A program made the position numbers and the translations under genes. DNA of 64,000 nucleotides from Pirellula staleyi DSM 6068. Its GTDB lineage: Bacteria > Planctomycetota > Planctomycetia > Pirellulales > Pirellulaceae. The stretch lies in contig CAMCMB010000016.1 in the NCBI GenBank assembly GCA_945875845.1, positions 1-64,000 on the forward strand, in the 5' to 3' direction. Of the stretch, positions 1 through 64,000 are shown piece after piece. The notes beneath the pieces were generated by a model. That model was not told where the DNA came from and ran no database searches. It worked only from the letters and a program-made list of their open reading frames with translations. Positions within the stretch are counted from its first letter, which is position 1. Each line of letters starts with the position of its first letter.

Positions 1-320
1 CTGTCCCTGCCCAAGCTTCCCATCTACTTCCGTCTCGTCTTCCGGATTGGCTTCGTGGTCAGCAGCCCACTCGTCTGAAACGTCTGCCTCATATGGGATT
101 TCTGTTCGTAGCCTGGCAGGTCTTGGTGTGAAGAGTCCGGGTAGCGAGCCTTACAAACCCGGCGTTTACGCACATCTTCGCAGGCTTCCTTCCCACGGAT
201 CGTCGCCTCCCCGCAGTTGCCTTCACCTCGTACTGGTGCTTTCATGGGATTTTCATTTGGTATATTGACTCCTAGTCCTCAACCAAGCTTCGCTTGATTG
301 AGGCCTAGGCTAAGCTACCT
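1..320 (-). other. unidentified, possibly structured RNA or group II intron-like stretch
   Basis: No convincing protein gene is visible here. Read on the minus strand, the DNA is purine-rich, with blocks of the form GAAGGCAACTGCGGGGAGG and GGAAGACGAGACGGAAGTAG. To me this style recalls the RNA portion of bacterial group II introns, whose reverse transcriptase would then lie to the left, outside the window. I cannot place the conserved 5' GUGYG end or domain V, so this is an impression and not an identification. At 319-345 an 11-base unit (TTCATTGTACC) is directly repeated. Confidence 0.2.
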
Positions 321-376
321 TCATTGTACCTTCATTGTACCTTCGAATGGGACGTTCGGCTATGATCGTCCATTGA

Positions 377-949
377 CTCAAGCCGCTTCGCCCATCCCTG
401 AAACAGGCGGCGAAACAGGCGATGCACATTAGCCACGAAAAGAGGCGTTTTGAAATGGAAGATCTCTTGTCGCGGCCAAGTGAACGCCAAGGTTCGCCCA
501 CCGAGCGTTTTCGTCAGCTGTAGACACGGAGTCTTCACACCATTAAGTATCGCACACCTACACTGTTACTCTGCATTCTCGGAATTGTGCTGTCGTGGTT
601 ATTGCCGACGATTGTTCGTGCGATCCATGATGCACACGGCATGGCAACGGCTCACGAGTTTCAATCGTACCGGCTGATCGACCAAGAGCGTCTAGCGACT
701 ATCAAGACCGAGTACTCTATGCCGGACTACTCCGTAGAACAGCGAGTCCGTGCGGTTGGTGGCATTCACATCTATTTGCCGATTGTCACTTGGATACTCG
801 CGACGTTGTTTGGCGTGATTGGTATACTCGTGTGGATGTCTAATCCGGCATCTTTCGGTATGAGAGCAGGCTATGGAGACCGTGACGACGAAGATGGCGA
901 ACCTCCTGTTCTGCCTCGTTCCGTCCTCTTTTGCCCCGTCCGAGCCAGA
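377..949 (+). pseudogene. broken small two-helix membrane protein gene
   Basis: One frame stays open from about 377 to 949 except for a single TAG at 521-523. Before the stop it reads as a basic, helix-prone segment (from the ATG at 422: MHISHEKRRFEMEDLLSRP). After the stop come a hydrophobic segment (TLLLCILGIVLSWLLP), a polar loop of about 60 residues and a second hydrophobic segment (IYLPIVTWILATLFGVIGIL). After the stop the only plausible starts are GTG at 587 or a rare ATT near 542. The frame runs directly into an IS110 transposase remnant. I read this as a membrane-protein gene damaged by a nonsense mutation and by the insertion. A short intact protein of about 110 to 140 residues starting at GTG 587 is the alternative. 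No family is recognised. Confidence 0.3.
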
Positions 950-1128
950 GGTGGTCGAGGCAGCGTGCGACGGTTTTTTTGTCGGCACTTGTGGTCACGA
1001 AAAAGAATTCGGTGATCAACAAATTTTACATCCGGTTGCTGGCGCAAGGTAGGCCGAAGAAGCTCGCGTCAGTGGCATGCATGCGCAAGCTCTTAACCAT
1101 GCTCAAGGATAACGATGCTCAACGATAA
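950..1128 (+). pseudogene. IS110-family transposase C-terminal remnant, frameshifted
   Basis: The residues VINKFYIRLLAQGRPKK followed by LASVACMRKLLTML match the conserved C-terminal end of IS110-family (DEDD) transposases, typically FYxRLLAxGKPKKVAxVACMRKLLTxL. Just upstream, in a different frame, GGRGSVRR matches the family's GGRxxVRRALY motif. The two halves are joined only by a frame change at a run of seven T at 974-980. The remainder of the roughly 300-400 residue transposase, including its catalytic DEDD domain, is absent. It is therefore a dead fragment, fused in frame to the end of the preceding membrane-protein remnant. Confidence 0.7.
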
Positions 1129-1293
1129 TAAACTCACCGCCTTGTCGGGTTGCCAGGCTGCCGCAGAGCCTTGGAACAAGAACCAATTTCGACGGCTATC
1201 ACCGAGACCTGTCCAATGGTTTTAAAATAGTGATAAAACAATAGGGACGAAGAATCTACTCTTTCGCGATTTTCCCTTTTTCCTCCGGTTCTT

Positions 1294-2310
1294 ATGCACA
1301 ATCGTTATCGACGCCAAATCACTTTTTCGGAAGTCGGCGAAGCTGGACAGCAATTGATTGCGAATTCCAGAATTGCAATCTGTGGCATGGGCGCTCTAGG
1401 AGCCATGGTTGCGGAACGCTTGTGTCGGATGGGAGTCGGCTTCCTGCGACTGATCGATCGCGATTGGGTTGAGCTAGACAATCTTCCTCGGCAAACACTC
1501 TTTACGACCGAGGACGCCCTCGAGATACGTCCGAAGTCCATTGCAGCGCAAACGCATTTGATGGCCATCAATCCTGATATTTTACTGGAGCCCATCGTAG
1601 AAGACTTAACGTTTCAAACCGCGGAATCGAGGTTGTCCGACGTGGATTGTATCGTGGATGGTACGGACAATTTCGAAACGCGGTATTTGCTTAACGATGT
1701 GGCTTGGAAACTGGGAATTCCTTGGGTGCATGCTGGCGTCGTGGGAGTCTCCGGGCAAACGATGGCCTTTGTGCCGAACAAGACAGCCTGTTTTCGCTGT
1801 TTGATGCCGGAAATACCTCCGATCGAACAAATGCAAACTTGCGACAACACTGGCGTGCTCGGAGCGGCTGTGGGTGTGATTGCGTCCTGGCAAGCCATGG
1901 AGGCAATAAAAATTGTGTTAAAAAAGGACGTGGCCGGCGATGGTTTTCTTCGCGTCTTTGATCTTTGGGAAGGCGAGGTTCGCAAGATCCGTGTGCCGAG
2001 GAGTCCGGTATGTCGCGTTTGTTCGTCGGGGCGATACGATTTTTTGTCGGGGGATGTAGGGTCTACTGCACGCGTTCTGTGCGGACGAGGGGCCGTTCAA
2101 ATCCAATCGAGCGGTCGCGAACGAATTGATTTGGGAGTTCTTGCGGAGCGGTTGCGAACCGAAGGTGAGGTTTTCGAGTCCCGTTTTCTAGTTCGATTCA
2201 GCGCACCCCCCCATTTGGTGAGCGTTTTTCCCGATGGTCGAGCCATCGTGCATGGGACGGAAAACGCGGATGAAGCAAGAAAAATTTACGCAAGATGGAT
2301 CGGCGGTTGA
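1294..2310 (+). CDS. ThiF/MoeB/HesA-family E1-like adenylyltransferase
   Basis: This family adenylates the C-terminal glycine of a ubiquitin-like sulfur carrier (ThiS, MoaD or similar). The 338-residue protein has the nucleotide-binding GMGALG loop at 31-36, an RxxxR-type arginine segment (LDNLPRQTLF) near 61-70, the VDGTDNFETR motif at 121-130, the likely catalytic Cys183 (QTCDNTG), and two CxxC zinc pairs, CFRC at 166-169 and CRVC at 240-243. There is no rhodanese domain. Instead about 85 extra residues follow the second zinc pair, with no recognised fold. No ThiS or MoaD gene is nearby, so the partner cannot be named and thiamine, molybdopterin or another sulfur pathway all remain possible. 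The ATG start fits the family N-terminus (RYRRQITFSEVG). Confidence 0.9.
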   Translation: MHNRYRRQITFSEVGEAGQQLIANSRIAICGMGALGAMVAERLCRMGVGFLRLIDRDWVELDNLPRQTLFTTEDALEIRPKSIAAQTHLMAINPDILLEPIVEDLTFQTAESRLSDVDCIVDGTDNFETRYLLNDVAWKLGIPWVHAGVVGVSGQTMAFVPNKTACFRCLMPEIPPIEQMQTCDNTGVLGAAVGVIASWQAMEAIKIVLKKDVAGDGFLRVFDLWEGEVRKIRVPRSPVCRVCSSGRYDFLSGDVGSTARVLCGRGAVQIQSSGRERIDLGVLAERLRTEGEVFESRFLVRFSAPPHLVSVFPDGRAIVHGTENADEARKIYARWIGG

Positions 2311-2483
2311 AGGTTTTTTGGTATTTTAATAACCCTTATCAAACGGTTCGACACCAACAAGGGCGAAAATGGTGATCGTGACCGTCCAATGAACATTGGA
2401 AATACTCGTGGTTCAATTTTGCGGTGGTGCAACTGGTACGGGGAGGATTCACATTCCTCGTTTCGATCGCTTGCCGCTAGGAA

Positions 2484-3653
2484 GTGCAAAACACAATGCG
2501 TTACGCCTTTAGACTTGCAGAATTATTGGGTCATACTCCGGATCGTCGAAAACGGCCTGGAACCATCAAGGCAATCGTGGAATACACCGGCTTAGACCGA
2601 CATCAAGTGGCGGCGCTCCTCAAAAATGAGGCCAAGTACATTCCGATCGAAGCCTTGTCCCGACTTTGCGACTATTTGATCGAGCACGGGTACGCGCGGG
2701 CAGAAGAATTGCCAGGTGCTTTGTTTGCGATAACGCCCGAAAATTTTTGGGAAATGTTGGCCCGTCGCTCTCGACTCGAGATTTGCGTCGGTGTTAGGCG
2801 ACCGCCAGACGATGAGTCCGCGGACACGGCTTGGATCGTCGCCTCGGACAGTGTTCTGGCCGGCGAGGTGCTGAACGGGGTTTCGACACTCGGTGGAACG
2901 GCCAAAGCGATCTCAGCGCAAAAGGGCGTTGGCAAAGAAGTTCCTCACATCGAACATTTGCGACAAACATTGGTATGGAGTCCGGGCACGATGAGCGCGG
3001 AGCAAGTGCAAAGTCGATCTCAAGGGGTTTACGACGACTTCTCAGAAATGGGGGGCGACAAAGCCATGGTCTGTCTCGGATCGGTGAAAAGCAATCCGAC
3101 GGTGGAGTTGGTTCTGGCAAACGCATTCGGCTGCGATCCTTTTGTTTCCCAGGATAACGTTGCGAAGGCCTCCGAACGCGCTTGCCCATTCTTCTTGCGA
3201 TATCGTGAGCACGATCCACATCCTCCTGCTTGTTCTGCCGGGATGCAACTTAGCAAAAGCGAGAAGGCCGAGGAAGCTGGCTTGTATTATGAACAAGCCG
3301 ACGGCACCTGGGCTTTCGCAGGTGGAGCGACACGTGGTCGCGATGCCGCATTGGTCTTTTACATTTTCCGCGAGTCGCTAGGGCGATTGGAAATGGTACT
3401 GAGCGGTTTTTCAGGTCGTGCAACGCGATTGCTTGCCAGGACGCTGGCTCACCGAGCCGAAGATTTCTGGCCGCCGATTTTCCATGAAAACTATCTTCAA
3501 GTCGGCGCCTATTTGGTTCAATACGATGCTCCCGAGGACAACGACAACTCGTTGGATATCTTGTCAACCGACACAATGGCCAACGCAACGGTGATCGCAC
3601 TCCCACCCGAAGCGATCCTAAAGCGGCTTGGCAAAGGCTCGCACCCTGGATGA
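2484..3653 (+). CDS. HTH-domain protein of unknown function, coupled to pyrD
   Basis: The protein has 389 residues. Residues 1-65 form a Cro/C1-like helix-turn-helix region (IKAIVEYTGLDRHQVAALLK, then PIEALSRLCDYLIEHG), as in phage-repressor-type regulators. The remaining roughly 320 residues resemble no effector domain I know, though their regular composition suggests a folded protein. The start is GTG 2484, or ATG 2496 in the same frame behind an AGGAAG. Its stop overlaps the pyrD start by four bases (ATGA at 3650-3653), so the two are translationally coupled. A sensor-regulator linked to pyrimidine synthesis is possible, but this is inferred from position only. Confidence 0.75.
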   Translation: MQNTMRYAFRLAELLGHTPDRRKRPGTIKAIVEYTGLDRHQVAALLKNEAKYIPIEALSRLCDYLIEHGYARAEELPGALFAITPENFWEMLARRSRLEICVGVRRPPDDESADTAWIVASDSVLAGEVLNGVSTLGGTAKAISAQKGVGKEVPHIEHLRQTLVWSPGTMSAEQVQSRSQGVYDDFSEMGGDKAMVCLGSVKSNPTVELVLANAFGCDPFVSQDNVAKASERACPFFLRYREHDPHPPACSAGMQLSKSEKAEEAGLYYEQADGTWAFAGGATRGRDAALVFYIFRESLGRLEMVLSGFSGRATRLLARTLAHRAEDFWPPIFHENYLQVGAYLVQYDAPEDNDNSLDILSTDTMANATVIALPPEAILKRLGKGSHPG

Positions 3654-4609
3654 TCGAAGCATCGAAAGCCGAAGTAGGATCAATCGACGCTTGCTCTAAG
3701 CCGCTTGATCTGTCCGTTCAGCTAGGTCGCTTACATCTCAAGAACCCCGTGCTGGTAGCTTCCGGCACGTTCGGTTACGCGAGGGAAATGGCCGGGGTCA
3801 TCTCGCTGCCCGAGCTAGGAGGGATTCTACCGAAAACGATCACGCAAAGTCCGAGACCCGGAAATGCACCTTGGCGTACCGTGGAAACCAGCGCGGGACT
3901 GCTCAATGCGATCGGGCTTGATAATGATGGGATCGATTATTTCCTGGCGAATCACTGGCCCTACTTAAAAAGCACGGGCAGCCAAATCATTGTGAGTATC
4001 GCAGGGAAATCCAAAGAGGAATTTGTTGGGCTGGCGAACCGGCTCAACGAAGCGGATGGAATTCACGCGGTCGAGCTCAATGTTTCTTGTCCCAACGTTT
4101 CCGGAGGAATCGATTTCGGAACGGACCCAAAACTGTGTTACGATGTCGTCTCAAGTGTTCGCGAAGCACTCCACTGTCCGATCATTACCAAGTTGACTCC
4201 AAACGTAACTCGAATTGTCGATATCGCGAGAGCAGCGAAAGAGGCAGGTACGGATGCGGTGACATGCATCAATACGGTCCTTGGAATGGCAGTGGATTGG
4301 AGAAAGCAGAAGCCTATGCTATCGAATATCGTAGGTGGCTTAAGCGGTCCAGCCATCAAACCGATCGCATTACGATGCGTTTACCAAGTTGCAACGCAGG
4401 TAGGTGTTCCGGTGATTGGTGTCGGTGGCATTGCAAACCTTGACGATTGCATGGAGTTCTTCATCGCGGGCGCTTCCGCCATCCAAATCGGCACGGCCAA
4501 CTACTACGACCCGTTGGCAAGCATCAAGATCCTACGCGAACTCCCCGACGCTTTGGCAATTTTGGGTGCCAAGTCCATTCGGGAAATTGTCGGTACACTT
4601 AAAACGTAA
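3650..4609 (+). CDS. pyrD: dihydroorotate dehydrogenase, class 1 (probably 1B)
   Basis: It catalyses oxidation of dihydroorotate to orotate in pyrimidine synthesis, using FMN, in the cytosol. The 319-residue TIM barrel shows the N-terminal LKNPVLVASGTFGY segment (31-43), NAIGLDNDG (86-94), and ELNVSCPNV with catalytic Cys147; cysteine here, rather than serine, is the class 1 hallmark. The FMN-phosphate loops GVGGI and AIQIGTANYYDP are present. Class 1B enzymes use a PyrK subunit; none is in this window. The start overlaps the stop of the HTH gene. A short gap separates it from trpS. Confidence 0.95.
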   Translation: MIEASKAEVGSIDACSKPLDLSVQLGRLHLKNPVLVASGTFGYAREMAGVISLPELGGILPKTITQSPRPGNAPWRTVETSAGLLNAIGLDNDGIDYFLANHWPYLKSTGSQIIVSIAGKSKEEFVGLANRLNEADGIHAVELNVSCPNVSGGIDFGTDPKLCYDVVSSVREALHCPIITKLTPNVTRIVDIARAAKEAGTDAVTCINTVLGMAVDWRKQKPMLSNIVGGLSGPAIKPIALRCVYQVATQVGVPVIGVGGIANLDDCMEFFIAGASAIQIGTANYYDPLASIKILRELPDALAILGAKSIREIVGTLKT

Positions 4610-4650
4610 CGCAGCAAAATCTGCATTTCACTTTCGATCGAACTAACGCA

Positions 4651-5613
4651 ATGCGAGTATTGAGCGGGATCCAACCCACCGGCCGATTTCACTGGGGGAA
4701 CTATTTCGGAGCGATCAAGCAATACATTGATTTGCAAGAGGTTCATGACGGGTATTACTTTATTGCGGACTTGCATGCGCTCACAACGATTCGTGAACCC
4801 GATGTGTTGCGAGGTTATGTACGCGATGCTGCTTTGGATTTGCTGGCACTCGGTTTGAACCCAGAGAGAGCCACTCTCTTTGTTCAGTCCGATATACCCG
4901 AGGTATCCCAATTGTGCTGGCTGTTGATGACGGGGGCGCCACTAGGACTGCTCGAACGCTGTCACGCTTACAAGGACAAAACATCCAAAGGCCTGAGAGC
5001 AGACGTCGGATTGTTTACCTATCCGATCTTGATGGCAGCCGACATTTTGGCGTACGACTCGAATTGGGTCCCGGTGGGCGAGGATCAAGTTCAGCACATC
5101 GAAGTTTGCCGTGACTTGGCTCGTAGTTTCAACGCTCACTTTGGCGAGGTTTTCATCATGCCCGAGGCGAAGATTGTTCCTGGTGCAGCCAAGGTGCCTG
5201 GCACCGATGGTGAAAAGATGAGCAAGAGCTACGACAACACGCTTGCGCTCTTTGGTGATCCGAAAGAACTGCGCAAAAAGATTATGCGGATCAGCACCGA
5301 TTCTCGACCGATGGAAGACGCGAAAGATCCAGAAACCGACCACCTCTTTCAGTTGTACCGATTGTTTGCTTCCGAAGAGCAGATTGGCGAGGTACGATCC
5401 ATCTATTGGAAGGGTGGCTTTGGCTATGGCGATATCAAGAAACGGCTTGCAGACGCTGCCGAAATCTACTTAGAACCGGCTCGAAAACGAAGGCTCGATT
5501 TGGAGAACAATCCGGCCCGAGTGAACGAAATACTCAGCCAAGGAGCGGCAAAAGCCCGCGAAAGCGCAAGCAAAGTTCTGCTCCGGGCCGAAAAAGCCTG
5601 CGGCTTAAAGTAG
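4651..5613 (+). CDS. trpS: tryptophan--tRNA ligase
   Basis: This is a class I aminoacyl-tRNA synthetase that charges tRNA-Trp. At 320 residues it has the usual bacterial length. The HIGH signature appears as HWGN at 14-17 within SGIQPTGRFHWGNYFGA, and KMSKS is at 189-193 (GEKMSKSYDN). The stretch GAPLGLLERCHAYKDK and GEDQVQHIEVCRDLA are typical of the tryptophan-binding pocket. It lies 41 bases after pyrD on the same strand, so it may be cotranscribed, although the functions are unrelated. It faces the convergent aldehyde dehydrogenase gene. Confidence 0.96.
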   Translation: MRVLSGIQPTGRFHWGNYFGAIKQYIDLQEVHDGYYFIADLHALTTIREPDVLRGYVRDAALDLLALGLNPERATLFVQSDIPEVSQLCWLLMTGAPLGLLERCHAYKDKTSKGLRADVGLFTYPILMAADILAYDSNWVPVGEDQVQHIEVCRDLARSFNAHFGEVFIMPEAKIVPGAAKVPGTDGEKMSKSYDNTLALFGDPKELRKKIMRISTDSRPMEDAKDPETDHLFQLYRLFASEEQIGEVRSIYWKGGFGYGDIKKRLADAAEIYLEPARKRRLDLENNPARVNEILSQGAAKARESASKVLLRAEKACGLK

Positions 5614-5624
5614 CAGGAATGAAG

Positions 5625-5677
5625 AGTGGATTAGCCCAGGGATCGTTCCCTTCACGCTAGGGTGAAGGTCCACTACG
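5625..5677. terminator. possible shared hairpin between convergent genes
   Basis: Between the convergent trpS and aldehyde dehydrogenase genes lie nested inverted repeats. The inner one is CCTTCAC/GTGAAGG around 5650-5668, and outer arms AGTGGA/TCCACT are near 5626 and 5671. There is no T-run on either side, so terminator function is only suggested by position and symmetry. Confidence 0.35.
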
Positions 5678-7148
5678 CGTCGAGGCTGATCGTTACCGTC
5701 TTGGATTCGGTATACGCTTTCAGCCCCTCCTCGCCTAGTTCACGACCGTGGCCGCTCATCTTGAATCCACCAAAAGGTGCCGCTGCGTCGAAGACGTCAT
5801 AGCAATTGACCCAAACCGTGCCTGCTCGAACTCGTCTGGCAAAATCATGCGCTCGGGTGATATCGCGAGTCCATACGGCTGCAGCAAGTCCGTAGAATGT
5901 GTTATTGGCTCGCTGAATCAAATCATCCCAATCCTCAAAAGTGAGCACCGACATCACAGGACCAAAAATCTCGTCTTGAGCGATGGCCATCGAGTCGGTC
6001 ACACCATCGAAGACGGTCGGTTGAACGAAATAGCCGGTATCACCGAATCGTTCGCCACCTGAGACGCACTTGGCTCCATCGATGTTTCCAAGTTCGATGT
6101 ATTTCATGATCTTGTCAAATTGAGCCCTATCGATTTGTGGACCTTGTTCGGTATCCATGGAGAACGGATTGCCCAGCTTTCGGTTCTTGGTCAGCTTGGT
6201 CAGTTTGTCCATGAATTCATCGTGAGCGCGCTTCTCGACAAATACACGGCTACCCGCACAGCAGCATTGCCCCTGATTGAGGAACAAACCGACGTAGGCA
6301 CCCTGCGCCGCTTTCTCGAGATTGGCATCGGCTAAAACAACGTTAGGGCTCTTGCCTCCCAGCTCAAACGTAAGCCGTTTGAGCGACTCGGCTGCGTCGC
6401 GCATGATGATTTGGGCGGTTCGATGTTCACCGGTAAACGCGATTTTGTCGACGCCCGGGTGTTTTACCAACGAACCGCCCGCAGTGGGCCCATAGCCCGG
6501 CACAACATTGACGACGCCGTCCGGAACGCCCGCGTCTTTGGCCAATTGGGCCAGGCGTAAACAACTAAGTGGCGTTTGTTCGGCTGGTTTCATGACGATG
6601 GTACAGCCAGAGGCCAATGCGGGCCCCCACTTCCACGCTGTCATCAGCATTGGAAAATTCCAAGGGATGATTTGCCCCGCGACTCCAACCGCTTCGCGGC
6701 GCGTGTAAGTAAAATAATTGCCGCGAATCGGAATCGTCGAGCCATGGATCTTGTCCGCGTATCCTGCATAGTATCTCAAACAATCCAATACGAGCGGTAG
6801 GTCCGCGAAGCGTGATTCACGAATGGGCTTACCGTTATCGAGCGTTTCTAAAGCTGCCAAGTCATCGATTTCGTCCTCGATCAAGTCCGCCAAACGGAAC
6901 ATTATTTTGCCACGCTCACGGGCATCCATCTTGCTCCAAGGGCCATTGTCGAACGCATGGCGAGCTGCTTTGACGGCCGCGTCGATATCGGCTTTGTCAC
7001 CTTCGGCAACTTCGCAAATCACCTCTTCGGTAGCTGGGTTAATCGTTTCGAAGGTTCTGCCAGACATGGCCGGGCGCCATTGTCCGTCGATAAAGCATTC
7101 CGTATGTTGGATTTTCGGTTGGGCGATGGTTGCAACAGCAGTAGACAT
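5673..7148 (-). CDS. NAD-dependent aldehyde dehydrogenase
   Basis: It oxidises an aldehyde to the acid with NAD(P)+. It has 491 residues, the usual length for the ALDH superfamily. Visible are the cofactor/substrate segment [22 protein letters not shown] (split by the pocket, near 160-181), the general base Glu262 in [10 protein letters not shown], and catalytic Cys296 in [11 protein letters not shown]. The three-cysteine signature and length resemble the ALDH1/2 and phenylacetaldehyde/retinal-type group. The position usually occupied by the FTGST loop reads FTGEHRT, an unusual Glu-His in the cofactor loop. It is monocistronic and ends opposite trpS. The exact substrate cannot be inferred. 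Confidence 0.93.
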
Positions 7149-7219
7149 GAGAGGTCTCCGGTATGATGGGCTAGGAACAACTTAGAGCTTATCCGTCGCA
7201 AGGGACACTTTCTAGTAGG

Positions 7220-9199
7220 CTAAGGGCGTTCGGATTTGCTTTTCAATCTTGGCCTCGCAGTAAGCATTCGCTCCCAACCATCAGGACTCATCTTCGTTCC
7301 CTTGAGATGGATGGATTCGAGCTGCGAAATCGATAGCAAGACATCGATGCTTGCGTCGGAAATGTCGCAGTTCGTCAACCATAACGTTTTGAGCGACTTG
7401 TTACCACGAAGCATTGCGATGCCGGTGTCGGTCACTTTGCAATTGGACAGATCCAGTTCCTGCAGGTCTTTCATTCGAGAAAGGGTTTCTAGCGAACGGT
7501 CGGTTACTTTCGTTGACTCAAGCACCAAGCGACGGACATTCCATGGAGGTTCGACTGGATCGGTATTGCCTACAAACAATTCGTCATCGACTTGGGTGAA
7601 CGAAAGTTCCAGCCATGTCGACGAACGAAAACCGATTGGCCATTCGAGCAATTGTTTCGTTTTTACATCACAACGTGTCAGAACGGCTTCCTTGCGGAGC
7701 GCAAAGAAAGGTCGGCTTGCGACTTCCGTTGGCCCCAACACCAAGAAGCGATCATAGGCCGTTCGCAATGGTTCGTCCGCGTTCCACTCGCCCAGCAGCT
7801 CAGGCTCTTCGTTTCCAGCGTAGACGCTTTGGATGTAATCGATGAGTGTTCGTTGCTTTTCCGGAGTACCGTCCATCCATAAATGGGCAAGTCCGCAGGC
7901 TTGGCTGTACCAAACGGCAATGTCTTTACCTCGCCGAAACCGGGTTCCCGTTGCGGATCGAAATTCGTCCCATTGGCTCCAAAACTGATCGTTGAGCCGT
8001 CGATATCTGCCCGCTTGAAATCTCGGCGCATCCCATCCACCAACATCCGCGAGGATGCCTCCGCCACACGCTCGTGTCGACATGGACTCCATATACAATG
8101 CGATTCCCTCAATGATCCAGAAGCCAGGACCATTATCCGTATCGAGTGCAACATTCTGCGAATTTGCCTCGAAGAAAAATTGGTGGACCAATTCGTGGAC
8201 AACGGTCTCCTGCGTTTTCTGGCCGTCCCAATAAAACAGCGCCATTTTTCGATTTGGGTCATAGAAGCCAGTCGAGATCCCAATATTGCGTTCGGTGGAC
8301 TTGAGCGCCTTCTCGTAAGCAGATTTATCGCGAAAAAGAGTCACGGAAAACTTCGAGCCCTGTGACCTGGCGTATTCGGGTGCGGAGGTCTGCTGATCTG
8401 CCCAAACCGAAAAGAAAATCTGCTTCCAGATCGCGAACACTTGTTCACAAAGCTCCGCTACCTCTTCGGTCGGCCTGATACCTGCTTGCGAAACGATTTC
8501 AAAATTAGGTGTTATCACCACAGAGTAGGAGCCTGCCGGCCATCGTGTTTTGGGATGATTGACGAACGCCTTCGGTGTCAACTTCATGGTACCGACCGCA
8601 GTCGCTTCGGTCCACGTGGGCTTGGCGGGTTCTTTGTGGCCTGCGGTAACAGGCACAGTCGAACGCAGGCCCGCCGCTTGCCACCTCAGTCGATATCCGG
8701 ACTCCAAGTCTTGATTCGACTCCTTGGTGATGGCAAGTTGGTCCAGCGTTTGGGCCAACTTTTCGAGCGATTGCCGAAACGCTTCCAGCGAATCTTTGCT
8801 TTCAAATAACTTTGCCATTTGCTCGTAGTTGACTCGCGCTGCGTTGGGTTGGCGAGGCAAGACAAAGCGATGACGATGTTGTGGATTGAGTTCGCATAGA
8901 AGCGCGAAAGCATCTGCTATTTCGGAATTCTTCGAAAGCGGCTTCGCGCATTCTTTGGCTAACGCGAGTGCGGACCGAACGGACTCGTTCGAATCGAACT
9001 CTTCACGAGACTGTGCGTTGACGGAAAAATATGCCAAGCATGGGATAATCAGAATTAACAAAACAAGCCTGCCGCGGTGTGCAAAACCCCTCACCTCCAG
9101 CCCCTCTCCTCTAAAAGGGGCGAGGGGAGCAATCTCAAAAGATGAGGCGTTAGTGGGTGCCACACGTACCGAAACGGCCTCGAGTCGCTGTCTATTCAC
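7220..9199 (-). CDS. secreted HExxH metallopeptidase-like protein with leucine-rich repeats
   Basis: The longest reading gives 659 residues. A hydrophobic signal segment (LVLLILIIPCLAYFSVNAQ) lies at about 45-63. The central part carries VVHELVHQFFFEA, a zinc-peptidase HExxH helix, followed some 25 residues later by WIIEGIALYMESM, where the Glu resembles the gluzincin third ligand. The last 130 residues are leucine-rich repeats (LQELDLSNCKVTD, LKTLWLTNCDISD, LESIHLKGTKMS). The start is ambiguous. A GTG at 9199 overlaps the upstream stop by eight bases, but the first 40 residues are encoded by an interspersed repeat. A second GTG near 9094, behind GGAG, would give a normal signal peptide. It is the last gene of a four-gene operon. 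Substrate and actual peptidase activity are unknown. Confidence 0.8.
   Translation of the reverse strand: MNRQRLEAVSVRVAPTNASSFEIAPLAPFRGEGLEVRGFAHRGRLVLLILIIPCLAYFSVNAQSREEFDSNESVRSALALAKECAKPLSKNSEIADAFALLCELNPQHRHRFVLPRQPNAARVNYEQMAKLFESKDSLEAFRQSLEKLAQTLDQLAITKESNQDLESGYRLRWQAAGLRSTVPVTAGHKEPAKPTWTEATAVGTMKLTPKAFVNHPKTRWPAGSYSVVITPNFEIVSQAGIRPTEEVAELCEQVFAIWKQIFFSVWADQQTSAPEYARSQGSKFSVTLFRDKSAYEKALKSTERNIGISTGFYDPNRKMALFYWDGQKTQETVVHELVHQFFFEANSQNVALDTDNGPGFWIIEGIALYMESMSTRACGGGILADVGGWDAPRFQAGRYRRLNDQFWSQWDEFRSATGTRFRRGKDIAVWYSQACGLAHLWMDGTPEKQRTLIDYIQSVYAGNEEPELLGEWNADEPLRTAYDRFLVLGPTEVASRPFFALRKEAVLTRCDVKTKQLLEWPIGFRSSTWLELSFTQVDDELFVGNTDPVEPPWNVRRLVLESTKVTDRSLETLSRMKDLQELDLSNCKVTDTGIAMLRGNKSLKTLWLTNCDISDASIDVLLSISQLESIHLKGTKMSPDGWERMLTARPRLKSKSERP
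9066..9180. repeat. interspersed repeat (CCTCACCTCC...GAGGGG type) at a gene junction
   Basis: The plus strand carries CCCCTCACCTCCAGCCCC, then CTCTCCTCTAAAAGG, then GGCGAGGGGAGC. On the minus strand it would read as the peptide PLAPFRGEGLEVRG, a string I recall from spuriously translated intergenic repeats in several bacterial genomes. Here it lies inside the possible 5' end of the metallopeptidase-like gene and supplies a GGAG and a GTG that could serve as ribosome site and start. Confidence 0.55.
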
Positions 9200-11852
9200 G
9201 CGTTTTCTCCGATGCGCTTACTGATTCCGGCGAGTTGTTTGCTGGGGCTGCCATGGGAGTTGGCACTGGAACCGGCACTTTCCAGCATACTACTTCATTG
9301 TCCACAGCGATAACCATTCGCAAATGGTCGCCATCCGGGAATATCGCGGCACTTAAGATCGGTTTCCCGAGAGACATTTGATCCGCATACCCTTGGCCAC
9401 TTGTTTGCAAATGCAGTACGCGTCGCGGCGCCGTCGAAAGCCAGTAGAAGCTTCCGTTGGCAAGGATCGTCGAGGAGAGGTTTCTGCATTGGTCAGCTCG
9501 TACCGACAGGGGGTGCGAGAGCATCGGTTCAAATTTGCTGTTTTGCAAAATCGAACCGGTTTCGCCGCTGGGCAATTGAGCCATGCCCAATACGAGTGTC
9601 CTCTCACCACTCCTCCCCCAGGTCCAAGCACCTAACTCGGGAGCGAACGGGAGCTTCTTTATGGCGGTTGTCTCTGCGCGTTCGGTGGACGAAGCGACCT
9701 CGTCCGACGGCAACCCCTCGATTTCGGTAACCTGACGATCGAAGTCGACAACGTTCCAGGCAATGCATTCACCTCGATCGTTGAGCGATGGGATGATCGC
9801 AGCAACATTGACTGCAGATCCCTTAAACGGCTTGGACTGTTCCGGATCCAGGACATGCAGTTTGGATGCGTCGGTCGCAATGCTCAGACTTGGTTTGTTT
9901 CCCTGAACGGTCCAAACGAAAGCGATGGGTGATTCGTTTTGTGCAAGCGGAAACTCGGTGGCCTCGACCGGAACTGTTTTGGCAATGTCAGATAAGTTCG
10001 TTGGCATTTCTACCAGCCAATATCGCGGCAAGCCTTCGGGTACGATGGCGACCCAACGATGGGCCCAAGGATCGGGCAGAATGTGGATTCGCTTTGCATT
10101 ATCTGCCTTTTCGATCGGAATGGATGCGATGATTCGTTTGTTCCCCGCACTATCCACGATGCTGAGATTTCCCAATTCGTCTAAGACTGTCATCAGTCGA
10201 GCGAGCGGGGCGCTGGTTGCAAACAGATCGGGCGTAACTAGGGTGCGGCCCTTCTGTGGATAGAATTGTTCACCGCCGGCCGCAATGATCTTGACATCAA
10301 AGCTCGTATGCCAGGCTTCCGTTATCGGATGAAACATGAAGGGAAACGAGGAGATCGGTCCGATTTCGTCCGCTTGTGATTTTTCGACAATCACGCGTTG
10401 TAGACGAGAAGCGAATCTCGCTTCGTCGTCGAGACTGCTTTGCCGACTTCGCATGGCTCGATTGACACCTTTTTGAAGCTCGTCGACGATGCCGGGCAAA
10501 TTGTCCAGATAGCCGAACTCGTCAACATGTTGCACCATGGCTTGTTTGTCTAACACCACGAGCGCGGGCTGATTCTTGATGTTAAATAGGCTCTGCGTCA
10601 GACCCTTGGTATCGATCGCGAGCGGCAGGTTGCAATTCCAGCGTTTAAAGGCCTCTTTCATTTTGGCGGCCGGCGCCGTGGAAACCATGATGATTTCAGT
10701 CGATCCGCTTAGGGACAAACGATCGAGTTCACGCGAGACATTCATCGCATATTTAACGAAAGACTCGCTAACGACCTCACTCACTTTGTCGTCACCAACC
10801 CAGCACAGCACCGAAATTGTTTTGGTGCCGCGCTGCGCGGAATCCAACAAGAGGTTTCCATCCGCATCGCGGAGATCGAATGGCTTGAGTGTTTCGCCGA
10901 CGAGTGGAGGCAAGTCGCGTGGCGGTGCTTCGATAAAACGCCTTACTGCAATTTCATTGGATTGTTTCGGGATTTGCCATTCGGACCAGTCGACGATTGC
11001 ATCCGCCTTCACCCCGACGAGCTCGATCGCGAGTTCTGATTTTGACTTATCAAGGTCGGCTGGTAAACCCGGCGGGACTTGATCAAAGAGTTCGATCGGC
11101 ATTTCGTACTTGCGCAGCAACTTTTCCTTTTGATCGATCCACAAAGTCCGTTTCAATCCCATGGAGGTGATTTGGACGCGATCGCACTGGACACCATCGA
11201 ACGTTTCAGGGGTCAGCAGTGTGAGTTTGGTTTTTTCATTGAACAAGTAGGCAAGGGGTTTATCATCAAATAGCAGTTGAATTTGGATCGGAGTACCCGA
11301 AACGACTCGATCCAAGGACGGGCCGAGGTTGTCGACGAGCAACCACTTCAAATCGATCGATGCGGGGCTTGGCCGCACCAAGCGTTGATTGCCAAAGGGC
11401 TTGCTGATCTTATTTCCGACCACGGCTTCCCAACTTGAGTTGGTCGAGAGGGCTTGCAAGTCGAGGGCCCGGATTCCCAATCGATTGGGGGCTTCGTAGG
11501 CGATCCGCATCAAATCCGTATCGACGATTGGATTGTCTTTGGTTGGCAGTTTGACAATCAACGAACCGCGGTCTTCGTAGCTTCTGAGGGTCTTGTATTT
11601 AGCAAAGCAAGCGTCGAGTACTTCTCGTGCCAAAACCGATCGAGCGATTGACTCTGGCGATTCCGGAGGCTCAACCGCTGCTGCTGTTTTTTCGCCTGCC
11701 TGGGAACTCGCGAGGCTCGTGGCGTTCTTGGAGTCTTTGGTTGAACTTGCTCTGTCGCAGCCTGAACCGAAAAGACAAGGTACGAAGAGAAAAATCGCGG
11801 TGAAGGTTCTGGCTTGTTGCATAGGTCGACGTGTGGCGTTTTTGCTGTCCAT
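9192..11852 (-). CDS. lipoprotein with LolA-like and thioredoxin-like domains
   Basis: The protein has 886 residues. A lipobox-like end of the signal peptide (FLFVPCLFGSGC, Cys near 33) indicates lipidation and export. Residues about 70-270 (LDACFAKYKTLRSYEDRGS ... KRTLWIDQKEKLLRKYEMP) resemble the LolA/LppX-like fold of planctomycete outer-membrane lipoprotein-sorting-like proteins. Residues about 320-460 follow an AhpC/TSA-TlpA thioredoxin pattern (FDLRDADGNLLLDS ... PALVVLDKQAMVQHVDEFG), but the active-site CxxC is absent (ISVLCWVGDDKV). The C-terminal 400 residues may form a beta-propeller-like tail. It begins six bases after the kinase-like gene and overlaps the metallopeptidase-like gene. 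Redox activity is unlikely; a binding or scaffold role is inferred. Confidence 0.75.
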   Translation of the reverse strand: MDSKNATRRPMQQARTFTAIFLFVPCLFGSGCDRASSTKDSKNATSLASSQAGEKTAAAVEPPESPESIARSVLAREVLDACFAKYKTLRSYEDRGSLIVKLPTKDNPIVDTDLMRIAYEAPNRLGIRALDLQALSTNSSWEAVVGNKISKPFGNQRLVRPSPASIDLKWLLVDNLGPSLDRVVSGTPIQIQLLFDDKPLAYLFNEKTKLTLLTPETFDGVQCDRVQITSMGLKRTLWIDQKEKLLRKYEMPIELFDQVPPGLPADLDKSKSELAIELVGVKADAIVDWSEWQIPKQSNEIAVRRFIEAPPRDLPPLVGETLKPFDLRDADGNLLLDSAQRGTKTISVLCWVGDDKVSEVVSESFVKYAMNVSRELDRLSLSGSTEIIMVSTAPAAKMKEAFKRWNCNLPLAIDTKGLTQSLFNIKNQPALVVLDKQAMVQHVDEFGYLDNLPGIVDELQKGVNRAMRSRQSSLDDEARFASRLQRVIVEKSQADEIGPISSFPFMFHPITEAWHTSFDVKIIAAGGEQFYPQKGRTLVTPDLFATSAPLARLMTVLDELGNLSIVDSAGNKRIIASIPIEKADNAKRIHILPDPWAHRWVAIVPEGLPRYWLVEMPTNLSDIAKTVPVEATEFPLAQNESPIAFVWTVQGNKPSLSIATDASKLHVLDPEQSKPFKGSAVNVAAIIPSLNDRGECIAWNVVDFDRQVTEIEGLPSDEVASSTERAETTAIKKLPFAPELGAWTWGRSGERTLVLGMAQLPSGETGSILQNSKFEPMLSHPLSVRADQCRNLSSTILANGSFYWLSTAPRRVLHLQTSGQGYADQMSLGKPILSAAIFPDGDHLRMVIAVDNEVVCWKVPVPVPTPMAAPANNSPESVSASEKTRE

Positions 11853-11858
11853 GAGTTG

Positions 11859-13466
11859 CTAATTCCTAAGTTTACTCAGCTTGGATTGCGCTTGTTCAAC
11901 GATTGGGAGCATCTCCTTGTTTCCATTGTAAAGGTTGACGATGCTCTCCCATATTTGCTTTGCACCGATGGCATCGGCGTTACTGTACATGTTGTCGGCT
12001 TGCACCAATTTCTCCCGCAAGAACCTTCGAAGTTCTTCGATACTCGGGGGCTTCGACTGGATTTTGGCGATTTGGCGACGGGCTAAATTGACGTAGGCTC
12101 GTTCCTGTTCTTCGTCTTTTAGCAAATGGACGATCCCTTTATACTGTTCGAGTGCGGTAACGCGGTCCCCGAACAATTCGTACCGGCTCGCTTCGGAATA
12201 TTTGCGCTCTCCTTCGCTCGAAGGTTCCCTTCCGAAACGCTGATTGCTCTGAATTCGCGACTCGGCATTTTCCATCTCGATGAGGTCCAGTTGCTCCTTT
12301 GCCCAAAGAGAACTTTCCCCATCCGGGAATCGTTCCACTAGATGATACAGGTACTTGTCGCGAGCTTCGTTGTGCGAGCCAAGATCCTCTCGTGCCATCA
12401 GGACTTCGGCTCTTGCTCGCAGCGTTTTCTCTCCCGGGGGCCAAACCAAGTAGGTGATGAGACAGAGGGTAGCGACCAGCAAACCGAGCAAGACCAAGGG
12501 GCGTTCGAGAAGGCCTGGTGCTTCTTGTTCGTCGCCGTCAAGAATGCGTCGCTTCTTCTTTTTCTTTTTGTGCCCCAACGCCTTCGCGGCTTCCGCTCGA
12601 TCGGTATTCATCTGCAGCGGACTGAAACCAGACAAGGCATGTTCGGCCACACCCATACCAGTGTTGGCACGCCTTTGAGCCTCCTGCAACGCCAAGCATG
12701 TCGCGGTAGCGGAGTAGGGTCGCTTCAACGGATCCTTGTTCATCAGTTGTTCGACGATGGAACTGAGCCAAACGGGGCAATCAAAGACGAGGGTTGCAAC
12801 AGGGGCAACGAAATTCTCGCGGATCGCTTGCTTCATCAACGACGGGTTGGGTGCGACGAATGGCGATACGCCCGTAAGGGCATGATAGAGAACGGCGCCT
12901 ACCGAATACAAATCCGACGCCGCATCGATCTTTGGTTTTTCGGAGAAGGTTTCCGGTGCTGAGTAGGCCAACTGCAGGACCGAGAGAGGAACAGGCGAGC
13001 CGGGCCCCCGCCGAAAGTCGCAAATCTTTACCTTGGTTCCATCTTTGGAGAGAATGACCTTATCGAGGCGGATTCGTCCATGGATCCAGCCCGCGTCATG
13101 CGCCACTTGCAATGCCTCACACAGTTGCAAACCAAAGTCAAGCACGGACTCCCACGGCAATCGCTCTCTTTTCTTTAAGGCGCTTTCAAGCGAATCACCG
13201 TCCACCAATTCATAAACCAAGTAAGCATCTTTCGCATCGAATCCGCCCCCATAACATCGTACAATGCCGGGATGTCGCAGGGCTTTGAGGCTCTCCAGTT
13301 GTTCGGCGAACTCTTGCTTCGCCTCAGGCGTCATCCCCATCGGCACCGAGAAAACTCGCACAGCCACTTGGGCTTTCTGTTGCATGTGCAGCGCGCGATA
13401 GACATTCGAGCCGCGATCACCCAATGGAGACTCTAGCGCTAAGGGACCGATACGGGAGCGAGTCAC
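11859..13466 (-). CDS. membrane-anchored Hanks-type kinase homologue, probable pseudokinase
   Basis: Residues 1-265 fit the serine/threonine kinase fold: glycine-rich strand, helix C, HPGIVRCYGGG, YLVYELVDG hinge and SAPE at 169-172. Key catalytic residues are replaced. The ATP-binding Lys is Arg37 (VAVRV), the HRD Asp is Arg131 (HGR at 129-131), the following Lys is Arg133, and the metal-binding Asn is Lys136. The DFG motif is DFR (150-152), retaining only Asp. A lysine-rich stretch (300-307), a transmembrane helix (about 324-342) and a 190-residue extracytoplasmic coiled or TPR-like region with repeated tyrosine/alanine helices follow. Phosphotransfer therefore seems lost, and ATP binding or pure scaffolding is likely. 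It starts four bases after the nucleoside hydrolase gene. Confidence 0.88.
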   Translation of the reverse strand: MTRSRIGPLALESPLGDRGSNVYRALHMQQKAQVAVRVFSVPMGMTPEAKQEFAEQLESLKALRHPGIVRCYGGGFDAKDAYLVYELVDGDSLESALKKRERLPWESVLDFGLQLCEALQVAHDAGWIHGRIRLDKVILSKDGTKVKICDFRRGPGSPVPLSVLQLAYSAPETFSEKPKIDAASDLYSVGAVLYHALTGVSPFVAPNPSLMKQAIRENFVAPVATLVFDCPVWLSSIVEQLMNKDPLKRPYSATATCLALQEAQRRANTGMGVAEHALSGFSPLQMNTDRAEAAKALGHKKKKKKRRILDGDEQEAPGLLERPLVLLGLLVATLCLITYLVWPPGEKTLRARAEVLMAREDLGSHNEARDKYLYHLVERFPDGESSLWAKEQLDLIEMENAESRIQSNQRFGREPSSEGERKYSEASRYELFGDRVTALEQYKGIVHLLKDEEQERAYVNLARRQIAKIQSKPPSIEELRRFLREKLVQADNMYSNADAIGAKQIWESIVNLYNGNKEMLPIVEQAQSKLSKLRN

Positions 13467-13470
13467 AGCA

Positions 13471-14430
13471 TCAGAGCCCTTCCGTGCATTGGCCCGCGAA
13501 TTTCAAGCCGTTGTAGACACAGTCGCGTACCGCATCGACGTCGACTCGCGTGACAATTTCCAAATCGCGACGACTCGGGGCATACGGACGTCTATCCACG
13601 ATCGTGGCCCCTCGAGTCAGTACTCCCAGTTCTTCGATGTCTACCGAAAATTGATCCGATTCAAACATGGATGATTCGAGCAAGTACACGACACCGATTA
13701 CCGCTTGGAGAATAATCGATTCTTGGGCACGATGCTGTCGAAGCGATCGAAAGAAATGGGGTAGCATCGAATGAAGCAGAGCGCCAGCACGCGTGTGTTT
13801 CGCAGGCAGGATTCCCAAAAGATTCAAATCGAACGTCACTTGATTGGTGACTTCCAGAGGGATCAAGGATTTGGTAGTGGCGGATCGAAATACGGCGGAT
13901 GCACTTGCAGGATCGAAGTGCATGTTGAACTCTGCCGCAGCCGTCACGTCTCCAATGCAGTCCGTGGATCCACCGACCATGATTATTTTATCAACCGCTT
14001 CGATGATGCTCGGATCTCGCTGAAAAGCTCTTGCAATTCCTGTTAAGGGGCCAAGGCATAGAATAGTGACATCGCCTGGATCGGCACGAAGTCGATCCGC
14101 AATCAGCTTTTCGCTCGTCATGATGTGTGTGCGATTGACCAGATCTAAACCCAAGTTCCCAAGACCGTCTTCTCCATGCAAAAATTGCCCATCGGAAACC
14201 GGTGCGTCATCGGGATCCGAACCAGCGCCGACACGCGGATGGCGTGGCGGATCCAGTTTTTCGAGAAGACCTAAAATGTTTTGCGTGCTGCGCTGGGATT
14301 CGACCGTACCAGAGCATGAGGTCACCGCCACCACGTCCAGCCTCGGGTCGAACAAAGCCATCACCAGGGCAACCGCGTCGTCAATCCCTGGGTCGCAATC
14401 GATTATGACTTTTCGTACCATACTAATCAA
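13471..14430 (-). CDS. inosine/uridine-preferring nucleoside hydrolase
   Basis: The enzyme cleaves the N-glycosidic bond of ribonucleosides, giving ribose and base. The 319-residue protein opens with the calcium-binding DxDxGxDDA signature (VIIDCDPGIDDAVAL). The family segments HGEDGLGNLGL and TILCLGPLTGIARAF, the MVGGS turn and EFNMHFDPASA are also visible. It is the first gene of a minus-strand operon whose following genes encode a kinase-like protein, a lipoprotein and a metallopeptidase-like protein; this partnership is unexpected for a salvage enzyme and may be mere cotranscription. The stated start has two nearby methionines (residues 1 and 4). Confidence 0.92.
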   Translation of the reverse strand: MISMVRKVIIDCDPGIDDAVALVMALFDPRLDVVAVTSCSGTVESQRSTQNILGLLEKLDPPRHPRVGAGSDPDDAPVSDGQFLHGEDGLGNLGLDLVNRTHIMTSEKLIADRLRADPGDVTILCLGPLTGIARAFQRDPSIIEAVDKIIMVGGSTDCIGDVTAAAEFNMHFDPASASAVFRSATTKSLIPLEVTNQVTFDLNLLGILPAKHTRAGALLHSMLPHFFRSLRQHRAQESIILQAVIGVVYLLESSMFESDQFSVDIEELGVLTRGATIVDRRPYAPSRRDLEIVTRVDVDAVRDCVYNGLKFAGQCTEGL

Positions 14431-14530
14431 ACAACTTTCGAACGAGTCAAATTAGGAATACCGGTTATCATTAGTTTTAGGTCTTTTACCCGTCGTTCGC
14501 TAGTCGCGAGTCCATCTTCTCACACCAAAC

Positions 14531-15553
14531 ATGCTCGAAGAATTCCTCAATTTGGTACAAAGCAACGTCGATCTTTCTGCGGATCAGATGCAACAAGCAA
14601 TCATTTGGATGCTTGCAGGCCAACTTTCTGAAAACGAAATCGGCAAATTGCTACTTGCTTTGCGGCAAAAAGGCGAATCGGTCTCGGAACTGGTCGGAGC
14701 CGTTCGAGCTATGCGTATGATGATGGCTCCCGTCCGCACCCAACGCCGCGGTTTACTCGATACTTGCGGGACCGGCGGAGACGGAGCCAGAACCTTCAAC
14801 ATCTCAACGGCAACCGCGATCGTTGCGGCTGCTGCAGGTGCTAGCGTCGCAAAGCACGGCAATCGAAAAATTACCAGTGCGACGGGTTCCGCAGATGTCC
14901 TGAGTGAGCTTGGGGTCAAAATCGACGCTCCGCGAGAGGTGGTGGAAGCCTGTCTTAACGAACTGGGTATCTGCTTTTGCTTTGCGCCCATGTTGCATTC
15001 GGCGATGAAACACGTAGCCAATGTTCGACGTTCGCTATCGGTTCCGACGTTGTTCAACTACCTCGGTCCTTTATGCAATCCCGCAGGTGCTACCTTTCAA
15101 GTCATCGGCGTTGGCAAAGAAGAGCTTCAAACCAAGATCGCCGCGACGCTATTGCAGTTGCCAATCGAAGCGGCGATCGTTGTACGCGGTGAAGACGGAC
15201 TCGACGAGGTAAGCTTGTCCGCCGACACCCGAGTCTTGCATATCCAACAAGGTATGTTGACTCAAACAACCTGGACACCGGAATCATTCGGCTTGTCCAA
15301 GATCAATATCCAGGATTTGGTGGTAGAGGGTCCAGCCGAAAGCGCAATGGCAATTACGGAAATACTCGGTGGTATCCAAGGGCCGCGCCGGGACATCGTG
15401 CTCGCAAATGCTTCCGCCGCACTCTGGATTAGCGGTGTAACGCATTCGCTAGTCGACGGCACAGCTCGCGCAGCACAAGCAATTGATTCGGGCAAAGCCG
15501 CTGGGCTTCTGAAATCTTTGAGTTTAAGATCCAACCTAGTGACTAGTGACTAG
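14531..15553 (+). CDS. trpD: anthranilate phosphoribosyltransferase
   Basis: It transfers phosphoribose from PRPP to anthranilate in tryptophan synthesis. The 340-residue protein has the PRPP loop LLDTCGTGGDGARTFNIST (about 75-93), the KHGNRKITSATGSADVLSELG segment, split here as KHGN and SADVLSELG, and NYLGPLCNPA. It is not adjacent to other trp genes; trpE is about 10 kb away and trpS is upstream. The last five residues (LVTSD) and the stop are encoded by the first units of a heptanucleotide tandem array, so the natural C-terminus may have been altered by repeat growth. Confidence 0.95.
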   Translation: MLEEFLNLVQSNVDLSADQMQQAIIWMLAGQLSENEIGKLLLALRQKGESVSELVGAVRAMRMMMAPVRTQRRGLLDTCGTGGDGARTFNISTATAIVAAAAGASVAKHGNRKITSATGSADVLSELGVKIDAPREVVEACLNELGICFCFAPMLHSAMKHVANVRRSLSVPTLFNYLGPLCNPAGATFQVIGVGKEELQTKIAATLLQLPIEAAIVVRGEDGLDEVSLSADTRVLHIQQGMLTQTTWTPESFGLSKINIQDLVVEGPAESAMAITEILGGIQGPRRDIVLANASAALWISGVTHSLVDGTARAAQAIDSGKAAGLLKSLSLRSNLVTSD

Positions 15554-15604
15554 TGACTAGTCATTGGTCATTGGTCATTGGTCATTGGTTAATAGTTAAT
15601 AGTT
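15535..15604. repeat. heptanucleotide tandem arrays at the 3' end of trpD
   Basis: Three consecutive arrays of seven-base units are visible: CTAGTGA three times plus CTAGT, CATTGGT four times, and TAATAGT twice. The first array supplies the trpD stop codon. The same seven-base period is found at the 3' end of trpE with different sequences. Confidence 0.9.
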
Positions 15605-15666
15605 GGCCCCCCTTGAGTTTTTTCTCCCCCTCGCCCCGGTACTCCGTAGTAGTTAGCAAAGCATTA

Positions 15667-16611
15667 CTAAGCGCTCAGCTTGGCAAGCCGGGGCTTTTGT
15701 CGGGGTGTTTCCTCTCGATCTTGCATGTTGCTCTCGTTTTGGAGAGATTTGCGTTGCGATATTTCTTGGAACGCTAGATCTCGTCCACGGTTGCTAGAAA
15801 TTGCAACCAACGGCGTTCGCTCGCTGGCCGCGCGAACTTGTTCCGGTTGGATCAAGGGTTGGTAGGAAGCGTCGATCGGTGTCACGACGAATACAATCCC
15901 AAGTCCAAAGACAAGGCCCGCAATCGAACAGAGTGCAACGATCGTTGTCTGACCAGGACCGATAGGCCGATCACTCACGATCGGAGCATCAAGCCTAGTG
16001 AAGGGATGTCTGGCAATCGACGATTCGCGAGCCGCCTGTATCTCAGCCAATTCCGTTTCTTCCCCATCCAGAATCACATCATCGGCCCTCGCCTGTCGGG
16101 CGTTTTGAAGCCAAGATTCTAATGCATCGCAAAGGGCCTTGCTCAATTTCAGCGTTTCGTCCTGCGTGTTTGCAATGACATCAAGGTAAAGGACGGAGGT
16201 CGCGCCGAATTCGGTCCCTCTGGGAGCGTGAACTACGATACGGGTTTTCGCGAAATCTTCAATCACTTCTTTCGAAGGAAAAGCTTTGTAGCCCCAACGG
16301 CTATCGGGGCGACCAACCGCCATCAAGGCATCTCGGACCACAGGTTGGCTTTTGGCTATTTCAAGAATCGTCGCTTGAGCGGCTTTCCTTTCGGCTTGGG
16401 TTTGGAAACGACCGAGCCTCCTGATTGCCCCCGCGGCTTCTTCGCCAACCAAAATGGCTTGCGATGCCACGAATTTGTCTTGCTTTAAGAAAAGCACATA
16501 AACGACGCCCAACCCACCAAACAGAAATGTCGTGAGGATCCAGAGTGGCGACCAGACCAAGAGGCCTCGTACAAGACTTCGGAGAGCTGGATTGGCATTC
16601 GATGCACTCAT
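15667..16611 (-). CDS. Wzz-like chain-length/polysaccharide co-polymerase family membrane protein
   Basis: The 314-residue protein has two transmembrane helices (about 18-40, PLWILTTFLFGGLGVVYVLF, and about 221-243, IVALCSIAGLVFGLGIVFVV) bracketing a periplasmic region, the plan of Wzz/polysaccharide co-polymerases. The segment before the second helix has the proline-rich VSDRPIGPG pattern common in that family. The periplasmic part is short, the usual long coiled coils are reduced, and there is no tyrosine-kinase domain. Orientation is convergent with trpD. No polysaccharide gene cluster adjoins it, so the role in exopolysaccharide length control is a family inference. Confidence 0.65.
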   Translation of the reverse strand: MSASNANPALRSLVRGLLVWSPLWILTTFLFGGLGVVYVLFLKQDKFVASQAILVGEEAAGAIRRLGRFQTQAERKAAQATILEIAKSQPVVRDALMAVGRPDSRWGYKAFPSKEVIEDFAKTRIVVHAPRGTEFGATSVLYLDVIANTQDETLKLSKALCDALESWLQNARQARADDVILDGEETELAEIQAARESSIARHPFTRLDAPIVSDRPIGPGQTTIVALCSIAGLVFGLGIVFVVTPIDASYQPLIQPEQVRAASERTPLVAISSNRGRDLAFQEISQRKSLQNESNMQDREETPRQKPRLAKLSA

Positions 16612-16931
16612 GTTGAAGATGTGGACAAGAAATGGAGCAGTGAGTCGCGGGGAAGCATAGGCGTTGGAAGCTTACGCGACAAATGGAACTTGTTCCTAAA
16701 CCGTGGGGAATCGTGGAAGGAATTCTGTGTCACGGCAGCCAGTCAAAGCGTTCATTCGTTTTGGATGACCCCAAACAACTTTGCTAAAGTCACTAGGCTC
16801 GGCTCGCCGTCTCTCTCGAGCTCGCCTAAATGCGGAATTTCTCTCAAAATCACCTTGACTTTACAGGGGTGGAGTAAATATTTTGGATCGGGGGTAGGAC
16901 AGTTCCAGTTTTTGTTACGGAGCTCTTCCAC
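16612..16931. other. intergenic region, nothing identified
   Basis: These 320 bases lie between divergently read genes, so promoters for both the Wzz-like gene and the 181-residue gene are expected here. I could not pick a convincing promoter pair or a conserved element. Confidence 0.4.
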
Positions 16932-17477
16932 ATGCAATTCGACAACGATGCGTCTGGCAATATTAATCGCACGCTAGAGAGATTCTTTGCCGGTCTTTCT
17001 GAGTATGCGTTTCATTCCCAACTAGGTGTTGCGGATACCCAGTTGGTTCATTACATCAGCACGTTGCTTGTGCGTTTTACTAAGACAGACACCCTTCATC
17101 GCATTCGGCAACTCAATGGCCAACGCGCGACCGAAGTCGTGACGATGATGACGGAAGCTCAGCAGCGAATCGGTCTAGCGAAACGCGAAGTTCACCGACA
17201 CATTGGGGACTTTACTCTCTTCTGGACAGGACTTTATCCGGAGTCCCTCCGCGGTTTACAAGGCCCTGATCGAACCGATCAATTTGTCAGCTATTGCCAT
17301 CAAGGGAAGAAAGCGTACGAAATCGCCAGCGAGATCGAAGCTGACGAGAACTCGGAAGTACCGAACGAATTATTGCACCGATTGAGCGACCAATTCGAAA
17401 TGTGCGCTTATGGTTTGCGAGAGATTCGTCGGCAGTGGGAATCCGGAGCGGGTTCCGACGGCTCCATATTGATCTAA
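16932..17477 (+). CDS. hypothetical protein, mostly helical
   Basis: A 181-residue soluble protein without signal peptide or membrane segments. Strongly helical stretches alternate with conserved-looking motifs (QLGVADTQLVHYISTLLVRF, then IGDFTLFWTGLYPESLRGL, then YCHQGKKAYEIAS). The Cys-His pair and the FWTGLYPE motif could mark a ligand site, but no family with known function is recognised. The start ATG is preceded by a weak GGAGCTC. It stands alone, convergent with nhaD, and is not part of a visible operon. Confidence 0.7.
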   Translation: MQFDNDASGNINRTLERFFAGLSEYAFHSQLGVADTQLVHYISTLLVRFTKTDTLHRIRQLNGQRATEVVTMMTEAQQRIGLAKREVHRHIGDFTLFWTGLYPESLRGLQGPDRTDQFVSYCHQGKKAYEIASEIEADENSEVPNELLHRLSDQFEMCAYGLREIRRQWESGAGSDGSILI

Positions 17478-17513
17478 CATGGCCGGGCTAGTTGCGAGGC
17501 CAGTCGGATTGAA

Positions 17514-18932
17514 TTAACGCATGATCCATTGCTGCAGAAAATAGACCGCTGCCCCGCTAAAGTAGCCTAGGAACGCTAACGGACCGATGCGGCGGGCGTA
17601 CCACATGAACTCGATCCTCTCGAGTCCCATGGCAGCAACACCTGCTGCGGACCCGATGATCAAGCAACTCCCACCGGTTCCAGCACAATAGGCCAGCAAC
17701 ATCCAAAACGGATCATTCGGCGGCGTCGCTGCATACATCTCTATGCCTGCTGCCACCAGGGGGACGTTGTCTACCACGGCCGAGACAAGTCCAATGATGA
17801 TTGCGATGATGGATTGGTTGCCGATGGAATTCTGCAGCATGACTGCCAAGTTCTTGAGGATCTCGACACTTCCCAGCGCGCTGACCGCCAATAGGATCCC
17901 CAAAAAGAACAGGATGCTTGACATGTCCACTCGCCGTAAGGCCGATAGAACTCCGGTCGAGCTGCGGGTCTTCTCATCCATAGTGTGACTGACCAACTCC
18001 GAGGCTAACCATAACGCTCCCAAACTGAGCACCATGCCCATGAAGGGTGGCAGGTGCGTGTATGCCTTGAATATCGGCACGCTCATCAAACCCACAAGTC
18101 CGAGCACCAGAAAAAGCATCTTGTGCCAAGCTTGAATCGTCTTGTCATCCCCATCGTGATTTTGTTGTGACACGGGAGGCAGGTCCCCCTTCATCCAACG
18201 CGATGCGACCAAAAGCGGAATGAGTAAACAAACGACACTTGCAAGAAACAAATCTCGCATGACATCGACGGTCCCAATCTTGTTCTTGACCCACAGCATG
18301 GTGGTCGTAACGTCCCCGATGACCGACCATGCGCCGCCCGCATTGGCTGCGATGATCGCGATACCAATAAACATCAATCGCGTTTCACGATCCGCCACCA
18401 GCTTGCGCAGCAACGACACGACGACGATGGTGGTGGTGAGATTATCTAGAACAGACGACAAGAAAAAGGTGACCCAGGCGACGATCCAAAGCAGCGTTAC
18501 TTTATTTCGAGCACTCACGAATGCCGTCACGAGCGAGAATCCTTCATGCGCATCGACCAATTCGACGATCGTCATGGCTCCCATCAAAAAGAACAGGATA
18601 CCTGCGATCTCTACGAACGCATGGCCTAGCTGGTACTCAGTGACGAATAGCAACTTGGGAGGCAAGTGGCTCTCGGTCGCATGCGCCTCCTTCGCGGTTT
18701 CCTGCGATGACTGCTCGGTCGGTGCATGTTCGGCACTCTCGCTCGCCGCGTGCATGCGCTCCCACTTTTCGAAGGCGGTTTGCGGAGCGAGTTGGTCGTA
18801 GCCTACAGCGTAAACGGCCCAGCAAAGAACTCCGGTCAAGATAGCGGAGGCCGCTTTGTTGACGTGGATCTGGTGTTCTAAAACGATCGCTAAATAACCG
18901 ATAATAAAAATGACAATGATGGCGGTAAGCAT
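17514..18932 (-). CDS. nhaD: NhaD-type sodium/proton antiporter
   Basis: A 472-residue integral membrane protein of the ion-transporter superfamily. The signature segments are LDNLTTTIVVVSLLRKLV, NAGGAWSVIGDVTTTMLW and VDNVPLVAAGIEMY, as in NhaD proteins, and the first helix is MLTAIIVIFIIGYLAIVLEHQ. About 12 to 13 helices are evident. NhaD exchanges cytoplasmic Na+ or Li+ for protons and suits a marine, salt-exposed bacterium. An unusually long polar loop after helix 2 is rich in Glu, Ala and His (about residues 58-90), possibly a periplasmic or regulatory insertion. It is monocistronic; the upstream intergenic region contains a MITE-like repeat. Confidence 0.92.
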   Translation of the reverse strand: MLTAIIVIFIIGYLAIVLEHQIHVNKAASAILTGVLCWAVYAVGYDQLAPQTAFEKWERMHAASESAEHAPTEQSSQETAKEAHATESHLPPKLLFVTEYQLGHAFVEIAGILFFLMGAMTIVELVDAHEGFSLVTAFVSARNKVTLLWIVAWVTFFLSSVLDNLTTTIVVVSLLRKLVADRETRLMFIGIAIIAANAGGAWSVIGDVTTTMLWVKNKIGTVDVMRDLFLASVVCLLIPLLVASRWMKGDLPPVSQQNHDGDDKTIQAWHKMLFLVLGLVGLMSVPIFKAYTHLPPFMGMVLSLGALWLASELVSHTMDEKTRSSTGVLSALRRVDMSSILFFLGILLAVSALGSVEILKNLAVMLQNSIGNQSIIAIIIGLVSAVVDNVPLVAAGIEMYAATPPNDPFWMLLAYCAGTGGSCLIIGSAAGVAAMGLERIEFMWYARRIGPLAFLGYFSGAAVYFLQQWIMR

Positions 18933-19020
18933 ATGGATTCAAGGCTCTAGTGTGGTTTTAGTAATGTTGAACTCGCGCAACGAGGGCAACCAGGATTCCC
19001 GAGGCGAGGAGCAGTTTTGG

Positions 19021-19198
19021 TAACCCGACGCGTAAGCGAGGAGCAGTCTGCAATCCCTCGCTTACCGGCTTGTTGCTTTAGTGAAGTCGTTATTGGGTTA
19101 GGGCGGTAAGACGGACTTCCAAGTCCGTCCATGGGGAATTCGACGGACTAGGAAGTCCGTCGTACCATTCAATCAACAAGCCGTTACGCGTCGGGTTA
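19021..19198. repeat. MITE-like element with 15-bp terminal inverted repeats
   Basis: Perfect terminal inverted repeats TAACCCGACGCGTAA (19021-19035) and TTACGCGTCGGGTTA (19184-19198) enclose inner arms GGCTTGTTG / CAACAAGCC and a central palindrome built on ACGGACTTCCAAGTCCGT. No coding capacity. Related copies lie at about 43435, 48837 and 62124. The left side contains an additional roughly 30-base segment between outer and inner arms. Confidence 0.85.
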
Positions 19199-19225
19199 TC
19201 AAATCAAATCCTCTCTGAGAACAAT

Positions 19226-20173
19226 TCATTCCAGGTCAATGTCTTTGGATTCTATTTGGTAGTCAAAGAATCCGCGACCCGTTTTGACACCCAGTTGATT
19301 ATTGTCAACATAAGGCTGCAAAATATCGATCAGTCGCTGCCAAACTTCATCCCCGTCCACAAACCTCGCGTGGGACATGGTTTGGTGGATAAGATCGACT
19401 CCGATTTGATCCATCATCCCAAAAGGCCCGATAGGCATGCCGGTGACTTTTTTCCAAGCCATGTCGACATCCGCCGGAACGGCCACCCCACGGTCGACCA
19501 ATTGTAGCGCCGACTGCATGAGAGCCCTGAGCATCCAGTTGAATACGTAACCTGGATTCTCCACGGTTTGCACTAATGGAGTTTGGCCGATTCGAATGGC
19601 AAATTCAGTCAATCGCGTTAGGGTAGAGGCTTCTGTTAATGGGCCGGGCACGATATCGGCAAGCGTTGCACGCCATATCGGGACGTGAAAATGAAAATTG
19701 GCAAATCGTTCCGGTGAGATGGCATGCGGTTGCATCATCGAAGGAGTAAAGTACGAACTGTTCGATGCAATAATGGTCGGCCAAGGAAATCGCTTGGCGT
19801 ACGCTTGAATGATTCGCCGTTTGAGCGAAAACTGTTCGCTGACCGACTCCAAAACGAGATCATACGACAGGTCGACATCAGCCAAGGACTCCGCCATCTT
19901 GAGACGTTGAGACAATTCGGTGGCACTAAAATTTGGCCAATACCCTTGTTCGATAAACGCCTCGCGTTGAGATTCGACCCAAGCCATCGAGAGAGTGAGT
20001 GCCTGGGGACTGTTATCGATCAGGGTTGCTTTTACGCCATGTGCCACCATTTGCCCTGCAAGCTGTCGGCCGGTCCAACCCGCTCCGACGATAAGCACAC
20101 GCTGGATGGGTGAAGATGCGTTCGCTAAGGATGCTTCGGGCTCTGTAGCCATGGTGGTTGGTGATACTCGCAC
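19226..20173 (-). CDS. 3-hydroxyacyl-CoA dehydrogenase family protein
   Basis: A 315-residue NAD-dependent dehydrogenase. Residues about 23-45 form the Rossmann motif (VLIVGAGWTGRQLAGQM); ASNSSYFTPS gives the catalytic serine region, followed by the motif usually written HFFNP, here HFHVP, and ENPGYVFNWM, where most members have GFVxNR. Substitution at HFFNP and GFVxNR suggests a substrate other than common acyl-CoAs, or relaxed function. The C-terminal helical domain (PIGPFGMMDQIGVDLIHQ) is intact. About 20 residues precede the domain, so a start at Met8 is also possible. No fatty-acid genes adjoin it. Confidence 0.85.
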   Translation of the reverse strand: MRVSPTTMATEPEASLANASSPIQRVLIVGAGWTGRQLAGQMVAHGVKATLIDNSPQALTLSMAWVESQREAFIEQGYWPNFSATELSQRLKMAESLADVDLSYDLVLESVSEQFSLKRRIIQAYAKRFPWPTIIASNSSYFTPSMMQPHAISPERFANFHFHVPIWRATLADIVPGPLTEASTLTRLTEFAIRIGQTPLVQTVENPGYVFNWMLRALMQSALQLVDRGVAVPADVDMAWKKVTGMPIGPFGMMDQIGVDLIHQTMSHARFVDGDEVWQRLIDILQPYVDNNQLGVKTGRGFFDYQIESKDIDLE

Positions 20174-20439
20174 AATTACAGGATTTGTTCGGCTGCCAAG
20201 GCAGCTTGTTGGGCGGAATCATACCATGCCTGTCGCCGATCGAGCAGGCGAAGGAATCGTTCTCGCCGCCGCAGGGCCTGAATTCGCGAGGAAAACGACC
20301 GCAGGAAACATTTCTCGCAACTTGCAACCAAGAGCCAACAACACCATAATCGCGGGTCTTTACGAAGAGTGAGAGTCTTCGTTAAAAACGTTACGATCGA
20401 AACACGCGTCTTGACTTGGCCTTGAGCTAGCACTTCATC

Positions 20440-20937
20440 ATGGACGAACAACAATCCAAGCCTGTTCAAAAAAACACTTGGGTAGAAAAAATCGTCTCGG
20501 GTGGACAAACAGGCGTAGACCGGGCCGCCCTCGATGCCGCCATTTTGGTTGGAATACCTCATGGCGGCTGGTGCCCAAATGGTCGTCGAGCAGAGGACGG
20601 CCCAATCGCCGCTTGTTATGCTTTGCAAGAGTTGGGTTCGACTCACTATGCTGACCGGACGAAACGAAATGTCCTCGATTCGGATGCGACCCTTGTCCTG
20701 TATACGGACGTTCTACAAGGTGGTACGTTCTTAACATGGCGATATGCCTTGAAGCACGGCAAGCCATGCCTCAAAATTTGTTTAACCCGTCCCGGACGCG
20801 TGCAGCGGGTCCGTGATTGGCTGACACGCAATCAAGTTCGAACGCTTAACATCGCGGGCCCTAGGGCAAGCAAAGAGCCCGACGTATACGATCATGCGTT
20901 GGAATACTTGAAAAGGATATTTGACAGCGAAAAATAA
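20440..20937 (+). CDS. circularly permuted YpsA-like SLOG protein (putative molybdenum carrier family)
   Basis: A 165-residue Rossmann-like protein. The opening IVSGGQTGVDRAALDAA and GGWCPNGRRAEDGPI are characteristic of the cpYpsA/MoCo-carrier family of the SLOG superfamily, whose members bind nucleotide-derived ligands; the molybdenum-carrier label of the family is not well proven. Further family motifs visible are RTKRNVLDSDATLVLY and GGTFLTWRYALKHGKP. Its stop directly abuts the next open frame (TAA at 20935-20937), and the next gene's likely start is 270 bases downstream. A functional link with the AMMECR1-Memo gene is suggested only by adjacency. Confidence 0.88.
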   Translation: MDEQQSKPVQKNTWVEKIVSGGQTGVDRAALDAAILVGIPHGGWCPNGRRAEDGPIAACYALQELGSTHYADRTKRNVLDSDATLVLYTDVLQGGTFLTWRYALKHGKPCLKICLTRPGRVQRVRDWLTRNQVRTLNIAGPRASKEPDVYDHALEYLKRIFDSEK

Positions 20938-21207
20938 ATGACCATTCAACCGTATTTGGGAAAGTGGTGGCACCGAGATTGGTATCAACTTGGAAACTAT
21001 AAACTCCTTGGTAATTTGTGCGGTCTGTGCGGGGCCGAACAATCGGGTAAGTTCGATCATGAGCCTGGTGACTGGGGGCGCAAGCGACAACCCGTAAACT
21101 TAGATTCTTTTAGACAATCAAATCAACTTGCCGTTTCCAATCAGGTATCATTGCCAGTATTGCGACTGCCAACTCAACGACCGCACGTTTCATCTAGCGA
21201 GGAAGCC

Positions 21208-23307
21208 ATGACAAGTCCTATTCTTACTGCTCCAGTAAAGCTTGCTATGCTCAAATTCGATGAGCTTAGCGATGAGCAAAATCGGTCCATTCACCGCGCG
21301 ACGCAGTTAGCAGTCATCGCGGCAACATGCGGATGCAACGTTGCGAAGGACTGGCTCGAAGTATTGGGTCCGCTTGCAGAACTGCATGTCATGGGAATGT
21401 TCACGACGCTCAGTCGCGGCAAACAACTTCGGGGTTGTTGTGGTTTCCTCGGTCGCCCAACAGCTCTGAAAGATGCCATCCTCCATACGGCACTTCGCAC
21501 CGTTCGTGAGGACAGCAGAATGGCTGCCATTTCAACGGCCGAAATCAAGTATTTGTCGCTGGATGTCTCTTTGCTCGCTTCCCCCATTAGGCTGACGGCC
21601 GCGGCCGGTGAGCGACTGGATCATGTCATCGTGGGTAAGCACGGACTCAAGATCACGCTTGGCCAACAGAGCGGATTGCTTTTGCCGAGCGTACCGGTTG
21701 AGCAAAACTGGACTGCCGAGGAGTTTCTCCAAGGAGTCTGTCGCAAAGCAGGGTTGTCGGAGTCTGCGTGGACGAACGAAGACGCAATCCTGGAGACGTT
21801 CGAGGGACATCTCATCGTAGGAGATATCGATCCAGCGAATTTGCCGTCGGAACTTCCTGTGAGAATGCCTCCGGGAGATATCGAAAGTCTCCAACGACTC
21901 AAGCAAGTTGCGACTTCCAATTTGATCGCTTTCGCGCGAGGAGCAACCCCCAGCTATTATGCCCTGGATTCCATGGAGGGGACTGTCAACGGCATCGTGT
22001 TGACTCTTACGGACACGTCCAACCAAAAACCGCTGGCTCACTGGATCAAAACGTCCCTGCGGCCAGGAATGGCACTGCAATCGAGCTTGTTCGAGCTTTG
22101 CCAAGCAGCATCCCAGGTTCTCTCCAAGGCACGATTCCAGCGAGCGACCGATATCGAGCTAGCGATCACCGTCTTGTACGATCCTATCCAACTCGGGACG
22201 ATCCAAATGGAGGATTGGGATGGCAACCAGTTACATGACGCATTAAAGAATTGCTCACTCGATGGGATTAGCTCTGCGAATCGCGCGATCGTGACCTCAT
22301 GCGGTGACTTCGCTGCCGTGGCTTTTGATGCGGAAAAATCAATGGAGTCGTTGCTGAACGAAGCAGCGTGTGCAGTTAGGCTGCGTCGAAATCCAATAGG
22401 TGTGTATTCGATGACATGCATATCGACCGCAAGTTCGCTCTTGGCAAGCAACACTTCGTTTCCCATGAACGAAGACGACGTTCGCCCCCCTGCCGTCGCA
22501 GAAGGCTTTTATCCATCGAAAGTGGAATCCCGCCGCGAACTTGTTGCCGAACTCAAAGGGAACACTCCCGCCGACATCAAGCCAAAGCCTGCGCTTGCAC
22601 TCATGACGCCGCACGCAGGACTTCGATATAGTGGACAAGTTGCCATGAACGCTTGGAGCAGCGTGGAATTGCCATCTACCTTGTTGATCCTCGGCCCGAA
22701 GCACACGACGTTGGGGCGAGAGTGGGCGGTTTCGCCTTCGCGAGCATGGGAATTGCCAGGTGGAGAAAGGTGGGAGACGGACAAAGAACTTGCCCAAAAA
22801 ATAGTGGCTGGGGTGGAAGGCATGGAGCTCGACTTCGCCGCCCACGTACGAGAGCACGGAGTAGAAATTCAATTGCCGATTCTCGAGTCGCTCACTCCTG
22901 CGGATGCGAGACCCAAGCTGGTGGCGATCGCGATCAAGAATGCATCGATCGAGGAAATTATGCAAGTCGCAGAGCAGCTTGCCAACGTCCTTCGCGAGTT
23001 GCCGGACCGTCCGTTGTTGGTGATCTCCAGCGACATGAATCACTACGAACCGGAAGCAGAGAATCGGAGACGCGATCGATTGGCGCTCGACGCAATGTTG
23101 ACGGGCGACCCGAAGCATTTAATTGAAACATGCCGTAAGAATTTCATCAGCATGTGCGGACTCGTTCCGGCCGCGATCGTCATGCAGACCTTGATCAACC
23201 TTGGCGAAACATTCAAGGTAGAGGAAATCTGCTACGACAACAGTGCCTTGCGAGGCAACCCAGATCGAGTGGTCGGGTATGCAGGCGTCGTTTTCCGCGC
23301 AACCTAG
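21208..23307 (+). CDS. AMMECR1-Memo fusion protein (AmmeMemoRadiSam system)
   Basis: About 699 residues from ATG 21208, chosen because GAGGAAG precedes it by five bases; the frame is open upstream to 20938 but those 90 residues look non-native. An AMMECR1 domain comes first (LRGCCGFLGRPTALKDAIL; HGLKITLGQQSGLLLPSVP; TFEGHLIVGD). A middle region of about 200 residues (YDPIQLGTIQMEDWDG; NRAIVTSCGDFAAVAFD) resembles a second, decayed AMMECR1 copy. The last about 270 residues form a Memo domain (ALMTPHAGLRYSGQVAM; LLILGPKHTTLG; EHGVEIQLPILE; LLVISSDMNHYE). In many prokaryotes AMMECR1, Memo and a radical-SAM enzyme co-occur, but their joint reaction is unknown. The radical-SAM gene is not in this window. 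Confidence 0.88.
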   Translation: MTSPILTAPVKLAMLKFDELSDEQNRSIHRATQLAVIAATCGCNVAKDWLEVLGPLAELHVMGMFTTLSRGKQLRGCCGFLGRPTALKDAILHTALRTVREDSRMAAISTAEIKYLSLDVSLLASPIRLTAAAGERLDHVIVGKHGLKITLGQQSGLLLPSVPVEQNWTAEEFLQGVCRKAGLSESAWTNEDAILETFEGHLIVGDIDPANLPSELPVRMPPGDIESLQRLKQVATSNLIAFARGATPSYYALDSMEGTVNGIVLTLTDTSNQKPLAHWIKTSLRPGMALQSSLFELCQAASQVLSKARFQRATDIELAITVLYDPIQLGTIQMEDWDGNQLHDALKNCSLDGISSANRAIVTSCGDFAAVAFDAEKSMESLLNEAACAVRLRRNPIGVYSMTCISTASSLLASNTSFPMNEDDVRPPAVAEGFYPSKVESRRELVAELKGNTPADIKPKPALALMTPHAGLRYSGQVAMNAWSSVELPSTLLILGPKHTTLGREWAVSPSRAWELPGGERWETDKELAQKIVAGVEGMELDFAAHVREHGVEIQLPILESLTPADARPKLVAIAIKNASIEEIMQVAEQLANVLRELPDRPLLVISSDMNHYEPEAENRRRDRLALDAMLTGDPKHLIETCRKNFISMCGLVPAAIVMQTLINLGETFKVEEICYDNSALRGNPDRVVGYAGVVFRAT

Positions 23308-23410
23308 CGAGCCAGGCCCGCAGGGCCGTCCTTTTGAAGCTGAATGGGCTCTGTCCCGTTCTATTTATGGGGTACGCCCTAAGTTGTACGAAGCTCCGGG
23401 TCGTAGGAAT

Positions 23411-23437
23411 CACGACGCGGAGCGTCGTGCAACTAAG
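23411..23437. repeat. copy of the ACGACGCGGAGCGTCGT hairpin repeat
   Basis: Between the convergent Memo-fusion and mcsB genes, the palindromic string ACGACGCGGAGCGTCGT followed by CAACTAAG recurs in longer form at 38707-38789. Confidence 0.75.
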
Positions 23438-23523
23438 TTTGCCAACCCACGAAGATTACCGGTTAGCACCGGTTATCACCGCCGGCAAAGGTTTTGTCGG
23501 CCCGTCGGGCGTATGGTTACAGC

Positions 23524-24594
23524 TTAGTTGTTTTCGCTTTCAGACCGTTTGCTTAAATGGAGCTGCAGATAGTTTGCTCGCTCGATGTTTCGGTCGGTGA
23601 CACTTAATTTTCGACCGCACAACTTTTGTAGATGGGCCGGTTGCGTATGGATAAACAACTTGTTGACGGTGGGAATCTTGACGTCTTCGATCAAACCTAG
23701 ATTCACGCCCATGCGGACTTTACTTAGATAGTGCATGGTCTCCTCGCTGCTAATTTTCTTGGCGGTGCATAAGATACCCAACGCCCGACTCACGTTGTCA
23801 TGCAAATCCTGTCGACTCTCGCTAACCAAAAAATCTCGAGCTCGGCGCTCGTATTCGATTAACCTCGGGACCACTTCTTGCACTTTCGCAACCAAGCCCA
23901 ATTCGCTCTTACCCAAGGTCGTTTGATTGCTGATTTGATAGAAGTCGCCCATGAACTGAGAGCCTTCGCCAAACAAACCGCGGACTGCCACGTTGATCTT
24001 GTTCAAAGCCCGAAAAACCTTGTCTATCTGCTTGGTCGCGACCAAAGCGGGCAAATGCAGCATCACACTCACTCGCAATCCCGTTCCGACATTGGTGGGA
24101 CAAGCCGTCAGGTAGCCCAGTCGTTTGGTGAAAGCATAGGTCAATTTGCTCTCCAATTGATCGTCGAGTTGATCCATTCGCTTCCAGGCGGATTCCAGAT
24201 CCAGCCCGCTTTGCATCACTTGCAATCGCAAATGGTCCTCTTCATTGACCATAATGCTGAAGCGTTCTTTTGGGTCCAGTATGACTGCCCTGGCGCCTTG
24301 GCTCTCGTTTAGTTCGTGACTAATGAGTTGACGCTCCATCAAAAATTGTCGGTCCAAGTCCCCTAACTTCGCGACGTCGACGTATTCCGTGTCGGCCGAT
24401 AACGGCAACGAGTCCAATGCCCGGTGAACCGCGGTCGCAATGGCCGTCCGGTCCTTGGGGGTGCATTTGCGGATGAAAGGAAACTCTGCCAAATTCCGGG
24501 CAAGCCGAATGCGACTACTCATGACAATGTCCGATTCCGGACCGTGTCCTCGCATCCATTCACTGCTTTGATTTGCTAAGTCCTCAAGTTTCAC
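23524..24594 (-). CDS. mcsB: protein-arginine kinase
   Basis: McsB phosphorylates arginine residues, marking proteins for ClpCP degradation in Firmicutes. The 356-residue protein has the guanido-kinase fold: SSRIRLARNLAEFPF, the NEEDHLR loop, LGYLTACPTNVGTGLR, and the C-terminal MGVNLGLI. It lacks the phosphagen-kinase N-terminal domain, as expected. It lies 81 bases after mcsA on the same strand, the order mcsA-mcsB seen in Firmicutes, but without ctsR or clpC nearby. The start codon gives the typical N-terminus of the family. Confidence 0.95.
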   Translation of the reverse strand: MKLEDLANQSSEWMRGHGPESDIVMSSRIRLARNLAEFPFIRKCTPKDRTAIATAVHRALDSLPLSADTEYVDVAKLGDLDRQFLMERQLISHELNESQGARAVILDPKERFSIMVNEEDHLRLQVMQSGLDLESAWKRMDQLDDQLESKLTYAFTKRLGYLTACPTNVGTGLRVSVMLHLPALVATKQIDKVFRALNKINVAVRGLFGEGSQFMGDFYQISNQTTLGKSELGLVAKVQEVVPRLIEYERRARDFLVSESRQDLHDNVSRALGILCTAKKISSEETMHYLSKVRMGVNLGLIEDVKIPTVNKLFIHTQPAHLQKLCGRKLSVTDRNIERANYLQLHLSKRSESENN

Positions 24595-24675
24595 GGTGGA
24601 TTGTTTCGTTGGCTAATTGGTCGGTGAATTGTTGAAGTTTGTCATTTGGAGTGCCGGCCGTGGGCAAGCAGCAAA

Positions 24676-25272
24676 TCAAACGATCGGCGGATCAGCTTGA
24701 AAAGTATCGTCCTCGTCGTCTTGATCCTCATCCATGTCTTCTTCTAACGCGTCGTCGGTCCAGGATGATTCGTCGTCCAATTCGATCTTGGAAATTTTGT
24801 CTCGCAAGCGACTGGCAGACTCGTAGTCTTCCCTGGTGATCGCCTCTTTCATTTCGCTCTTGAGTTGCATCAGACGGTGCTGACGTTCGGGAGAGCCGCT
24901 TTGATTGGTCGGAACTTTGCCGGTGTGAGCCAGAGCACCATGAATATTGACCAGCAGTGGTTCGAGGTCATCCTCGAAGGCCACGTAGTCGTAGGCACAG
25001 CCTAATCGGCCCCCTTTTCGGAAGTCGGCGAAAGAAATACCACAAATTGGACAGGTTTTTTTGTCTGAAATGGCCAGTTCTTCGGCCACTTTTTCCATTT
25101 TCAATTGTTTTGCCAACAAACTCGCAAGCGCGGATGCTGGCGTCGCGGTTCCATCGCTGGAAAGAAAGGTTCGAGCATGTTCCTCGCACAAATGCAAAAC
25201 GGTGGGCCCGCTGGGTTCGGTCAACTCAGTAATGTGAAAGGTGGCAGGCTTTTCGCAGTGTTGGCACTTCAT
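24676..25272 (-). CDS. mcsA: McsA-like zinc-finger/UVR-domain activator of McsB
   Basis: McsA binds zinc and activates the arginine kinase McsB. The 198-residue protein starts with MKCQHCEKPATFHITEL, has LHLCEEHA, then a second zinc pair CPICGISFADF with GRLGCAYDYVAF, and a UVR-type helix pair (LMQLKSEMKEAITREDYESA). The C-terminus ends in an unusually acidic tail of about 30 residues (EEDMDEDQDDEDD). Operon with mcsB downstream. In this genome no CtsR repressor is adjacent, so control must differ from Bacillus. Confidence 0.92.
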   Translation of the reverse strand: MKCQHCEKPATFHITELTEPSGPTVLHLCEEHARTFLSSDGTATPASALASLLAKQLKMEKVAEELAISDKKTCPICGISFADFRKGGRLGCAYDYVAFEDDLEPLLVNIHGALAHTGKVPTNQSGSPERQHRLMQLKSEMKEAITREDYESASRLRDKISKIELDDESSWTDDALEEDMDEDQDDEDDTFQADPPIV

Positions 25273-25396
25273 CGTGGAATTCTCTCACGTGATGGTTCGT
25301 GGTAAACTCTTTCACTGGTAGTATAGGCATGATGAGCCGATCCGGCGATGCGGCTAGGCCGATGATTCTAACGCAATTGAAAGTTAACTCCTTAGA

Positions 25397-26905
25397 ATGA
25401 GTGCATTTCCTCATTTTGAAAAATACCAAGAGCTGGCGGCAGAATTTGACCTCGTGCCAGTGTACCGCCGGCTATTGAGCGATCATTTGACGCCGGTTTC
25501 TGCTTTCCGACTGCTCGACGATGGCCATAGTCCGGCTTGTCTCTTCGAAAGTGTGGTGGGTGGTGAGAAGATCGGCCGCTACAGTTTTATCGCCATCGGC
25601 CCTCGTTCACGGGTCTTGGCGTTTCGGAATGAGGTACAGTGGCACCACGACGGCCAAGTGACAACCCAGATCGTTGAGGATCCGCTAGCTTTTCTGCGCG
25701 AAAAACTTGGCAAATTTTCGGTCGCAAGTTATCCCGAGCTGCCTCCATTTGTAGGAGGCGCTATCGGCTACGCAGGCTATGACGTAGTCCGATACGTAGA
25801 ACGGCTTCCAAATGCTCCCAAGGATGATCGGAATTTGCCGGACTTGGATTTTGGTTTCTACGATTTGTTGGTTGTTTTCGATAACGTCAACAAGACAGTC
25901 ATGGTGTTGAATTTGGTGGCTGGATCGACGAATATCCCCAGCGAAACAGCTTATCGCCAGGCTGTCGAACGCCTCGACTCCGTGACCGAACGCCTCAGTC
26001 GGTCCCTCACCCCACCCCCAGCGTCCGACATTACCCTCGGCATTCCGCCGACTTTGCAACCCAAATCGAACTTCACCCGCGAAGGATTTGAGTCGGCGGT
26101 CGAAAAATGCCGCGAATACATCCAAGCGGGCGATGTGTTCCAAGTCGTCATTAGCCAAAGATTTGAAATCGATTGCGATTGCGAACCGCTTGAAATCTAC
26201 CGATCGCTGCGTGTGATCAACCCGAGTCCTTTCATGTTTCTCGTGCGAACCTCGCATTGTACGCTCGTCGGCAGCAGCCCTGAGGTCATGTCAAGGGTAG
26301 TAGATCGTGTGGCAACCGTTCGGCCTTTGGCCGGCACTCGCCCGCGCGGTAAGAACGCAGCCGAAGACGAAAGGCTTTCAAAAGAGTTGCTAGAGGATCC
26401 CAAAGAACGCGCAGAACATGTGATGCTGGTCGACTTGGGACGCAACGACATTGGGAGAGTCGCAAAATTCGGTTCGGTGAAACTCGGCGATTTGATGGTG
26501 GTCGAACACTACTCGCATGTGATGCACATTTCGTCCAACGTGACGGGTGTATTGCGAGACGACATGGACGCAATGGATGCTTTCAAGGCATGTATGCCGG
26601 CCGGGACAGTTAGCGGCGCCCCGAAAGTGCGAGCCATGGAAATCATCGACGAATTGGAACCAACGCGTCGCGGGCCCTATGCGGGCGCGGTCGGTTACTT
26701 TGACTATCGAGGCAACATGGATACCTGCATCACGTTGCGGACCATGGTCGTCTGCAATGGAAAAGTCTACATCCAAGCAGGTGCTGGCTTGGTCGCCGAC
26801 AGCGACCCCGCGAGCGAGTATCAAGAGACGGTCAATAAAGCCAAGGCGTTACTGAGCTCCGTCGAAGCGACCATGACGAGACTGAAACCAGGGATTAGGG
26901 ATTAG
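25397..26905 (+). CDS. trpE: anthranilate synthase component I
   Basis: It converts chorismate and ammonia to anthranilate, together with the glutaminase TrpG, which is not in this window. The 502-residue protein shows GGAIGYAGYDVVRY, PSPFMFLVRTSHCTLVGSSPE, PLAGTRPRG, ELLEDPKERAEHVMLVDLGR and GTVSGAPKVRAMEIIDELE. The N-terminal regulatory region carries HSPACLFESVVGGEKIGRYSF, fitting the tryptophan feedback site of TrpE and separating it from PabB. The final residues (PGIRD) and stop are contributed by a heptanucleotide repeat array. It is read divergently from mcsA. Confidence 0.95.
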   Translation: MSAFPHFEKYQELAAEFDLVPVYRRLLSDHLTPVSAFRLLDDGHSPACLFESVVGGEKIGRYSFIAIGPRSRVLAFRNEVQWHHDGQVTTQIVEDPLAFLREKLGKFSVASYPELPPFVGGAIGYAGYDVVRYVERLPNAPKDDRNLPDLDFGFYDLLVVFDNVNKTVMVLNLVAGSTNIPSETAYRQAVERLDSVTERLSRSLTPPPASDITLGIPPTLQPKSNFTREGFESAVEKCREYIQAGDVFQVVISQRFEIDCDCEPLEIYRSLRVINPSPFMFLVRTSHCTLVGSSPEVMSRVVDRVATVRPLAGTRPRGKNAAEDERLSKELLEDPKERAEHVMLVDLGRNDIGRVAKFGSVKLGDLMVVEHYSHVMHISSNVTGVLRDDMDAMDAFKACMPAGTVSGAPKVRAMEIIDELEPTRRGPYAGAVGYFDYRGNMDTCITLRTMVVCNGKVYIQAGAGLVADSDPASEYQETVNKAKALLSSVEATMTRLKPGIRD

Positions 26906-26997
26906 GGGTCTGCGATCTGCGATCTGCGATCTGCGATTTGAGATCTGCGATTTGAGATCTGCGATTTGAGATCTGAGATTTGAGATCTGAGATTTGC
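26891..26997. repeat. heptanucleotide tandem array at the 3' end of trpE
   Basis: About fifteen consecutive seven-base units: GGGATTA twice, then GCGATCT three times, then alternating GCGATTT / GAGATCT and GAGATTT / GAGATCT. The first units encode the last residues and stop of trpE. The same period occurs after trpD. Confidence 0.92.
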
Positions 26998-27531
26998 GTC
27001 CCTTCAGGGCAATTCGCACCTTTTTGCATGACTTCCCAAGTAGGCCCTGCCAACATCGTTGCAATGCCTAATGGATTGGAAAACCATTGGGAGAGCGAGG
27101 CCACCCTCCCAAATAGCGAATTGCTTTGTCCCCAACTTTAAAATCGAAACATAAAATGAACTGGATCTTACCATTCTTATCCTGAACATCCTGTTCATCC
27201 ATGTTCTTGTTCCGTAACTGGTCAACGCAAGCCGTGATCTACGAGCGACAGAAAATGGGACTCGATGTCGCGTACGGGCGCACTGAATTTAACAATGCAG
27301 GCAATTCAGCGCTCGAGGTGCCGCTTGGGGATAGGCTCAAGACAGATAAACCTTGCCGACAAAGGCTAGCTGGATCGGAGGCCTTGGTGTGTACAACGTG
27401 AATTCTCGTTGCAATCCTTAAGCGAGTGGATGGGTTATGCCGAGAACCACCAGTAAGTCGACCACCAATGTTTCAGCATTGGGCTTACCCCTAGGTCGAC
27501 TTTTTCGAACACTTTACCAGCAGGTGGCATT
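26998..27531. other. intergenic region between trpE and a secreted-protein gene
   Basis: Beyond the heptad array no gene is convincing. A weakly coding-like stretch at 27201-27401 lacks homology features. The region presumably holds the promoter of the 27532 gene; AGCAGGTGG just upstream of its ATG is a weak ribosome site. Confidence 0.4.
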
Positions 27532-28323
27532 ATGTCACTCAAGTTAGCCAAGACGGCAAGTCACTTCGTATCGGTCGGCCACTCGACTATGTCCGTTCTA
27601 CTGGGAGTCGGCACTGTCTTGGCCGGGCAATTCGCGTCGGCGCAGCAGAACATTCTCCGGCAAGATGCGACTCCGGCCCCGGTTCGGGCGGTCCTCGATG
27701 CGCTGCCTCCCACCGAGACAACGGCAGACTCCAAGATCTTGGCGAACGAGAGTGCATCGTTGACTTCTGCAAGCAACGCCTCTGCCCTGGAACTCGCTAG
27801 CATTGACTTCGCCAGGTCAACGCAACAATCGACGGGAAAAAATCGAGGTCCGATCGTTTTGCCTGATTTGAACGTCCCCAACATTTCGATCCGTGAAATC
27901 GGCAGTGAAAGAGCCAAGGGTTCCGCGCCGGAGGATGCGGTCGCGGGTCGTTTGCCCAGCATTATTCCTTTGCCTTATGGTCCTGACCGATTCGGTGCTT
28001 GGTCGCTTGATTACAAGACTTGGACGGCACCCGTGTTTTGTCATCAGCCAACGTATTACGAAGATACGATGCTTGAGCAGAGTGGTCACGAGCGCGTTCC
28101 GGCACTGCAACCGATTCTTTCCGGCGTGAGGTTTTATTCCACCGCTGCGTTCATGCCCTATCTTTCCTACTTGAATCCGCCGCTGAAATACAGCTACCAT
28201 GGCGATCATTATCGACCTGGTTCCTGCGCACCGGCTCTACGGCAACGCGCTCCCTTTGATAAGGGTGCGTTGAGATATCAATTATTGACGACCGGCGTAG
28301 CAGTTGCGGTGATGCAACCTTGA
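27532..28323 (+). CDS. secreted planctomycete protein with FCHQP motif
   Basis: A 263-residue exported protein. Residues about 18-37 form a signal peptide (STMSVLLGVGTVLAGQFASAQ). A low-complexity middle is followed by the C-terminal motif WTAPVFCHQPTYYEDTMLEQ, which corresponds to the FCHQPLYFE(D/E) motif I recall from many secreted hypothetical proteins of Planctomycetes, and a tail with PYLSYLNPPLKYSYHG and CAPALRQRAPF. Function is unknown. The pilin locus follows 300 bases downstream but separate transcription is likely. Confidence 0.7.
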   Translation: MSLKLAKTASHFVSVGHSTMSVLLGVGTVLAGQFASAQQNILRQDATPAPVRAVLDALPPTETTADSKILANESASLTSASNASALELASIDFARSTQQSTGKNRGPIVLPDLNVPNISIREIGSERAKGSAPEDAVAGRLPSIIPLPYGPDRFGAWSLDYKTWTAPVFCHQPTYYEDTMLEQSGHERVPALQPILSGVRFYSTAAFMPYLSYLNPPLKYSYHGDHYRPGSCAPALRQRAPFDKGALRYQLLTTGVAVAVMQP

Positions 28324-28625
28324 ACCATTTCGCATGGTAAAATCGATACAATCCAACTTATTCTCCGAACGCATCTATGCGAATCTTGAAAAAGCGACTT
28401 TCTTTCGCAAATCACTAAACTTTTGAGGCATCAAAGTTTGACTGTTCCTAAAAGTGTCCTAAGTTTCATATGGCGTTACAAGTGTGAAACGCTGGCTGTA
28501 GCGACAGCTTTTTGTTGCCCACGGAACCTTCTGAAATCATGGCGATGAATTCAGGCAGAATTCTGCGGGATTAGTTTTTTGTTGTTCACGTTCGGTAATA
28601 CCGAGATACCTGTCGGAGGGTAAAA
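28324..28625. promoter_or_regulatory. leader region of the Flp pilin gene
   Basis: The 302 bases are AT-rich and non-coding. CGGAGG at 28614-28619 is a strong ribosome binding site for the pilin ATG at 28626. I see no defined promoter hexamers. Confidence 0.45.
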
Positions 28626-28808
28626 ATGAAGAATTTCGCCATGAAGATCAAACGTTTCTTGAAGAGTGAAGATGGACCAACAGCGGTTGAGTACGCCGTT
28701 ATGTTGTCCCTCATTATCGTTGTTTGCTTGACTGCTGTTACCAGCATCGGCAAGAACGCAAGCTCATCGTTTAACAACGTTGCAAACCAACTCGGAACAT
28801 CGAGCTAG
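28626..28808 (+). CDS. Flp-family type IVb pilin
   Basis: A 60-residue pilin precursor. A short basic leader (KNFAMKIKRFLKSEDG) is followed after the processing-site glycine by TAVEYAVMLSLIIVVCLTA, the Flp hydrophobic domain with its Glu-Tyr pair. It would be cleaved by the TadV/CpaA-type peptidase encoded at 29477 and assembled into tight-adherence pili. A strong ribosome site (GGAGG) precedes the start. A damaged second copy follows. No secretion ATPase or platform genes are in the window. Confidence 0.92.
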   Translation: MKNFAMKIKRFLKSEDGPTAVEYAVMLSLIIVVCLTAVTSIGKNASSSFNNVANQLGTSS

Positions 28809-28814
28809 TTTTGA

Positions 28815-28946
28815 GTTGAAGCAAGCCCAACAGGCTTTATGTTGTCGCTCATCATTGTCGTGTACCTGGCCGGTGTGACATCCATCGGCAAAAAGTCAAG
28901 TTCGACATTTACGTCGGTTGGGAATCAACTTGGAAGCGCAAGCTAG
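28815..28946 (+). pseudogene. decayed tandem copy of the Flp pilin
   Basis: The frame reading MLSLIIVVYLAGVTSIGKKS then SSTFTSVGNQLGSAS and stop (28839-28946) is collinear with the second half of the pilin 30 bases upstream. Immediately before it, codons for EASPTG match EDGPTA of the intact gene, but the twelve bases encoding VEYA are missing, and a TGA at 28812 blocks the leader. It therefore lacks the leader, the cleavage context and the Glu-Tyr motif, so it should not yield a pilin. Confidence 0.8.
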
Positions 28947-29035
28947 ACTCAAACCTCTGCTGGCTGAACTCAGCAAAGCAGCCGGTAGAGTCCTTCTTTC
29001 GAGTGGGCCATAGGGCTCAGTCGGATCGTTGAATC

Positions 29036-29094
29036 AGATCCGGCGATCGATCTGCATGTGCGCATCGATCTGCCGGATTCTTTGTTCTTTTTTC
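29036..29094 (+). terminator. intrinsic terminator after the pilin locus
   Basis: An extended hairpin, with arms ATCCGGCGATCGATCTGC and GCGCATCGATCTGCCGGAT around a short loop, is followed by TTCTTTGTTCTTTTTT. The geometry fits a rho-independent terminator. Confidence 0.75.
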
Positions 29095-29126
29095 GAATCA
29101 ATCTCAACTCCAATCGGTAATTATTG

Positions 29127-29237
29127 ATGACCCAAGCATTCTTTCCTATCGAAGCGGTTAGCAGTCTTTGGGAGATCGTCTGCTTTTGCGGTACTCTGTT
29201 CGCCGTAGCAACGGCGTGGATCGTCGCTCCGAGTTGA
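29127..29237 (+). CDS. possible 36-residue single-helix membrane peptide
   Basis: The short frame encodes an N-terminal polar part (MTQAFFPIEAVSSLWEIV) and then CFCGTLFAVATAWIVAPS, which could span a membrane. It lies between the pilin terminator and the prepilin peptidase gene. The ribosome site is weak. It may be a small Tad-locus component or chance; nothing identifies it. Confidence 0.3.
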   Translation: MTQAFFPIEAVSSLWEIVCFCGTLFAVATAWIVAPS

Positions 29238-29305
29238 TCGCAATTCCGTTGGTGTCATACAATTCCAATTTTTTCAACTAGGCTTTGAATTTATTCTGAT
29301 TGCCT

Positions 29306-29405
29306 CACCGGACGGCTTGCGCCGTTCCGCTAACAAATTGATTTACCGGACGACTCGCGCCGTTCCGCTAACAAATGTTAGCGGCAGGGCGCGAGCCCTC
29401 CGGTG
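29306..29405. repeat. inverted repeat family CACCGGACGGC...GCGAGCCCTCCGGTG
   Basis: Two tandem half-copies (CCGGACGGCTTGCGCCGTT and CCGGACGACTCGCGCCGTT, each followed by CCGCTAACAAAT) and one inverted half (TTAGCGGCAGGGCGCGAG, then CCCTCCGGTG) form a large hairpin. A second full copy lies at 62059-62119 and a partial one at 62286-62312. Confidence 0.8.
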
Positions 29406-29476
29406 ATGCCCCAAGCATTTTTTACAGCCTAAACGCGAAGACTATTTTTATAACAACTGCTCAGGACTGACTTTTT

Positions 29477-30040
29477 ATGAATAGCTCAAGCCTAATGGAA
29501 GGCATTATTAGCCACTGGCACATTTGGTTTGTTTCGATTGTGTTAGTCGTCGCCGCAGTGATTGATGGATGGAAACTCAAGGTCCCCAACTGGATTACCT
29601 TTCCGATGATTCTATCGGGATGGGTCTACAGCTTTGTATCGGGCGGTGCGGTTGGACTCGGTTGGAGTTTCCTCGCCACATTCTTCGGACTGGCACTCCT
29701 CTACGGTATCTACATGGTAGGCGGCATGGGTGCGGGCGACGTCAAGTTGCTTGCTGGCATCGGTGCTTGGGTACACGCCGAACACACTTGGAACATCTTC
29801 GCAACAACAGCCATTTTCGGTGGAGTGATGGCGTTGATGATGATCGCCTACACCGGTCGCTGGAGAAAACACTTCCAGCAGTTCAATATGTTGATCGGTG
29901 AATTCGTTGAGGTCCGCGATCCAGAAGCACTTTTTCAACGCGCTGCAGAACGCAAGTCGCGAATGTACTTGCTCCCGTACGGGATTCCAATGACGATCGC
30001 AGCCTTGAGCTACTTTGCGTTTCAAGGCATGTATCTGTAA
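29477..30040 (+). CDS. prepilin peptidase, CpaA/TadV type (family A24)
   Basis: A 187-residue membrane aspartyl protease that would remove the leader of Flp-type prepilins. About five to six helices are visible. The catalytic aspartates are in VIDGWKLKVPNW (about residue 34) and in the GxGD motif GMGAGDVKLLAGIGA (about residue 91). It lacks the N-terminal methylase region of PilD, as is usual for TadV. It lies 670 bases downstream of the pilin gene in the same direction. A polar loop at about 140-170 separates the last helix. Confidence 0.9.
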   Translation: MNSSSLMEGIISHWHIWFVSIVLVVAAVIDGWKLKVPNWITFPMILSGWVYSFVSGGAVGLGWSFLATFFGLALLYGIYMVGGMGAGDVKLLAGIGAWVHAEHTWNIFATTAIFGGVMALMMIAYTGRWRKHFQQFNMLIGEFVEVRDPEALFQRAAERKSRMYLLPYGIPMTIAALSYFAFQGMYL

Positions 30041-33000
30041 CTAGTCGGCCCATTTGCATAGCTGCTCAACATAAGCAGCCGAACCATCGCGAACCCAGCT
30101 ATCCAATTGGCCGGGTTCTTTCATTTGCTGACCGCGCATGGTATCCACTGCAATGTATTCGCAGGCCACATTCGAAAGCGTGCTCATATCACCCCAGAGT
30201 TTTTCAAATTGCGTCACGGGAAACACGTCTTCCTGACCCAGTCCCCACCGCTTCTTGACATCCTTGATCGTAATGTACGTCGGCATTCTCGCCCCCATGG
30301 CCCGCACGCTCAAATCGATCTGTTCCGAATTGGCCAATTGAGAACGATCGAGGCTAAATGCTGCAAGGAGTTGGTCGATATCGATCCAAGTTGTCATCGA
30401 TGAGTAAAACGACAATGCAAACTCATCGCGATCGTTTGGCATGGCCATTCCCTCCAGCAGACGTCGCTTGCCGTCAACGACAGCCAGCCCACCGCCACGA
30501 TCGTCAATCCGCCGGCTGATCACTTCAAAACTAAGGCATGCACCCGAATCGATATGTTTGCTCAGAACCAATGGATCCAGATTCGCACCCAACGTATCGA
30601 TGTTGTGTAGCAATAGGTACTTGAGCGACGGTTGCTCGGTCAGCATTCGACACAACAATCCATTCCGAAGCATATTCGGAATCTCATACCAGTGGCCAAC
30701 AGGATGCATGCATTGCTCCGGCAGGTTGTCCGTGTAGTCGCTAGCTTCTCCCGCAGATTTTGCCCAGCCCATGATTGCCGCTTGACCGCTCTCACGAACC
30801 TTTTGTTGTTGTTCATCGAGAACTTGGTGCGACATTTCCTCCCAGAAAAAACGGAGGTCTTTTGCAGTTGGGATCGTTCGCAATCCGACGGACATTCCTT
30901 TCGACAAGTGAACTTGTCCGTTGTATTGATAGTTGTTGCATTGGGCCAAGTATTTTTCGATCGGTGCGTGCGTCAGGTAACCCGTTGTGAAAACGTGTGG
31001 TACTGAGCAACCGAATTGCTCAGACGTGAGGGAACTCTTGGCCAAGTGTGTTTCGATGAAGCTACGATGTTTGCCTGCGAATTTGCAGAACGGATGTAGT
31101 CCTTTGACGACACCTGCGCCGCCCGTCCAACGCGAGCCGACACCTGCGGCAAGCGTCACTACGGCGACTTGACCAGACGACAATGCGTTCCGTCCTGATT
31201 TGCATTCTTCCCAGCGCTCCCGGTGGTCTTTCGCAGCATTCCGCAAATCGATCACGTCATCCAACGCAACATCTTGAATGTTGGTCATGGGCGATAATCG
31301 ATTTTCAGAAAGCCCAATTCGTCCGGACAGCAACTCACTTCGGATTTGTTCGTGCTGTTGGCGGTCAAAACCGTGAACCCGTAGGGATTCGTAAAGCTGG
31401 GCCTTGGAATCCGTTTCTGTTTCAGCGTGCGGCAAGATGCGATCCAACAACCATCGGGCTCGCCCATCCCCTTCGCGGCACGAACGATTCAATCGCATCA
31501 ACTCGCGTTGCGATTGCTCACTTAATTCGCGAATATCTTTTCGAATCAACTTCGGAGCCAGGATCGCATAATAGCCATCGGGCATCGTTGCCGATTCGCC
31601 GCTGAGTAGTTCCGCCCATGAGCCACGGTCATTGATTGCAAAGTCATAAACGACGGGATCCATGGCGAATGGCAGACGCATTTGCATCTCACGTTTCGTA
31701 TTGACCAATGCGTTAAGTAGCCAATCCCTGGCTTCTTTCTGAGCCGTTGGATCAAAGAAGAAGCCCATGCCTCCACCGGACATTCCGCCGAGCATCAGAA
31801 ATCCCCAGAATCGATCACCCCATCGAGCTCGGCATTGTTCGATCATCGAATCGGTGAACCGGTTCGTGCACCAAGGGATCATGGTTTGGAGAGGTCCGAC
31901 AAAATTTTGCGTGGTCAAGTCAGCCACCCGTCGAATATCTCCCCGCTGCAATGCCTCCACAATACCTTCGAAAAGTCGCTGCGCTTCGAGGCGAGCCAGC
32001 CACTCTTTTTCCGCACGCACCAGGTATTTTTCGGTCACCATTTCCAGGATGGGTCCGACATTTTGGGCCATCCCACCATAGATCAAAACGAGGCTATCTT
32101 GAAGTGCTTGGCGGGCTTTCACCGAGATTTTGTCGTGTTGCAAAATCGTATGCTGTGGCAAAAGCCTACCGCGGCTGATGCCTAACTCGGGATCGTCACT
32201 CCCTGCCAAAACACCTTCAATGCGTTTGATACCGGGCCATACTCCACCCGAATCTTGCCAGCCACCGCCCGAGCCACCAAGCCATTCGCCGAGAATCGCG
32301 CGGGCGGTGATCAAGCGTTGGTCCCTCAGTTCTAGGCCGCCTTCGAGCGCAGCGACTTGCCCTGTGGCTCGCATCAACACGGCGATCAACGAACCCAACA
32401 GATTCGTTGACACGGCCAACCGCGATCCCTTCGGTATGTCATTGACTTTGGATACCAGTTCCAACCCACGCCCTTCTTGACCGATGAGAGTCATGAGCAG
32501 TTCGGCCATCTTGCGATGGCAACCCTCCATGGCTGGTGGCACGACACCCGACGCGATCAAAGCAGATTTGAGCAACCCCAAGTAGTCTTTTGCGAAGTCG
32601 AACACTTCGTCGATTTCAGTGATCTCGGCTTCGACGCCCAAATCGGTACTTACCAATCGCAGCACCGGCCGATCGATGACTCGCAAGTAAGCTTCCACGG
32701 GCGGCCTGGGTTTGGAATCCTTGCCGTAGACTGCCAGGTCGACCGATGCGTTCAACACGTGTGCACCCTCGGGATAATCCATTCCGAGAAAGAAGATGTC
32801 ACTCCATCCGGAATGAGAGAAATCCATGCGAACACTGGTCTTCTCGCAGAGAATTGGGAAATCCCCTGTTGCGGAATCTTTTTGGTACAGCCGTTTTTCC
32901 AACCGCAACGGATGCTCGCTTGGGTGCCCTACGCGAAACATCCATTGGTTCCCTCGCACCGTTCGAACACTCCGCCGGACTTGGTCGGCGAGCGTTTGAA

Positions 33001-33427
33001 ACCCAAGTTGGTGGTAGGCTCGCGAAAGGGCACTTGCGATCGCCAACGTAGGGCCTTGGCTGCGCTGGACAACAAGCAACTGGTCGATAGCTTCCGGAAA
33101 TCGGCGACCGAGAATATTCTGATAGGCTTCGTAAGGCAATAATCCAGAGTGTGACTCCGGAAACGTTTTGGGTAAGTGGTACCTATAGATGGCCGCGAGA
33201 AAGAAATGGGCTCGAACGCGATGATACAAGTTACAAGAGTTGCGACGAAAGTCATCTAGGTCGTCAGCCGCTGCGATCAAGGCGGAGGTGTCTAATCCAG
33301 CGCATAACGATTCTAAGGTCCGATGCCTTACCGACTCGTCGAGCGAGAGAATGGTTTCAATCCAAGGATTGGTCGTCTTGGATGTGGATGTCTGCGTGTG
33401 CATTGCATCGTTTCTGGGTTCAGTCAT
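30041..33427 (-). CDS. fused GHMP sugar kinase and UDPGP-type nucleotidyltransferase
   Basis: The protein has 1128 residues. After about 160 helical residues, a GHMP-kinase region resembles L-fucokinase/FKP kinases: VRMDFSHSGWSD (199-210), IPKGSRLAVSTNL at 331-343 in place of the usual PxGSGLGTSS, GGSGGGWQDSGG (384-395) and the third motif LMLGGMSGGGMGF (544-556). From about 753 a nucleotidyltransferase of the UDPGP type begins with LAAGVGSRWTGGAGVVKGL. The product would be sugar to sugar-1-phosphate to NDP-sugar. In Bacteroides Fkp the order is reversed, transferase first. The altered ATP motif (SRLAVSTN) questions kinase activity. It is cotranscribed with a GalU-like gene 35 bases upstream. 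The sugar is unknown. Confidence 0.8.
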   Translation of the reverse strand: MTEPRNDAMHTQTSTSKTTNPWIETILSLDESVRHRTLESLCAGLDTSALIAAADDLDDFRRNSCNLYHRVRAHFFLAAIYRYHLPKTFPESHSGLLPYEAYQNILGRRFPEAIDQLLVVQRSQGPTLAIASALSRAYHQLGFQTLADQVRRSVRTVRGNQWMFRVGHPSEHPLRLEKRLYQKDSATGDFPILCEKTSVRMDFSHSGWSDIFFLGMDYPEGAHVLNASVDLAVYGKDSKPRPPVEAYLRVIDRPVLRLVSTDLGVEAEITEIDEVFDFAKDYLGLLKSALIASGVVPPAMEGCHRKMAELLMTLIGQEGRGLELVSKVNDIPKGSRLAVSTNLLGSLIAVLMRATGQVAALEGGLELRDQRLITARAILGEWLGGSGGGWQDSGGVWPGIKRIEGVLAGSDDPELGISRGRLLPQHTILQHDKISVKARQALQDSLVLIYGGMAQNVGPILEMVTEKYLVRAEKEWLARLEAQRLFEGIVEALQRGDIRRVADLTTQNFVGPLQTMIPWCTNRFTDSMIEQCRARWGDRFWGFLMLGGMSGGGMGFFFDPTAQKEARDWLLNALVNTKREMQMRLPFAMDPVVYDFAINDRGSWAELLSGESATMPDGYYAILAPKLIRKDIRELSEQSQRELMRLNRSCREGDGRARWLLDRILPHAETETDSKAQLYESLRVHGFDRQQHEQIRSELLSGRIGLSENRLSPMTNIQDVALDDVIDLRNAAKDHRERWEECKSGRNALSSGQVAVVTLAAGVGSRWTGGAGVVKGLHPFCKFAGKHRSFIETHLAKSSLTSEQFGCSVPHVFTTGYLTHAPIEKYLAQCNNYQYNGQVHLSKGMSVGLRTIPTAKDLRFFWEEMSHQVLDEQQQKVRESGQAAIMGWAKSAGEASDYTDNLPEQCMHPVGHWYEIPNMLRNGLLCRMLTEQPSLKYLLLHNIDTLGANLDPLVLSKHIDSGACLSFEVISRRIDDRGGGLAVVDGKRRLLEGMAMPNDRDEFALSFYSSMTTWIDIDQLLAAFSLDRSQLANSEQIDLSVRAMGARMPTYITIKDVKKRWGLGQEDVFPVTQFEKLWGDMSTLSNVACEYIAVDTMRGQQMKEPGQLDSWVRDGSAAYVEQLCKWAD

Positions 33428-33462
33428 CTTATTCTCGGTGGAACAAAGCCCCGGTCGGCAAT

Positions 33463-34299
33463 CTATTTCTGAGTTGCCAGAAGTTCAACCATATCGCTCA
33501 GCACGCGGTCCCGATCCACTCCAGAAAGGGATAATGCCAATTGGGTATGCAAGAGTCCGTACTTGATACCGATGTTGTACCGGTGCCCTTCGACCTCACA
33601 TGCCAAAAAGCGTTCGCGATTCGCAAGTTCATTGAGGGCTTCCGCAAGTGACACCGGGCGATTCTCCGTAGCAACGCGCCGCTCAAGAATCTCGATGGTC
33701 GTCGAGTTGAGCACATGCATTCCGAAGAAACAGAGGTAGATACCGCTTCGGAAGCCCGCGATCGTGAGCTCCTGTTCGGCGATCGTCGGAGTTGGTTTTT
33801 CGATGACTCGCTTGATTTCGTAAAGACGATCGGTTTGAGGTAACCGTAGACCGCCGATGGCACCAAAAAAGGGGAGCATCTTTTCCCTCGTCGGCTGAAC
33901 ACCTGAAACCGAACATCCTTCGGTTTTGGCAACCTCAATGAGTTGTTTGGCGCAACCCTTTCCCTGACCGCTCAAGTAGAGATGGTCACCCACCAAATGC
34001 AAAAACGGTGAGTCTTCCAGAAACGGTTTGGCACAAAGGATCGCTTGCCCATACCCGTTCGGGTCCGATTGGATGACGAACGTAAGTCGGTCTAAGTAGG
34101 TGCCCGCAGCTAGTCGATAGGCTTCTTCATTGCCTGGGCTGATGACGATGGCGACGGATTCAATACCAGCCGATGCTATCTCCTCGATGATCATCTCAAG
34201 CGCGGTTTTCTCCACACCATCGCGATCGACCAGTCGCTGCAAGGGCAAAGCGGATTGTCCGGGGCCGGCGGCAGTGATAAGGGCCTTGTTGATGTACAT
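33463..34299 (-). CDS. GalU/RfbA-like sugar nucleotidyltransferase with altered signature
   Basis: A 278-residue alpha/beta nucleotidyltransferase. The fold motifs follow UTP-glucose-1-phosphate uridylyltransferase: an N-terminal ALITAAGPGQSALPLQ, VIQSDPNGYGQAILCAKPFL, HLVGDHLYLSG, an EKP motif (IKRVIEKPTP) and the C-terminal HRYNIGIKYGLL corresponding to GxxYDxGxKxG. However, the phosphate loop usually written AAGxGTRxxPxTK reads AAGPGQSALPLQR, lacking Arg and Lys. Activity may be changed or lost, and it might regulate or assist the larger fused enzyme encoded just downstream. Confidence 0.8.
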   Translation of the reverse strand: MYINKALITAAGPGQSALPLQRLVDRDGVEKTALEMIIEEIASAGIESVAIVISPGNEEAYRLAAGTYLDRLTFVIQSDPNGYGQAILCAKPFLEDSPFLHLVGDHLYLSGQGKGCAKQLIEVAKTEGCSVSGVQPTREKMLPFFGAIGGLRLPQTDRLYEIKRVIEKPTPTIAEQELTIAGFRSGIYLCFFGMHVLNSTTIEILERRVATENRPVSLAEALNELANRERFLACEVEGHRYNIGIKYGLLHTQLALSLSGVDRDRVLSDMVELLATQK

Positions 34300-34484
34300 T
34301 TTTCGCTGTGTTGTTGCAGTTTCGCTGGGCGCTTGGAATACTCGTAGAATAGTGGCTATTTCAATCCCTGACCACGGGCAAGTGGAACAGTATACTAGGA
34401 ATTCTTGATGACATTAGCGAGTGTAATGACCTTTATCTTGCGATCCTAGCCGATGTGTTCCTGTTTGGCTTAGCCCTGCGGGCT

Positions 34485-37067
34485 CTAGTCGTTCCAAACC
34501 AACACTTCCGTCACACCGCTGCGGGCCGCTCCCTGATGGGTAAACACGATTCGCACTTTGCTCGATTGAACAGGAGTAAACGTTGCGACATTCCACTGTC
34601 CCCCAGCAGGTTTCTCAGGGCTGGTTTTTAAGTCAGCCGTGTCCTGCCACTCGGTGCCGCTCCAGTATTGAATCATGAACTTGATTGGAGGCTGAACACC
34701 ACCGCGATCATCGTATATCGCCAGCTCCATCCGCCGGAACTCCAGCGATTTGCCGAAGTCGATTTCCAACCAATCGGTCGCGGACTTGGATTCATAACTT
34801 GTCCAGCGATTCATGGGCGTCGGCAAAAAGACCGTTCTGCCATCGATGGCCTTCGACGGTTGCCCACCGAACCGATCCGAATGCGAGGCGGTGGCCTTGG
34901 GGAAGCCATCCGACTTCGCGTTGTAAGCGAGGTTTCCTACGGGGGGCGGAACGGGCTCCAGTGGCAGTGTCGCCTCCCCCCAGGCCTCGATCTCAGTCAA
35001 GCCGGACGAAAAATTGGATTGGTGCTCCATTCGTACTCTTAGTTTCGATGTGCGCAACGCATTCAACGCGATCTCACTGGCGGTATGCCCTCGAAGAGCT
35101 CTCGTTTTGGATGGATCGCCCGTTGGAGAGTTGGGCAATTCCACCTCGACCCAATGGTCATCAGCCCAAGCCTCGACAGCGATCGATCGTGGCACCCGCA
35201 CGTTGGAATCACGACTGTCGCCGTCGTCTAGAAAATACAGCTTCAAGGTATGTAGACTACGAGCAACACCAAAATCGAGAGCCAACCAGTCGCTAGCATT
35301 GGGTGACCCCTGGGAAGTCCATCTGTTGGGTGGATGCGGAACGTACCAATAGTTACCGTCGTTTAGTTTCGCGATCGAGCTGTTCGGTGAGGTGAACGAA
35401 GTCGTCAGGCGAGGATAGTAAGTGCCATCGTTGTTGACTGCAAAATTGCAGTTTGAAACAGCGAGCTTCGTTTCAGCCCGCTCCGCGATGGGAATCGACC
35501 CGCTAAGCGATTCGAGTTTTTCCGAGTGCATCCAGCGTTTGCCATCGACCAAAACCGTGAGCCCTTGCCCGACGGAATAACGCGTTCCAGCACGATCCCA
35601 TAGGATGCTGATCAGGTGATTTCGATAGGGAACTTCGTCGAGTGCGAAATAATCCCAGTCGCTTGGCGCCAGCGGTTTGATTTCGAGTACGTTATCATCG
35701 CGCGTCATGAGACCGACGAGTCCTGAAATCACCAGGTCGCAGTAACCTGAATGAAAATAGTGTTCGCTATGGTTGTATCCGTCGTGTCCTTCGAACGAAC
35801 CCGAGTCAGGATGCAGAGCTTCCGCAAGATATGGCTTTCCATCCTTGCGATGGCTTCGAGCGTAAATCTGCAAAAGCTTGACGTAGTCGGATGAGGAAAC
35901 AAAAGATTGTTGATTGTTTTGCAAAAGGTTGGCCAAAGCCTTCAGTGTCTGCGAAGTTGCATAAGGCCACGATTGGCCGCTCCACCAACAGCAAGAGTTC
36001 TTGAGCAAAAACATCGGATCGTTTCGTTCGACCGTGGTCGGACCGAAGTCGGCATAGAACGCGTCGCTCGCCATCAATTGTTGCCAAGCGATCTCGAAGC
36101 CCTTTCCGCGATCCAGCATATTGAATTGCCAAGGGACATAGCCGATCAACTCGCGACCATGGGAATCGCCCGCGAATTGCCCCGTTTGATAAGTCAATGT
36201 TTTCGCCTGGATCTTGTGTCCATCGCGTTCTTCGTTGTCGCGAAACATCGGAAAGAAGAATTGCCGCTTTTCATCCCACAGCAAGGCTTGAACCCTATCC
36301 TTGATCAACGCCGCCTTGGCAAGGAATCGTTCCGCGGTTGTTGTGTCGCCAGCCAGGTTGGCGATGCGAGCAATTGCAACCGCGTCGGCCCACATGTACG
36401 CGTTAAACGACGGGCGATAACTCGGTGCGCCTCGCAAGATGTCTTTGGTCTGGCGACTATTGATATTGAATTCCATGCCGTCATCGTGCCCGGTTTGCCA
36501 GAACAAACCCACATCCTGGACAAACTGCCTTTTTTCCCAGCCTTCGTAGTTCTTGACAAAGTCGCTTTGCAATTCCACTAACAGCGCTCTATCCGGATGG
36601 ACTTGATGGACGGCCCAAGCGGCATCGGCGATCCACGTCGAGTAGTTGCGAGGTTGTGCGCCGGGTGTCTTGAACCAATAGCGAGTGTAGTCGTTTGCGA
36701 TGAGCGGTTTTCGTAACCAACGAGCTTCGTAGAGTTGATGACCAGCCGGGCAGCTGATCGCCCCATACGCACCGGACCAAAATGGCCGATCAATAAATTC
36801 AGTGAATAGATATCCGGTGTCCGGTGATCCATACGTCAGGTGCTTGGTCAACAACTCCCAACGGTAATAATACGTTGTCGTAATGTCGGCATCGGGACAT
36901 TCGAAGAAGGGAATATTTTGTTTGTACCAGCTCCAATCGCGATTGTCCCAAAACTTCTGTGCATCAAGCTGCTGCTGCTTGTCAAGAATTTGGGCATGGC
37001 AACGCGGTCCCATCCGTTCGGAGGCGATGAGGCTCAGGAAAACAAAGCACAGTATAAGACGGGACAT
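34485..37067 (-). CDS. secreted alpha/alpha-barrel glycoside hydrolase with two F5/8-type (discoidin) domains
   Basis: An 860-residue exported protein with signal peptide MSRLILCFVFLSLIASERMG. Residues about 40-520 have the (alpha/alpha)6-barrel pattern of MGH1-like/GH63-related hydrolases (FWNDRDWSWYKQNIPFFECP; WAVHQVHPDRALL; DDGMEFN; MWADAVAIARIANLAG; GYVPWQFNML; NSCCWWSGQSWPYATSQTLK). Two F5/8-type C domains follow, about 545-705 and 710-860, each with an NRWTSxxS...DWLxLDFG motif, probably binding sugars. The linkage attacked cannot be told. The gene is read away from the MFS transporter that starts 235 bases upstream, which fits a sugar uptake locus. Confidence 0.82.
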   Translation of the reverse strand: MSRLILCFVFLSLIASERMGPRCHAQILDKQQQLDAQKFWDNRDWSWYKQNIPFFECPDADITTTYYYRWELLTKHLTYGSPDTGYLFTEFIDRPFWSGAYGAISCPAGHQLYEARWLRKPLIANDYTRYWFKTPGAQPRNYSTWIADAAWAVHQVHPDRALLVELQSDFVKNYEGWEKRQFVQDVGLFWQTGHDDGMEFNINSRQTKDILRGAPSYRPSFNAYMWADAVAIARIANLAGDTTTAERFLAKAALIKDRVQALLWDEKRQFFFPMFRDNEERDGHKIQAKTLTYQTGQFAGDSHGRELIGYVPWQFNMLDRGKGFEIAWQQLMASDAFYADFGPTTVERNDPMFLLKNSCCWWSGQSWPYATSQTLKALANLLQNNQQSFVSSSDYVKLLQIYARSHRKDGKPYLAEALHPDSGSFEGHDGYNHSEHYFHSGYCDLVISGLVGLMTRDDNVLEIKPLAPSDWDYFALDEVPYRNHLISILWDRAGTRYSVGQGLTVLVDGKRWMHSEKLESLSGSIPIAERAETKLAVSNCNFAVNNDGTYYPRLTTSFTSPNSSIAKLNDGNYWYVPHPPNRWTSQGSPNASDWLALDFGVARSLHTLKLYFLDDGDSRDSNVRVPRSIAVEAWADDHWVEVELPNSPTGDPSKTRALRGHTASEIALNALRTSKLRVRMEHQSNFSSGLTEIEAWGEATLPLEPVPPPVGNLAYNAKSDGFPKATASHSDRFGGQPSKAIDGRTVFLPTPMNRWTSYESKSATDWLEIDFGKSLEFRRMELAIYDDRGGVQPPIKFMIQYWSGTEWQDTADLKTSPEKPAGGQWNVATFTPVQSSKVRIVFTHQGAARSGVTEVLVWND

Positions 37068-37301
37068 ATTTAGCTCTTGGGGCGAGAGTCAGGACCCTAC
37101 GTGGGTATTGGTAGGCAACGGCCCATTCTAATCTGCCATTCGCCCTACTACGAATCGATTCCTGCTCCCTTCTCCCTGGTACTCCGATGAGAAGGGCTGG
37201 TACCCTTGGAAAGATAACGTTTTGCAACCATACTTGTTTTCTCGCAAAATGGTATCTTTACCCTCCCCCCTGCGTCTCGTTCACCGAACTGAGGAACTGC
37301 C

Positions 37302-38633
37302 TTGCAACCAACACGCGTTCGTTATGGAATGATCTTGCTGGCCATGCTCGTCGCCGTACTTCTGTACCTCGATCGTGTATGCATGAGTATCGCTTCGAAA
37401 TCCGTCGCGGCGGATTTGGGGATAAGCGCTACCGATCTCAATTGGCTACTCGGGGCGTTTTTTTGGACTTATGCTTTGGGTCAATTGCCCGCAGGATGGC
37501 TGGGGGATCGCTATGGCGCACGATGGATGCTCGGTGCTTATGTCATCCTTTGGTCGCTATGTACCGGGTTGATGGGGCTCGCAACGACCGCAACGACTCT
37601 GCTAGTGCTGCGCCTCGGTTGTGGTTTATTTGAGGCGGGCGCTTATCCTGTCGCTGCAAGTATTGTTCGACGTTGGGTGCCGATGGAACGAAGAGGGTTT
37701 GCCAGTTCGGTGATTGCCGTCGGAGGCCGATTGGGAGGAGCGTTGGCTCCGATCTTTACGATCCAGCTGATGTTTTGGTGGACATTCGGTGATCAGTGGT
37801 GGTCTATTCCCGCTGATTCGGTGGCGGACGTAAGGAGCTGGCGACCTGTCATGATACTTTACGGAGTTCTAGGCATTTTTATTGCAATTCTCTTCATGTG
37901 GATGTTTCGCGACAAGCCCGATAAACATCCGCTGGTGAACGCAGCCGAGGTCGATCTCATTCGACGAAGTGATCCTCCCCGGTCCCATTCGGACATGTCG
38001 AGAGCGGCTCCACCGATCCGTGAAATGATCCAATCTTGGCCCCTTTGGTTAAACTGCTTTGTGCAATTTGCGTCCAATATGGGTTGGGCGTTCTTGGTGA
38101 CGAAAATGCCTCAGTACCTTGAGGACGTGCATCATTCCGGTCAGCAAACCCAGGGATGGTTGCAAAGCTTGCCGTTGCTGGCTGGAATCGCTGGCTTGCT
38201 GATGGGTGGTTTGTTTACCGACCGATTGACGCGAAGGTTGGGATTGCGTTGGGGCCGATCGATTGCGATGAGCGTTTCGAGACTGATTGTTGCGTTTGCC
38301 TTCTTGGGATGTCTCACGGTCGACAGCCCGCTGGAAGCGACTCTCTTTTTGGCTTTGGTGGGATTAGCAACCGACTTGGGGACCCCGGCTTGCTGGGCGT
38401 ATGGTCAAGATGTTGGTGGCAGTCATGTCGGCTCGGTGGTTGGCTGGTTCAATATGTGGGGAAATTTCGGCGCAGCCTTGTCGCCAGTCATTTTAGGGGG
38501 AATCGTGGCTCAATTCACGAGTGTAGCCGCAGGTTGGCACGTTGCGTTTGCGTCGTGCGCTGCGTTGAACATTCTGGCCGCAGTGGCTGCCCTGGGAATC
38601 AATGCCTCACGACCGCTATCCAAAAACGAGTAA
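37302..38633 (+). CDS. MFS transporter, anion:cation symporter (hexuronate/glucarate-like) type
   Basis: A 443-residue, 12-helix transporter. The first helix YGMILLAMLVAVLLYLDRVC ends in the LDRVxMSIA motif typical of ACS-family organic-anion transporters, followed by LNWLLGAFFWTYALGQLPAG and WLGDRYGARWMLG, the MFS loop-2 motif. WPLWLNCFVQFASNMGWAF opens the second half. Start is TTG at 37302 after GAGG; ATG 37326 is an in-frame alternative. Divergent from the secreted glycosidase, it might import sugar acids released outside the cell. The actual substrate is unknown. Confidence 0.88.
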   Translation: MQPTRVRYGMILLAMLVAVLLYLDRVCMSIASKSVAADLGISATDLNWLLGAFFWTYALGQLPAGWLGDRYGARWMLGAYVILWSLCTGLMGLATTATTLLVLRLGCGLFEAGAYPVAASIVRRWVPMERRGFASSVIAVGGRLGGALAPIFTIQLMFWWTFGDQWWSIPADSVADVRSWRPVMILYGVLGIFIAILFMWMFRDKPDKHPLVNAAEVDLIRRSDPPRSHSDMSRAAPPIREMIQSWPLWLNCFVQFASNMGWAFLVTKMPQYLEDVHHSGQQTQGWLQSLPLLAGIAGLLMGGLFTDRLTRRLGLRWGRSIAMSVSRLIVAFAFLGCLTVDSPLEATLFLALVGLATDLGTPACWAYGQDVGGSHVGSVVGWFNMWGNFGAALSPVILGGIVAQFTSVAAGWHVAFASCAALNILAAVAALGINASRPLSKNE

Positions 38634-39153
38634 GTATCCAACAACCAAAATAGTTGCGTCTACCCTAGATTGTGCAACCCCGTTGGGCCGTTAGGGTTCA
38701 ACAGCACTTAGTTGGAAGACGCTTAGTTGGAAGACGCTCCGCGTCGTTCTCTTCAACGTCAAAACGACGCGGAGCGTCGTTCAACTAAGGGGCGCGGATC
38801 AGGGACGAGATTGTGCAACCCCGTTGAGGACGTGGCCGTTCATTTCACGACCCCTGGGTGCGCTGTGCGGCCCTGGGTGCGCTGTGCGGCCCTGGGTGCG
38901 CTATGCGCCCCCGGGCTAGGATGTTAAACCGCTTCGCGGTTTGCCCTACCGACTCGCATGAAACCCTTCTTTGGGTTTTTCGATTTGCTTTGTTGCAACG
39001 CAAGCGCAGCGAGCGTTCCTGCCCCAACGACCTTGTGTCGTTGGTCAGCAAGTTTGGTCCGCTAACAACAGCCAGACCGCGAAGCGGTCCCGGATGAAAC
39101 AACTAAGTTTACTTGGTTAGCTTCCTCCGCGTGACACCATCCCCCGGACAACT
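38634..39153. repeat. repeat-rich intergenic region
   Basis: No gene is credible in these 520 bases. At 38707-38789 inverted copies of a CTTAGTTG...ACGCTCCGCGTCGT unit form a hairpin (also at 23411). At 38852-38908 a 19-base unit, CCCTGGGTGCGCTGTGCGG, is repeated three times in tandem, the third copy diverged. ATTGTGCAACCCCGTTG also occurs twice (38670 and 38810). Confidence 0.8.
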
Positions 39154-42100
39154 CTATTTCGCCAGGGACTCGATGTAGTCGAGCAACGATGCCAACTCAT
39201 GCGTGGTGAACTCATTGAGTACTCCACTCGGCATTACGGACGTTGGGGATGTCTTTCGTTCGTCGATCTCTTCTTTCAAAATTGTTGTTTCCTTTCCTTG
39301 TTGATCGCGAATCGTGACTCGATCCGTCAATTCGTTGGTCACGAAACCCGTCAACACAACATCCTCTTTCGTCCGAATCAGATTGGTGACGAAACCTTGA
39401 GCTATTGTTTTGCTAGGCTCGAGAATGGCAATTGCCAATTCCGGTCGCTTGTACGTCTTCGCGATACTTCCAAGGTAAGGGCCCTTTTGAACTTCGTCTT
39501 GCCTGACGGTGTGACAGGCTCCGCAATTTGCTCGCGTAAACACTTGTTTGCCAAGCTCGATATCGCCTTGCATGGCGACAACGTTGGCCGTCACGTCCTC
39601 CATGGAAAGCGAATTTATTTTTGGAGAGTTGTCTTCTTTTTTGGGTTTGATCTTCAATTTTTCGACAGCGGTCTTCGCGATTTTTGCGATACCGTCGTCT
39701 GAGTCTCGCACGGACTGCAAGATCTTTTCATCCAAGTAGTGATTGCGAATCTCGACAGCGACCTGCATCAATCGAGATCGTCGACCAGGCAGCCGCCAGG
39801 CATCTTCGATAGATTTCATGGCTTGTTCTCGAGCTTCGGGGCTGCCATTGGTTCGGGATGCAATTGCCAAAAGCGCGCTCTCCGCCCAATAGCCCTCTTT
39901 CCCTTCGGCGGATTGTGCAGCTAAATCAAAAAGCGAGACTTGCGCTTCGATGGCCAATGAGTTGACCAAAGCATCACGAGCTTTCTTTTGAGCATCCGAC
40001 GCATCGCTAAGCTGAGACAGAGCGGAAATCCCCTTGAGCATGGCAGCGGCCGATTCCTTCGAATCCGATATCGAGAGGACGACAACGGCATCGGCCAGCA
40101 AGGCGGCAGACGCATCCTTCGTGTTGACTGCGCGCAAAAGCAGTTCTTGACCACCGTCGGGTATGTTCTTGAGAAGCGTCATTTGGGCGATCGCCGGGCC
40201 TAAAAGTTGATCGTTTGTCTTGGCCAGTTGGAGCATGCGATCCAGCGAGTCGGTCGATGGAATTCGATTGCGTTGCATCAGCTCGATGAGTGCTCCGGCT
40301 TCTTCGGGCGCGGCACTCTCAAAGGATTTTTGCAAAACGGAAGCAATTCTCTTGGTCTCGCTCCAGGGCTCGGGTTGGTAGTATGGCCCTCGCGTGTCGG
40401 GACGAGTTCCCCACGAGTCCCCTTTCCACGGACCTTCCAGGAAATGGAGACGGCAGAGGGACGCCAAAATCTCGCGACGCAACTCAGGCTGTTTCGCATT
40501 GGATAGTCGAGATATCAAGCCATCGACGACTTGTCCGCTATGCATCATGCCCAGCGCACGCAAGATTGGCTTGGCTCGGCTCGGTTCGGCATCAAGCGCT
40601 TGAAAGCAGGCTGCATAGGCACTTCGTTTGGCCAAACATCGGATTGCGGTGTGGACCACGACCGGATCGCGATGAGCGAGGGCTTGGATCAGTTCTGCGT
40701 CCGATGCCGTCGTTTGCAGTTTGTCGAGCAGATTGCGATCGTTGCTCCGAGCCGCGATGCCCGAGTCAAGCAATTGATGATATGCGTTATTGCCTCGTCG
40801 CATCAGTTCTCGCACCGCCTCCATCCGTCGACGGTAACTCGGGGTCTTCATCAGTTCCAACAGCTCCGCATCGCTAGCCTTAGCAAAGTTCGGCATGGGG
40901 GATGGCTGAAAACTTTTGGGCTTAACGCAAACGATGTAACCGACATCCGGACCTGCCCAATCAAACGTTGCACCGCGCCAACTTGCACCGTAGACACGAC
41001 TATTGCCATCGACATCTGCATCGGTAGGACGGGTCATTTTGATAAACGATTCCGGCTTACTGGTTTCTTCGAAGGTCGCGCCTTTCGCTGCAACAGAATG
41101 TCGAAATAGGGAGCCTGTCCCCCAATCCGCCGTGAAGGGTGCATTGCCCCATTTTCCGAACCCAGGCTCATCGATGTAGACCGCCCCGCAACCGGAACCT
41201 CCCCCGTAATCGGCCAGGGGTTGCACGCATTCGTCGGCGAAGTTCTTGTAAAGTCGTGGATAGCCGTGATCATCCATGCCTGTAAAGTGATGCATGCGTA
41301 CATCCCATCCTCCACCATCATTGGTGTTGTCGCGCGCGAACATGTCCATCTGAGGACTGATGGCCACTTCCAGAATGTTGCGAGTCCCGGTCGAGTAGAT
41401 TTCCAGTCCGGTCCCATCGGGTCTCACTCGAATAACACCACCACCGCGATGGGTAAGCTTTCGTCCATCGGTCCCTTCGGCTTCGAGAAATCCGAAATCT
41501 CCGCCGGCGATGTACAGCCAACCGTCGACCCCCAAGCTGACACCGTTGGTCGTATGGTCGGCCGGTCGCTTGTCATAGTCAAATGCCAGGTTTTTCACCA
41601 ACACTTTCTGTTCATCGGCTAAACCGTCTCCGTCATGATCGATAAAGGCACTCAGGTGCGGCGGATGCATTAAATACAATCGATCGTGATCCCACACCAA
41701 ACCGCGCGGCGCATCGATTTCACAAAACACCTTGGTCTCATCGGCGCGTCCATCGCCATCGAGGTCTCGCAACCGAATGACGCGACCACGTTCCGGTGAT
41801 CTACCAAGAGAACCGTTGCCATCGGAACTGACGTAGAGTGTGCCATCGACAGTCGAAGCCACGAAGACGGGATAGTTCACGGCCGGTGGCGATGCGAAGA
41901 CCGTTACCTCAAAACCTTCGGGAACTTTGACATCCTTGAGAATTTCGGCCTCCGCGGTGACCGATAGTTTCTCGATTCGCGGAACCGTGTTGCCCGCCTT
42001 GGACAAGTTATCGCCTTGCAATGCAACGAAGGCGCCTTTTGCGCTTTTCGGATCGGCAGGCCAAAGTGTTCCAAGGTTTTCTCCCTTGAGTTTTACTTCC

Positions 42101-43335
42101 CAAATGCTGCACCAGCCAGCGGTGCTGCCTAAGCCTGTGATCCGCACGAACTTGGTCGGCGGATGTTCCTTCAAACCTTCGGCAGCCTGCTTGTTGTTGG
42201 AGTTGGTGGTCCGATCCAGTAGCTGTATCCATTTGCTGCCATCGTTCGATCCTTCGACGACGTAGCGATAACTGGCAGTTGCGGACTCCCAAACGATTTC
42301 GATTTCACTCAATAGATGGGGTTGTTCGAATTCCAGCTGCAACCACTGAGGATAGCTATCTCCATCAGCGCACCAACGCGTGTCCTTTTTTCCGTCGATC
42401 GCATGAAAACTATCGTTTCCAGCTTGTGTGCTTGAAGCGGTCGCCTTGACCAAGGTTGCACCTTTGGGTGTTTTTCCCACCGTCACTTCCGAACGCGCTT
42501 TGAATTTGTTTTTGTCAATGAAGGTCACTTTGTTTTCGCCTTGGTAGGGCTTCAGGTATTCCGGAGTCAGTTTGCCACACGCCCACAGCAACCCGCGTGT
42601 TACCAACTCCAGATAGCGAGGATCCTCGACGGTTTCTGTGTTGTGACCGATGGTGGTGCTAAAACTGCGTGCCCCTTGCTTTTCGTTGATCCAAGCGACG
42701 ACCGCTTCGTCGACTCGCTGCTTGCCCGCCGCTCCAACGGTTTGTTTCCCTAGTGCCAAGGGGAGTGCGTCGAAGAGTTTGACGTTGTTGTAAAGCTCTT
42801 CGCGAATGGTGGTCCAATCGTTAAGCGTTTCCGTAATAGGATGTTTGGATTCGGAGAAGTGGATTGCGATCGGCTCTTGCGGACCATGGCCGCTGGACTG
42901 CAAGCCGAGGTGTTTGAACCAAGCGTCACTGCCTGTACGAAAGCTGTGCATCGCACAATGCAAGTGTACGGCAGGAATCCGTTGATGGGTCTGCACGATT
43001 CGGTTAAGGATCGCGGGATCTTTGATATCTGCTGCACACTCATCGTGAATAATGACGTCGTACTCGTCGGCCCAGTTCAGCTTGGAATACAAAGGGAGCA
43101 CTGGCGTGGTTGTCGAATTGTCCGTCCAATAGACATCGACTTGAACGTTGGCACGCGATTGAATTCCTTTGCAAAGTGCTTCTTGTTGGCGAGCATAATC
43201 ATGGCAACACCCGCCAGCGATGAGCAATGCTCGCAACGGCTTAATCGAAGTTGCCTGTCCGAAGACTGGTTGGCCAAAAAAGGTCGTTCCAAAAAGGATA
43301 AGGAATAGGCGAAGTAACATGAGGGGCTGTTTCAT
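39154..43335 (-). CDS. ThuA-discoidin-PVC dehydrogenase-HEAT-cytochrome c giant secreted protein
   Basis: A 1393-residue exported protein (signal MKQPLMLLRLFLILFGTTFFG). Domains in order: ThuA-like (about 33-255; ALLIAGGCCHDYARQ, PAVHLHCAMHS), F5/8-type discoidin (about 285-420), a PVC-type membrane-bound dehydrogenase propeller (about 460-850; VIRLRDLDGDGRADE, LVWDHDRLYLMHPP, GWLYIAGGDFGF), a HEAT-repeat stretch (about 860-1240), and a C-terminal haem-binding cytochrome c with ANCGACHTV and ASLLDYIESL. Such proteins are typical of Planctomycetes and are thought to oxidise carbohydrates in the periplasm, passing electrons to the haem. The substrate is unknown. It appears monocistronic. Confidence 0.9.
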   Translation of the reverse strand: MKQPLMLLRLFLILFGTTFFGQPVFGQATSIKPLRALLIAGGCCHDYARQQEALCKGIQSRANVQVDVYWTDNSTTTPVLPLYSKLNWADEYDVIIHDECAADIKDPAILNRIVQTHQRIPAVHLHCAMHSFRTGSDAWFKHLGLQSSGHGPQEPIAIHFSESKHPITETLNDWTTIREELYNNVKLFDALPLALGKQTVGAAGKQRVDEAVVAWINEKQGARSFSTTIGHNTETVEDPRYLELVTRGLLWACGKLTPEYLKPYQGENKVTFIDKNKFKARSEVTVGKTPKGATLVKATASSTQAGNDSFHAIDGKKDTRWCADGDSYPQWLQLEFEQPHLLSEIEIVWESATASYRYVVEGSNDGSKWIQLLDRTTNSNNKQAAEGLKEHPPTKFVRITGLGSTAGWCSIWEVKLKGENLGTLWPADPKSAKGAFVALQGDNLSKAGNTVPRIEKLSVTAEAEILKDVKVPEGFEVTVFASPPAVNYPVFVASTVDGTLYVSSDGNGSLGRSPERGRVIRLRDLDGDGRADETKVFCEIDAPRGLVWDHDRLYLMHPPHLSAFIDHDGDGLADEQKVLVKNLAFDYDKRPADHTTNGVSLGVDGWLYIAGGDFGFLEAEGTDGRKLTHRGGGVIRVRPDGTGLEIYSTGTRNILEVAISPQMDMFARDNTNDGGGWDVRMHHFTGMDDHGYPRLYKNFADECVQPLADYGGGSGCGAVYIDEPGFGKWGNAPFTADWGTGSLFRHSVAAKGATFEETSKPESFIKMTRPTDADVDGNSRVYGASWRGATFDWAGPDVGYIVCVKPKSFQPSPMPNFAKASDAELLELMKTPSYRRRMEAVRELMRRGNNAYHQLLDSGIAARSNDRNLLDKLQTTASDAELIQALAHRDPVVVHTAIRCLAKRSAYAACFQALDAEPSRAKPILRALGMMHSGQVVDGLISRLSNAKQPELRREILASLCRLHFLEGPWKGDSWGTRPDTRGPYYQPEPWSETKRIASVLQKSFESAAPEEAGALIELMQRNRIPSTDSLDRMLQLAKTNDQLLGPAIAQMTLLKNIPDGGQELLLRAVNTKDASAALLADAVVVLSISDSKESAAAMLKGISALSQLSDASDAQKKARDALVNSLAIEAQVSLFDLAAQSAEGKEGYWAESALLAIASRTNGSPEAREQAMKSIEDAWRLPGRRSRLMQVAVEIRNHYLDEKILQSVRDSDDGIAKIAKTAVEKLKIKPKKEDNSPKINSLSMEDVTANVVAMQGDIELGKQVFTRANCGACHTVRQDEVQKGPYLGSIAKTYKRPELAIAILEPSKTIAQGFVTNLIRTKEDVVLTGFVTNELTDRVTIRDQQGKETTILKEEIDERKTSPTSVMPSGVLNEFTTHELASLLDYIESLAK

Positions 43336-43434
43336 CGAATAGGGGAATGGGGATAGCAGAGTACGACGTCGATCATAACATAGGCCGGAAACCGTGGGCT
43401 AAGGCCCTTCGGCTAATCAGCCGCAACGCGATAT

Positions 43435-43568
43435 CGGCTTGTTGATTTAGTGAAGTCGTTATTGGTTAAGGGCGTTATTGGTTAAGGGCGGTATGACGGA
43501 CTTCCAAGCCCGTCAATGGGGAATTCGACGGACTTGGAAGTCCGTCGCACCATTAAATCAACAAGCCG
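43435..43568. repeat. second copy of the MITE-like inverted repeat
   Basis: Inverted arms CGGCTTGTTGATTTA (43435-43449) and TAAATCAACAAGCCG (43554-43568) enclose the GACGGACTTCCAAGCCCGTC palindrome. The short unit GTTATTGGTTAAGGGC is duplicated in the left half. The outer TAACCCGACGCG arm seen at 19021 is absent or diverged. Confidence 0.85.
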
Positions 43569-43626
43569 ATAGCGGGCGGTTTAGCCCGACTTAGGATCGA
43601 CGCCCAGAATACGGGAGGTGGGTAGA

Positions 43627-44340
43627 CTACTTTGGGAACAAAACCGCTGGCTGTTCTTGTGCGCTGTTTGACCATAGTTGGACGTTGTCTATCTTGCCAG
43701 TATCGTCAAACGAGCCGAAGCCAACATAGCCTGGCCCGAGTACGTCATGTTTACCTTGCAGAACAGGTGACTTCATGTCCTCGAAGAAGACCTTGATATC
43801 GGGTCCGATTTTTTGGAGCCTAACGTGTTTCCACGCTTCGCTCCAGTCGACCCCTTTTTTGGGTACTTCCAGAAACGATTTTCGAGGTGCGTTGTTCACG
43901 ATGAAGATGTTGTGCGCGTTCGGGTCGGGTGAGGTTGCTAGATGCGTGTAGTAGAATTGCATCGTGTTTTGAAAACCGAAATACATGCACATGTCGCGAT
44001 GCCCGTACTCCTTGCCGGTTTGACGCATGTCGAGTTCCAATACGAAGTCGCCAAGCTTCTTGCTCGAAAGCATTGCCAGGTTGAAAGGGGAGCGGTGTTC
44101 GGTTTTGTACTTGCTCTGCTGAAACAGTTCGATCCCGCCGCTTGTTTTTCCGTCTTTGGTCCAACGCCACGCTGCGCTGTCGGAAAACTGAAAGTCTCGC
44201 ATCGAGGACTCGTCATCGAATGCCTGCTTGTAGATCAACTTGAACCCGTCGGGCAAGTCGACGGGTTTGGGTTCCTCGGCGACAAGAGTCTTGGAACAGA
44301 ATCCGACAAATACGATCTGGAGCAAAAAGCGTCGAAGCAT
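43627..44340 (-). CDS. secreted DUF1080-like (concanavalin-fold) protein
   Basis: A 237-residue exported protein; signal peptide MLRRFLLQIVFVGFCSKTLVAEE. Strand-rich motifs (FGDFVLELDMRQ-type strand as LGDFVLELDMRQT, RDMCMYFGFQNTMQFYYTHL, AWKHVRLQKIG, GYVGFGSFDDTGKIDNVQLW) match the concanavalin-like DUF1080/3-keto-disaccharide hydrolase-like family abundant in planctomycetes. Members bind or cleave sugars; whether this one has activity is unknown. It ends with a short tail after the last strand. Its promoter would lie in the gap to cysK, read divergently. Confidence 0.75.
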   Translation of the reverse strand: MLRRFLLQIVFVGFCSKTLVAEEPKPVDLPDGFKLIYKQAFDDESSMRDFQFSDSAAWRWTKDGKTSGGIELFQQSKYKTEHRSPFNLAMLSSKKLGDFVLELDMRQTGKEYGHRDMCMYFGFQNTMQFYYTHLATSPDPNAHNIFIVNNAPRKSFLEVPKKGVDWSEAWKHVRLQKIGPDIKVFFEDMKSPVLQGKHDVLGPGYVGFGSFDDTGKIDNVQLWSNSAQEQPAVLFPK

Positions 44341-44574
44341 GGATTTGGACTTTCTTCAAAAAACGCGTTTTGGGCGTTTGGTATTGGAAGGGAAATACCT
44401 GTTAAAGCACCTGATGACCGTCAATTATAGTTAAAGTCGGCAAGATTCGCCTGTGTGTCCGACGCGGCGTGTTCTTAGCGGATGAAAAAGCGTATACTTG
44501 ATCGATGTCAAGGCGATTGGATCATCGCCAAGAGAATTATTTTGGCCTTCCTTATAGCGAGAGAGTTTCACCAC

Positions 44575-45516
44575 ATGGCCTTGGGAAAGACATTTGATAG
44601 CGTTGTTGGCACCGTAGGCAATACGCCCATGATTCGCATCAATCGATTGGTGCAACCGGAGCATGCTACGGTCTTTGCCAAATGCGAGTTCTTTAATCCG
44701 CTTCATAGCGTGAAAGACCGAATCGGAATGGCCATGATTGAGGATGCGGAAATGAGCGGCAAGCTCACCAAAGAAACGCACATCATCGAGCCAACCAGCG
44801 GAAATACGGGTATTGCTTTGGCTTTTGTCTGTGCTGCCAAAGGATATCGGCTAACGCTCACTATGCCTGAGTCGATGTCGGTCGAACGCCGAGCTTTGTT
44901 GCGAGCTCTCGGCGCCAGTCTAGTCTTAACTCCCGCCGCCGACGGCATGCGAGGCGCGATCGCCAAAGCGTCCGAATTGGTCGCCAAGGACGAGCACGGA
45001 TGGATGCCTCAGCAATTTGAAAATCCAGCCAACCCAGCGGTTCACGAGCGAACCACCGGGCCGGAAATTTGGACGGATTCCGCAGGCCAGATCGACGCGA
45101 TCATCGCGGGCGTGGGAACCGGCGGAACGATTACCGGCGTGGCTCGCTACATCAAAAAACTCAACCCGAATTTCAAGGCGATCGCAGTCGAGCCAAAACA
45201 ATCACCTGTTATCAGTGGCGGACAACCGGGCAAACACCGAATCCAAGGAATCGGTGCCGGGTTCATCCCCAAGAACTTGGACCAATCGATCCTTGATGAA
45301 GTGATCCAAGTGGACGACGAACTTGCCTTTGAATGGGGCCGAAAACTATCCAAGCAAGAGGGGATCATGGGGGGGATCAGCAGTGGTGCCAACATGTGGG
45401 CAGCCGCCCAAGTGGCTGCTCGTCCGGAATTCAAAGGCAAGCGGATTGTAACGATCATGTGTAGTCTGGGCGAACGGTACCTTTCAACTCCCTTGTTCGG
45501 AGACTTGGCTTCCTAG
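44575..45516 (+). CDS. cysK: cysteine synthase (O-acetylserine sulfhydrylase)
   Basis: A PLP enzyme making cysteine from O-acetylserine and sulfide. About 313 residues from ATG 44575, chosen because MALGKTFDSVVGTVGNTPMI is the family N-terminus and GCGAGAGAG lies upstream; an in-frame extension to 44482 looks unnatural. The PLP lysine is in NPLHSVKDRIG, the substrate loop is EPTSGNTGIAL, the phosphate loop GVGTGGTITG, and the C-terminus has the GISSGAN motif. Only five bases separate it from the following Tat-exported cyclase-like gene, so they share a transcript. Confidence 0.95.
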   Translation: MALGKTFDSVVGTVGNTPMIRINRLVQPEHATVFAKCEFFNPLHSVKDRIGMAMIEDAEMSGKLTKETHIIEPTSGNTGIALAFVCAAKGYRLTLTMPESMSVERRALLRALGASLVLTPAADGMRGAIAKASELVAKDEHGWMPQQFENPANPAVHERTTGPEIWTDSAGQIDAIIAGVGTGGTITGVARYIKKLNPNFKAIAVEPKQSPVISGGQPGKHRIQGIGAGFIPKNLDQSILDEVIQVDDELAFEWGRKLSKQEGIMGGISSGANMWAAAQVAARPEFKGKRIVTIMCSLGERYLSTPLFGDLAS

Positions 45517-45521
45517 TAACA

Positions 45522-46634
45522 ATGAAATCCTTTTTGATTGCGAAAAATGTTATGTTTGATGACCAACTCATTCCGCGACGAAGGTTTCTTGCGACAGGTG
45601 CTGGAATAGCAGCGTCAGCGACTTGCCTGCCCTATGTGAGTCGAGCCAGCGGCTGTCTTCATACGGCGACTGCTTCGAGCGATGGACGCGATCCAGCTTG
45701 GAATGATGCGACACGCAACGGACTTGAATTTCTCGCTCGCAGCCAGTCCTCGCGCGGGCAGTGGAATACGCCTCCCTATCCCGTCGCAATCGCAGCCTTG
45801 GCTGGTACGGCCATGCTTTGTAGCGGGTCCACGATTACTCAAGGGCCCTATGCAAAGTACCTCAGCCGAACCGCAGATTTCTTAATCAGTCGGAGTCGTG
45901 CCAACGGGCTTATCGGGGATCCGGAAGGGGATCAACGCTACACCTATGGACATGGCTTTTCCATGTTATTCTTGTCGCAAGTGCTTGGCGAAGAGGGGTT
46001 GCAAGATCGGCGGGACGATCTGGTTGAGGTTTTGACCAAGGCGGTCGCCTTTTGCGGCAAAGCTCAGACGCCGGCAGGCGGTTGGGGATACATCAGTGCC
46101 AAAGATGGCAATGACTACGATGAGGGATCCACCACGATCACCCAAGTGCAAGGCCTTCGGGGCTGCCGAAACGCGGGTATCGCTGTTCCAACCGAGATTA
46201 TTGAATCGGCCAAACGCTATATCTACAAATGCCAAAACGAAGACGGTGGAATTAGTTACTCGAGCCAACAGATGGGCAGCTCACGACCAGCCATCACGGC
46301 GGCTAGTTTGGCGGCGCTCTATAACGCTGGCGACTACGAAGGCAAGAAAGTTCCTGAGATGCTTGCTTACTCACGTCGAACACTTTACCCCATCACGGCG
46401 GGTGACGAGTCGTTTGGGCACTGGCACTACACGTATCTTTACTACAGCCAAGTTGTTTACCGCCAAGGGGACGAAGACTGGCTGCCGTTCCGGGATCGAC
46501 TCTACGGGCGAATAGCTGGCGAACAAGGTCAAGATGGTTCGTGGGAAGGGGCAATCAATAATGTGTTCACAACGGCTTGCAATCTCATCATGTTGCAATT
46601 GGATTTGGGATACTTACCGATTTTTCAACGATGA
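45522..46634 (+). CDS. Tat-exported prenyltransferase/squalene-oxidase-repeat protein (first of two)
   Basis: A 370-residue protein with a twin-arginine signal ([20 protein letters not shown]; Met10 is an alternative start). The mature part is an alpha/alpha barrel of squalene-cyclase-like repeats: [69 protein letters not shown]. The catalytic DxDD or QxW set of true terpene cyclases is not evident. The function of these secreted planctomycete proteins is unknown. It lies directly after cysK and one base before a paralogue; its C-terminus (LPIFQR) matches the paralogue's (LPIYQR). Confidence 0.82.
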
Positions 46635-46635
46635 T

Positions 46636-47724
46636 ATGGGCAATCCCCTACTACGTCGTCGCCAAGGTTTTTTGCCCATTCTTTTGGCCGCTTGGTTGCT
46701 TAATTCCATAACCGCGCGATCGCAGGACTCGAATCAGGTTGAGATCGACAATGCATTGCGAAAAGGGGTTAGTTACCTAGTCACCCAGCAACAAAAGAAC
46801 GGTTCCATTGTGGACCGCGGCCACGAAAACGCCATGACCTCCCTCGCAATAATGGCACTCGCTTCGGTAGGCCACCAACCGACGGACCCAACGCCAGAAG
46901 GCGAAGTCATGAAGAAAGGACTCCAATTCATTTTGAGCCCCACTCGGCAAGATAAGGCAGGCTATTTTGGTGCAAGCGATGGCTCAAGGATGTATGGACA
47001 CGGCATCGTCACGTTGATGCTGACCGAAATGCTAGGAATGGGAGGGGATGACTCGACCGATGATTCGCTCCATGATGCCTGTCAACGTGCCATCGATTTA
47101 ATTATTCGCAGTCAACGCATCAAAAAACCAGGCCACGCCAAGGGTGGTTGGCGATACACGCCTGATGCTGCCGACAGCGACCTTTCGGTAAGTGTTTGGC
47201 AATTGATGGCGCTGCGAAGCGCAAAGAACGATGGGCTCGACGTTCCCTCTTCGACAATCGATGATGCGGTAAGCTACCTGGTTCGTTCGTTTACCTCGCC
47301 CATCGATGCAAACGGAAATCCTCGGACTGCAAAAAATGGTTTCTCCTACGAGGCAAATAACGACAACCCATCCTTTACGATGACAGCAGCTGGGCTGCTA
47401 GCGATGCAGGTGTGCGGGCAATATGATTCTCCGCTGGTCGTCGGTGCAACCGACTGGCTTAAGGAGCATCCTCCCCAATGGAGCGAACGTTTTATCCTTT
47501 ACGGCATTTATTATTATGCGCAAGGTATGCATCAACGCGGTGGACCCATCGCGGAACGCGCGGCCGAGTTGGTCGCCAGTAATCTGCTGGGGAAGCAACA
47601 AGAGGACGGTTCATGGAAATCATCCGGTGGGGAAGAGCAGAATGCTGGCAAAGTCTACTGCACTGCGATGGCTATCCTAAGCTTGTCAGTCAAATATCAT
47701 TATTTGCCGATTTACCAACGCTAA
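46636..47724 (+). CDS. exported prenyltransferase/squalene-oxidase-repeat protein (second of two)
   Basis: About 362 residues from ATG 46636, one base after the preceding stop, an arrangement typical of translational coupling. A Sec-type signal peptide ([20 protein letters not shown]) precedes cyclase-like repeats ([66 protein letters not shown]). It parallels its upstream neighbour throughout but the signal is Sec rather than Tat. A haem- or metal-linked role is not evident. No active-site acid motif can be assigned. Confidence 0.82.
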
Positions 47725-47798
47725 GTCGATCGCGGAGTGCGTGAGGCTCCTGCCTCCAAGCATGCTTTCATCGGCTTTGCCCAATCCATTCCTTGCTT

Positions 47799-47859
47799 GG
47801 GAGGGTGAGGCTCCTGCCGAACCATTGCGTCGTAAGCTCGGCAGGAGCCTCACCCTCCC
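47799..47859. repeat. long perfect inverted repeat, GGGAGGGTGAGGCTCC type
   Basis: Two perfectly complementary 22-base arms (47799-47820 and 47838-47859) separated by 17 bases, beginning GGGAGGGTGAGGCTCCTGCC. A partial copy (GTGAGGCTCCTGCC) lies at about 47743. It could act as a terminator-like hairpin after the cyclase-like pair but has no T-run. Confidence 0.85.
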
Positions 47860-47882
47860 ATGGTTGTTCCATTGAGCATTCC

Positions 47883-48185
47883 TCAGGATAGCCTGAATCT
47901 TGGTGACGACTTGTGCGATGGATCTCTGGTTGGATTGCAATGCGTCACATCCAAAGAGGGTTGGATGCCCGACGACTTCGAAACGGGTTGGATTGCCTTT
48001 GCAGGCATGAGTTCCCGAACGCGTTGACTCATCACGGCCGCGTCGTACCAGGTGAACGACAATTGGGGGTCAGCCGCATAGCGTCCAAGCATGCGCAATG
48101 TTTCCGTTCGATTCACTTCATCGAACATAAAGATGTATTGTTCCTCGCCGCGTACCAATGCAACGACATTGATTTCCATGCTCAT
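47883..48185 (-). CDS. small conserved planctomycete protein
   Basis: A 100-residue soluble protein, start at 48185 or Met3 at 48179. The N-terminal core, MEINVVALVRGEEQYIFMFD followed by EVNRTETLRMLGRYAADPQL and SFTWYDAAVMSQRVR, is of a kind I remember as recurring in planctomycete genomes without known function. The last about 35 residues look poorly conserved. No ribosome site stands out. It lies in a repeat-rich stretch on the opposite strand to the cyclase-like pair. Confidence 0.65.
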   Translation of the reverse strand: MSMEINVVALVRGEEQYIFMFDEVNRTETLRMLGRYAADPQLSFTWYDAAVMSQRVRELMPAKAIQPVSKSSGIQPSLDVTHCNPTRDPSHKSSPRFRLS

Positions 48186-48238
48186 GCCACCGACCCTCCG
48201 TGTCTAGTTCCCGATTGCTGCTGCCCGTGCCTGGACAG

Positions 48239-48544
48239 TTAGCGTTCGTATCGGACGATAGGCCATCGAACAATCATCCGACTTTCCAATTGTCCGACTC
48301 GCCAGGATGCCGTTCCGACGAAGTGCTGATCGGAGAGGAATCTTGTAAAGTCTTCACTGCATTGGAGATACGCTTGCCAGCTACCAAAACGAGTGGCGTC
48401 ACGAAAGGAAAAGAACTCCTCAAGTGCATTTGCGAAATCTTCGTCATTCCCGGTACAGGTGCGCATACAGGAATTCATTGGTTCGAGCTGGACTCGCAAA
48501 TATTGGTACGTTGGGAATCTGAGCACGAACTCTCTGACAGACAA
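48239..48544 (-). CDS. possible small hypothetical protein
   Basis: A 101-residue open frame read in the same direction as, and 53 bases upstream of, the small conserved gene. Its composition is protein-like (FVLRFPTYQYLRVQLEP; EDFANALEEFFSFRDATRFG; WQAYLQCSEDFTRFLS), with a cluster of aromatic residues and acidic helices. A 121-residue frame on the opposite strand is less protein-like. No family is recognised. Confidence 0.4.
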   Translation of the reverse strand: MSVREFVLRFPTYQYLRVQLEPMNSCMRTCTGNDEDFANALEEFFSFRDATRFGSWQAYLQCSEDFTRFLSDQHFVGTASWRVGQLESRMIVRWPIVRYER

Positions 48545-48836
48545 TACGCTAGGAGCTACTGCTAGGCACAGCAGCAGCTCCCAATCACATGACGATTTCC
48601 CCCCCGGGAACAGTCTTTGTCATCGGAACAATCGGCAGAGTCAGCCCAAACAAAAAGAAGGAATGAGCCACTTTTCCAGGATTGGAAGGCTAGCACTCGT
48701 CAAATCGTCCTCTTCGTCTTGGCCGTGAAAAAGTGGCATGGGCGTCTCGCCCATGGATTCGCGAGCAAGCGCGCTCGTGCCACGCGATGAAAACCCGTGC
48801 CCGTAAGCGAGGTGCCGACTGCAATCCCTCGCTCAC

Positions 48837-48969
48837 CGGCTTGTTGATTTAGTGAAGTCATTATTGGGTAAGGGCGGTGAGACGGACTTCCATGGCCGTC
48901 AATGGGGAATTCTACGGACTAGGAAGTCCGTGGTACCATTAAAGCAACAAGCCGTCACGCGTCGGGTTA
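48837..48969. repeat. third copy of the MITE-like inverted repeat
   Basis: CGGCTTGTTGATTTA at the left and TAAAGCAACAAGCCG (48940-48954) at the right, followed by TCACGCGTCGGGTTA, one base different from the outer terminal repeat at 19184-19198. Central GACGGACTTCC / GGAAGTCCGT arms are retained. Confidence 0.85.
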
Positions 48970-49378
48970 CCATACCCTTTCCAACGAAGAACGCGCCCTC
49001 GTCGCTTACAAACTCGCCAGGCGGTACAGATTTCCTAATAGAAAAACTCATCGTACGAGGCCAAATTTGCCGAGTTTAGTTTCGGTGTCTACTTTCCATT
49101 AAGAATTTTTTGGTGCGTCAATATGGAAACGAAGAAAACGAGCGAGTCCTTGGACGAAACGATCCCTGTTCTGGGTAGTAGCCGCATCCATCCCGGCAAG
49201 CCCAACGCTCCAACAGACCGCAAGCTTGGCCATGAACTCAGCCAGCCATTTCTTTGGCGATCTGCTTCACTCAAATCAACCAACAACACCCAGTGGCCGC
49301 TCGGAGCAGACTCCACCCGAGTTGAGTCTCAAGCAAAATAGAGATTCCGCGAGTTTTTGTGGCCGTGTACCAACGAAA

Positions 49379-49416
49379 AAAAATCGGCCCGCCAAGTGAA
49401 TGGCAGGCCGATTTTT
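49379..49416 (-). terminator. intrinsic terminator of the cysteine-rich protein gene
   Basis: Arms AAAAATCGGCCCGCC (49379-49393) and GGCAGGCCGATTTTT (49402-49416) pair with one mismatch around an eight-base loop. On the minus strand the hairpin is followed by a run of eight T, ideal for the gene that ends at 49458. Confidence 0.85.
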
Positions 49417-49457
49417 ATTAGATCATGTCTTGCGACAAGCGGTCCGATCTTTCGCAG

Positions 49458-50261
49458 TTAGCGAATTCGGGTATTGCTTGCCTGAATGACATGACGCTTG
49501 GTGTTCATATAAGCGTGTGGGTCAACCACTGGAGCTGGAGCGGCCATTGGCGAAGCCATTGGTGCCGACACAGCTGTTCCGCCGCACGAGCTGCAACCGG
49601 AAGCTACTGGAGATGCATATGCATCGCAAGCTCCGGCGTCGCAACTCTTCTTCTTGCATGAGAAAATCTTTGCGAGCAAACCGCAATGCTTTTTAGCACC
49701 GCATCCGCTATCGCAGGATGGAGCAGCGCTGCAAGGATCGCAAGCAGCAATTTCTGCTCCGCAGCTTGGAGCACCAACACCTGCTCCGCATGGCGAACCC
49801 ATCTCGGCTCCGCAGCTTGGTCCGAGTGGATCGCTGCAACCTGAAGCACATGTTGATTTGCTGGCGAATTTACTCTTCAGACCGCAAAGCTTGCCCTTCA
49901 AGTGACCAAAGAGTGGCCGGTGAGCTGGTGCTCCACAGCTTGGTGCTCCGCAAGAACCGCTCGAAGCGATTTCTGCGCCGCAGCTTGGACCGTTGACGAT
50001 TCCTCCAAAGCCTGAACCACATGGTGCAGCTATTTCAGCTCCACATGATGGTCCTGCACCGCAACCCGAACCGATTCCTGAACCGCACGGCGAGGCCATT
50101 TCGGCTCCGCAGGATGGATCAGACACGGAAGTATCGCAGCACGAGCTCTTGGCTCCGCAACCATTACCGCCCAGCAAACGACCCAACAGGTCGCCACCGA
50201 AGCTTTGGCCGCAAAGGCTTGCGCCCAAAACCAACGAACCTAAAACAAGTTTAATTTTCAT
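49458..50261 (-). CDS. secreted cysteine-rich repeat protein
   Basis: A 267-residue exported protein; signal peptide MKIKLVLGSLVLGASLCGQS. The mature part has repeated PSCGAE(I/M)A blocks alternating with SPCGSG or APCGSG, plus Cys-Cys and Cys-Gly-Ala-Lys units; roughly one residue in nine is cysteine. Such Gly/Cys-rich proteins fit the disulfide-rich proteinaceous walls described in planctomycetes, but homology is not shown. A basic, helical stretch (LKGKLCGLKSKFASK) interrupts the repeats, and the C-terminus ends DPHAYMNTKRHVIQASNTRI. It has its own strong terminator and appears monocistronic. Confidence 0.85.
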   Translation of the reverse strand: MKIKLVLGSLVLGASLCGQSFGGDLLGRLLGGNGCGAKSSCCDTSVSDPSCGAEMASPCGSGIGSGCGAGPSCGAEIAAPCGSGFGGIVNGPSCGAEIASSGSCGAPSCGAPAHRPLFGHLKGKLCGLKSKFASKSTCASGCSDPLGPSCGAEMGSPCGAGVGAPSCGAEIAACDPCSAAPSCDSGCGAKKHCGLLAKIFSCKKKSCDAGACDAYASPVASGCSSCGGTAVSAPMASPMAAPAPVVDPHAYMNTKRHVIQASNTRIR

Positions 50262-50855
50262 CGAGCCAAATCTCCCTACGTATATTGTTCACTGACTGCG
50301 GTTCACAGGCCAACTAGGACGGTTGTGTTGAGACCGGTTTCGGCGCACGAAGCCGCCGCCGAAATCGCCCTCTACTGGCGTGGCATGGTGCGACGCGCTT
50401 TCGCACGTCGCTGTTGACTTCGTTAGCCTCGTATCACAAATGGAAGCGTTCCTGTTAAGCTACCATTTGTCCGTCGTTTGTCGTGCTTTTAAGAACCCCT
50501 CAGTCCTTAAAGGCTTCACTGCAGTTGCCGGTCGAGTATTCCTGTCACTCGATCAGTATCTGGGTCACCGGCAATCCGTTCGATCGCACCTAATCTGACT
50601 TGGATGAACGTACAACCAAGTTAAGATGCGAAGTTGAGGGAAGTATCGGACGAACGGTGAAATGCCCTTGAGCATGCAATGCCATTTTTCGAAAAATGAC
50701 GCCTGATAAGAGTTTACGTAACATTTGACGCCTAAGTCGCGTACTCGGATAACTCCTAAAAATCGCAAGCACAAACCTCCCAGACTACTATGGGGAGACG
50801 TTAACTTTTAAGCAATCGTTAGAGTCTTCCTGCCTTTCCTTTTTGAAATGCCAAA
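50262..50855. other. intergenic region between divergent genes
   Basis: The 594 bases should hold the promoters of the cysteine-rich protein gene and the glycosyltransferase gene. An inverted repeat TTTCGGCG...GCCGCCGCCGAAA lies near 50338-50367, and TGCCGGT...ACCGGCA near 50526-50575. No coding frame looks real and I cannot assign a regulator. Confidence 0.45.
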
Positions 50856-52154
50856 ATGAAAATCGCTTATTTGACTGCCGGTGCGGCTGGAATGTTTTGC
50901 GGTTCATGTTTACACGACAATGCGCTTGCCAAAGCGATGCATCGCCTTGGACATGATTGCATCCTAGTCCCCGTATACACTCCAATCCGCACCGACAATG
51001 AAGACGTTAGTATCGATAAAGTGTTCATGGGTGGCATCAATGTCTATCTTCAGCAGAAACTCCCTTGGCTTTCTTATTTGCCGGATTGGCTCGACGGCTT
51101 TCTGAACCAGCCATGGCTGATCACCCCCCTGACCAAGAATGCTGGCAAAACATCACCCAGCCTACTAGGTGCGCTCTCGGTCTCAATGCTAAAGGGAATG
51201 CAGGGGCGGCAACGAAAAGAGTTCCGGCGTTTGCTCGACTGGCTCGATCGCGATGTCCAACCCGATGTCCTGATCTTCACCAACCTTCTGATCGGCGGCG
51301 CAATCCCGGACGTCAAGAAACGCAGCCATGCAAAGGTGTTCGTGACATTGCAGGGAGATGACATCTTCCTGGATTCGTTGCCGACGAAGTATCGAGACAA
51401 AGCCATTGAGCTGATGCAAAATCTAGTACCGCTCGTGGACGGATTCTTGATCCACTCCGAGGATTACGCCCATCGCATGCGTTCGATGCTCAAAATTCCG
51501 ATGAACAGGATTCACGTGATACCTCTCGGGATCGATATTGCCGATTTTAGAAACACGCCGCAAAGCGATCGTGATCCCAACTCTTTTTCGTTGGGTTACC
51601 TCGCGAGAATGGCACCAGAGAAGGGTTTGCACCGTTTGGTAGACGCCTTCATCGCAATTGCAAGCAAACCTTCAGCTAAGCACGTGAAACTCAAAATGGC
51701 CGGCTGGATGGGCCCGCAGCACGCGGAGTTTTGGGCGGAACAAAAGAGCAAGCTGACAAAGGCAGGCTTGAACGATCGGTGGGAATATATCGGGAGCATC
51801 GACCGCAAGGACAAGGCCAAATTTCTCAACTCAATCGAACTGTTCTGCGTTCCAACAACCTACGCCGAACCCAAAGGACTGTTTTTACTGGAAGCGATCG
51901 CGGCTGGCGTACCGTATGTTCAGCCTGACCATGGAGCGTTTCCAGAATTGCATCAACGGTTGCGGAACGTTTCGGATGAGCATTCGATGGGGCAATTGTT
52001 TCGGGCCGAATCCATGGAAGATCTGTGCGAAAAGCTACTGGAATCCATCCATGCAAAGGTGCGTGCGTCAACCGTCCCCCCGTCTATCCTTGAGGAAATC
52101 GGCATTGCAAAGCATGCGCAACGGGTCTTAGATGTGCTTACCAAAGAAACTTAA
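50856..52154 (+). CDS. glycosyltransferase family 4 protein
   Basis: A 432-residue GT-B glycosyltransferase. The N-terminal domain begins KIAYLTAGAAGMFCGSCLHD; the C-terminal donor domain has SLGYLARMAPEKGLHRLVDA and the E(x)7E-like motif AEPKGLFLLEAIAAGVPYVQP, which binds the nucleotide-sugar phosphate. It would transfer a sugar in the cytosol for a cell-surface glycan or glycolipid. It is not in a polysaccharide cluster; donor and acceptor are unknown. A likely ribosome site is lacking within the last ten bases before ATG. Confidence 0.9.
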   Translation: MKIAYLTAGAAGMFCGSCLHDNALAKAMHRLGHDCILVPVYTPIRTDNEDVSIDKVFMGGINVYLQQKLPWLSYLPDWLDGFLNQPWLITPLTKNAGKTSPSLLGALSVSMLKGMQGRQRKEFRRLLDWLDRDVQPDVLIFTNLLIGGAIPDVKKRSHAKVFVTLQGDDIFLDSLPTKYRDKAIELMQNLVPLVDGFLIHSEDYAHRMRSMLKIPMNRIHVIPLGIDIADFRNTPQSDRDPNSFSLGYLARMAPEKGLHRLVDAFIAIASKPSAKHVKLKMAGWMGPQHAEFWAEQKSKLTKAGLNDRWEYIGSIDRKDKAKFLNSIELFCVPTTYAEPKGLFLLEAIAAGVPYVQPDHGAFPELHQRLRNVSDEHSMGQLFRAESMEDLCEKLLESIHAKVRASTVPPSILEEIGIAKHAQRVLDVLTKET

Positions 52155-52414
52155 CGGTACGTTTTAACCGGGGTAAACTGATTTTTTACGGTTCAGTGAT
52201 GTTTGGGTTATGTTCCGGTTTGCATTGCGCTATTATCTATATCACCAACCGCTGATAGCCTAGCAGGGCTAAGCGAAGTGATCGGTGAAGAACGCGATCG
52301 CAAGCTAGAAGCAGCACGCAAACAACGTCGAGAGAACCGAGCTGCGTGGTTTGAGCGAAGCAGCTACAACGAAGGATACTCCATTTGCCGGTGATCCAAG
52401 ACGCAATGATCTCA
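52155..52414. other. short intergenic region with a gene-like fragment
   Basis: The 260 bases include a 63-residue frame (52203-52394) whose end, GEERDRKLEAARKQRRENRA, looks like a protein tail but has no partner domain. I regard it as unproven. Confidence 0.35.
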
Positions 52415-53227
52415 CTACTTTTTCCACCGGATCGTTCGACCTATCAGGTGCTTCCATCGGGACAGTTTTCTTCCCGCATTTTCTATTGGCATCGACAACC
52501 ATTTTTTTGTGACTTCATCTGGACGTGCCTTGAAGATAGTACTGTGACTCGTCCCATCCCAGCCTTGAGGGGCTTCTTTTGTGTAATAGTAGGCCGCGAA
52601 GGACTTTCTTGCAGTGTTCGGAGGACAATTGACAGATGTGACTCCATGATAGCTAATTTCATTAGTCTCAAACACGACACACCGATTGAAGATCGGACTG
52701 AACGAATGAACGCAGTTCTGGACGTCTTTGTCCCAAAGCTCAATGTTGCCTCCCCACTCTGGTCGCCATTCTTTGTTGAAGTAGATCAAGATATTCAATC
52801 GCCGGTGGAGCTGTCGGTCTTCGATGTAATTGAAGTCGACATGAACATCCAAGTGACCGCGCGGTCCGGTTTGATGTATTCCTCCGCCTACCAGTTGGTC
52901 ATCTGGCAAAAGGCTCTGAATATCCATCACGTAATCCAAGATATTTAAGAATTCTTGTGAAGCAAGTGCAGTGTTCAGTTCTTGAATCGCGGGAGCAAAC
53001 GAAGAGCTATCGGTAAGCTGCACTTTCCTTTTCTCATTTACTGCATCGAACGATCGCCCTTTACTCATGGCTTCGCTAAACGACGGGAAGCTCTCAAGCA
53101 CACGTTCCGCAAACTCAGAGGTCAGGAAATTGTCGATGTAAAAAAAAGGGAATGGCTTAGCGTTCCTAACCGTTGTTCTGAGCGCTTCCACGTCAAAAGT
53201 GTTGATGGAATTGGGGAATGGATGCAT
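52415..53227 (-). CDS. 2-oxoglutarate/Fe(II)-dependent oxygenase (prolyl-4-hydroxylase-like)
   Basis: A 270-residue double-stranded beta-helix oxygenase. The iron ligands are seen in HVDFN (HxD, about residue 128) and SYHGVTSV (distal His, about 198), and the 2-oxoglutarate-binding Arg in ARKSFAAYYYT (about 211). The N-terminal segment FPFFYIDNFLTSEFAERVL is typical of the 2OG-FeII_Oxy_3 group, many of which hydroxylate sugars or proteins in glycan loci. Codon use looks more AT-rich than its neighbours and both sides hold broken genes, suggesting a transferred segment. The substrate is unknown. Confidence 0.87.
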   Translation of the reverse strand: MHPFPNSINTFDVEALRTTVRNAKPFPFFYIDNFLTSEFAERVLESFPSFSEAMSKGRSFDAVNEKRKVQLTDSSSFAPAIQELNTALASQEFLNILDYVMDIQSLLPDDQLVGGGIHQTGPRGHLDVHVDFNYIEDRQLHRRLNILIYFNKEWRPEWGGNIELWDKDVQNCVHSFSPIFNRCVVFETNEISYHGVTSVNCPPNTARKSFAAYYYTKEAPQGWDGTSHSTIFKARPDEVTKKWLSMPIENAGRKLSRWKHLIGRTIRWKK

Positions 53228-53251
53228 AAATCCGTTACTCCTTCGTTATGT

Positions 53252-53646
53252 TTAGTGGCTAATTCTTGGTGCTACTCGTGCCCAATCGCGAATTTCTAGA
53301 CGCCTCTCCGAAGGAATGGCAAAATAGTTCGTGCAGACTCGTGGATAATTATGTGCAGATAGAAATTCTTGAAATTCCGTGCAGGTTGCATTGTGCGCAA
53401 CGCGAATTGGGCTAAATAATTTCTTTTGAAGTTCATTGAACCATTCACGGAGTCTTGCCGTCTTTTTCTCACTTGGCACAGCACTTTCAAAACTCGTCCC
53501 GCGTTCTTTAAGTAACCTTTGGAAAGATCGATTACTTCCGGATCGGCGACGACTCCACTGGAAACGAACGCCAATTGGGACAACAGTGTCGGCGTGTAAA
53601 CACGCGAAACCGCCAATGCTCGACTCTCTTCATGCCAAATCTTCAA
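53252..53646 (-). pseudogene. frameshifted remnant of an unidentified gene
   Basis: Two minus-strand frames are separately plausible. The upstream one (53646 downward) reads RALAVSRVYTPTLLSQLAFV then GVVADPEVIDLSKGYLKNAG. The downstream one (to 53252) reads TARLREWFNELQKKLFSPIR then HNYPRVCTNYFAIPSERRLE. They meet around 53470-53480 and join into one protein-like sequence only by a frame change, so a single gene seems broken. No family is recognised. It lies between the oxygenase and a dead transposase. Confidence 0.45.
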
Positions 53647-53839
53647 TTCTAGATTCTTACCGGCGTCGGCTCCAAATGCAACAGCAATTCCCGGTCAGTT
53701 GTAAATTTGGGTGCACGTCAGCTTTGGGAGGGACGCAGGGACACAGTTTTTTTCGGGGGGGTAGTTGCATCTTGGGTTTGGAATTTCTAGTGACATGGAA
53801 TCAGCCTTGCTTCTATCGGCCTTTTCGACGTAGTGAACC

Positions 53840-54229
53840 ATGGCGAGATTTCTTCGGGCGGAAATTTTTGATCCTTTCGAGATCGTAGCAGTGCATACGA
53901 TGGCCAGGACAGTCAGACGTGGTTACCTTTTGGGAGACGACTGCCTGACCTAAAAGAACTTCGATCACCGCAAAAAATGGTTCGAAGATAAACTCAAGCA
54001 ACTCGCCTCGAATTTTGGTGTCGATTTATTGGCCTTTTCTTGTCTTTCGAATCACTTCCATCTGGTCCTCCGATCAAGGCCTGACGTCGTTGCTACTTGG
54101 GATGATACCGAGGTCGCTCGGCGTTGGTGGCCCCTGTGCCCTTGTTGCAAAGGCGGATCACATCGCTCACCCCAAACGCCTTGGACCCGGAGGAATCGCA
54201 GGCGCCCGGACGACTCGCACTCTGTATGA
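53840..54229 (+). pseudogene. IS200-like (Y1/HUH, RAYT-type) transposase, inactivated
   Basis: From ATG 53840 one frame reads MARFLRAEIFDPFEIVAVHT then RTVRRGYLLGDDCLT and meets a TAA at 53951-53953. The same frame then continues KNFDHRKKWFEDKLKQLASN, FGVDLLAFSCLSNHFHLVLR with the HxH metal-binding pair, and SRPDVVATWDDTEVARRWWP to a stop at 54229. The order matches REP-associated tyrosine-type transposases of planctomycetes, which read C(V)RRAFLCG...NHxHxVLR. The internal stop and the loss of everything after RRWW, including the expected catalytic tyrosine region, show it is dead. Confidence 0.8.
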
Positions 54230-54295
54230 GACCTCGCCGCTCGATTAGTCGGGAAACCTGAACAGGTCTCCATACTGCATGTCATGGGACGCTTC

Positions 54296-55366
54296 CTACG
54301 CTGCGCATGTGTTGCCAAACATGGCTGCAGCGGGAATGATGCTGCGAGACGGGCGGTTCATGGCGATTTGGTTGAGGATGCTTGTTGCTATTTCCAAAGC
54401 TTGGTATCCGCGCTCACCCGTCACTGTCACTTGACCGGAACCTCGAATTGCATTGAAAAACTCCTTCTGCTCACTCTCGATTGCATTGCCTGGTACTGCC
54501 TTGGTTTCAAGCTTGGTCAACCAATCGGTAAAAAGACTGTCTTTGACTTTCGCGCGAAGCTCAGGTGGCAATAGGTCCGCTTGTCGGCTGCCATCTGCGA
54601 CATCCAAATGCGGAGTGGTTCTGGTAATCGCGCCCGATCCAAAATCGATTTCGATTAGGCCTTCTTCGGTGTAGACCTGCATTTGTCGCTTGGCAACTGG
54701 AGAGATGCGAGACGCCCGAAGTTGAGCGATCGCTCCATTTCGGAATTGAAGGCATGCTGTCGCGAAGTCTTCGTGCTCTCCTAGTACGCTCCAGCCATAG
54801 GCATGCACCCGTTCCACAGGAGAGTGGATCGCGCTCAACACCAGATCGATGTCGTGAATCATCAAATCCATAACGATTCCAATGTCTGTGCTTCGACCGG
54901 TGTAGGTCCCCTCGCGAGCCGCCTCGATGAATCGTACGGATTGAACAGCGAGCTGCGGCTGAACCTGCAACCAGGCCGGATTGAAACGCTCTACGTGTCC
55001 CACTTGCAAAATGCACTGATGGGACTTTGCAAGATGCACCAATTCGTTTGCTTCCTGCAAAGAACTCGCGATCGGCTTTTCGATGAGGGTGTGGATCCCT
55101 TGACGCAGGCACCACGAACCAATTTCATGATGTAGAAACGTAGGAGCGGCAATGACGGCTCCGTCGATGGCGCCACTCCATTGCCTGTAGTCGGAGATTG
55201 CTGGAAGATTGAGTTGCGATTCGACTAGGCAACGCGAATCACCCGATGGGTCAGCGACCCCGATCAGTTCGCAATTCGAGTTGGCCGCTGCGAGCTTTGC
55301 ATGAATGCGCCCCAGGTGACCGCCACCGATGACTCCAATTCGCGGACGAGTGGGTTGGGATGTCAT
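54296..55366 (-). CDS. Gfo/Idh/MocA-family oxidoreductase
   Basis: A 356-residue NAD(P)-dependent oxidoreductase. RIGVIGGGHLGRIHAKL is the Rossmann motif, EKPIA is the catalytic-lysine signature of the family (about residue 96), and IMDLMIHDIDLVLS carries the His-Asp motif. It is the third gene of lpxC-lpxA-this gene, about 30 bases after lpxA. This neighbourhood, and similar ones in other bacteria, suggest a role in modifying or making lipid A sugars, such as forming a 3-amino-sugar (as GnnA does). This is inferred from context; the C-terminal domain gives no substrate. Confidence 0.85.
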   Translation of the reverse strand: MTSQPTRPRIGVIGGGHLGRIHAKLAAANSNCELIGVADPSGDSRCLVESQLNLPAISDYRQWSGAIDGAVIAAPTFLHHEIGSWCLRQGIHTLIEKPIASSLQEANELVHLAKSHQCILQVGHVERFNPAWLQVQPQLAVQSVRFIEAAREGTYTGRSTDIGIVMDLMIHDIDLVLSAIHSPVERVHAYGWSVLGEHEDFATACLQFRNGAIAQLRASRISPVAKRQMQVYTEEGLIEIDFGSGAITRTTPHLDVADGSRQADLLPPELRAKVKDSLFTDWLTKLETKAVPGNAIESEQKEFFNAIRGSGQVTVTGERGYQALEIATSILNQIAMNRPSRSIIPAAAMFGNTCAA

Positions 55367-55394
55367 GGGTGAATTCCTTTATGCTGGGTTTCGT

Positions 55395-56210
55395 CTAAGC
55401 GGCGGCAGAAACGGAGCGACGATCGCGGCCTCGCCCGTGTCGGCCCAAAGTCGATTCGTCGATAAATGCGAAAAGAATTTCAAGCTCGGGCAACAATGCA
55501 CCGCCCCCTTGCAGGATTTCGCGTGCGTGTTTGACGCCCACTTTGGATCGGTACAGTAATTTATGGGCTTCGCCAATGGCTCGAATTGCACCCACTGTAA
55601 AGTTTTTTCGCTTCAGGGCAACCACATTGACACAGCGAGGCCTTGCAGGAAAACCTTCGGCCAACATGTAGGGAGGAACGTCTTGTAGGACGCGAGACAG
55701 GCCGCTTACAAAACTATAGCAACCGATCGATGCAAAATGGTGAACCGCCACGCCCCCGCTCAGGGTCGCATCATGCTCTACCCGAACATGTCCGCCGAGC
55801 ATTACCGTATTGGCCATGATAACACGATCTTCGACGACGCAGTCATGAGCGACGTGCGAGTTTGCCATAAAGTAACATTGATTGCCGATCGACGTTACCC
55901 CTTCGTCTTTTTCGGTACCGCGATTGACCGTCACGCATTCGCGAAAGACGTTTGAGTCGCCTATGATGACTTGTGTCGGGGAGCCTTGGTAGGATAGATC
56001 TTGAGGATCACCACCGATCACGCATCCGGGAAAGAACCGATTGTCTCGTCCGATCGTCGTATGGCCAGTCAAGGTGACGCTGTTTTCTAGACGAGTACCG
56101 CGCCCGACTTTTACGTTGGCACCGATAACACAATGATGGCCAATGCGAACATCCTCATCGAGTTCCGCTCGGGGATCGACCACCGCGGTATGGGCGATTA
56201 TGGTTGGCAT
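55395..56210 (-). CDS. lpxA: UDP-N-acetylglucosamine acyltransferase
   Basis: LpxA performs the first lipid A step, acylating UDP-GlcNAc. About 271 residues from Met at 56210; the frame extends to 56273 but MPTIIAHTAVVDPRAELDED is the family N-terminus. Left-handed beta-helix hexapeptides run to about 190 (GHHCVIGANVKVGRGT; GHTTIGRDNRFFPGCVIGGD), with the catalytic His in NSHVAHDCVV, and the C-terminal helical bundle (RKNFTVGAIRAIGEAHKLLY) follows. It directly follows lpxC. Confidence 0.93.
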   Translation of the reverse strand: MPTIIAHTAVVDPRAELDEDVRIGHHCVIGANVKVGRGTRLENSVTLTGHTTIGRDNRFFPGCVIGGDPQDLSYQGSPTQVIIGDSNVFRECVTVNRGTEKDEGVTSIGNQCYFMANSHVAHDCVVEDRVIMANTVMLGGHVRVEHDATLSGGVAVHHFASIGCYSFVSGLSRVLQDVPPYMLAEGFPARPRCVNVVALKRKNFTVGAIRAIGEAHKLLYRSKVGVKHAREILQGGGALLPELEILFAFIDESTLGRHGRGRDRRSVSAAA

Positions 56211-56262
56211 TAAAAGGTTCCCCAACGTGTCAAATGGATATCGTGAATCATGTTTTGCGCCG

Positions 56263-57144
56263 TCATGCCGCAACCTTGTTGCAAGTTAGCGTTTGTGAGT
56301 CTTTGAGATTGCGAATTGCCTCGGCCATCCGTCCATTGAGGATGTGTCCGCTTCGACTTGCGATGATTTTGCCTTGCACTCGAAGTCCGCACAGCGCTAA
56401 ATCTCCAATGAGATCGAGCAGTTTATGACGTGAGCACTCATCGTCATAGCGAAGCGTGTTATCGATAGGTCCGTTTGCGCCGAACACGAGCAAATCACGG
56501 AATGTCACATGAGACGCAACGCCCTGCAACTGGAGACCCCGGGCATCGGATTCGGTCAGGAATGTTCGTGCTGGAGCAATGCTCTTTGCAAAGGAGTCGC
56601 GTTCGAGTCGAAAGGTACACGTCGAGGCTGGAATCGGACTGTTGGATCCATAATCGAGCTGGTATTGGAGCGTTAAGCCTGGGTCCGACGATGGAACGGC
56701 CATGACCCATTGTCTGTCGTCGCCAACCCGTAAGGGCATGGAGAGCGTTATAGCATTCGATGGAGCGGATTGCCGGCGAATGCCAGCAGCGACCAAGGCG
56801 ACGGACATCGCTAGGGCGCTACCATCCATGCCTGGCATCTCGGGAGCATCGCATTCTACAATGCAATTGTCGATGTCCATTCCGTAGAGTGCGGCCATGA
56901 CATGCTCGACCATTTCAACATGGCTTGCATCCGCGATCAGCGTCGTGCGCAAATTTGTTTCGCGTCGATTGGCGGCACTGCCACGAATCTCAGGACGCCC
57001 CGGGAGGTCAACACGTCGGAAGACAATTCCAGCGTTGGCTGCCGCAGGTAGAAACGTGAGCGTGATCGGCCTGCCGGACCAATAGCCGCGACCGCTCACG
57101 TGCGCCACATGTTCAATGGTTTGCTGGAATCGAATCTGTTGCAT
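56263..57144 (-). CDS. lpxC: UDP-3-O-acyl-N-acetylglucosamine deacetylase
   Basis: LpxC is the zinc deacetylase committing to lipid A synthesis. The 293-residue protein has the zinc ligand motif VEHVMAALYGMDIDN, the second His pair in HKLLDLIGDLALCG, the catalytic Glu within this first motif, and the C-terminal ASRSGHILN motif. It begins the operon lpxC-lpxA-Gfo/Idh/MocA. Its presence supports true lipopolysaccharide in this planctomycete. Start MQQIRFQQTIEHVAHVSGRG is the family N-terminus. Confidence 0.94.
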   Translation of the reverse strand: MQQIRFQQTIEHVAHVSGRGYWSGRPITLTFLPAAANAGIVFRRVDLPGRPEIRGSAANRRETNLRTTLIADASHVEMVEHVMAALYGMDIDNCIVECDAPEMPGMDGSALAMSVALVAAGIRRQSAPSNAITLSMPLRVGDDRQWVMAVPSSDPGLTLQYQLDYGSNSPIPASTCTFRLERDSFAKSIAPARTFLTESDARGLQLQGVASHVTFRDLLVFGANGPIDNTLRYDDECSRHKLLDLIGDLALCGLRVQGKIIASRSGHILNGRMAEAIRNLKDSQTLTCNKVAA

Positions 57145-57479
57145 GCGTGACGCCGAAATCCGTTTCGTGTCCGTGAATTAAGTTAAGGTTTTGGCTCGTC
57201 TGGAACCCAACACTCACTTCGTTGGAACTGAGGGTTTACCGCGTGACGACGCGGATTGCTATGGCAAATGCGTTAAAAATGGTCCAACGGACATCCTTGT
57301 CCATTGAAGACTCGACGGACTTCGAAGTCCGTCGTACGTTACTTGATCTTCGAGCGGTTACTGAAATCGGTAATCGCTGTTTTTAATCGTAGAAGTCGTG
57401 ATGACTTCGAACTCGATGGATTTGGACATTCGAGCTCGAACCACTGCTAGTTCAGCAACTCAAGTAAAACCAAGGTGAA
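57145..57479. other. intergenic region with a partial repeat
   Basis: About 335 bases without a gene. At 57312-57338 the string GACGGACTTCGAAGTCCGTC, the core palindrome of the MITE-like family, occurs without the outer arms. The promoter of lpxC must lie in the first 150 bases; none is convincing. Confidence 0.55.
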
Positions 57480-58217
57480 TCACTTGCGCTGATTGGGAAC
57501 AGTACCTGGCCCAGCAGCACTTCGAACGGGCTGTTGAGTCGGTGCTGGTGCAGACGCGCCTCGACCGGGCTGTTGAGCCGGCGCTGGTGCCGATGCACCT
57601 ACATTCGCCTTCAGCACACTCAGAACCAGATCGGTGACGTCCACTTGCGGGTTCAGAAACAAAACGTCTCGCTGGATACCGAAGTTCACTGTTTGCGGTT
57701 TCTTTGGATCCATTTCGTTTTGTTCGCGGCTGTATCGCAGCACGAGGTCGTACTGGTAGTGATTCGCGACGACAGCGATGGCTTGATTGATCGACTGGTA
57801 GGAATTGAAGATCACACCGGCTTGCTTCTCGGCAAACTCTTTTTCTTTGCCCATGAAGTCAACGCGAAGCTTGCTCTCTTGGCTGATGAGCGTTTCTTGC
57901 TTTTGCTTGAACTCGGGACTGTCTGTATTGTAGTTCTTGCCGACCATTTCGGTTTCAGCGAGAAGTGATTTTCGACGTGTCTCGATATCTTCCTGAGCTT
58001 GAGTCATTTCAGCCTTGATCGCTTCCATGTTGGTGTTCATGGTAGGATGTTGCTTGAGAATGTACCCGACGTCGACGAGCGCAATACTCGACGGACCATT
58101 CTTGGGAGCAGCAGGGGCAGCGGCCTGGGCCGAAGCTTGGGGTCCTTGACCGAACGTGGACGGGGCGGCACAGAGGCCCAGAAGGGCGATGGTCGCAAAA
58201 GTAATTCGAAAATGCAC
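57480..58217 (-). CDS. Skp/OmpH-family periplasmic chaperone-like protein
   Basis: About 245 residues from GTG 58217, preferred because AAGGAG lies nine bases upstream; an ATG start at 58268 would add seventeen residues before the signal peptide. Signal ITFATIALLGLCAAPSTFGQ, then a beta strand (IALVDVGYILKQHP) and two long coiled helices (about 75-170; KAEMTQAQEDIETRRKSLLA, FMGKEKEFAEKQAGVIFNS), the jellyfish-tentacle plan of Skp. A tail with imperfect (ASAPAPTQQP) repeats follows. It would guard outer-membrane proteins, matching the lpx cluster upstream. Confidence 0.85.
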   Translation of the reverse strand: MHFRITFATIALLGLCAAPSTFGQGPQASAQAAAPAAPKNGPSSIALVDVGYILKQHPTMNTNMEAIKAEMTQAQEDIETRRKSLLAETEMVGKNYNTDSPEFKQKQETLISQESKLRVDFMGKEKEFAEKQAGVIFNSYQSINQAIAVVANHYQYDLVLRYSREQNEMDPKKPQTVNFGIQRDVLFLNPQVDVTDLVLSVLKANVGASAPAPAQQPGRGASAPAPTQQPVRSAAGPGTVPNQRK

Positions 58218-58391
58218 TTGTCTGCACTCCTTGCTAAGTGATTCGTGGGCAGTCGATTCGTTTTTCAACGGCTCATGGCAAACAATCCGTCGTTTGCCAA
58301 GCGAGTGTTACCGATTTGGGTAGGTCGCCACCCGAGTTCGTTCGCGATTCTGACAATTCGTGAATTCGGAGTAAATAGCGATATTGCCTTT

Positions 58392-60281
58392 CTAATCCGT
58401 AAGTTGAACTTTCAGTTCTATTTTTTCTTGGCCGCGCTCGACCAAGATCACGACGATGTCGCCATTTTTGTATTTTTGGAGAATGCGATCGAGCTCGGCA
58501 CGGCTTGTCGTTGCGTCGTCGTTGATCTTGAGCACCGTGTCTCCTTGCTCGATACCCGCTTTCTTAGCAATACTGCTGGGCAAAACCCTTTCGACAATGA
58601 CTCCTTCGGAATCAACTTTGAGACGCACGCCTAAACGTATGCGTTTGGGCCCGCTCGATCGACTTGCATTAGGATTGGCAACACCCTTGACTTTCACAAG
58701 GGTTGGTCTGGCCGGCTCAACAGCCAACCGATTCGCAAGCCCCGTGACCATATCGCTTATGCGATCGATTCCGCTTAGGTTGATTTTGTCAAAATCGTCA
58801 CTGGGACGATGGTAATCGTCATGGAGCCCAGTAAAGAAGTGCAGCACCGGGATGTTCTTTTGAAAGAAACTTTGATGATCGCTTGGCCCCATCCCTTCCG
58901 GACTTCGCTGGACCTTGAATGCTAGCGAATCGTTGGCTTGAGTAATCATGGCGTCAAACTCGGTCGCGGTCCCCGTCCCATAGATGGTCAAGTCATTGTT
59001 GGTCAATCTGCCGACCATGTCGAGATTTAACATGGCTACCGTGTTTTCCAACTCGAATCGAGGATGTTTGACGTAGTAGTCGCTGCCAAGCAGGCCTCGC
59101 TCCTCGCCTGAGAAAGCAATAAATACCACACTGCGTCGCTCTCGGTTCGGGTTCTCCGCTTTGGCCAAATCGACAAGTCGCTTGGCCGTTTCCATGAGTG
59201 CTACCGTTCCGGACGCGTTGTCGTCCGCACCGTTATGAACCGCAACAGTTCCGGGAGCAAGCGAACCTGCACCTCCCATTCCAACGTGATCGAAGTGCGC
59301 TCCAATCACGACATGCTCGTTTGCGAGTTTGCCCGAACCAGGCAACAAACCGAGAACATTCATGGAGGGAGTCCGTTGGATCGCGACTTCGACTTCGCCG
59401 CTCGCAGTCCACTTGGGTAGCTCGGTGGAACGCGGCTTAAGGTCCTGATCAATTTTGGTTTCGATATCGGAGAGAGAAAGTCCTGCTTCCGACAGCCAGC
59501 CTTCGACGGTACTACGTTGCAGGAAAATAGTTGGGACTTGATCTTTGGTGAGCGCACTTCCTGCACCTGCCACAGGCAACAGCAGATTGGGTGTGGCTTT
59601 TTCCGCTTCCGAATCGTTGATTAAGATCATCGCGGCAACACCATGTTGGGCGGCGTTGAGCTGTTTGGCAGTGTACAACGCGAATTGGCTAGGCGCCGTT
59701 CCATCGAAGAGACTTTTCGGATCGTTTTGTTGTGGTTCTTTGCGAACGACAATGACAACCTTCCCCCTTACATCTAAGCCCGCAAAATCATCGTATTTGA
59801 GGTCCTCTTCGTTGGCAGTGATCCCATACCCAGCAAACACCAAACCACCTTCAAATGCATTATTCGACCCGAGCGACAGCGGCTGAAACTGTTCGCCAAG
59901 CCTGAGGGCAATTTTCTCTCCGCTAGGTTTGGTGATGGACAATGTGTTTCTCGCAGGCTCTGCGATTTTCGGAGTACCTGCACCCAGCGAAAAGTCTTGA
60001 AAAGGCTTTCCGTCGAACAAATCTGTCTTTAGACCGAGTGCAAGCCAGCGATTTGCGATGTAATCGGCTGCCATTTTCAGACCGGGTGTTTCGGCAGCGC
60101 GTCCCTGAAGCTCGTCGGACGACAAGTACTTGATGTCTTCCAGCAATCGGGCTTCCGCCGAGATCGAAGCGGATCGCTTATCCGGAGCGTCCTCCGCGAC
60201 GGCGAAATGTCCGAATAGCCCAAGGAACAAGGAAGCCAATGGGCACGACGTAGGAATCATGAAACGCGGTACAAAAAGCAT
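58392..60281 (-). CDS. secreted M28-family zinc peptidase with PDZ domain
   Basis: A 629-residue exported protein (signal about 1-29). A PA-like inserted region (about 120-250) precedes the M28 aminopeptidase core (about 270-510) with VVIGAHFDHVG, GADDNASGTVALMET, FIAFSGEERGLLGSDYY and LNLDMVGRL, and the last ligand in HFFTGLHDDYHRPSDD. A PDZ domain ends it (about 540-629; VERVLPSSIAKKAGIEQGDT). It probably cleaves peptides or processes amino sugars outside the cytoplasm. It lies between the Skp-like gene and a repeat-free gap to recA; no operon is clear. Confidence 0.92.
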   Translation of the reverse strand: MLFVPRFMIPTSCPLASLFLGLFGHFAVAEDAPDKRSASISAEARLLEDIKYLSSDELQGRAAETPGLKMAADYIANRWLALGLKTDLFDGKPFQDFSLGAGTPKIAEPARNTLSITKPSGEKIALRLGEQFQPLSLGSNNAFEGGLVFAGYGITANEEDLKYDDFAGLDVRGKVVIVVRKEPQQNDPKSLFDGTAPSQFALYTAKQLNAAQHGVAAMILINDSEAEKATPNLLLPVAGAGSALTKDQVPTIFLQRSTVEGWLSEAGLSLSDIETKIDQDLKPRSTELPKWTASGEVEVAIQRTPSMNVLGLLPGSGKLANEHVVIGAHFDHVGMGGAGSLAPGTVAVHNGADDNASGTVALMETAKRLVDLAKAENPNRERRSVVFIAFSGEERGLLGSDYYVKHPRFELENTVAMLNLDMVGRLTNNDLTIYGTGTATEFDAMITQANDSLAFKVQRSPEGMGPSDHQSFFQKNIPVLHFFTGLHDDYHRPSDDFDKINLSGIDRISDMVTGLANRLAVEPARPTLVKVKGVANPNASRSSGPKRIRLGVRLKVDSEGVIVERVLPSSIAKKAGIEQGDTVLKINDDATTSRAELDRILQKYKNGDIVVILVERGQEKIELKVQLTD

Positions 60282-60698
60282 TTGTGCGACTATTTCGTTG
60301 AGACTTTGACGAAGCGAATATGAACAACAGAGTATACCGTCTGCATGGCAAATGTCATCCTAGGGCGTTGCCCTAGATTGAATGAAAAACAAGGATCTAG
60401 GAACGAAAACCCGACGAATCCCCGCAACTTTTGGAAATTATTGGAATCGCTTGCGAGATTGACCAAACGTGTCCCAAAGATGTCGAAAACTAGATTGTCG
60501 GCTTGGGTTGTCTTGTTGTGAACTGGGTTGGAATGCGTTAGCATCCTAGATGCATTTGGAATGCCTACAGTTCAAGGAGATTGATCTCAAGGGTGGTGGC
60601 AGAAGAGCTCGTTTGAGAGACGCTCCTTTGCAAGCAACCGCGCACCAAATCTCACCTCTCTCAGTACCGCTTTTTTTCAGCAAAAGGGAATTTCAGGA
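60282..60698. other. intergenic region upstream of recA
   Basis: The 417 bases hold the promoter region of recA and of the divergent peptidase gene. I looked for a conserved LexA box and found none I trust; a weak palindrome CTAGATGCATTTGGAATG at 60548 is unconvincing. The recA ATG at 60699 has only a weak purine-rich ribosome site (AAAAGGGA, 60681). Confidence 0.4.
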
Positions 60699-61835
60699 AT
60701 GGCCGCATCTTCAAACAGCAAGGGCTCAACCAAGAAGAAATCGGACAAAGGCGCACCGCCAGCCGAACGCATCACCGGACTTGAGAGCATTCTCAAACGG
60801 GAGCCAAGTCTTAAGACAACCTTACAACAAATTGAAAAGCAATTTGGCGAAGGCTCCATTATGCCGTTGGGGGGCGAAGCCCAACTCAAAATCGAAGGGA
60901 TCAAAACCGGTTCGCTCTCATTGGATATGGCTCTTGGCGGAGTGGGTATTCCACGAGGACGTATCATCGAGATTTTTGGCCCGGAATCGAGCGGCAAAAC
61001 GACCATCGCTTTGCACATCTGCGCTCAAGCCCAGAAAGAGGGCGGCATCGCAGCGATCATCGACGCCGAACATGCTTTTGATCCGAGTTGGGGCAAAAAG
61101 CTCGGTATCGAATTGCATTCGCTTTTGGTCAGCCAGCCCAGCAGCGGTGAGGAGGCTCTGCAGATCACCGAAATGTTGGTCAAAAGCAATGCCGTCGATG
61201 TGATCGTGATCGACTCGGTCGCTGCCTTGGTACCGCGTCAAGAACTCGAAGGGGAGATCGGCGACACGCACATCGGTTTACAAGCTCGACTTATGAGTCA
61301 ATCGATGCGCAAGCTGACAGGCGCCATTGCCAAGAGTAAGACGGCAGTCATATTCATCAACCAAATTCGCGACAAGATCGGTGGCATGTCCTATGGCTCG
61401 CCGGAAACGACGCCTGGTGGTCGCGCATTGAAGTTCTATGCTTCCTGCCGGATCGATGTGCGCCGTATCGGGCAACTCAAAGATGGAGAAGCGATCGTCG
61501 GCCAACGCGTCAAGACCAAGATCGTCAAGAACAAAGTTGCCCCTCCGTTTCGAGTGGCTGAATTCGACATGATGCATACCTGCGGCATCAGCTTCGAAGG
61601 AGACCTGTTGGACCTAGGGACCGCCCACAAGATCATCAACCGTAGCGGTGCTTGGTTTAAGTATGGCGAAACCTATATTGGCCAAGGCAAAGAAAAGGCG
61701 CGAAACTACTTGGTCGAGAACAAAGACGTCGCCAACGAGATCCGAGACGCCATCATTGCCGCCGGCGGATATGCGGGCCCTGAAGGTGTCGCAGAAGCGG
61801 ACGAAGAAGCCGAGGAACCGGACTCGGACTCCTAA
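60699..61835 (+). CDS. recA: recombinase RecA
   Basis: RecA forms filaments on single-stranded DNA, drives homologous pairing and, where present, triggers LexA cleavage. The 378-residue protein has the Walker A loop GPESSGKT, the L1 loop region ([18 protein letters not shown]), the L2-type [19 protein letters not shown] segment, and an acidic C-terminus ([13 protein letters not shown]). An extra lysine-serine-rich N-terminal tail of about 25 residues precedes the core. It is monocistronic, followed by a GC-rich hairpin. Confidence 0.97.
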
Positions 61836-61858
61836 GGCGAAACAAAGTCGCCTTTCGG

Positions 61859-61896
61859 TCCGCGAAAGCAGCGTAAAAGACGCGTTCTTTCGCGGA
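61859..61896 (+). terminator. hairpin after recA
   Basis: Arms TCCGCGAAAG and CTTTCGCGGA surround a partly paired GCGT...ACGC inner part. There is no clear T-run, so it may be a rho-assisted or attenuator-like structure. Confidence 0.5.
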
Positions 61897-61913
61897 TAGG
61901 CTGTGAATTTATC

Positions 61914-61995
61914 GTAGCAGGCACATTCCATGTGCCGTCCACAATGCAGAAACCTTTGGTTTTTGAGGCTACGGCACACGGAGTGTGCCTGCTAC
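61914..61995. repeat. inverted repeat GTAGCAGGCACA...TGTGCCTGCTAC
   Basis: Arms of about 25 bases (GTAGCAGGCACATTCCATG, continuing GCCGT; and the complement at 61971-61995) with three mismatches enclose about 32 bases. Simple intergenic hairpin repeat; no coding potential. Confidence 0.8.
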
Positions 61996-62058
61996 TTTCT
62001 CAGCGATTCAATAAATGCACAGCCGAGGAGCGGCTTTGAACAGATACTTGGGGCATCA

Positions 62059-62119
62059 TCGGAGGGCTCGCGCCCTGCCGCTATAATTTGGTAGCGGAAC
62101 GGCGCGAGCCGTCCGGTGA
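62059..62119. repeat. second copy of the CCGGAGGGCTCGCGCC inverted repeat
   Basis: ATCGGAGGGCTCGCGCCC and GGCGCGAGCCGTCCGGTG face each other across CTATAATTTGGTAG. It matches the 29306-29405 family; a partial copy follows at 62286-62312 (CACCGGACAGCTTGCGC). Confidence 0.8.
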
Positions 62120-62123
62120 ACGA

Positions 62124-62281
62124 GGGATTGCAGCAGGCGCCTCGCTTACGGGCTTGTTGATTAATCACAACCCGAAGTGTAAACGAGGGACTCTTTGCCC
62201 CTCACTCACGTTTCGGGTTATGATAAAACCATAGCTTAGGTAAAGACTCATTAAATCAACAAGCCCTTACGCGTCGGGTTA
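62124..62281. repeat. fourth, diverged copy of the MITE-like inverted repeat
   Basis: GGGCTTGTTGATTAA (62150) and TTAAATCAACAAGCCC (62251-62266) form the inner arms, with TTACGCGTCGGGTTA ending at 62281 as the outer repeat. The centre differs from other copies, containing AACCCGAAGTG and CACGTTTCGGGTT, itself a second inverted pair. Confidence 0.8.
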
Positions 62282-62309
62282 TCCTCACCGGACAGCTTGC
62301 GCTGTTCTG

Positions 62310-62915
62310 CTACGCACGCAATGCACCTGGCTCTGTGCCAGGTGCATTCTTTCTGCCCGCAACCGCATAGGCGGTCAACGCGCCAGCGATGGCGCCGAAC
62401 AAATGTCCGTCCCACGAAACGTACGAGCCAGCCGTTGGCAACACTCCCCATAGCAGCGTTGTCCCATACAGGAATCCAACCACCACCGAAATCAAAATTG
62501 GTAGAACCTTGCGCTCGGCAAATCCACTGGCAATGAGAAAAGCAACCAATCCGTAGACGAGCCCGCTCGCACCAACGTGTGCCGCATTTCTCCCAAAGCA
62601 CCACAAAAGCAGTCCACCCAACACGACAATGCTGGCGATGACTTCCCAGTAGTCACGTCTCGAATGCGTTAAAAGAAACAACAAGATGCACAGGGGTATC
62701 GTATTGCCAATCAGATGCCCCCAGCCACCATGCAAAAATGGCATCGTAATAATGCCGAGCAACCCATTTATGGTCCTGGGCACCAAGCCGTACTCATTGA
62801 AATTAATTGGGATGAGTATCCAGTCCACCAAGTGCACTATCCACAAGGTGGCTACCACTGCGGCAACGCTACGAAGCTCGTTCGTCATCGGGTTTTTGAC
62901 TTGTTCTGTCGTCAT
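62310..62915 (-). CDS. rhomboid-family intramembrane serine protease
   Basis: About 201 residues from ATG 62915; longer frames add unlikely sequence. Six helices with HGGWGHLIGNTIPL (rhomboid HxxxN), the catalytic serine in GASGLVYG and the catalytic His in WDGHLFGAIAG. It would cleave within transmembrane helices of substrate proteins. Its ATG overlaps the stop of the glycosylase gene by four bases (ATGA at 62912-62915), so they form a coupled pair of unrelated functions. Confidence 0.9.
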   Translation of the reverse strand: MTTEQVKNPMTNELRSVAAVVATLWIVHLVDWILIPINFNEYGLVPRTINGLLGIITMPFLHGGWGHLIGNTIPLCILLFLLTHSRRDYWEVIASIVVLGGLLLWCFGRNAAHVGASGLVYGLVAFLIASGFAERKVLPILISVVVGFLYGTTLLWGVLPTAGSYVSWDGHLFGAIAGALTAYAVAGRKNAPGTEPGALRA

Positions 62916-63544
62916 TTGCAAGCGTCCGCCATTCTCCACAGGTACCATGCACCAACACTTCGATAAGGCTGCCAAGCGTCAGTCCAAATCTCAAAATCCG
63001 CTTTCTTCGGCAACCTTTCCAATCCAATCAAATGCATAAGCCCGGCTCGAACACCAAAGTCGTCGATCGGCATGATGTCCATTCGCCCCAAAGTAAAGAT
63101 CAAAAACATCTCAACGGTCCATTTGCCGATACCCTTTAGTTCCGTCAGCGATTCCATCAACGCGTCCTCGCTCATCGTGTCTGCCAATGCTCGATCCGGT
63201 ACCTTTCCATCCAAGGTACCTCGCGCGATGCCGCGAATGGCTTCGGTCTTGGCAAGCGAGAAACCACATTTGCGGTAGCTCGCAACCCTCATTCGCGATA
63301 GCTGGAGTGCCGTCGGAAAGCCTTGGTCAGGGAATCGTTCTACGAGGCGTCGCAGAATGGATTCGGCCGCTTTGCCATGCAACTGCTGATGAGCGACGGC
63401 ACGGACCAAGGACTCAAATGGCTCGCGAACCCACACCGGTTCCCACTGGCATCGCCCGTGTTCCGAGATCCATGCACCCAGTTGTGGGCAAGCCGCCGAA
63501 AGGTGCTTTTCGGCCTTGCGAAGTTTCTTGTTAAACGCGTCCAC
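62912..63544 (-). CDS. DNA-3-methyladenine glycosylase II (AlkA-type)
   Basis: A 210-residue HhH-GPD base-excision glycosylase removing alkylated purines. Motifs: VRAVAHQQLHGKAAESIL, the helix-hairpin-helix LTELKGIGKWTVEMFLI and the catalytic aspartate in MPIDDFGVRAGL. It lacks the N-terminal TATA-like domain of E. coli AlkA, as do many short bacterial homologues. The iron-sulfur cluster cysteines of MutY/Nth are absent, separating it from those. It overlaps the rhomboid gene. Confidence 0.92.
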   Translation of the reverse strand: MDAFNKKLRKAEKHLSAACPQLGAWISEHGRCQWEPVWVREPFESLVRAVAHQQLHGKAAESILRRLVERFPDQGFPTALQLSRMRVASYRKCGFSLAKTEAIRGIARGTLDGKVPDRALADTMSEDALMESLTELKGIGKWTVEMFLIFTLGRMDIMPIDDFGVRAGLMHLIGLERLPKKADFEIWTDAWQPYRSVGAWYLWRMADACK

Positions 63545-63551
63545 TCAGGAA

Positions 63552-64000
63552 TTACTCTTTTGTTATGTCGAAGCAAACCAATTCGTCTTGATCGCGAACA
63601 AACAGTTTGCCACCGGCGATCACAGGATGAGGCCAGCTTTCGCCATTGTGAGTCGGCAATTTGAATTGACTGATCAGTTTATACTTGTCTGTCGCGGTAT
63701 CGATCAACGCCATGGTGCTGTCTTGGTAGCGAAAATATAGCTTGCCATCGGCAGCCACGATTGCGGCGGAACCTGTGCCCGCACCTCTCGATTTGTCCCA
63801 AAGGTTTTTGCCTGTCTTCCATTCAATACAAGCCGGAAAACCATTGTTGTGCCCTTGCCCCATATAAACGAAATCCCCAATCATAATCATGCCACCGTGA
63901 TGATTTTGCAATTCCTGGCTACTTTTGTAATAGATCTCGGTTGCTTCGAGCTTGTTTTCTTTCTTGGTTATTTCCAAGAGGGCTGTTCCGCCATCTCCGT
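63552..64000 (-). CDS. PQQ-like beta-propeller protein (5' end outside the window)
   Basis: Only the last about 148 residues are present; the frame runs off the window at 64000 (GDGGTALLEITKKENK). Propeller blades are recognisable (GGMIMIGDFVYMGQGHNNG, CIEWKTGKNLWDK, GSAAIVAADGKLYFRYQDST, GESWPHPVIAGGKLFVRDQD). Proteins of this type are often secreted BamB-like or alcohol-dehydrogenase-like; in planctomycetes many are PQQ-repeat proteins of unknown role. The signal peptide and any N-terminal domain are not visible. It lies seven bases before the glycosylase gene on the same strand, so the three may be one operon. Confidence 0.85.
   Translation of the reverse strand, partial: GDGGTALLEITKKENKLEATEIYYKSSQELQNHHGGMIMIGDFVYMGQGHNNGFPACIEWKTGKNLWDKSRGAGTGSAAIVAADGKLYFRYQDSTMALIDTATDKYKLISQFKLPTHNGESWPHPVIAGGKLFVRDQDELVCFDITKE

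Follow-up and report, generated by a model that had tools for sequence, protein, structure and literature searches.

A four-gene operon of Pirellula staleyi with a membrane pseudokinase, a redox-dead thioredoxin lipoprotein and a probable peptidase

Four consecutive genes of Pirellula staleyi DSM 6068 raise the question of whether enzymes that have lost catalysis can serve together as parts of one system, or whether such genes merely stand side by side. They encode a nucleoside hydrolase (NH), a pseudokinase (PK), a lipoprotein (LP) and an HExxH-leucine-rich repeat protein (MP), and they lie in a stretch of 64,000 nucleotides that is called the window here (Table 1). A preliminary description of this DNA had proposed a surface sensing or scaffold system, and such a role is plausible.

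Table 1. Positions of the operon genes and of the inserted repeat in the window
Feature	Positions	Strand	Length and basis
NH, nucleoside hydrolase, first operon gene	13471..14430	minus	319 aa; PF01156, E 1.8e-65
PK, membrane pseudokinase	11859..13466	minus	535 aa; PF00069, E 7.4e-27; AlphaFold2 model
LP, lipoprotein	9192..11852	minus	886 aa; weak AhpC-TSA match, E 0.0019, below cut-off
MP, predicted HExxH...E (gluzincin-type) metallopeptidase with short C-terminal leucine-rich repeat	7220..9199	minus	659 aa; GTG start
Interspersed palindromic repeat copy, in frame within the 5' end of MP	9070..9150	minus	genome matches, alignment, junctions

The ORF list of the window placed the genes in the order NH, PK, LP, MP. 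The gaps were 4 bases for NH/PK and 6 bases for PK/LP, and LP and MP overlapped by 8 bases. This arrangement had been described before and was confirmed from the ORF coordinates. The overlap (GTGnnTAR) was present in all six four-gene operons that lay on one contig (window, L170, L171, L172, L184, L185). Because it recurred in 6/6, the arrangement was considered to be more than chance. The overlap was retained while LP diverged to 48% identity, and we infer that MP is translationally coupled to LP. The NH/PK gap varied more. It was 4 bases in six of ten relatives (L170, L171, L172, L174, L175, L184) and 1, 1, 3 and 13 bases in L176, L177, L180 and L185, with the gene ends placed by us. An artefact of gene calling at the repeat-derived N terminus of MP was considered as the source of the overlap. 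The palindromic repeat had 41 genome matches at E <= 0.01, the MP copy included. The artefact was rejected because the repeat was absent from MP of L172, L184 and L185, which had the same overlap. Flanking signals were uninformative, with 4 promoter-like sites against 4.1 (sd 2.1) in shuffles and 13 terminator-like sites against 9.7 (sd 3.3).

NH matched the inosine-uridine nucleoside hydrolase family (PF01156) with 222 bits against a cut-off of 34.2. Its N-terminal sequence was MVRKVIIDCDPGIDDA. The stretch DCDPGIDDA in NH is presumably the usual active-site motif of nucleoside hydrolases. NH has the appearance of an ordinary enzyme and is probably catalytically intact. Its true start may be ATG 14421, downstream of TTG 14430; in two more distant relatives (L110, L111), the NH ORF opened at the codon matching this ATG (MVRKVIID). 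PK adjoined NH in 16/16 genomes of the Pirellula clade (window, L170-L180, L184, L185, L208, L222).

PK consists of an N-terminal dead kinase domain (aa 14-265), a linker, a single hydrophobic helix at about aa 323-341 and a C-terminal helical-repeat domain (aa 346-534), which is presumably extracytoplasmic. The AlphaFold2 model had a mean pLDDT of 85.2, and its best fold match was PknB of M. tuberculosis. PK is like PknB/PknA-type receptor Ser/Thr kinases in its kinase fold, single membrane helix and extracytoplasmic part. However, it lacks the catalytic triad, and its C-terminal part is made of helical repeats. The extracytoplasmic part of PknB consists of PASTA repeats. In the PknB-like live orthologues examined in the PK family, VAIK, HRD and DFG were intact. 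PK of the window is a Pkinase-domain protein with Arg in place of the beta-3 Lys (VAVR), HGR in place of HRD and DFR in place of DFG. The DFG Asp was kept, and the Lys, the HRD Asp and the DFG Gly were gone, which leaves the set of an active Ser/Thr kinase (beta-3 Lys, HRD Asp and DFG Asp) incomplete. The earlier reading of a kinase-like protein without its catalytic residues was thus borne out. The loss was conserved in a clade with support of 100/97, and 57 of the 59 aligned PK rows were without at least one motif.

The origin of PK was traced through its orthologues. Full-length orthologues were canonical in 20/20 examined outside the order. The K+D+D triad was kept in none of the 29 Pirellulaceae (f1) rows and none of the 18 Lacipirellulaceae-type (f7) rows, and the dead rows were still full length with the C-terminal domain retained. 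A tree was built from 50 rows with the catalytic columns left out, of which 27 were live and 23 were dead. A single live-to-dead change was sufficient, and 22 dead rows formed the clade with 100/97 support. As judged from this tree, the ancestor of PK was a functional receptor-type Ser/Thr kinase, and the catalytic residues were lost long ago. Catalysis would have been lost in the common ancestor of Pirellulaceae and Lacipirellulaceae, a placement that takes one tree change and families assigned from named loci. The dead set includes cultured strains, namely Rhodopirellula baltica, Rubripirellula obstinata, Stieleria tagensis and Bythopirellula polymerisocia. In the literature searched, no paper on pseudokinases of Pirellulaceae or this planctomycete group was found.

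The signal peptide of LP carries a lipobox-like Cys, within GSGC in the window and within WLGC, LQGC, MFGC, LCGC, WIGC, LIGC and LPGC in relatives. A DUF2092-like domain (about aa 65-310) is followed by a thioredoxin-like domain without CxxC (about 311-465) and a C-terminal beta-propeller (about 505-862). A Pfam scan of ten homologues at E <= 0.01 gave AhpC-TSA in 9, DUF2092 in 6 and a propeller-type family in 5, and one was without any. The best match in a PDB sequence search was ResA (E 0.033). The AlphaFold2 model had an overall pLDDT of 65, with higher values in the thioredoxin and propeller parts. Its top Foldseek matches included 7djk, 6gc1 and WD40 propellers, and the WD40 propellers ranked highest after 7djk. 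CxxC at the thioredoxin position (TlpA/ResA-type, start of helix 1) was absent from LP of the window and from 10/10 LP sequences aligned. Planctomycete redoxin proteins with DUF2092, AhpC-TSA and a propeller are homologous to LP and have the same domain order. Among them, CxxC was kept in 17/18 rows outside Pirellulaceae but in 0/16 rows inside, with two changes on the tree. The thioredoxin-like lipoprotein without CxxC, as first described, was upheld by these alignments. The dN/dS values in three pairs were 0.135, 0.162 and 0.032 for the dead kinase domain and 0.087, 0.107 and 0.056 for the dead thioredoxin domain. It is supported at the sequence level that both domains are conserved in their dead state, under purifying selection.

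The structure 7djk ('quenching protein') is presumably SOQ1, and 6gc1 is NHLRC2. LP is a lipoprotein with an extra DUF2092-like domain, unlike NHLRC2/SOQ1, and the overall TM-scores were low (0.18, with an rmsd of about 25), so the domains match but their arrangement differs. In the available sections of PMC6107167, NHLRC2/SOQ1 have a Trx-like domain and then a beta-propeller, an order that LP shares in its low-confidence model. However, NHLRC2 has CCINC according to these sections, and the CC(I/V)NC motif was missing from LP, with no CxxC there in any of the ten sequences.

MP carries HELVH and WIIEGIALYMES. HExxH and the downstream Glu ligand, which mark a gluzincin by sequence, were kept in 30/30 rows, and LRR_4 was matched with E 3e-8. 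Both the zinc-peptidase motif and the leucine-rich repeats proposed for the last protein were therefore present. The preliminary description had called the peptidase possibly live; with the motif complete in all rows, it is probably live, and MP is probably exported. DUF1570 and related HExxH peptidases share HExxH and the downstream Glu with MP. However, the match to DUF1570 was below the cut-off (18.1 against 22 bits), and the fused repeat was covered in Pirellulaceae (f1) alone among the best matches listed. A PDB sequence search with MP gave leucine-rich repeat proteins, with no peptidase among the best 60 of 114.

The linkage of these genes was followed across genomes. It had been asked whether the pseudokinase, lipoprotein and HExxH protein are always adjacent; independent occurrence with canonical catalytic residues and random neighbours would have meant a chance arrangement. 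Constant adjacency did not hold. In closed genomes of the family, PK, LP and MP were far apart with other neighbours, and in the Pirellulaceae loci examined outside the Pirellula genus they were never together. The family-wide link therefore failed, whereas within the genus the operon was conserved and seems to have been built in steps. Our first view, from two genus members, that the operon was unique to this genome was rejected when it was found in six more genomes. The complete operon was present in 7 of the 18 genomes checked, and the states NH-PK, NH-PK-LP and NH-PK-LP-MP sorted by clade within the Pirellula group. The operon was conserved across divergence of LP and MP to about 48-50% protein identity. 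It is real within the Pirellula clade and probably grew stepwise from NH-PK through NH-PK-LP to NH-PK-LP-MP. The growth rests on parsimony because the branching order of the three operon clades was an open fork (87/80).

These patterns bear on a bystander origin, which is less likely than not but a serious alternative. In one genus, rearrangements would have brought first LP and later MP to a place downstream of NH-PK, and each protein would keep its old job with other partners and without a shared function. The separation of PK, LP and MP outside the genus favours this. So do their other recurring neighbours: a creatininase-family gene adjoined MP elsewhere in 14/27 loci and a Lar_N gene adjoined LP elsewhere in 6/11, so that MP and LP each have other candidate partners; those of PK are given below. 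In G203, LP and MP were together but apart from NH-PK, which fits separate units but also argues against the bystander origin, since LP and MP were still paired. Co-occurrence of LP and PK was unclear. Among 35 genomes, 14 had both, 1 had LP only, 15 had PK only and 5 had neither (counts taken by eye from match tables; Fisher p 0.21, relatedness ignored). LP was missed by tblastn in 20/35 family genomes, and 15 of the 29 with PK had no LP match. In many species PK must then function in the absence of LP, unless divergence has put LP beyond detection. However, LP and MP both joined one unit and survived in it to 48-50% identity with constant overlap geometry, which argues against a bystander origin.

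It is also conceivable, but quite improbable, that PK still binds nucleotide or has some other chemistry, as a non-canonical kinase, through AMPylation or as a nucleotide-gated switch, and is not a pure scaffold. The DFG Asp was retained in 46 of the 59 aligned rows (25 K/x/D, 20 R/R/D and 1 R/K/D). Among the 25, x was mostly Ala or Val, with two canonical K/D/D and one K/N/D. In the available part of a 2025 review of bacterial pseudokinase families (PMC12599244), DYD pseudokinases with Lys-to-Arg were modelled with ATP, which also favours this explanation. However, the motif states varied by clade (R/R/D, K/A/D, K/V/D, K/R/G, Q/R/N, C/D/S), which argues against one shared new active site, and the glycine loop was degraded in the alignment.

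The same part of the review describes ActPs1-3, GLW, CP1, DYD and DLHK, which are, like PK, conserved groups related to bacterial Ser/Thr kinases in which motifs have been lost; they differ from PK in motifs and host groups where comparable. ActPs1-3 are defined by residue constraints specific to each family. As characterised in the review, GLW pseudokinases have GLW for HRD and LLLL/W at beta-3, whereas PK has HGR and VAVR. CP1 and DLHK are without a transmembrane region, whereas PK has its predicted helix. DYD pseudokinases combine DYD with the beta-3 Arg; PK shares the Arg but has DFR and HGR. PK thus falls outside GLW, CP1, DYD and DLHK. The main text of the review makes no mention of planctomycetes, and the larger kinase classification that it cites is outside this comparison.

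Lipid genes were found beside PK in three clades, with Pfam identities taken from one representative of each neighbour gene. FabA-like and acyl-carrier genes were downstream of PK in 15/18 f7 loci, and most of these loci also had a ketosynthase gene and a further FabA-like gene there. In 12/12 g2/g3 loci, PK had divergent neighbours: SIS-CBS and HAD genes and one for an LptA/LptD_N protein. In g8, a metallophosphoesterase was downstream in 4/4 loci, three of which had DUF3419 and methyltransferase genes. A role of PK in the synthesis or transport of outer-membrane lipids, with the Pirellula operon as a side branch, is very improbable, because each setting may go back to a single event passed down in its clade and tblastn gave no such genes near PK in 20 live loci outside the order, 7 live within or the Pirellula genus.

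The reading that we tentatively prefer, with a prospect slightly short of even, is that the operon encodes cell-envelope parts, mostly enzymes whose fold persisted after their chemistry was lost, and that these would now act as binding modules next to a probably live peptidase. The dead kinase domain of PK would be kept as a cytoplasmic protein-binding or allosteric module, and one membrane helix would tie it to the periplasmic helical-repeat domain. Because its Trx-like domain is without redox cysteines, LP would most likely bind a partner or substrate in the periplasm and not exchange disulfides. The periplasmic domain of PK would dock LP, and MP would be positioned through or with LP. NH would most likely have founded the transcription unit as a metabolic gene and would stand outside the assembly. 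EssB/YukC is a membrane pseudokinase of type VII secretion, and in the available part of PMC12599244 it resembles PK in its cytoplasmic dead kinase domain, membrane helix and proposed non-catalytic scaffolding. The PK kinase domain may hold or report to cytoplasmic partners in the same way, by analogy and not by membership. PK differs from EssB/YukC in its descent from a live, PknB-like planctomycete orthologue, and no YukC/EssB family match was among its four Pfam matches at E <= 1.

A wider reading, which we regard as unlikely, is that a planctomycete receptor kinase was converted once, in the common ancestor of Pirellulaceae and Lacipirellulaceae, into a non-catalytic envelope organiser and then repeatedly recruited to envelope modules. 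Its neighbours would be genes of lipid A/KDO type and for LPS transport in some settings and genes of fatty-acid and betaine-lipid type in others, and in Pirellula it would be the core of a periplasmic complex with the redox-dead LP and the peptidase. If this is true, envelope homeostasis would depend on dead enzymes as its working parts, with a live peptidase still in the system. PK and its orthologues form a natural series, in which the same full-length receptor kinase appears live in some families and dead in two others after one change. With this series, which includes cultured strains, the function of a bacterial pseudokinase after the end of phosphorylation becomes directly testable by comparison of live and dead orthologues.

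The genome of the window was that of a planctomycete, 7.0 Mb in size, and its closest named relatives were Pirellula. The four open reading frames were located, and the arrangement given in the preliminary description was confirmed with its spacing. The genes for a nucleoside hydrolase (NH), a membrane pseudokinase (PK), a thioredoxin/propeller lipoprotein (LP) and an HExxH-LRR metallopeptidase (MP) were consecutive in this order, with gaps of 4 bases (NH/PK) and 6 bases (PK/LP) and an LP/MP overlap of 8 bases.

Genes of the four-gene unit, in order of the coding strand
Gene	Positions	Strand	Features
NH	14430-13471	minus	nucleoside hydrolase, ordinary
PK	13466-11859	minus	kinase domain, hydrophobic helix, C-terminal part
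LP	11852-9192	minus	lipobox-like cysteine
MP	9199-7220	minus	HExxH, LRR tail

On the same strand, an aldehyde dehydrogenase gene (window 5673-7148) was located 71 bases after MP. It was also downstream in the related loci L171, L172 (about 1 kb off) and in genome G204, and was absent within about 2.2 kb in L170, L184 and L185, so it may be co-transcribed with the operon in some species. A Wzz-domain (chain length determinant) protein was encoded on the same strand near the operon (15667-16611), past a Glycos_transf_3 (TrpD-like) gene.

In the window PK, the beta-3 Lys was replaced with Arg, HRD with HGR and DFG with DFR. Full-length PK orthologues were found in 55 genomes of the order (54 fetched and the window), counting a borderline one in G134 (E 8e-43). 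The triad of beta-3 Lys, HRD Asp and DFG Asp was counted in these rows, one Lacipirellulaceae-type row being without the N terminus. It was complete in 0/29 Pirellulaceae rows, 0/18 Lacipirellulaceae-type rows and 7/8 remaining rows, the borderline one among the seven, and the eighth had HRN. Eight Pirellulaceae rows retained the HRD Asp without the other two residues. Among the named loci and the window, 2 of the 59 aligned rows had the triad. PK matches at E <= 1e-40 were obtained in 97 of 158 genomes searched (18 within the order, 79 outside), and all 20 orthologues read outside the order were canonical, glycine loop included.

The live and dead states required one change on a 50-row PK tree with the catalytic columns removed. 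All 22 dead rows from these two families grouped in one clade (support 100/97). The HRN row joined this clade at 84/71 only, so kinase catalysis may have been lost twice rather than once. After the loss, the motifs diverged in different ways clade by clade, which is expected if catalysis ceased to matter. In three close pairs, dN/dS of the dead kinase domain was 0.135, 0.162 and 0.032, similar to that of the extracytoplasmic domain (0.092, 0.112 and 0.045). Judged from the sequences, PK did not decay after losing catalysis. The earlier dead-enzyme reading was borne out, and at a greater depth than could be seen before. The C-terminal part of PK was modelled as helical repeats (AlphaFold2, pLDDT 85). 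When the five best-matching PK paralogues from the window's own genome were aligned, three (L002, L004 and L006, with the states R/R/A, -/A/D and -/S/D) also proved to have lost the HRD Asp. PK may therefore be one of several pseudokinases encoded there.

Ten LP homologues were scanned, and AhpC-TSA (9), DUF2092 (6) and a propeller-type family (5) were found in constant order along the chain; L014 gave no family match. The LP model supported the thioredoxin and propeller parts, with low confidence in the N-terminal third. The fold search returned WD40 propellers, 7djk and 6gc1 at low global TM-score. The last two each have thioredoxin-like and propeller domains; 6gc1 is NHLRC2, and 7djk is presumably SOQ1. 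CxxC was scored in the window, four operon members and the 29 best relatives that had loci. It was present in 17/18 homologues outside Pirellulaceae and in 0/16 within the family, and the tree required 2 changes. The dead thioredoxin domain had dN/dS of 0.056-0.107. Both Lacipirellulaceae-type homologues retained CxxC although PK of that family was dead, so the chemistry of PK and LP was probably lost at different times. A Lar_N (lactate-racemase-like) gene divergently adjoined LP in 6 of 11 family loci (L031, L034, L073, L076, L083, L084).

HExxH and the downstream Glu were retained in 30/30 MP sequences (window and 29 best relatives). An MP match was found in 35/35 Pirellulaceae genomes and extended to the LRR in 34; outside the family, among the best matches listed, it ended before the LRR. 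One representative of each neighbouring gene was run against Pfam. In 27 other Pirellulaceae loci, a creatininase-family gene followed MP in 14 and a xylose-isomerase-like TIM barrel gene preceded it in 9; these neighbours were noted in L169 and L284-L301. A Lar_N gene followed MP in four loci of subgroups g7/g8. An interspersed palindromic repeat (window 9070-9150; 41 genome matches at E <= 0.01, this copy counted) lay in frame within the 5' coding end of MP. It was present in MP of the window, L170 and L171, and absent from that of L172, L184 and L185.

PK, LP and MP were each searched separately in 196 genomes of the order. Among the fetched PK loci, NH adjoined PK only in the two other genus members, and neither LP nor MP adjoined it. 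In the closed genomes, PK, LP and MP were at 7.21, 3.44 and 6.73 Mb (G164) and at 5.43, 4.72 and 0.99 Mb (G078). This meant that the three genes, whose constant adjacency had been proposed as a check, were not linked across the family. PK was present in 29/35 Pirellulaceae and 18/35 Lacipirellulaceae-type genomes, absence being scored where the best match was domain-only.

When the search was extended, 79 named PK loci were obtained, and the picture changed for the genus. Its state was checked in the window and 17 genomes reached via loci. The complete unit was present in 7/18 (window, L170, L171, L172, L184, L185, G204); in G204 it spanned two contigs, with NH and most of PK on one (L178) and the PK end, LP and MP on the other. 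NH-PK-LP with MP elsewhere was found in four (L174, L175, L176, L180), NH-PK with LP and MP apart in three (L179, L208, L222), and NH-PK with a separate LP-MP pair in one (L177/G203). In L173, PK was not followed by LP, and the genome was too fragmented to judge LP-MP. In the next genus (L181, L182), no NH was beside PK and no LP was detected.

These states sorted by clade on the PK tree: NH-PK in three rows (100/100), NH-PK-LP in four (100/100) and the full unit in nine (95/95), inside which the pair L173/L177 had PK apart from LP. The fork joining the three clades was open, and the addition of single genes in succession, followed by one split, would be the simplest, unproven history. The split in G203 left LP together with MP. 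The unit persisted while identity dropped to 48% (LP) and 50% (MP). The 8-base overlap was identical in 6/6 single-contig operons; from the printed junctions, LP and MP seemingly overlapped by 1 base in G204 and were 7 bases apart in G203. The NH/PK gap was 4 bases in 6/10 relatives and 1-13 bases in the remainder.

Going beyond what was shown on domains, lost catalytic residues, conservation, selection and present gene order, we suggest how the unit may work. PK would be oriented with its helical domain outside, and its dead kinase domain would bind partners. LP may bind rather than reduce, MP may cleave, and PK, LP and MP would touch each other. The closest working model for PK is EssB/YukC, introduced in PMC12599244 as a membrane pseudokinase scaffolding a secretion machine; a Pfam test did not place PK in that family. 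A serious alternative, if a somewhat less likely one, is a bystander operon, in which the four genes share a unit without shared function. An LP match was missing in 15/29 family genomes with PK, LP-PK co-occurrence in family genomes was not significant (p 0.21), and different genes recur beside MP and beside LP elsewhere, all of which speak against a joint assembly. A PK-LP-MP assembly is still an unproven proposal.

The neighbours of PK were read in L130-L160, L217 and L230-L246. Fatty-acid genes (FabA-like, acyl carrier, ketosynthase) adjoined PK in 15/18 Lacipirellulaceae-type loci. SIS/HAD genes (KdsD/KdsC-like by eye) and LptA/LptD_N genes adjoined it in 12/12 loci of Pirellulaceae subgroups g2/g3. 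In Rhodopirellula baltica and Stieleria tagensis, its neighbours were genes for a metallophosphoesterase, a DUF3419 protein and methyltransferases. The position of PK beside lipid genes in three clades, as counts not weighed against a null model, is a lead to its function.
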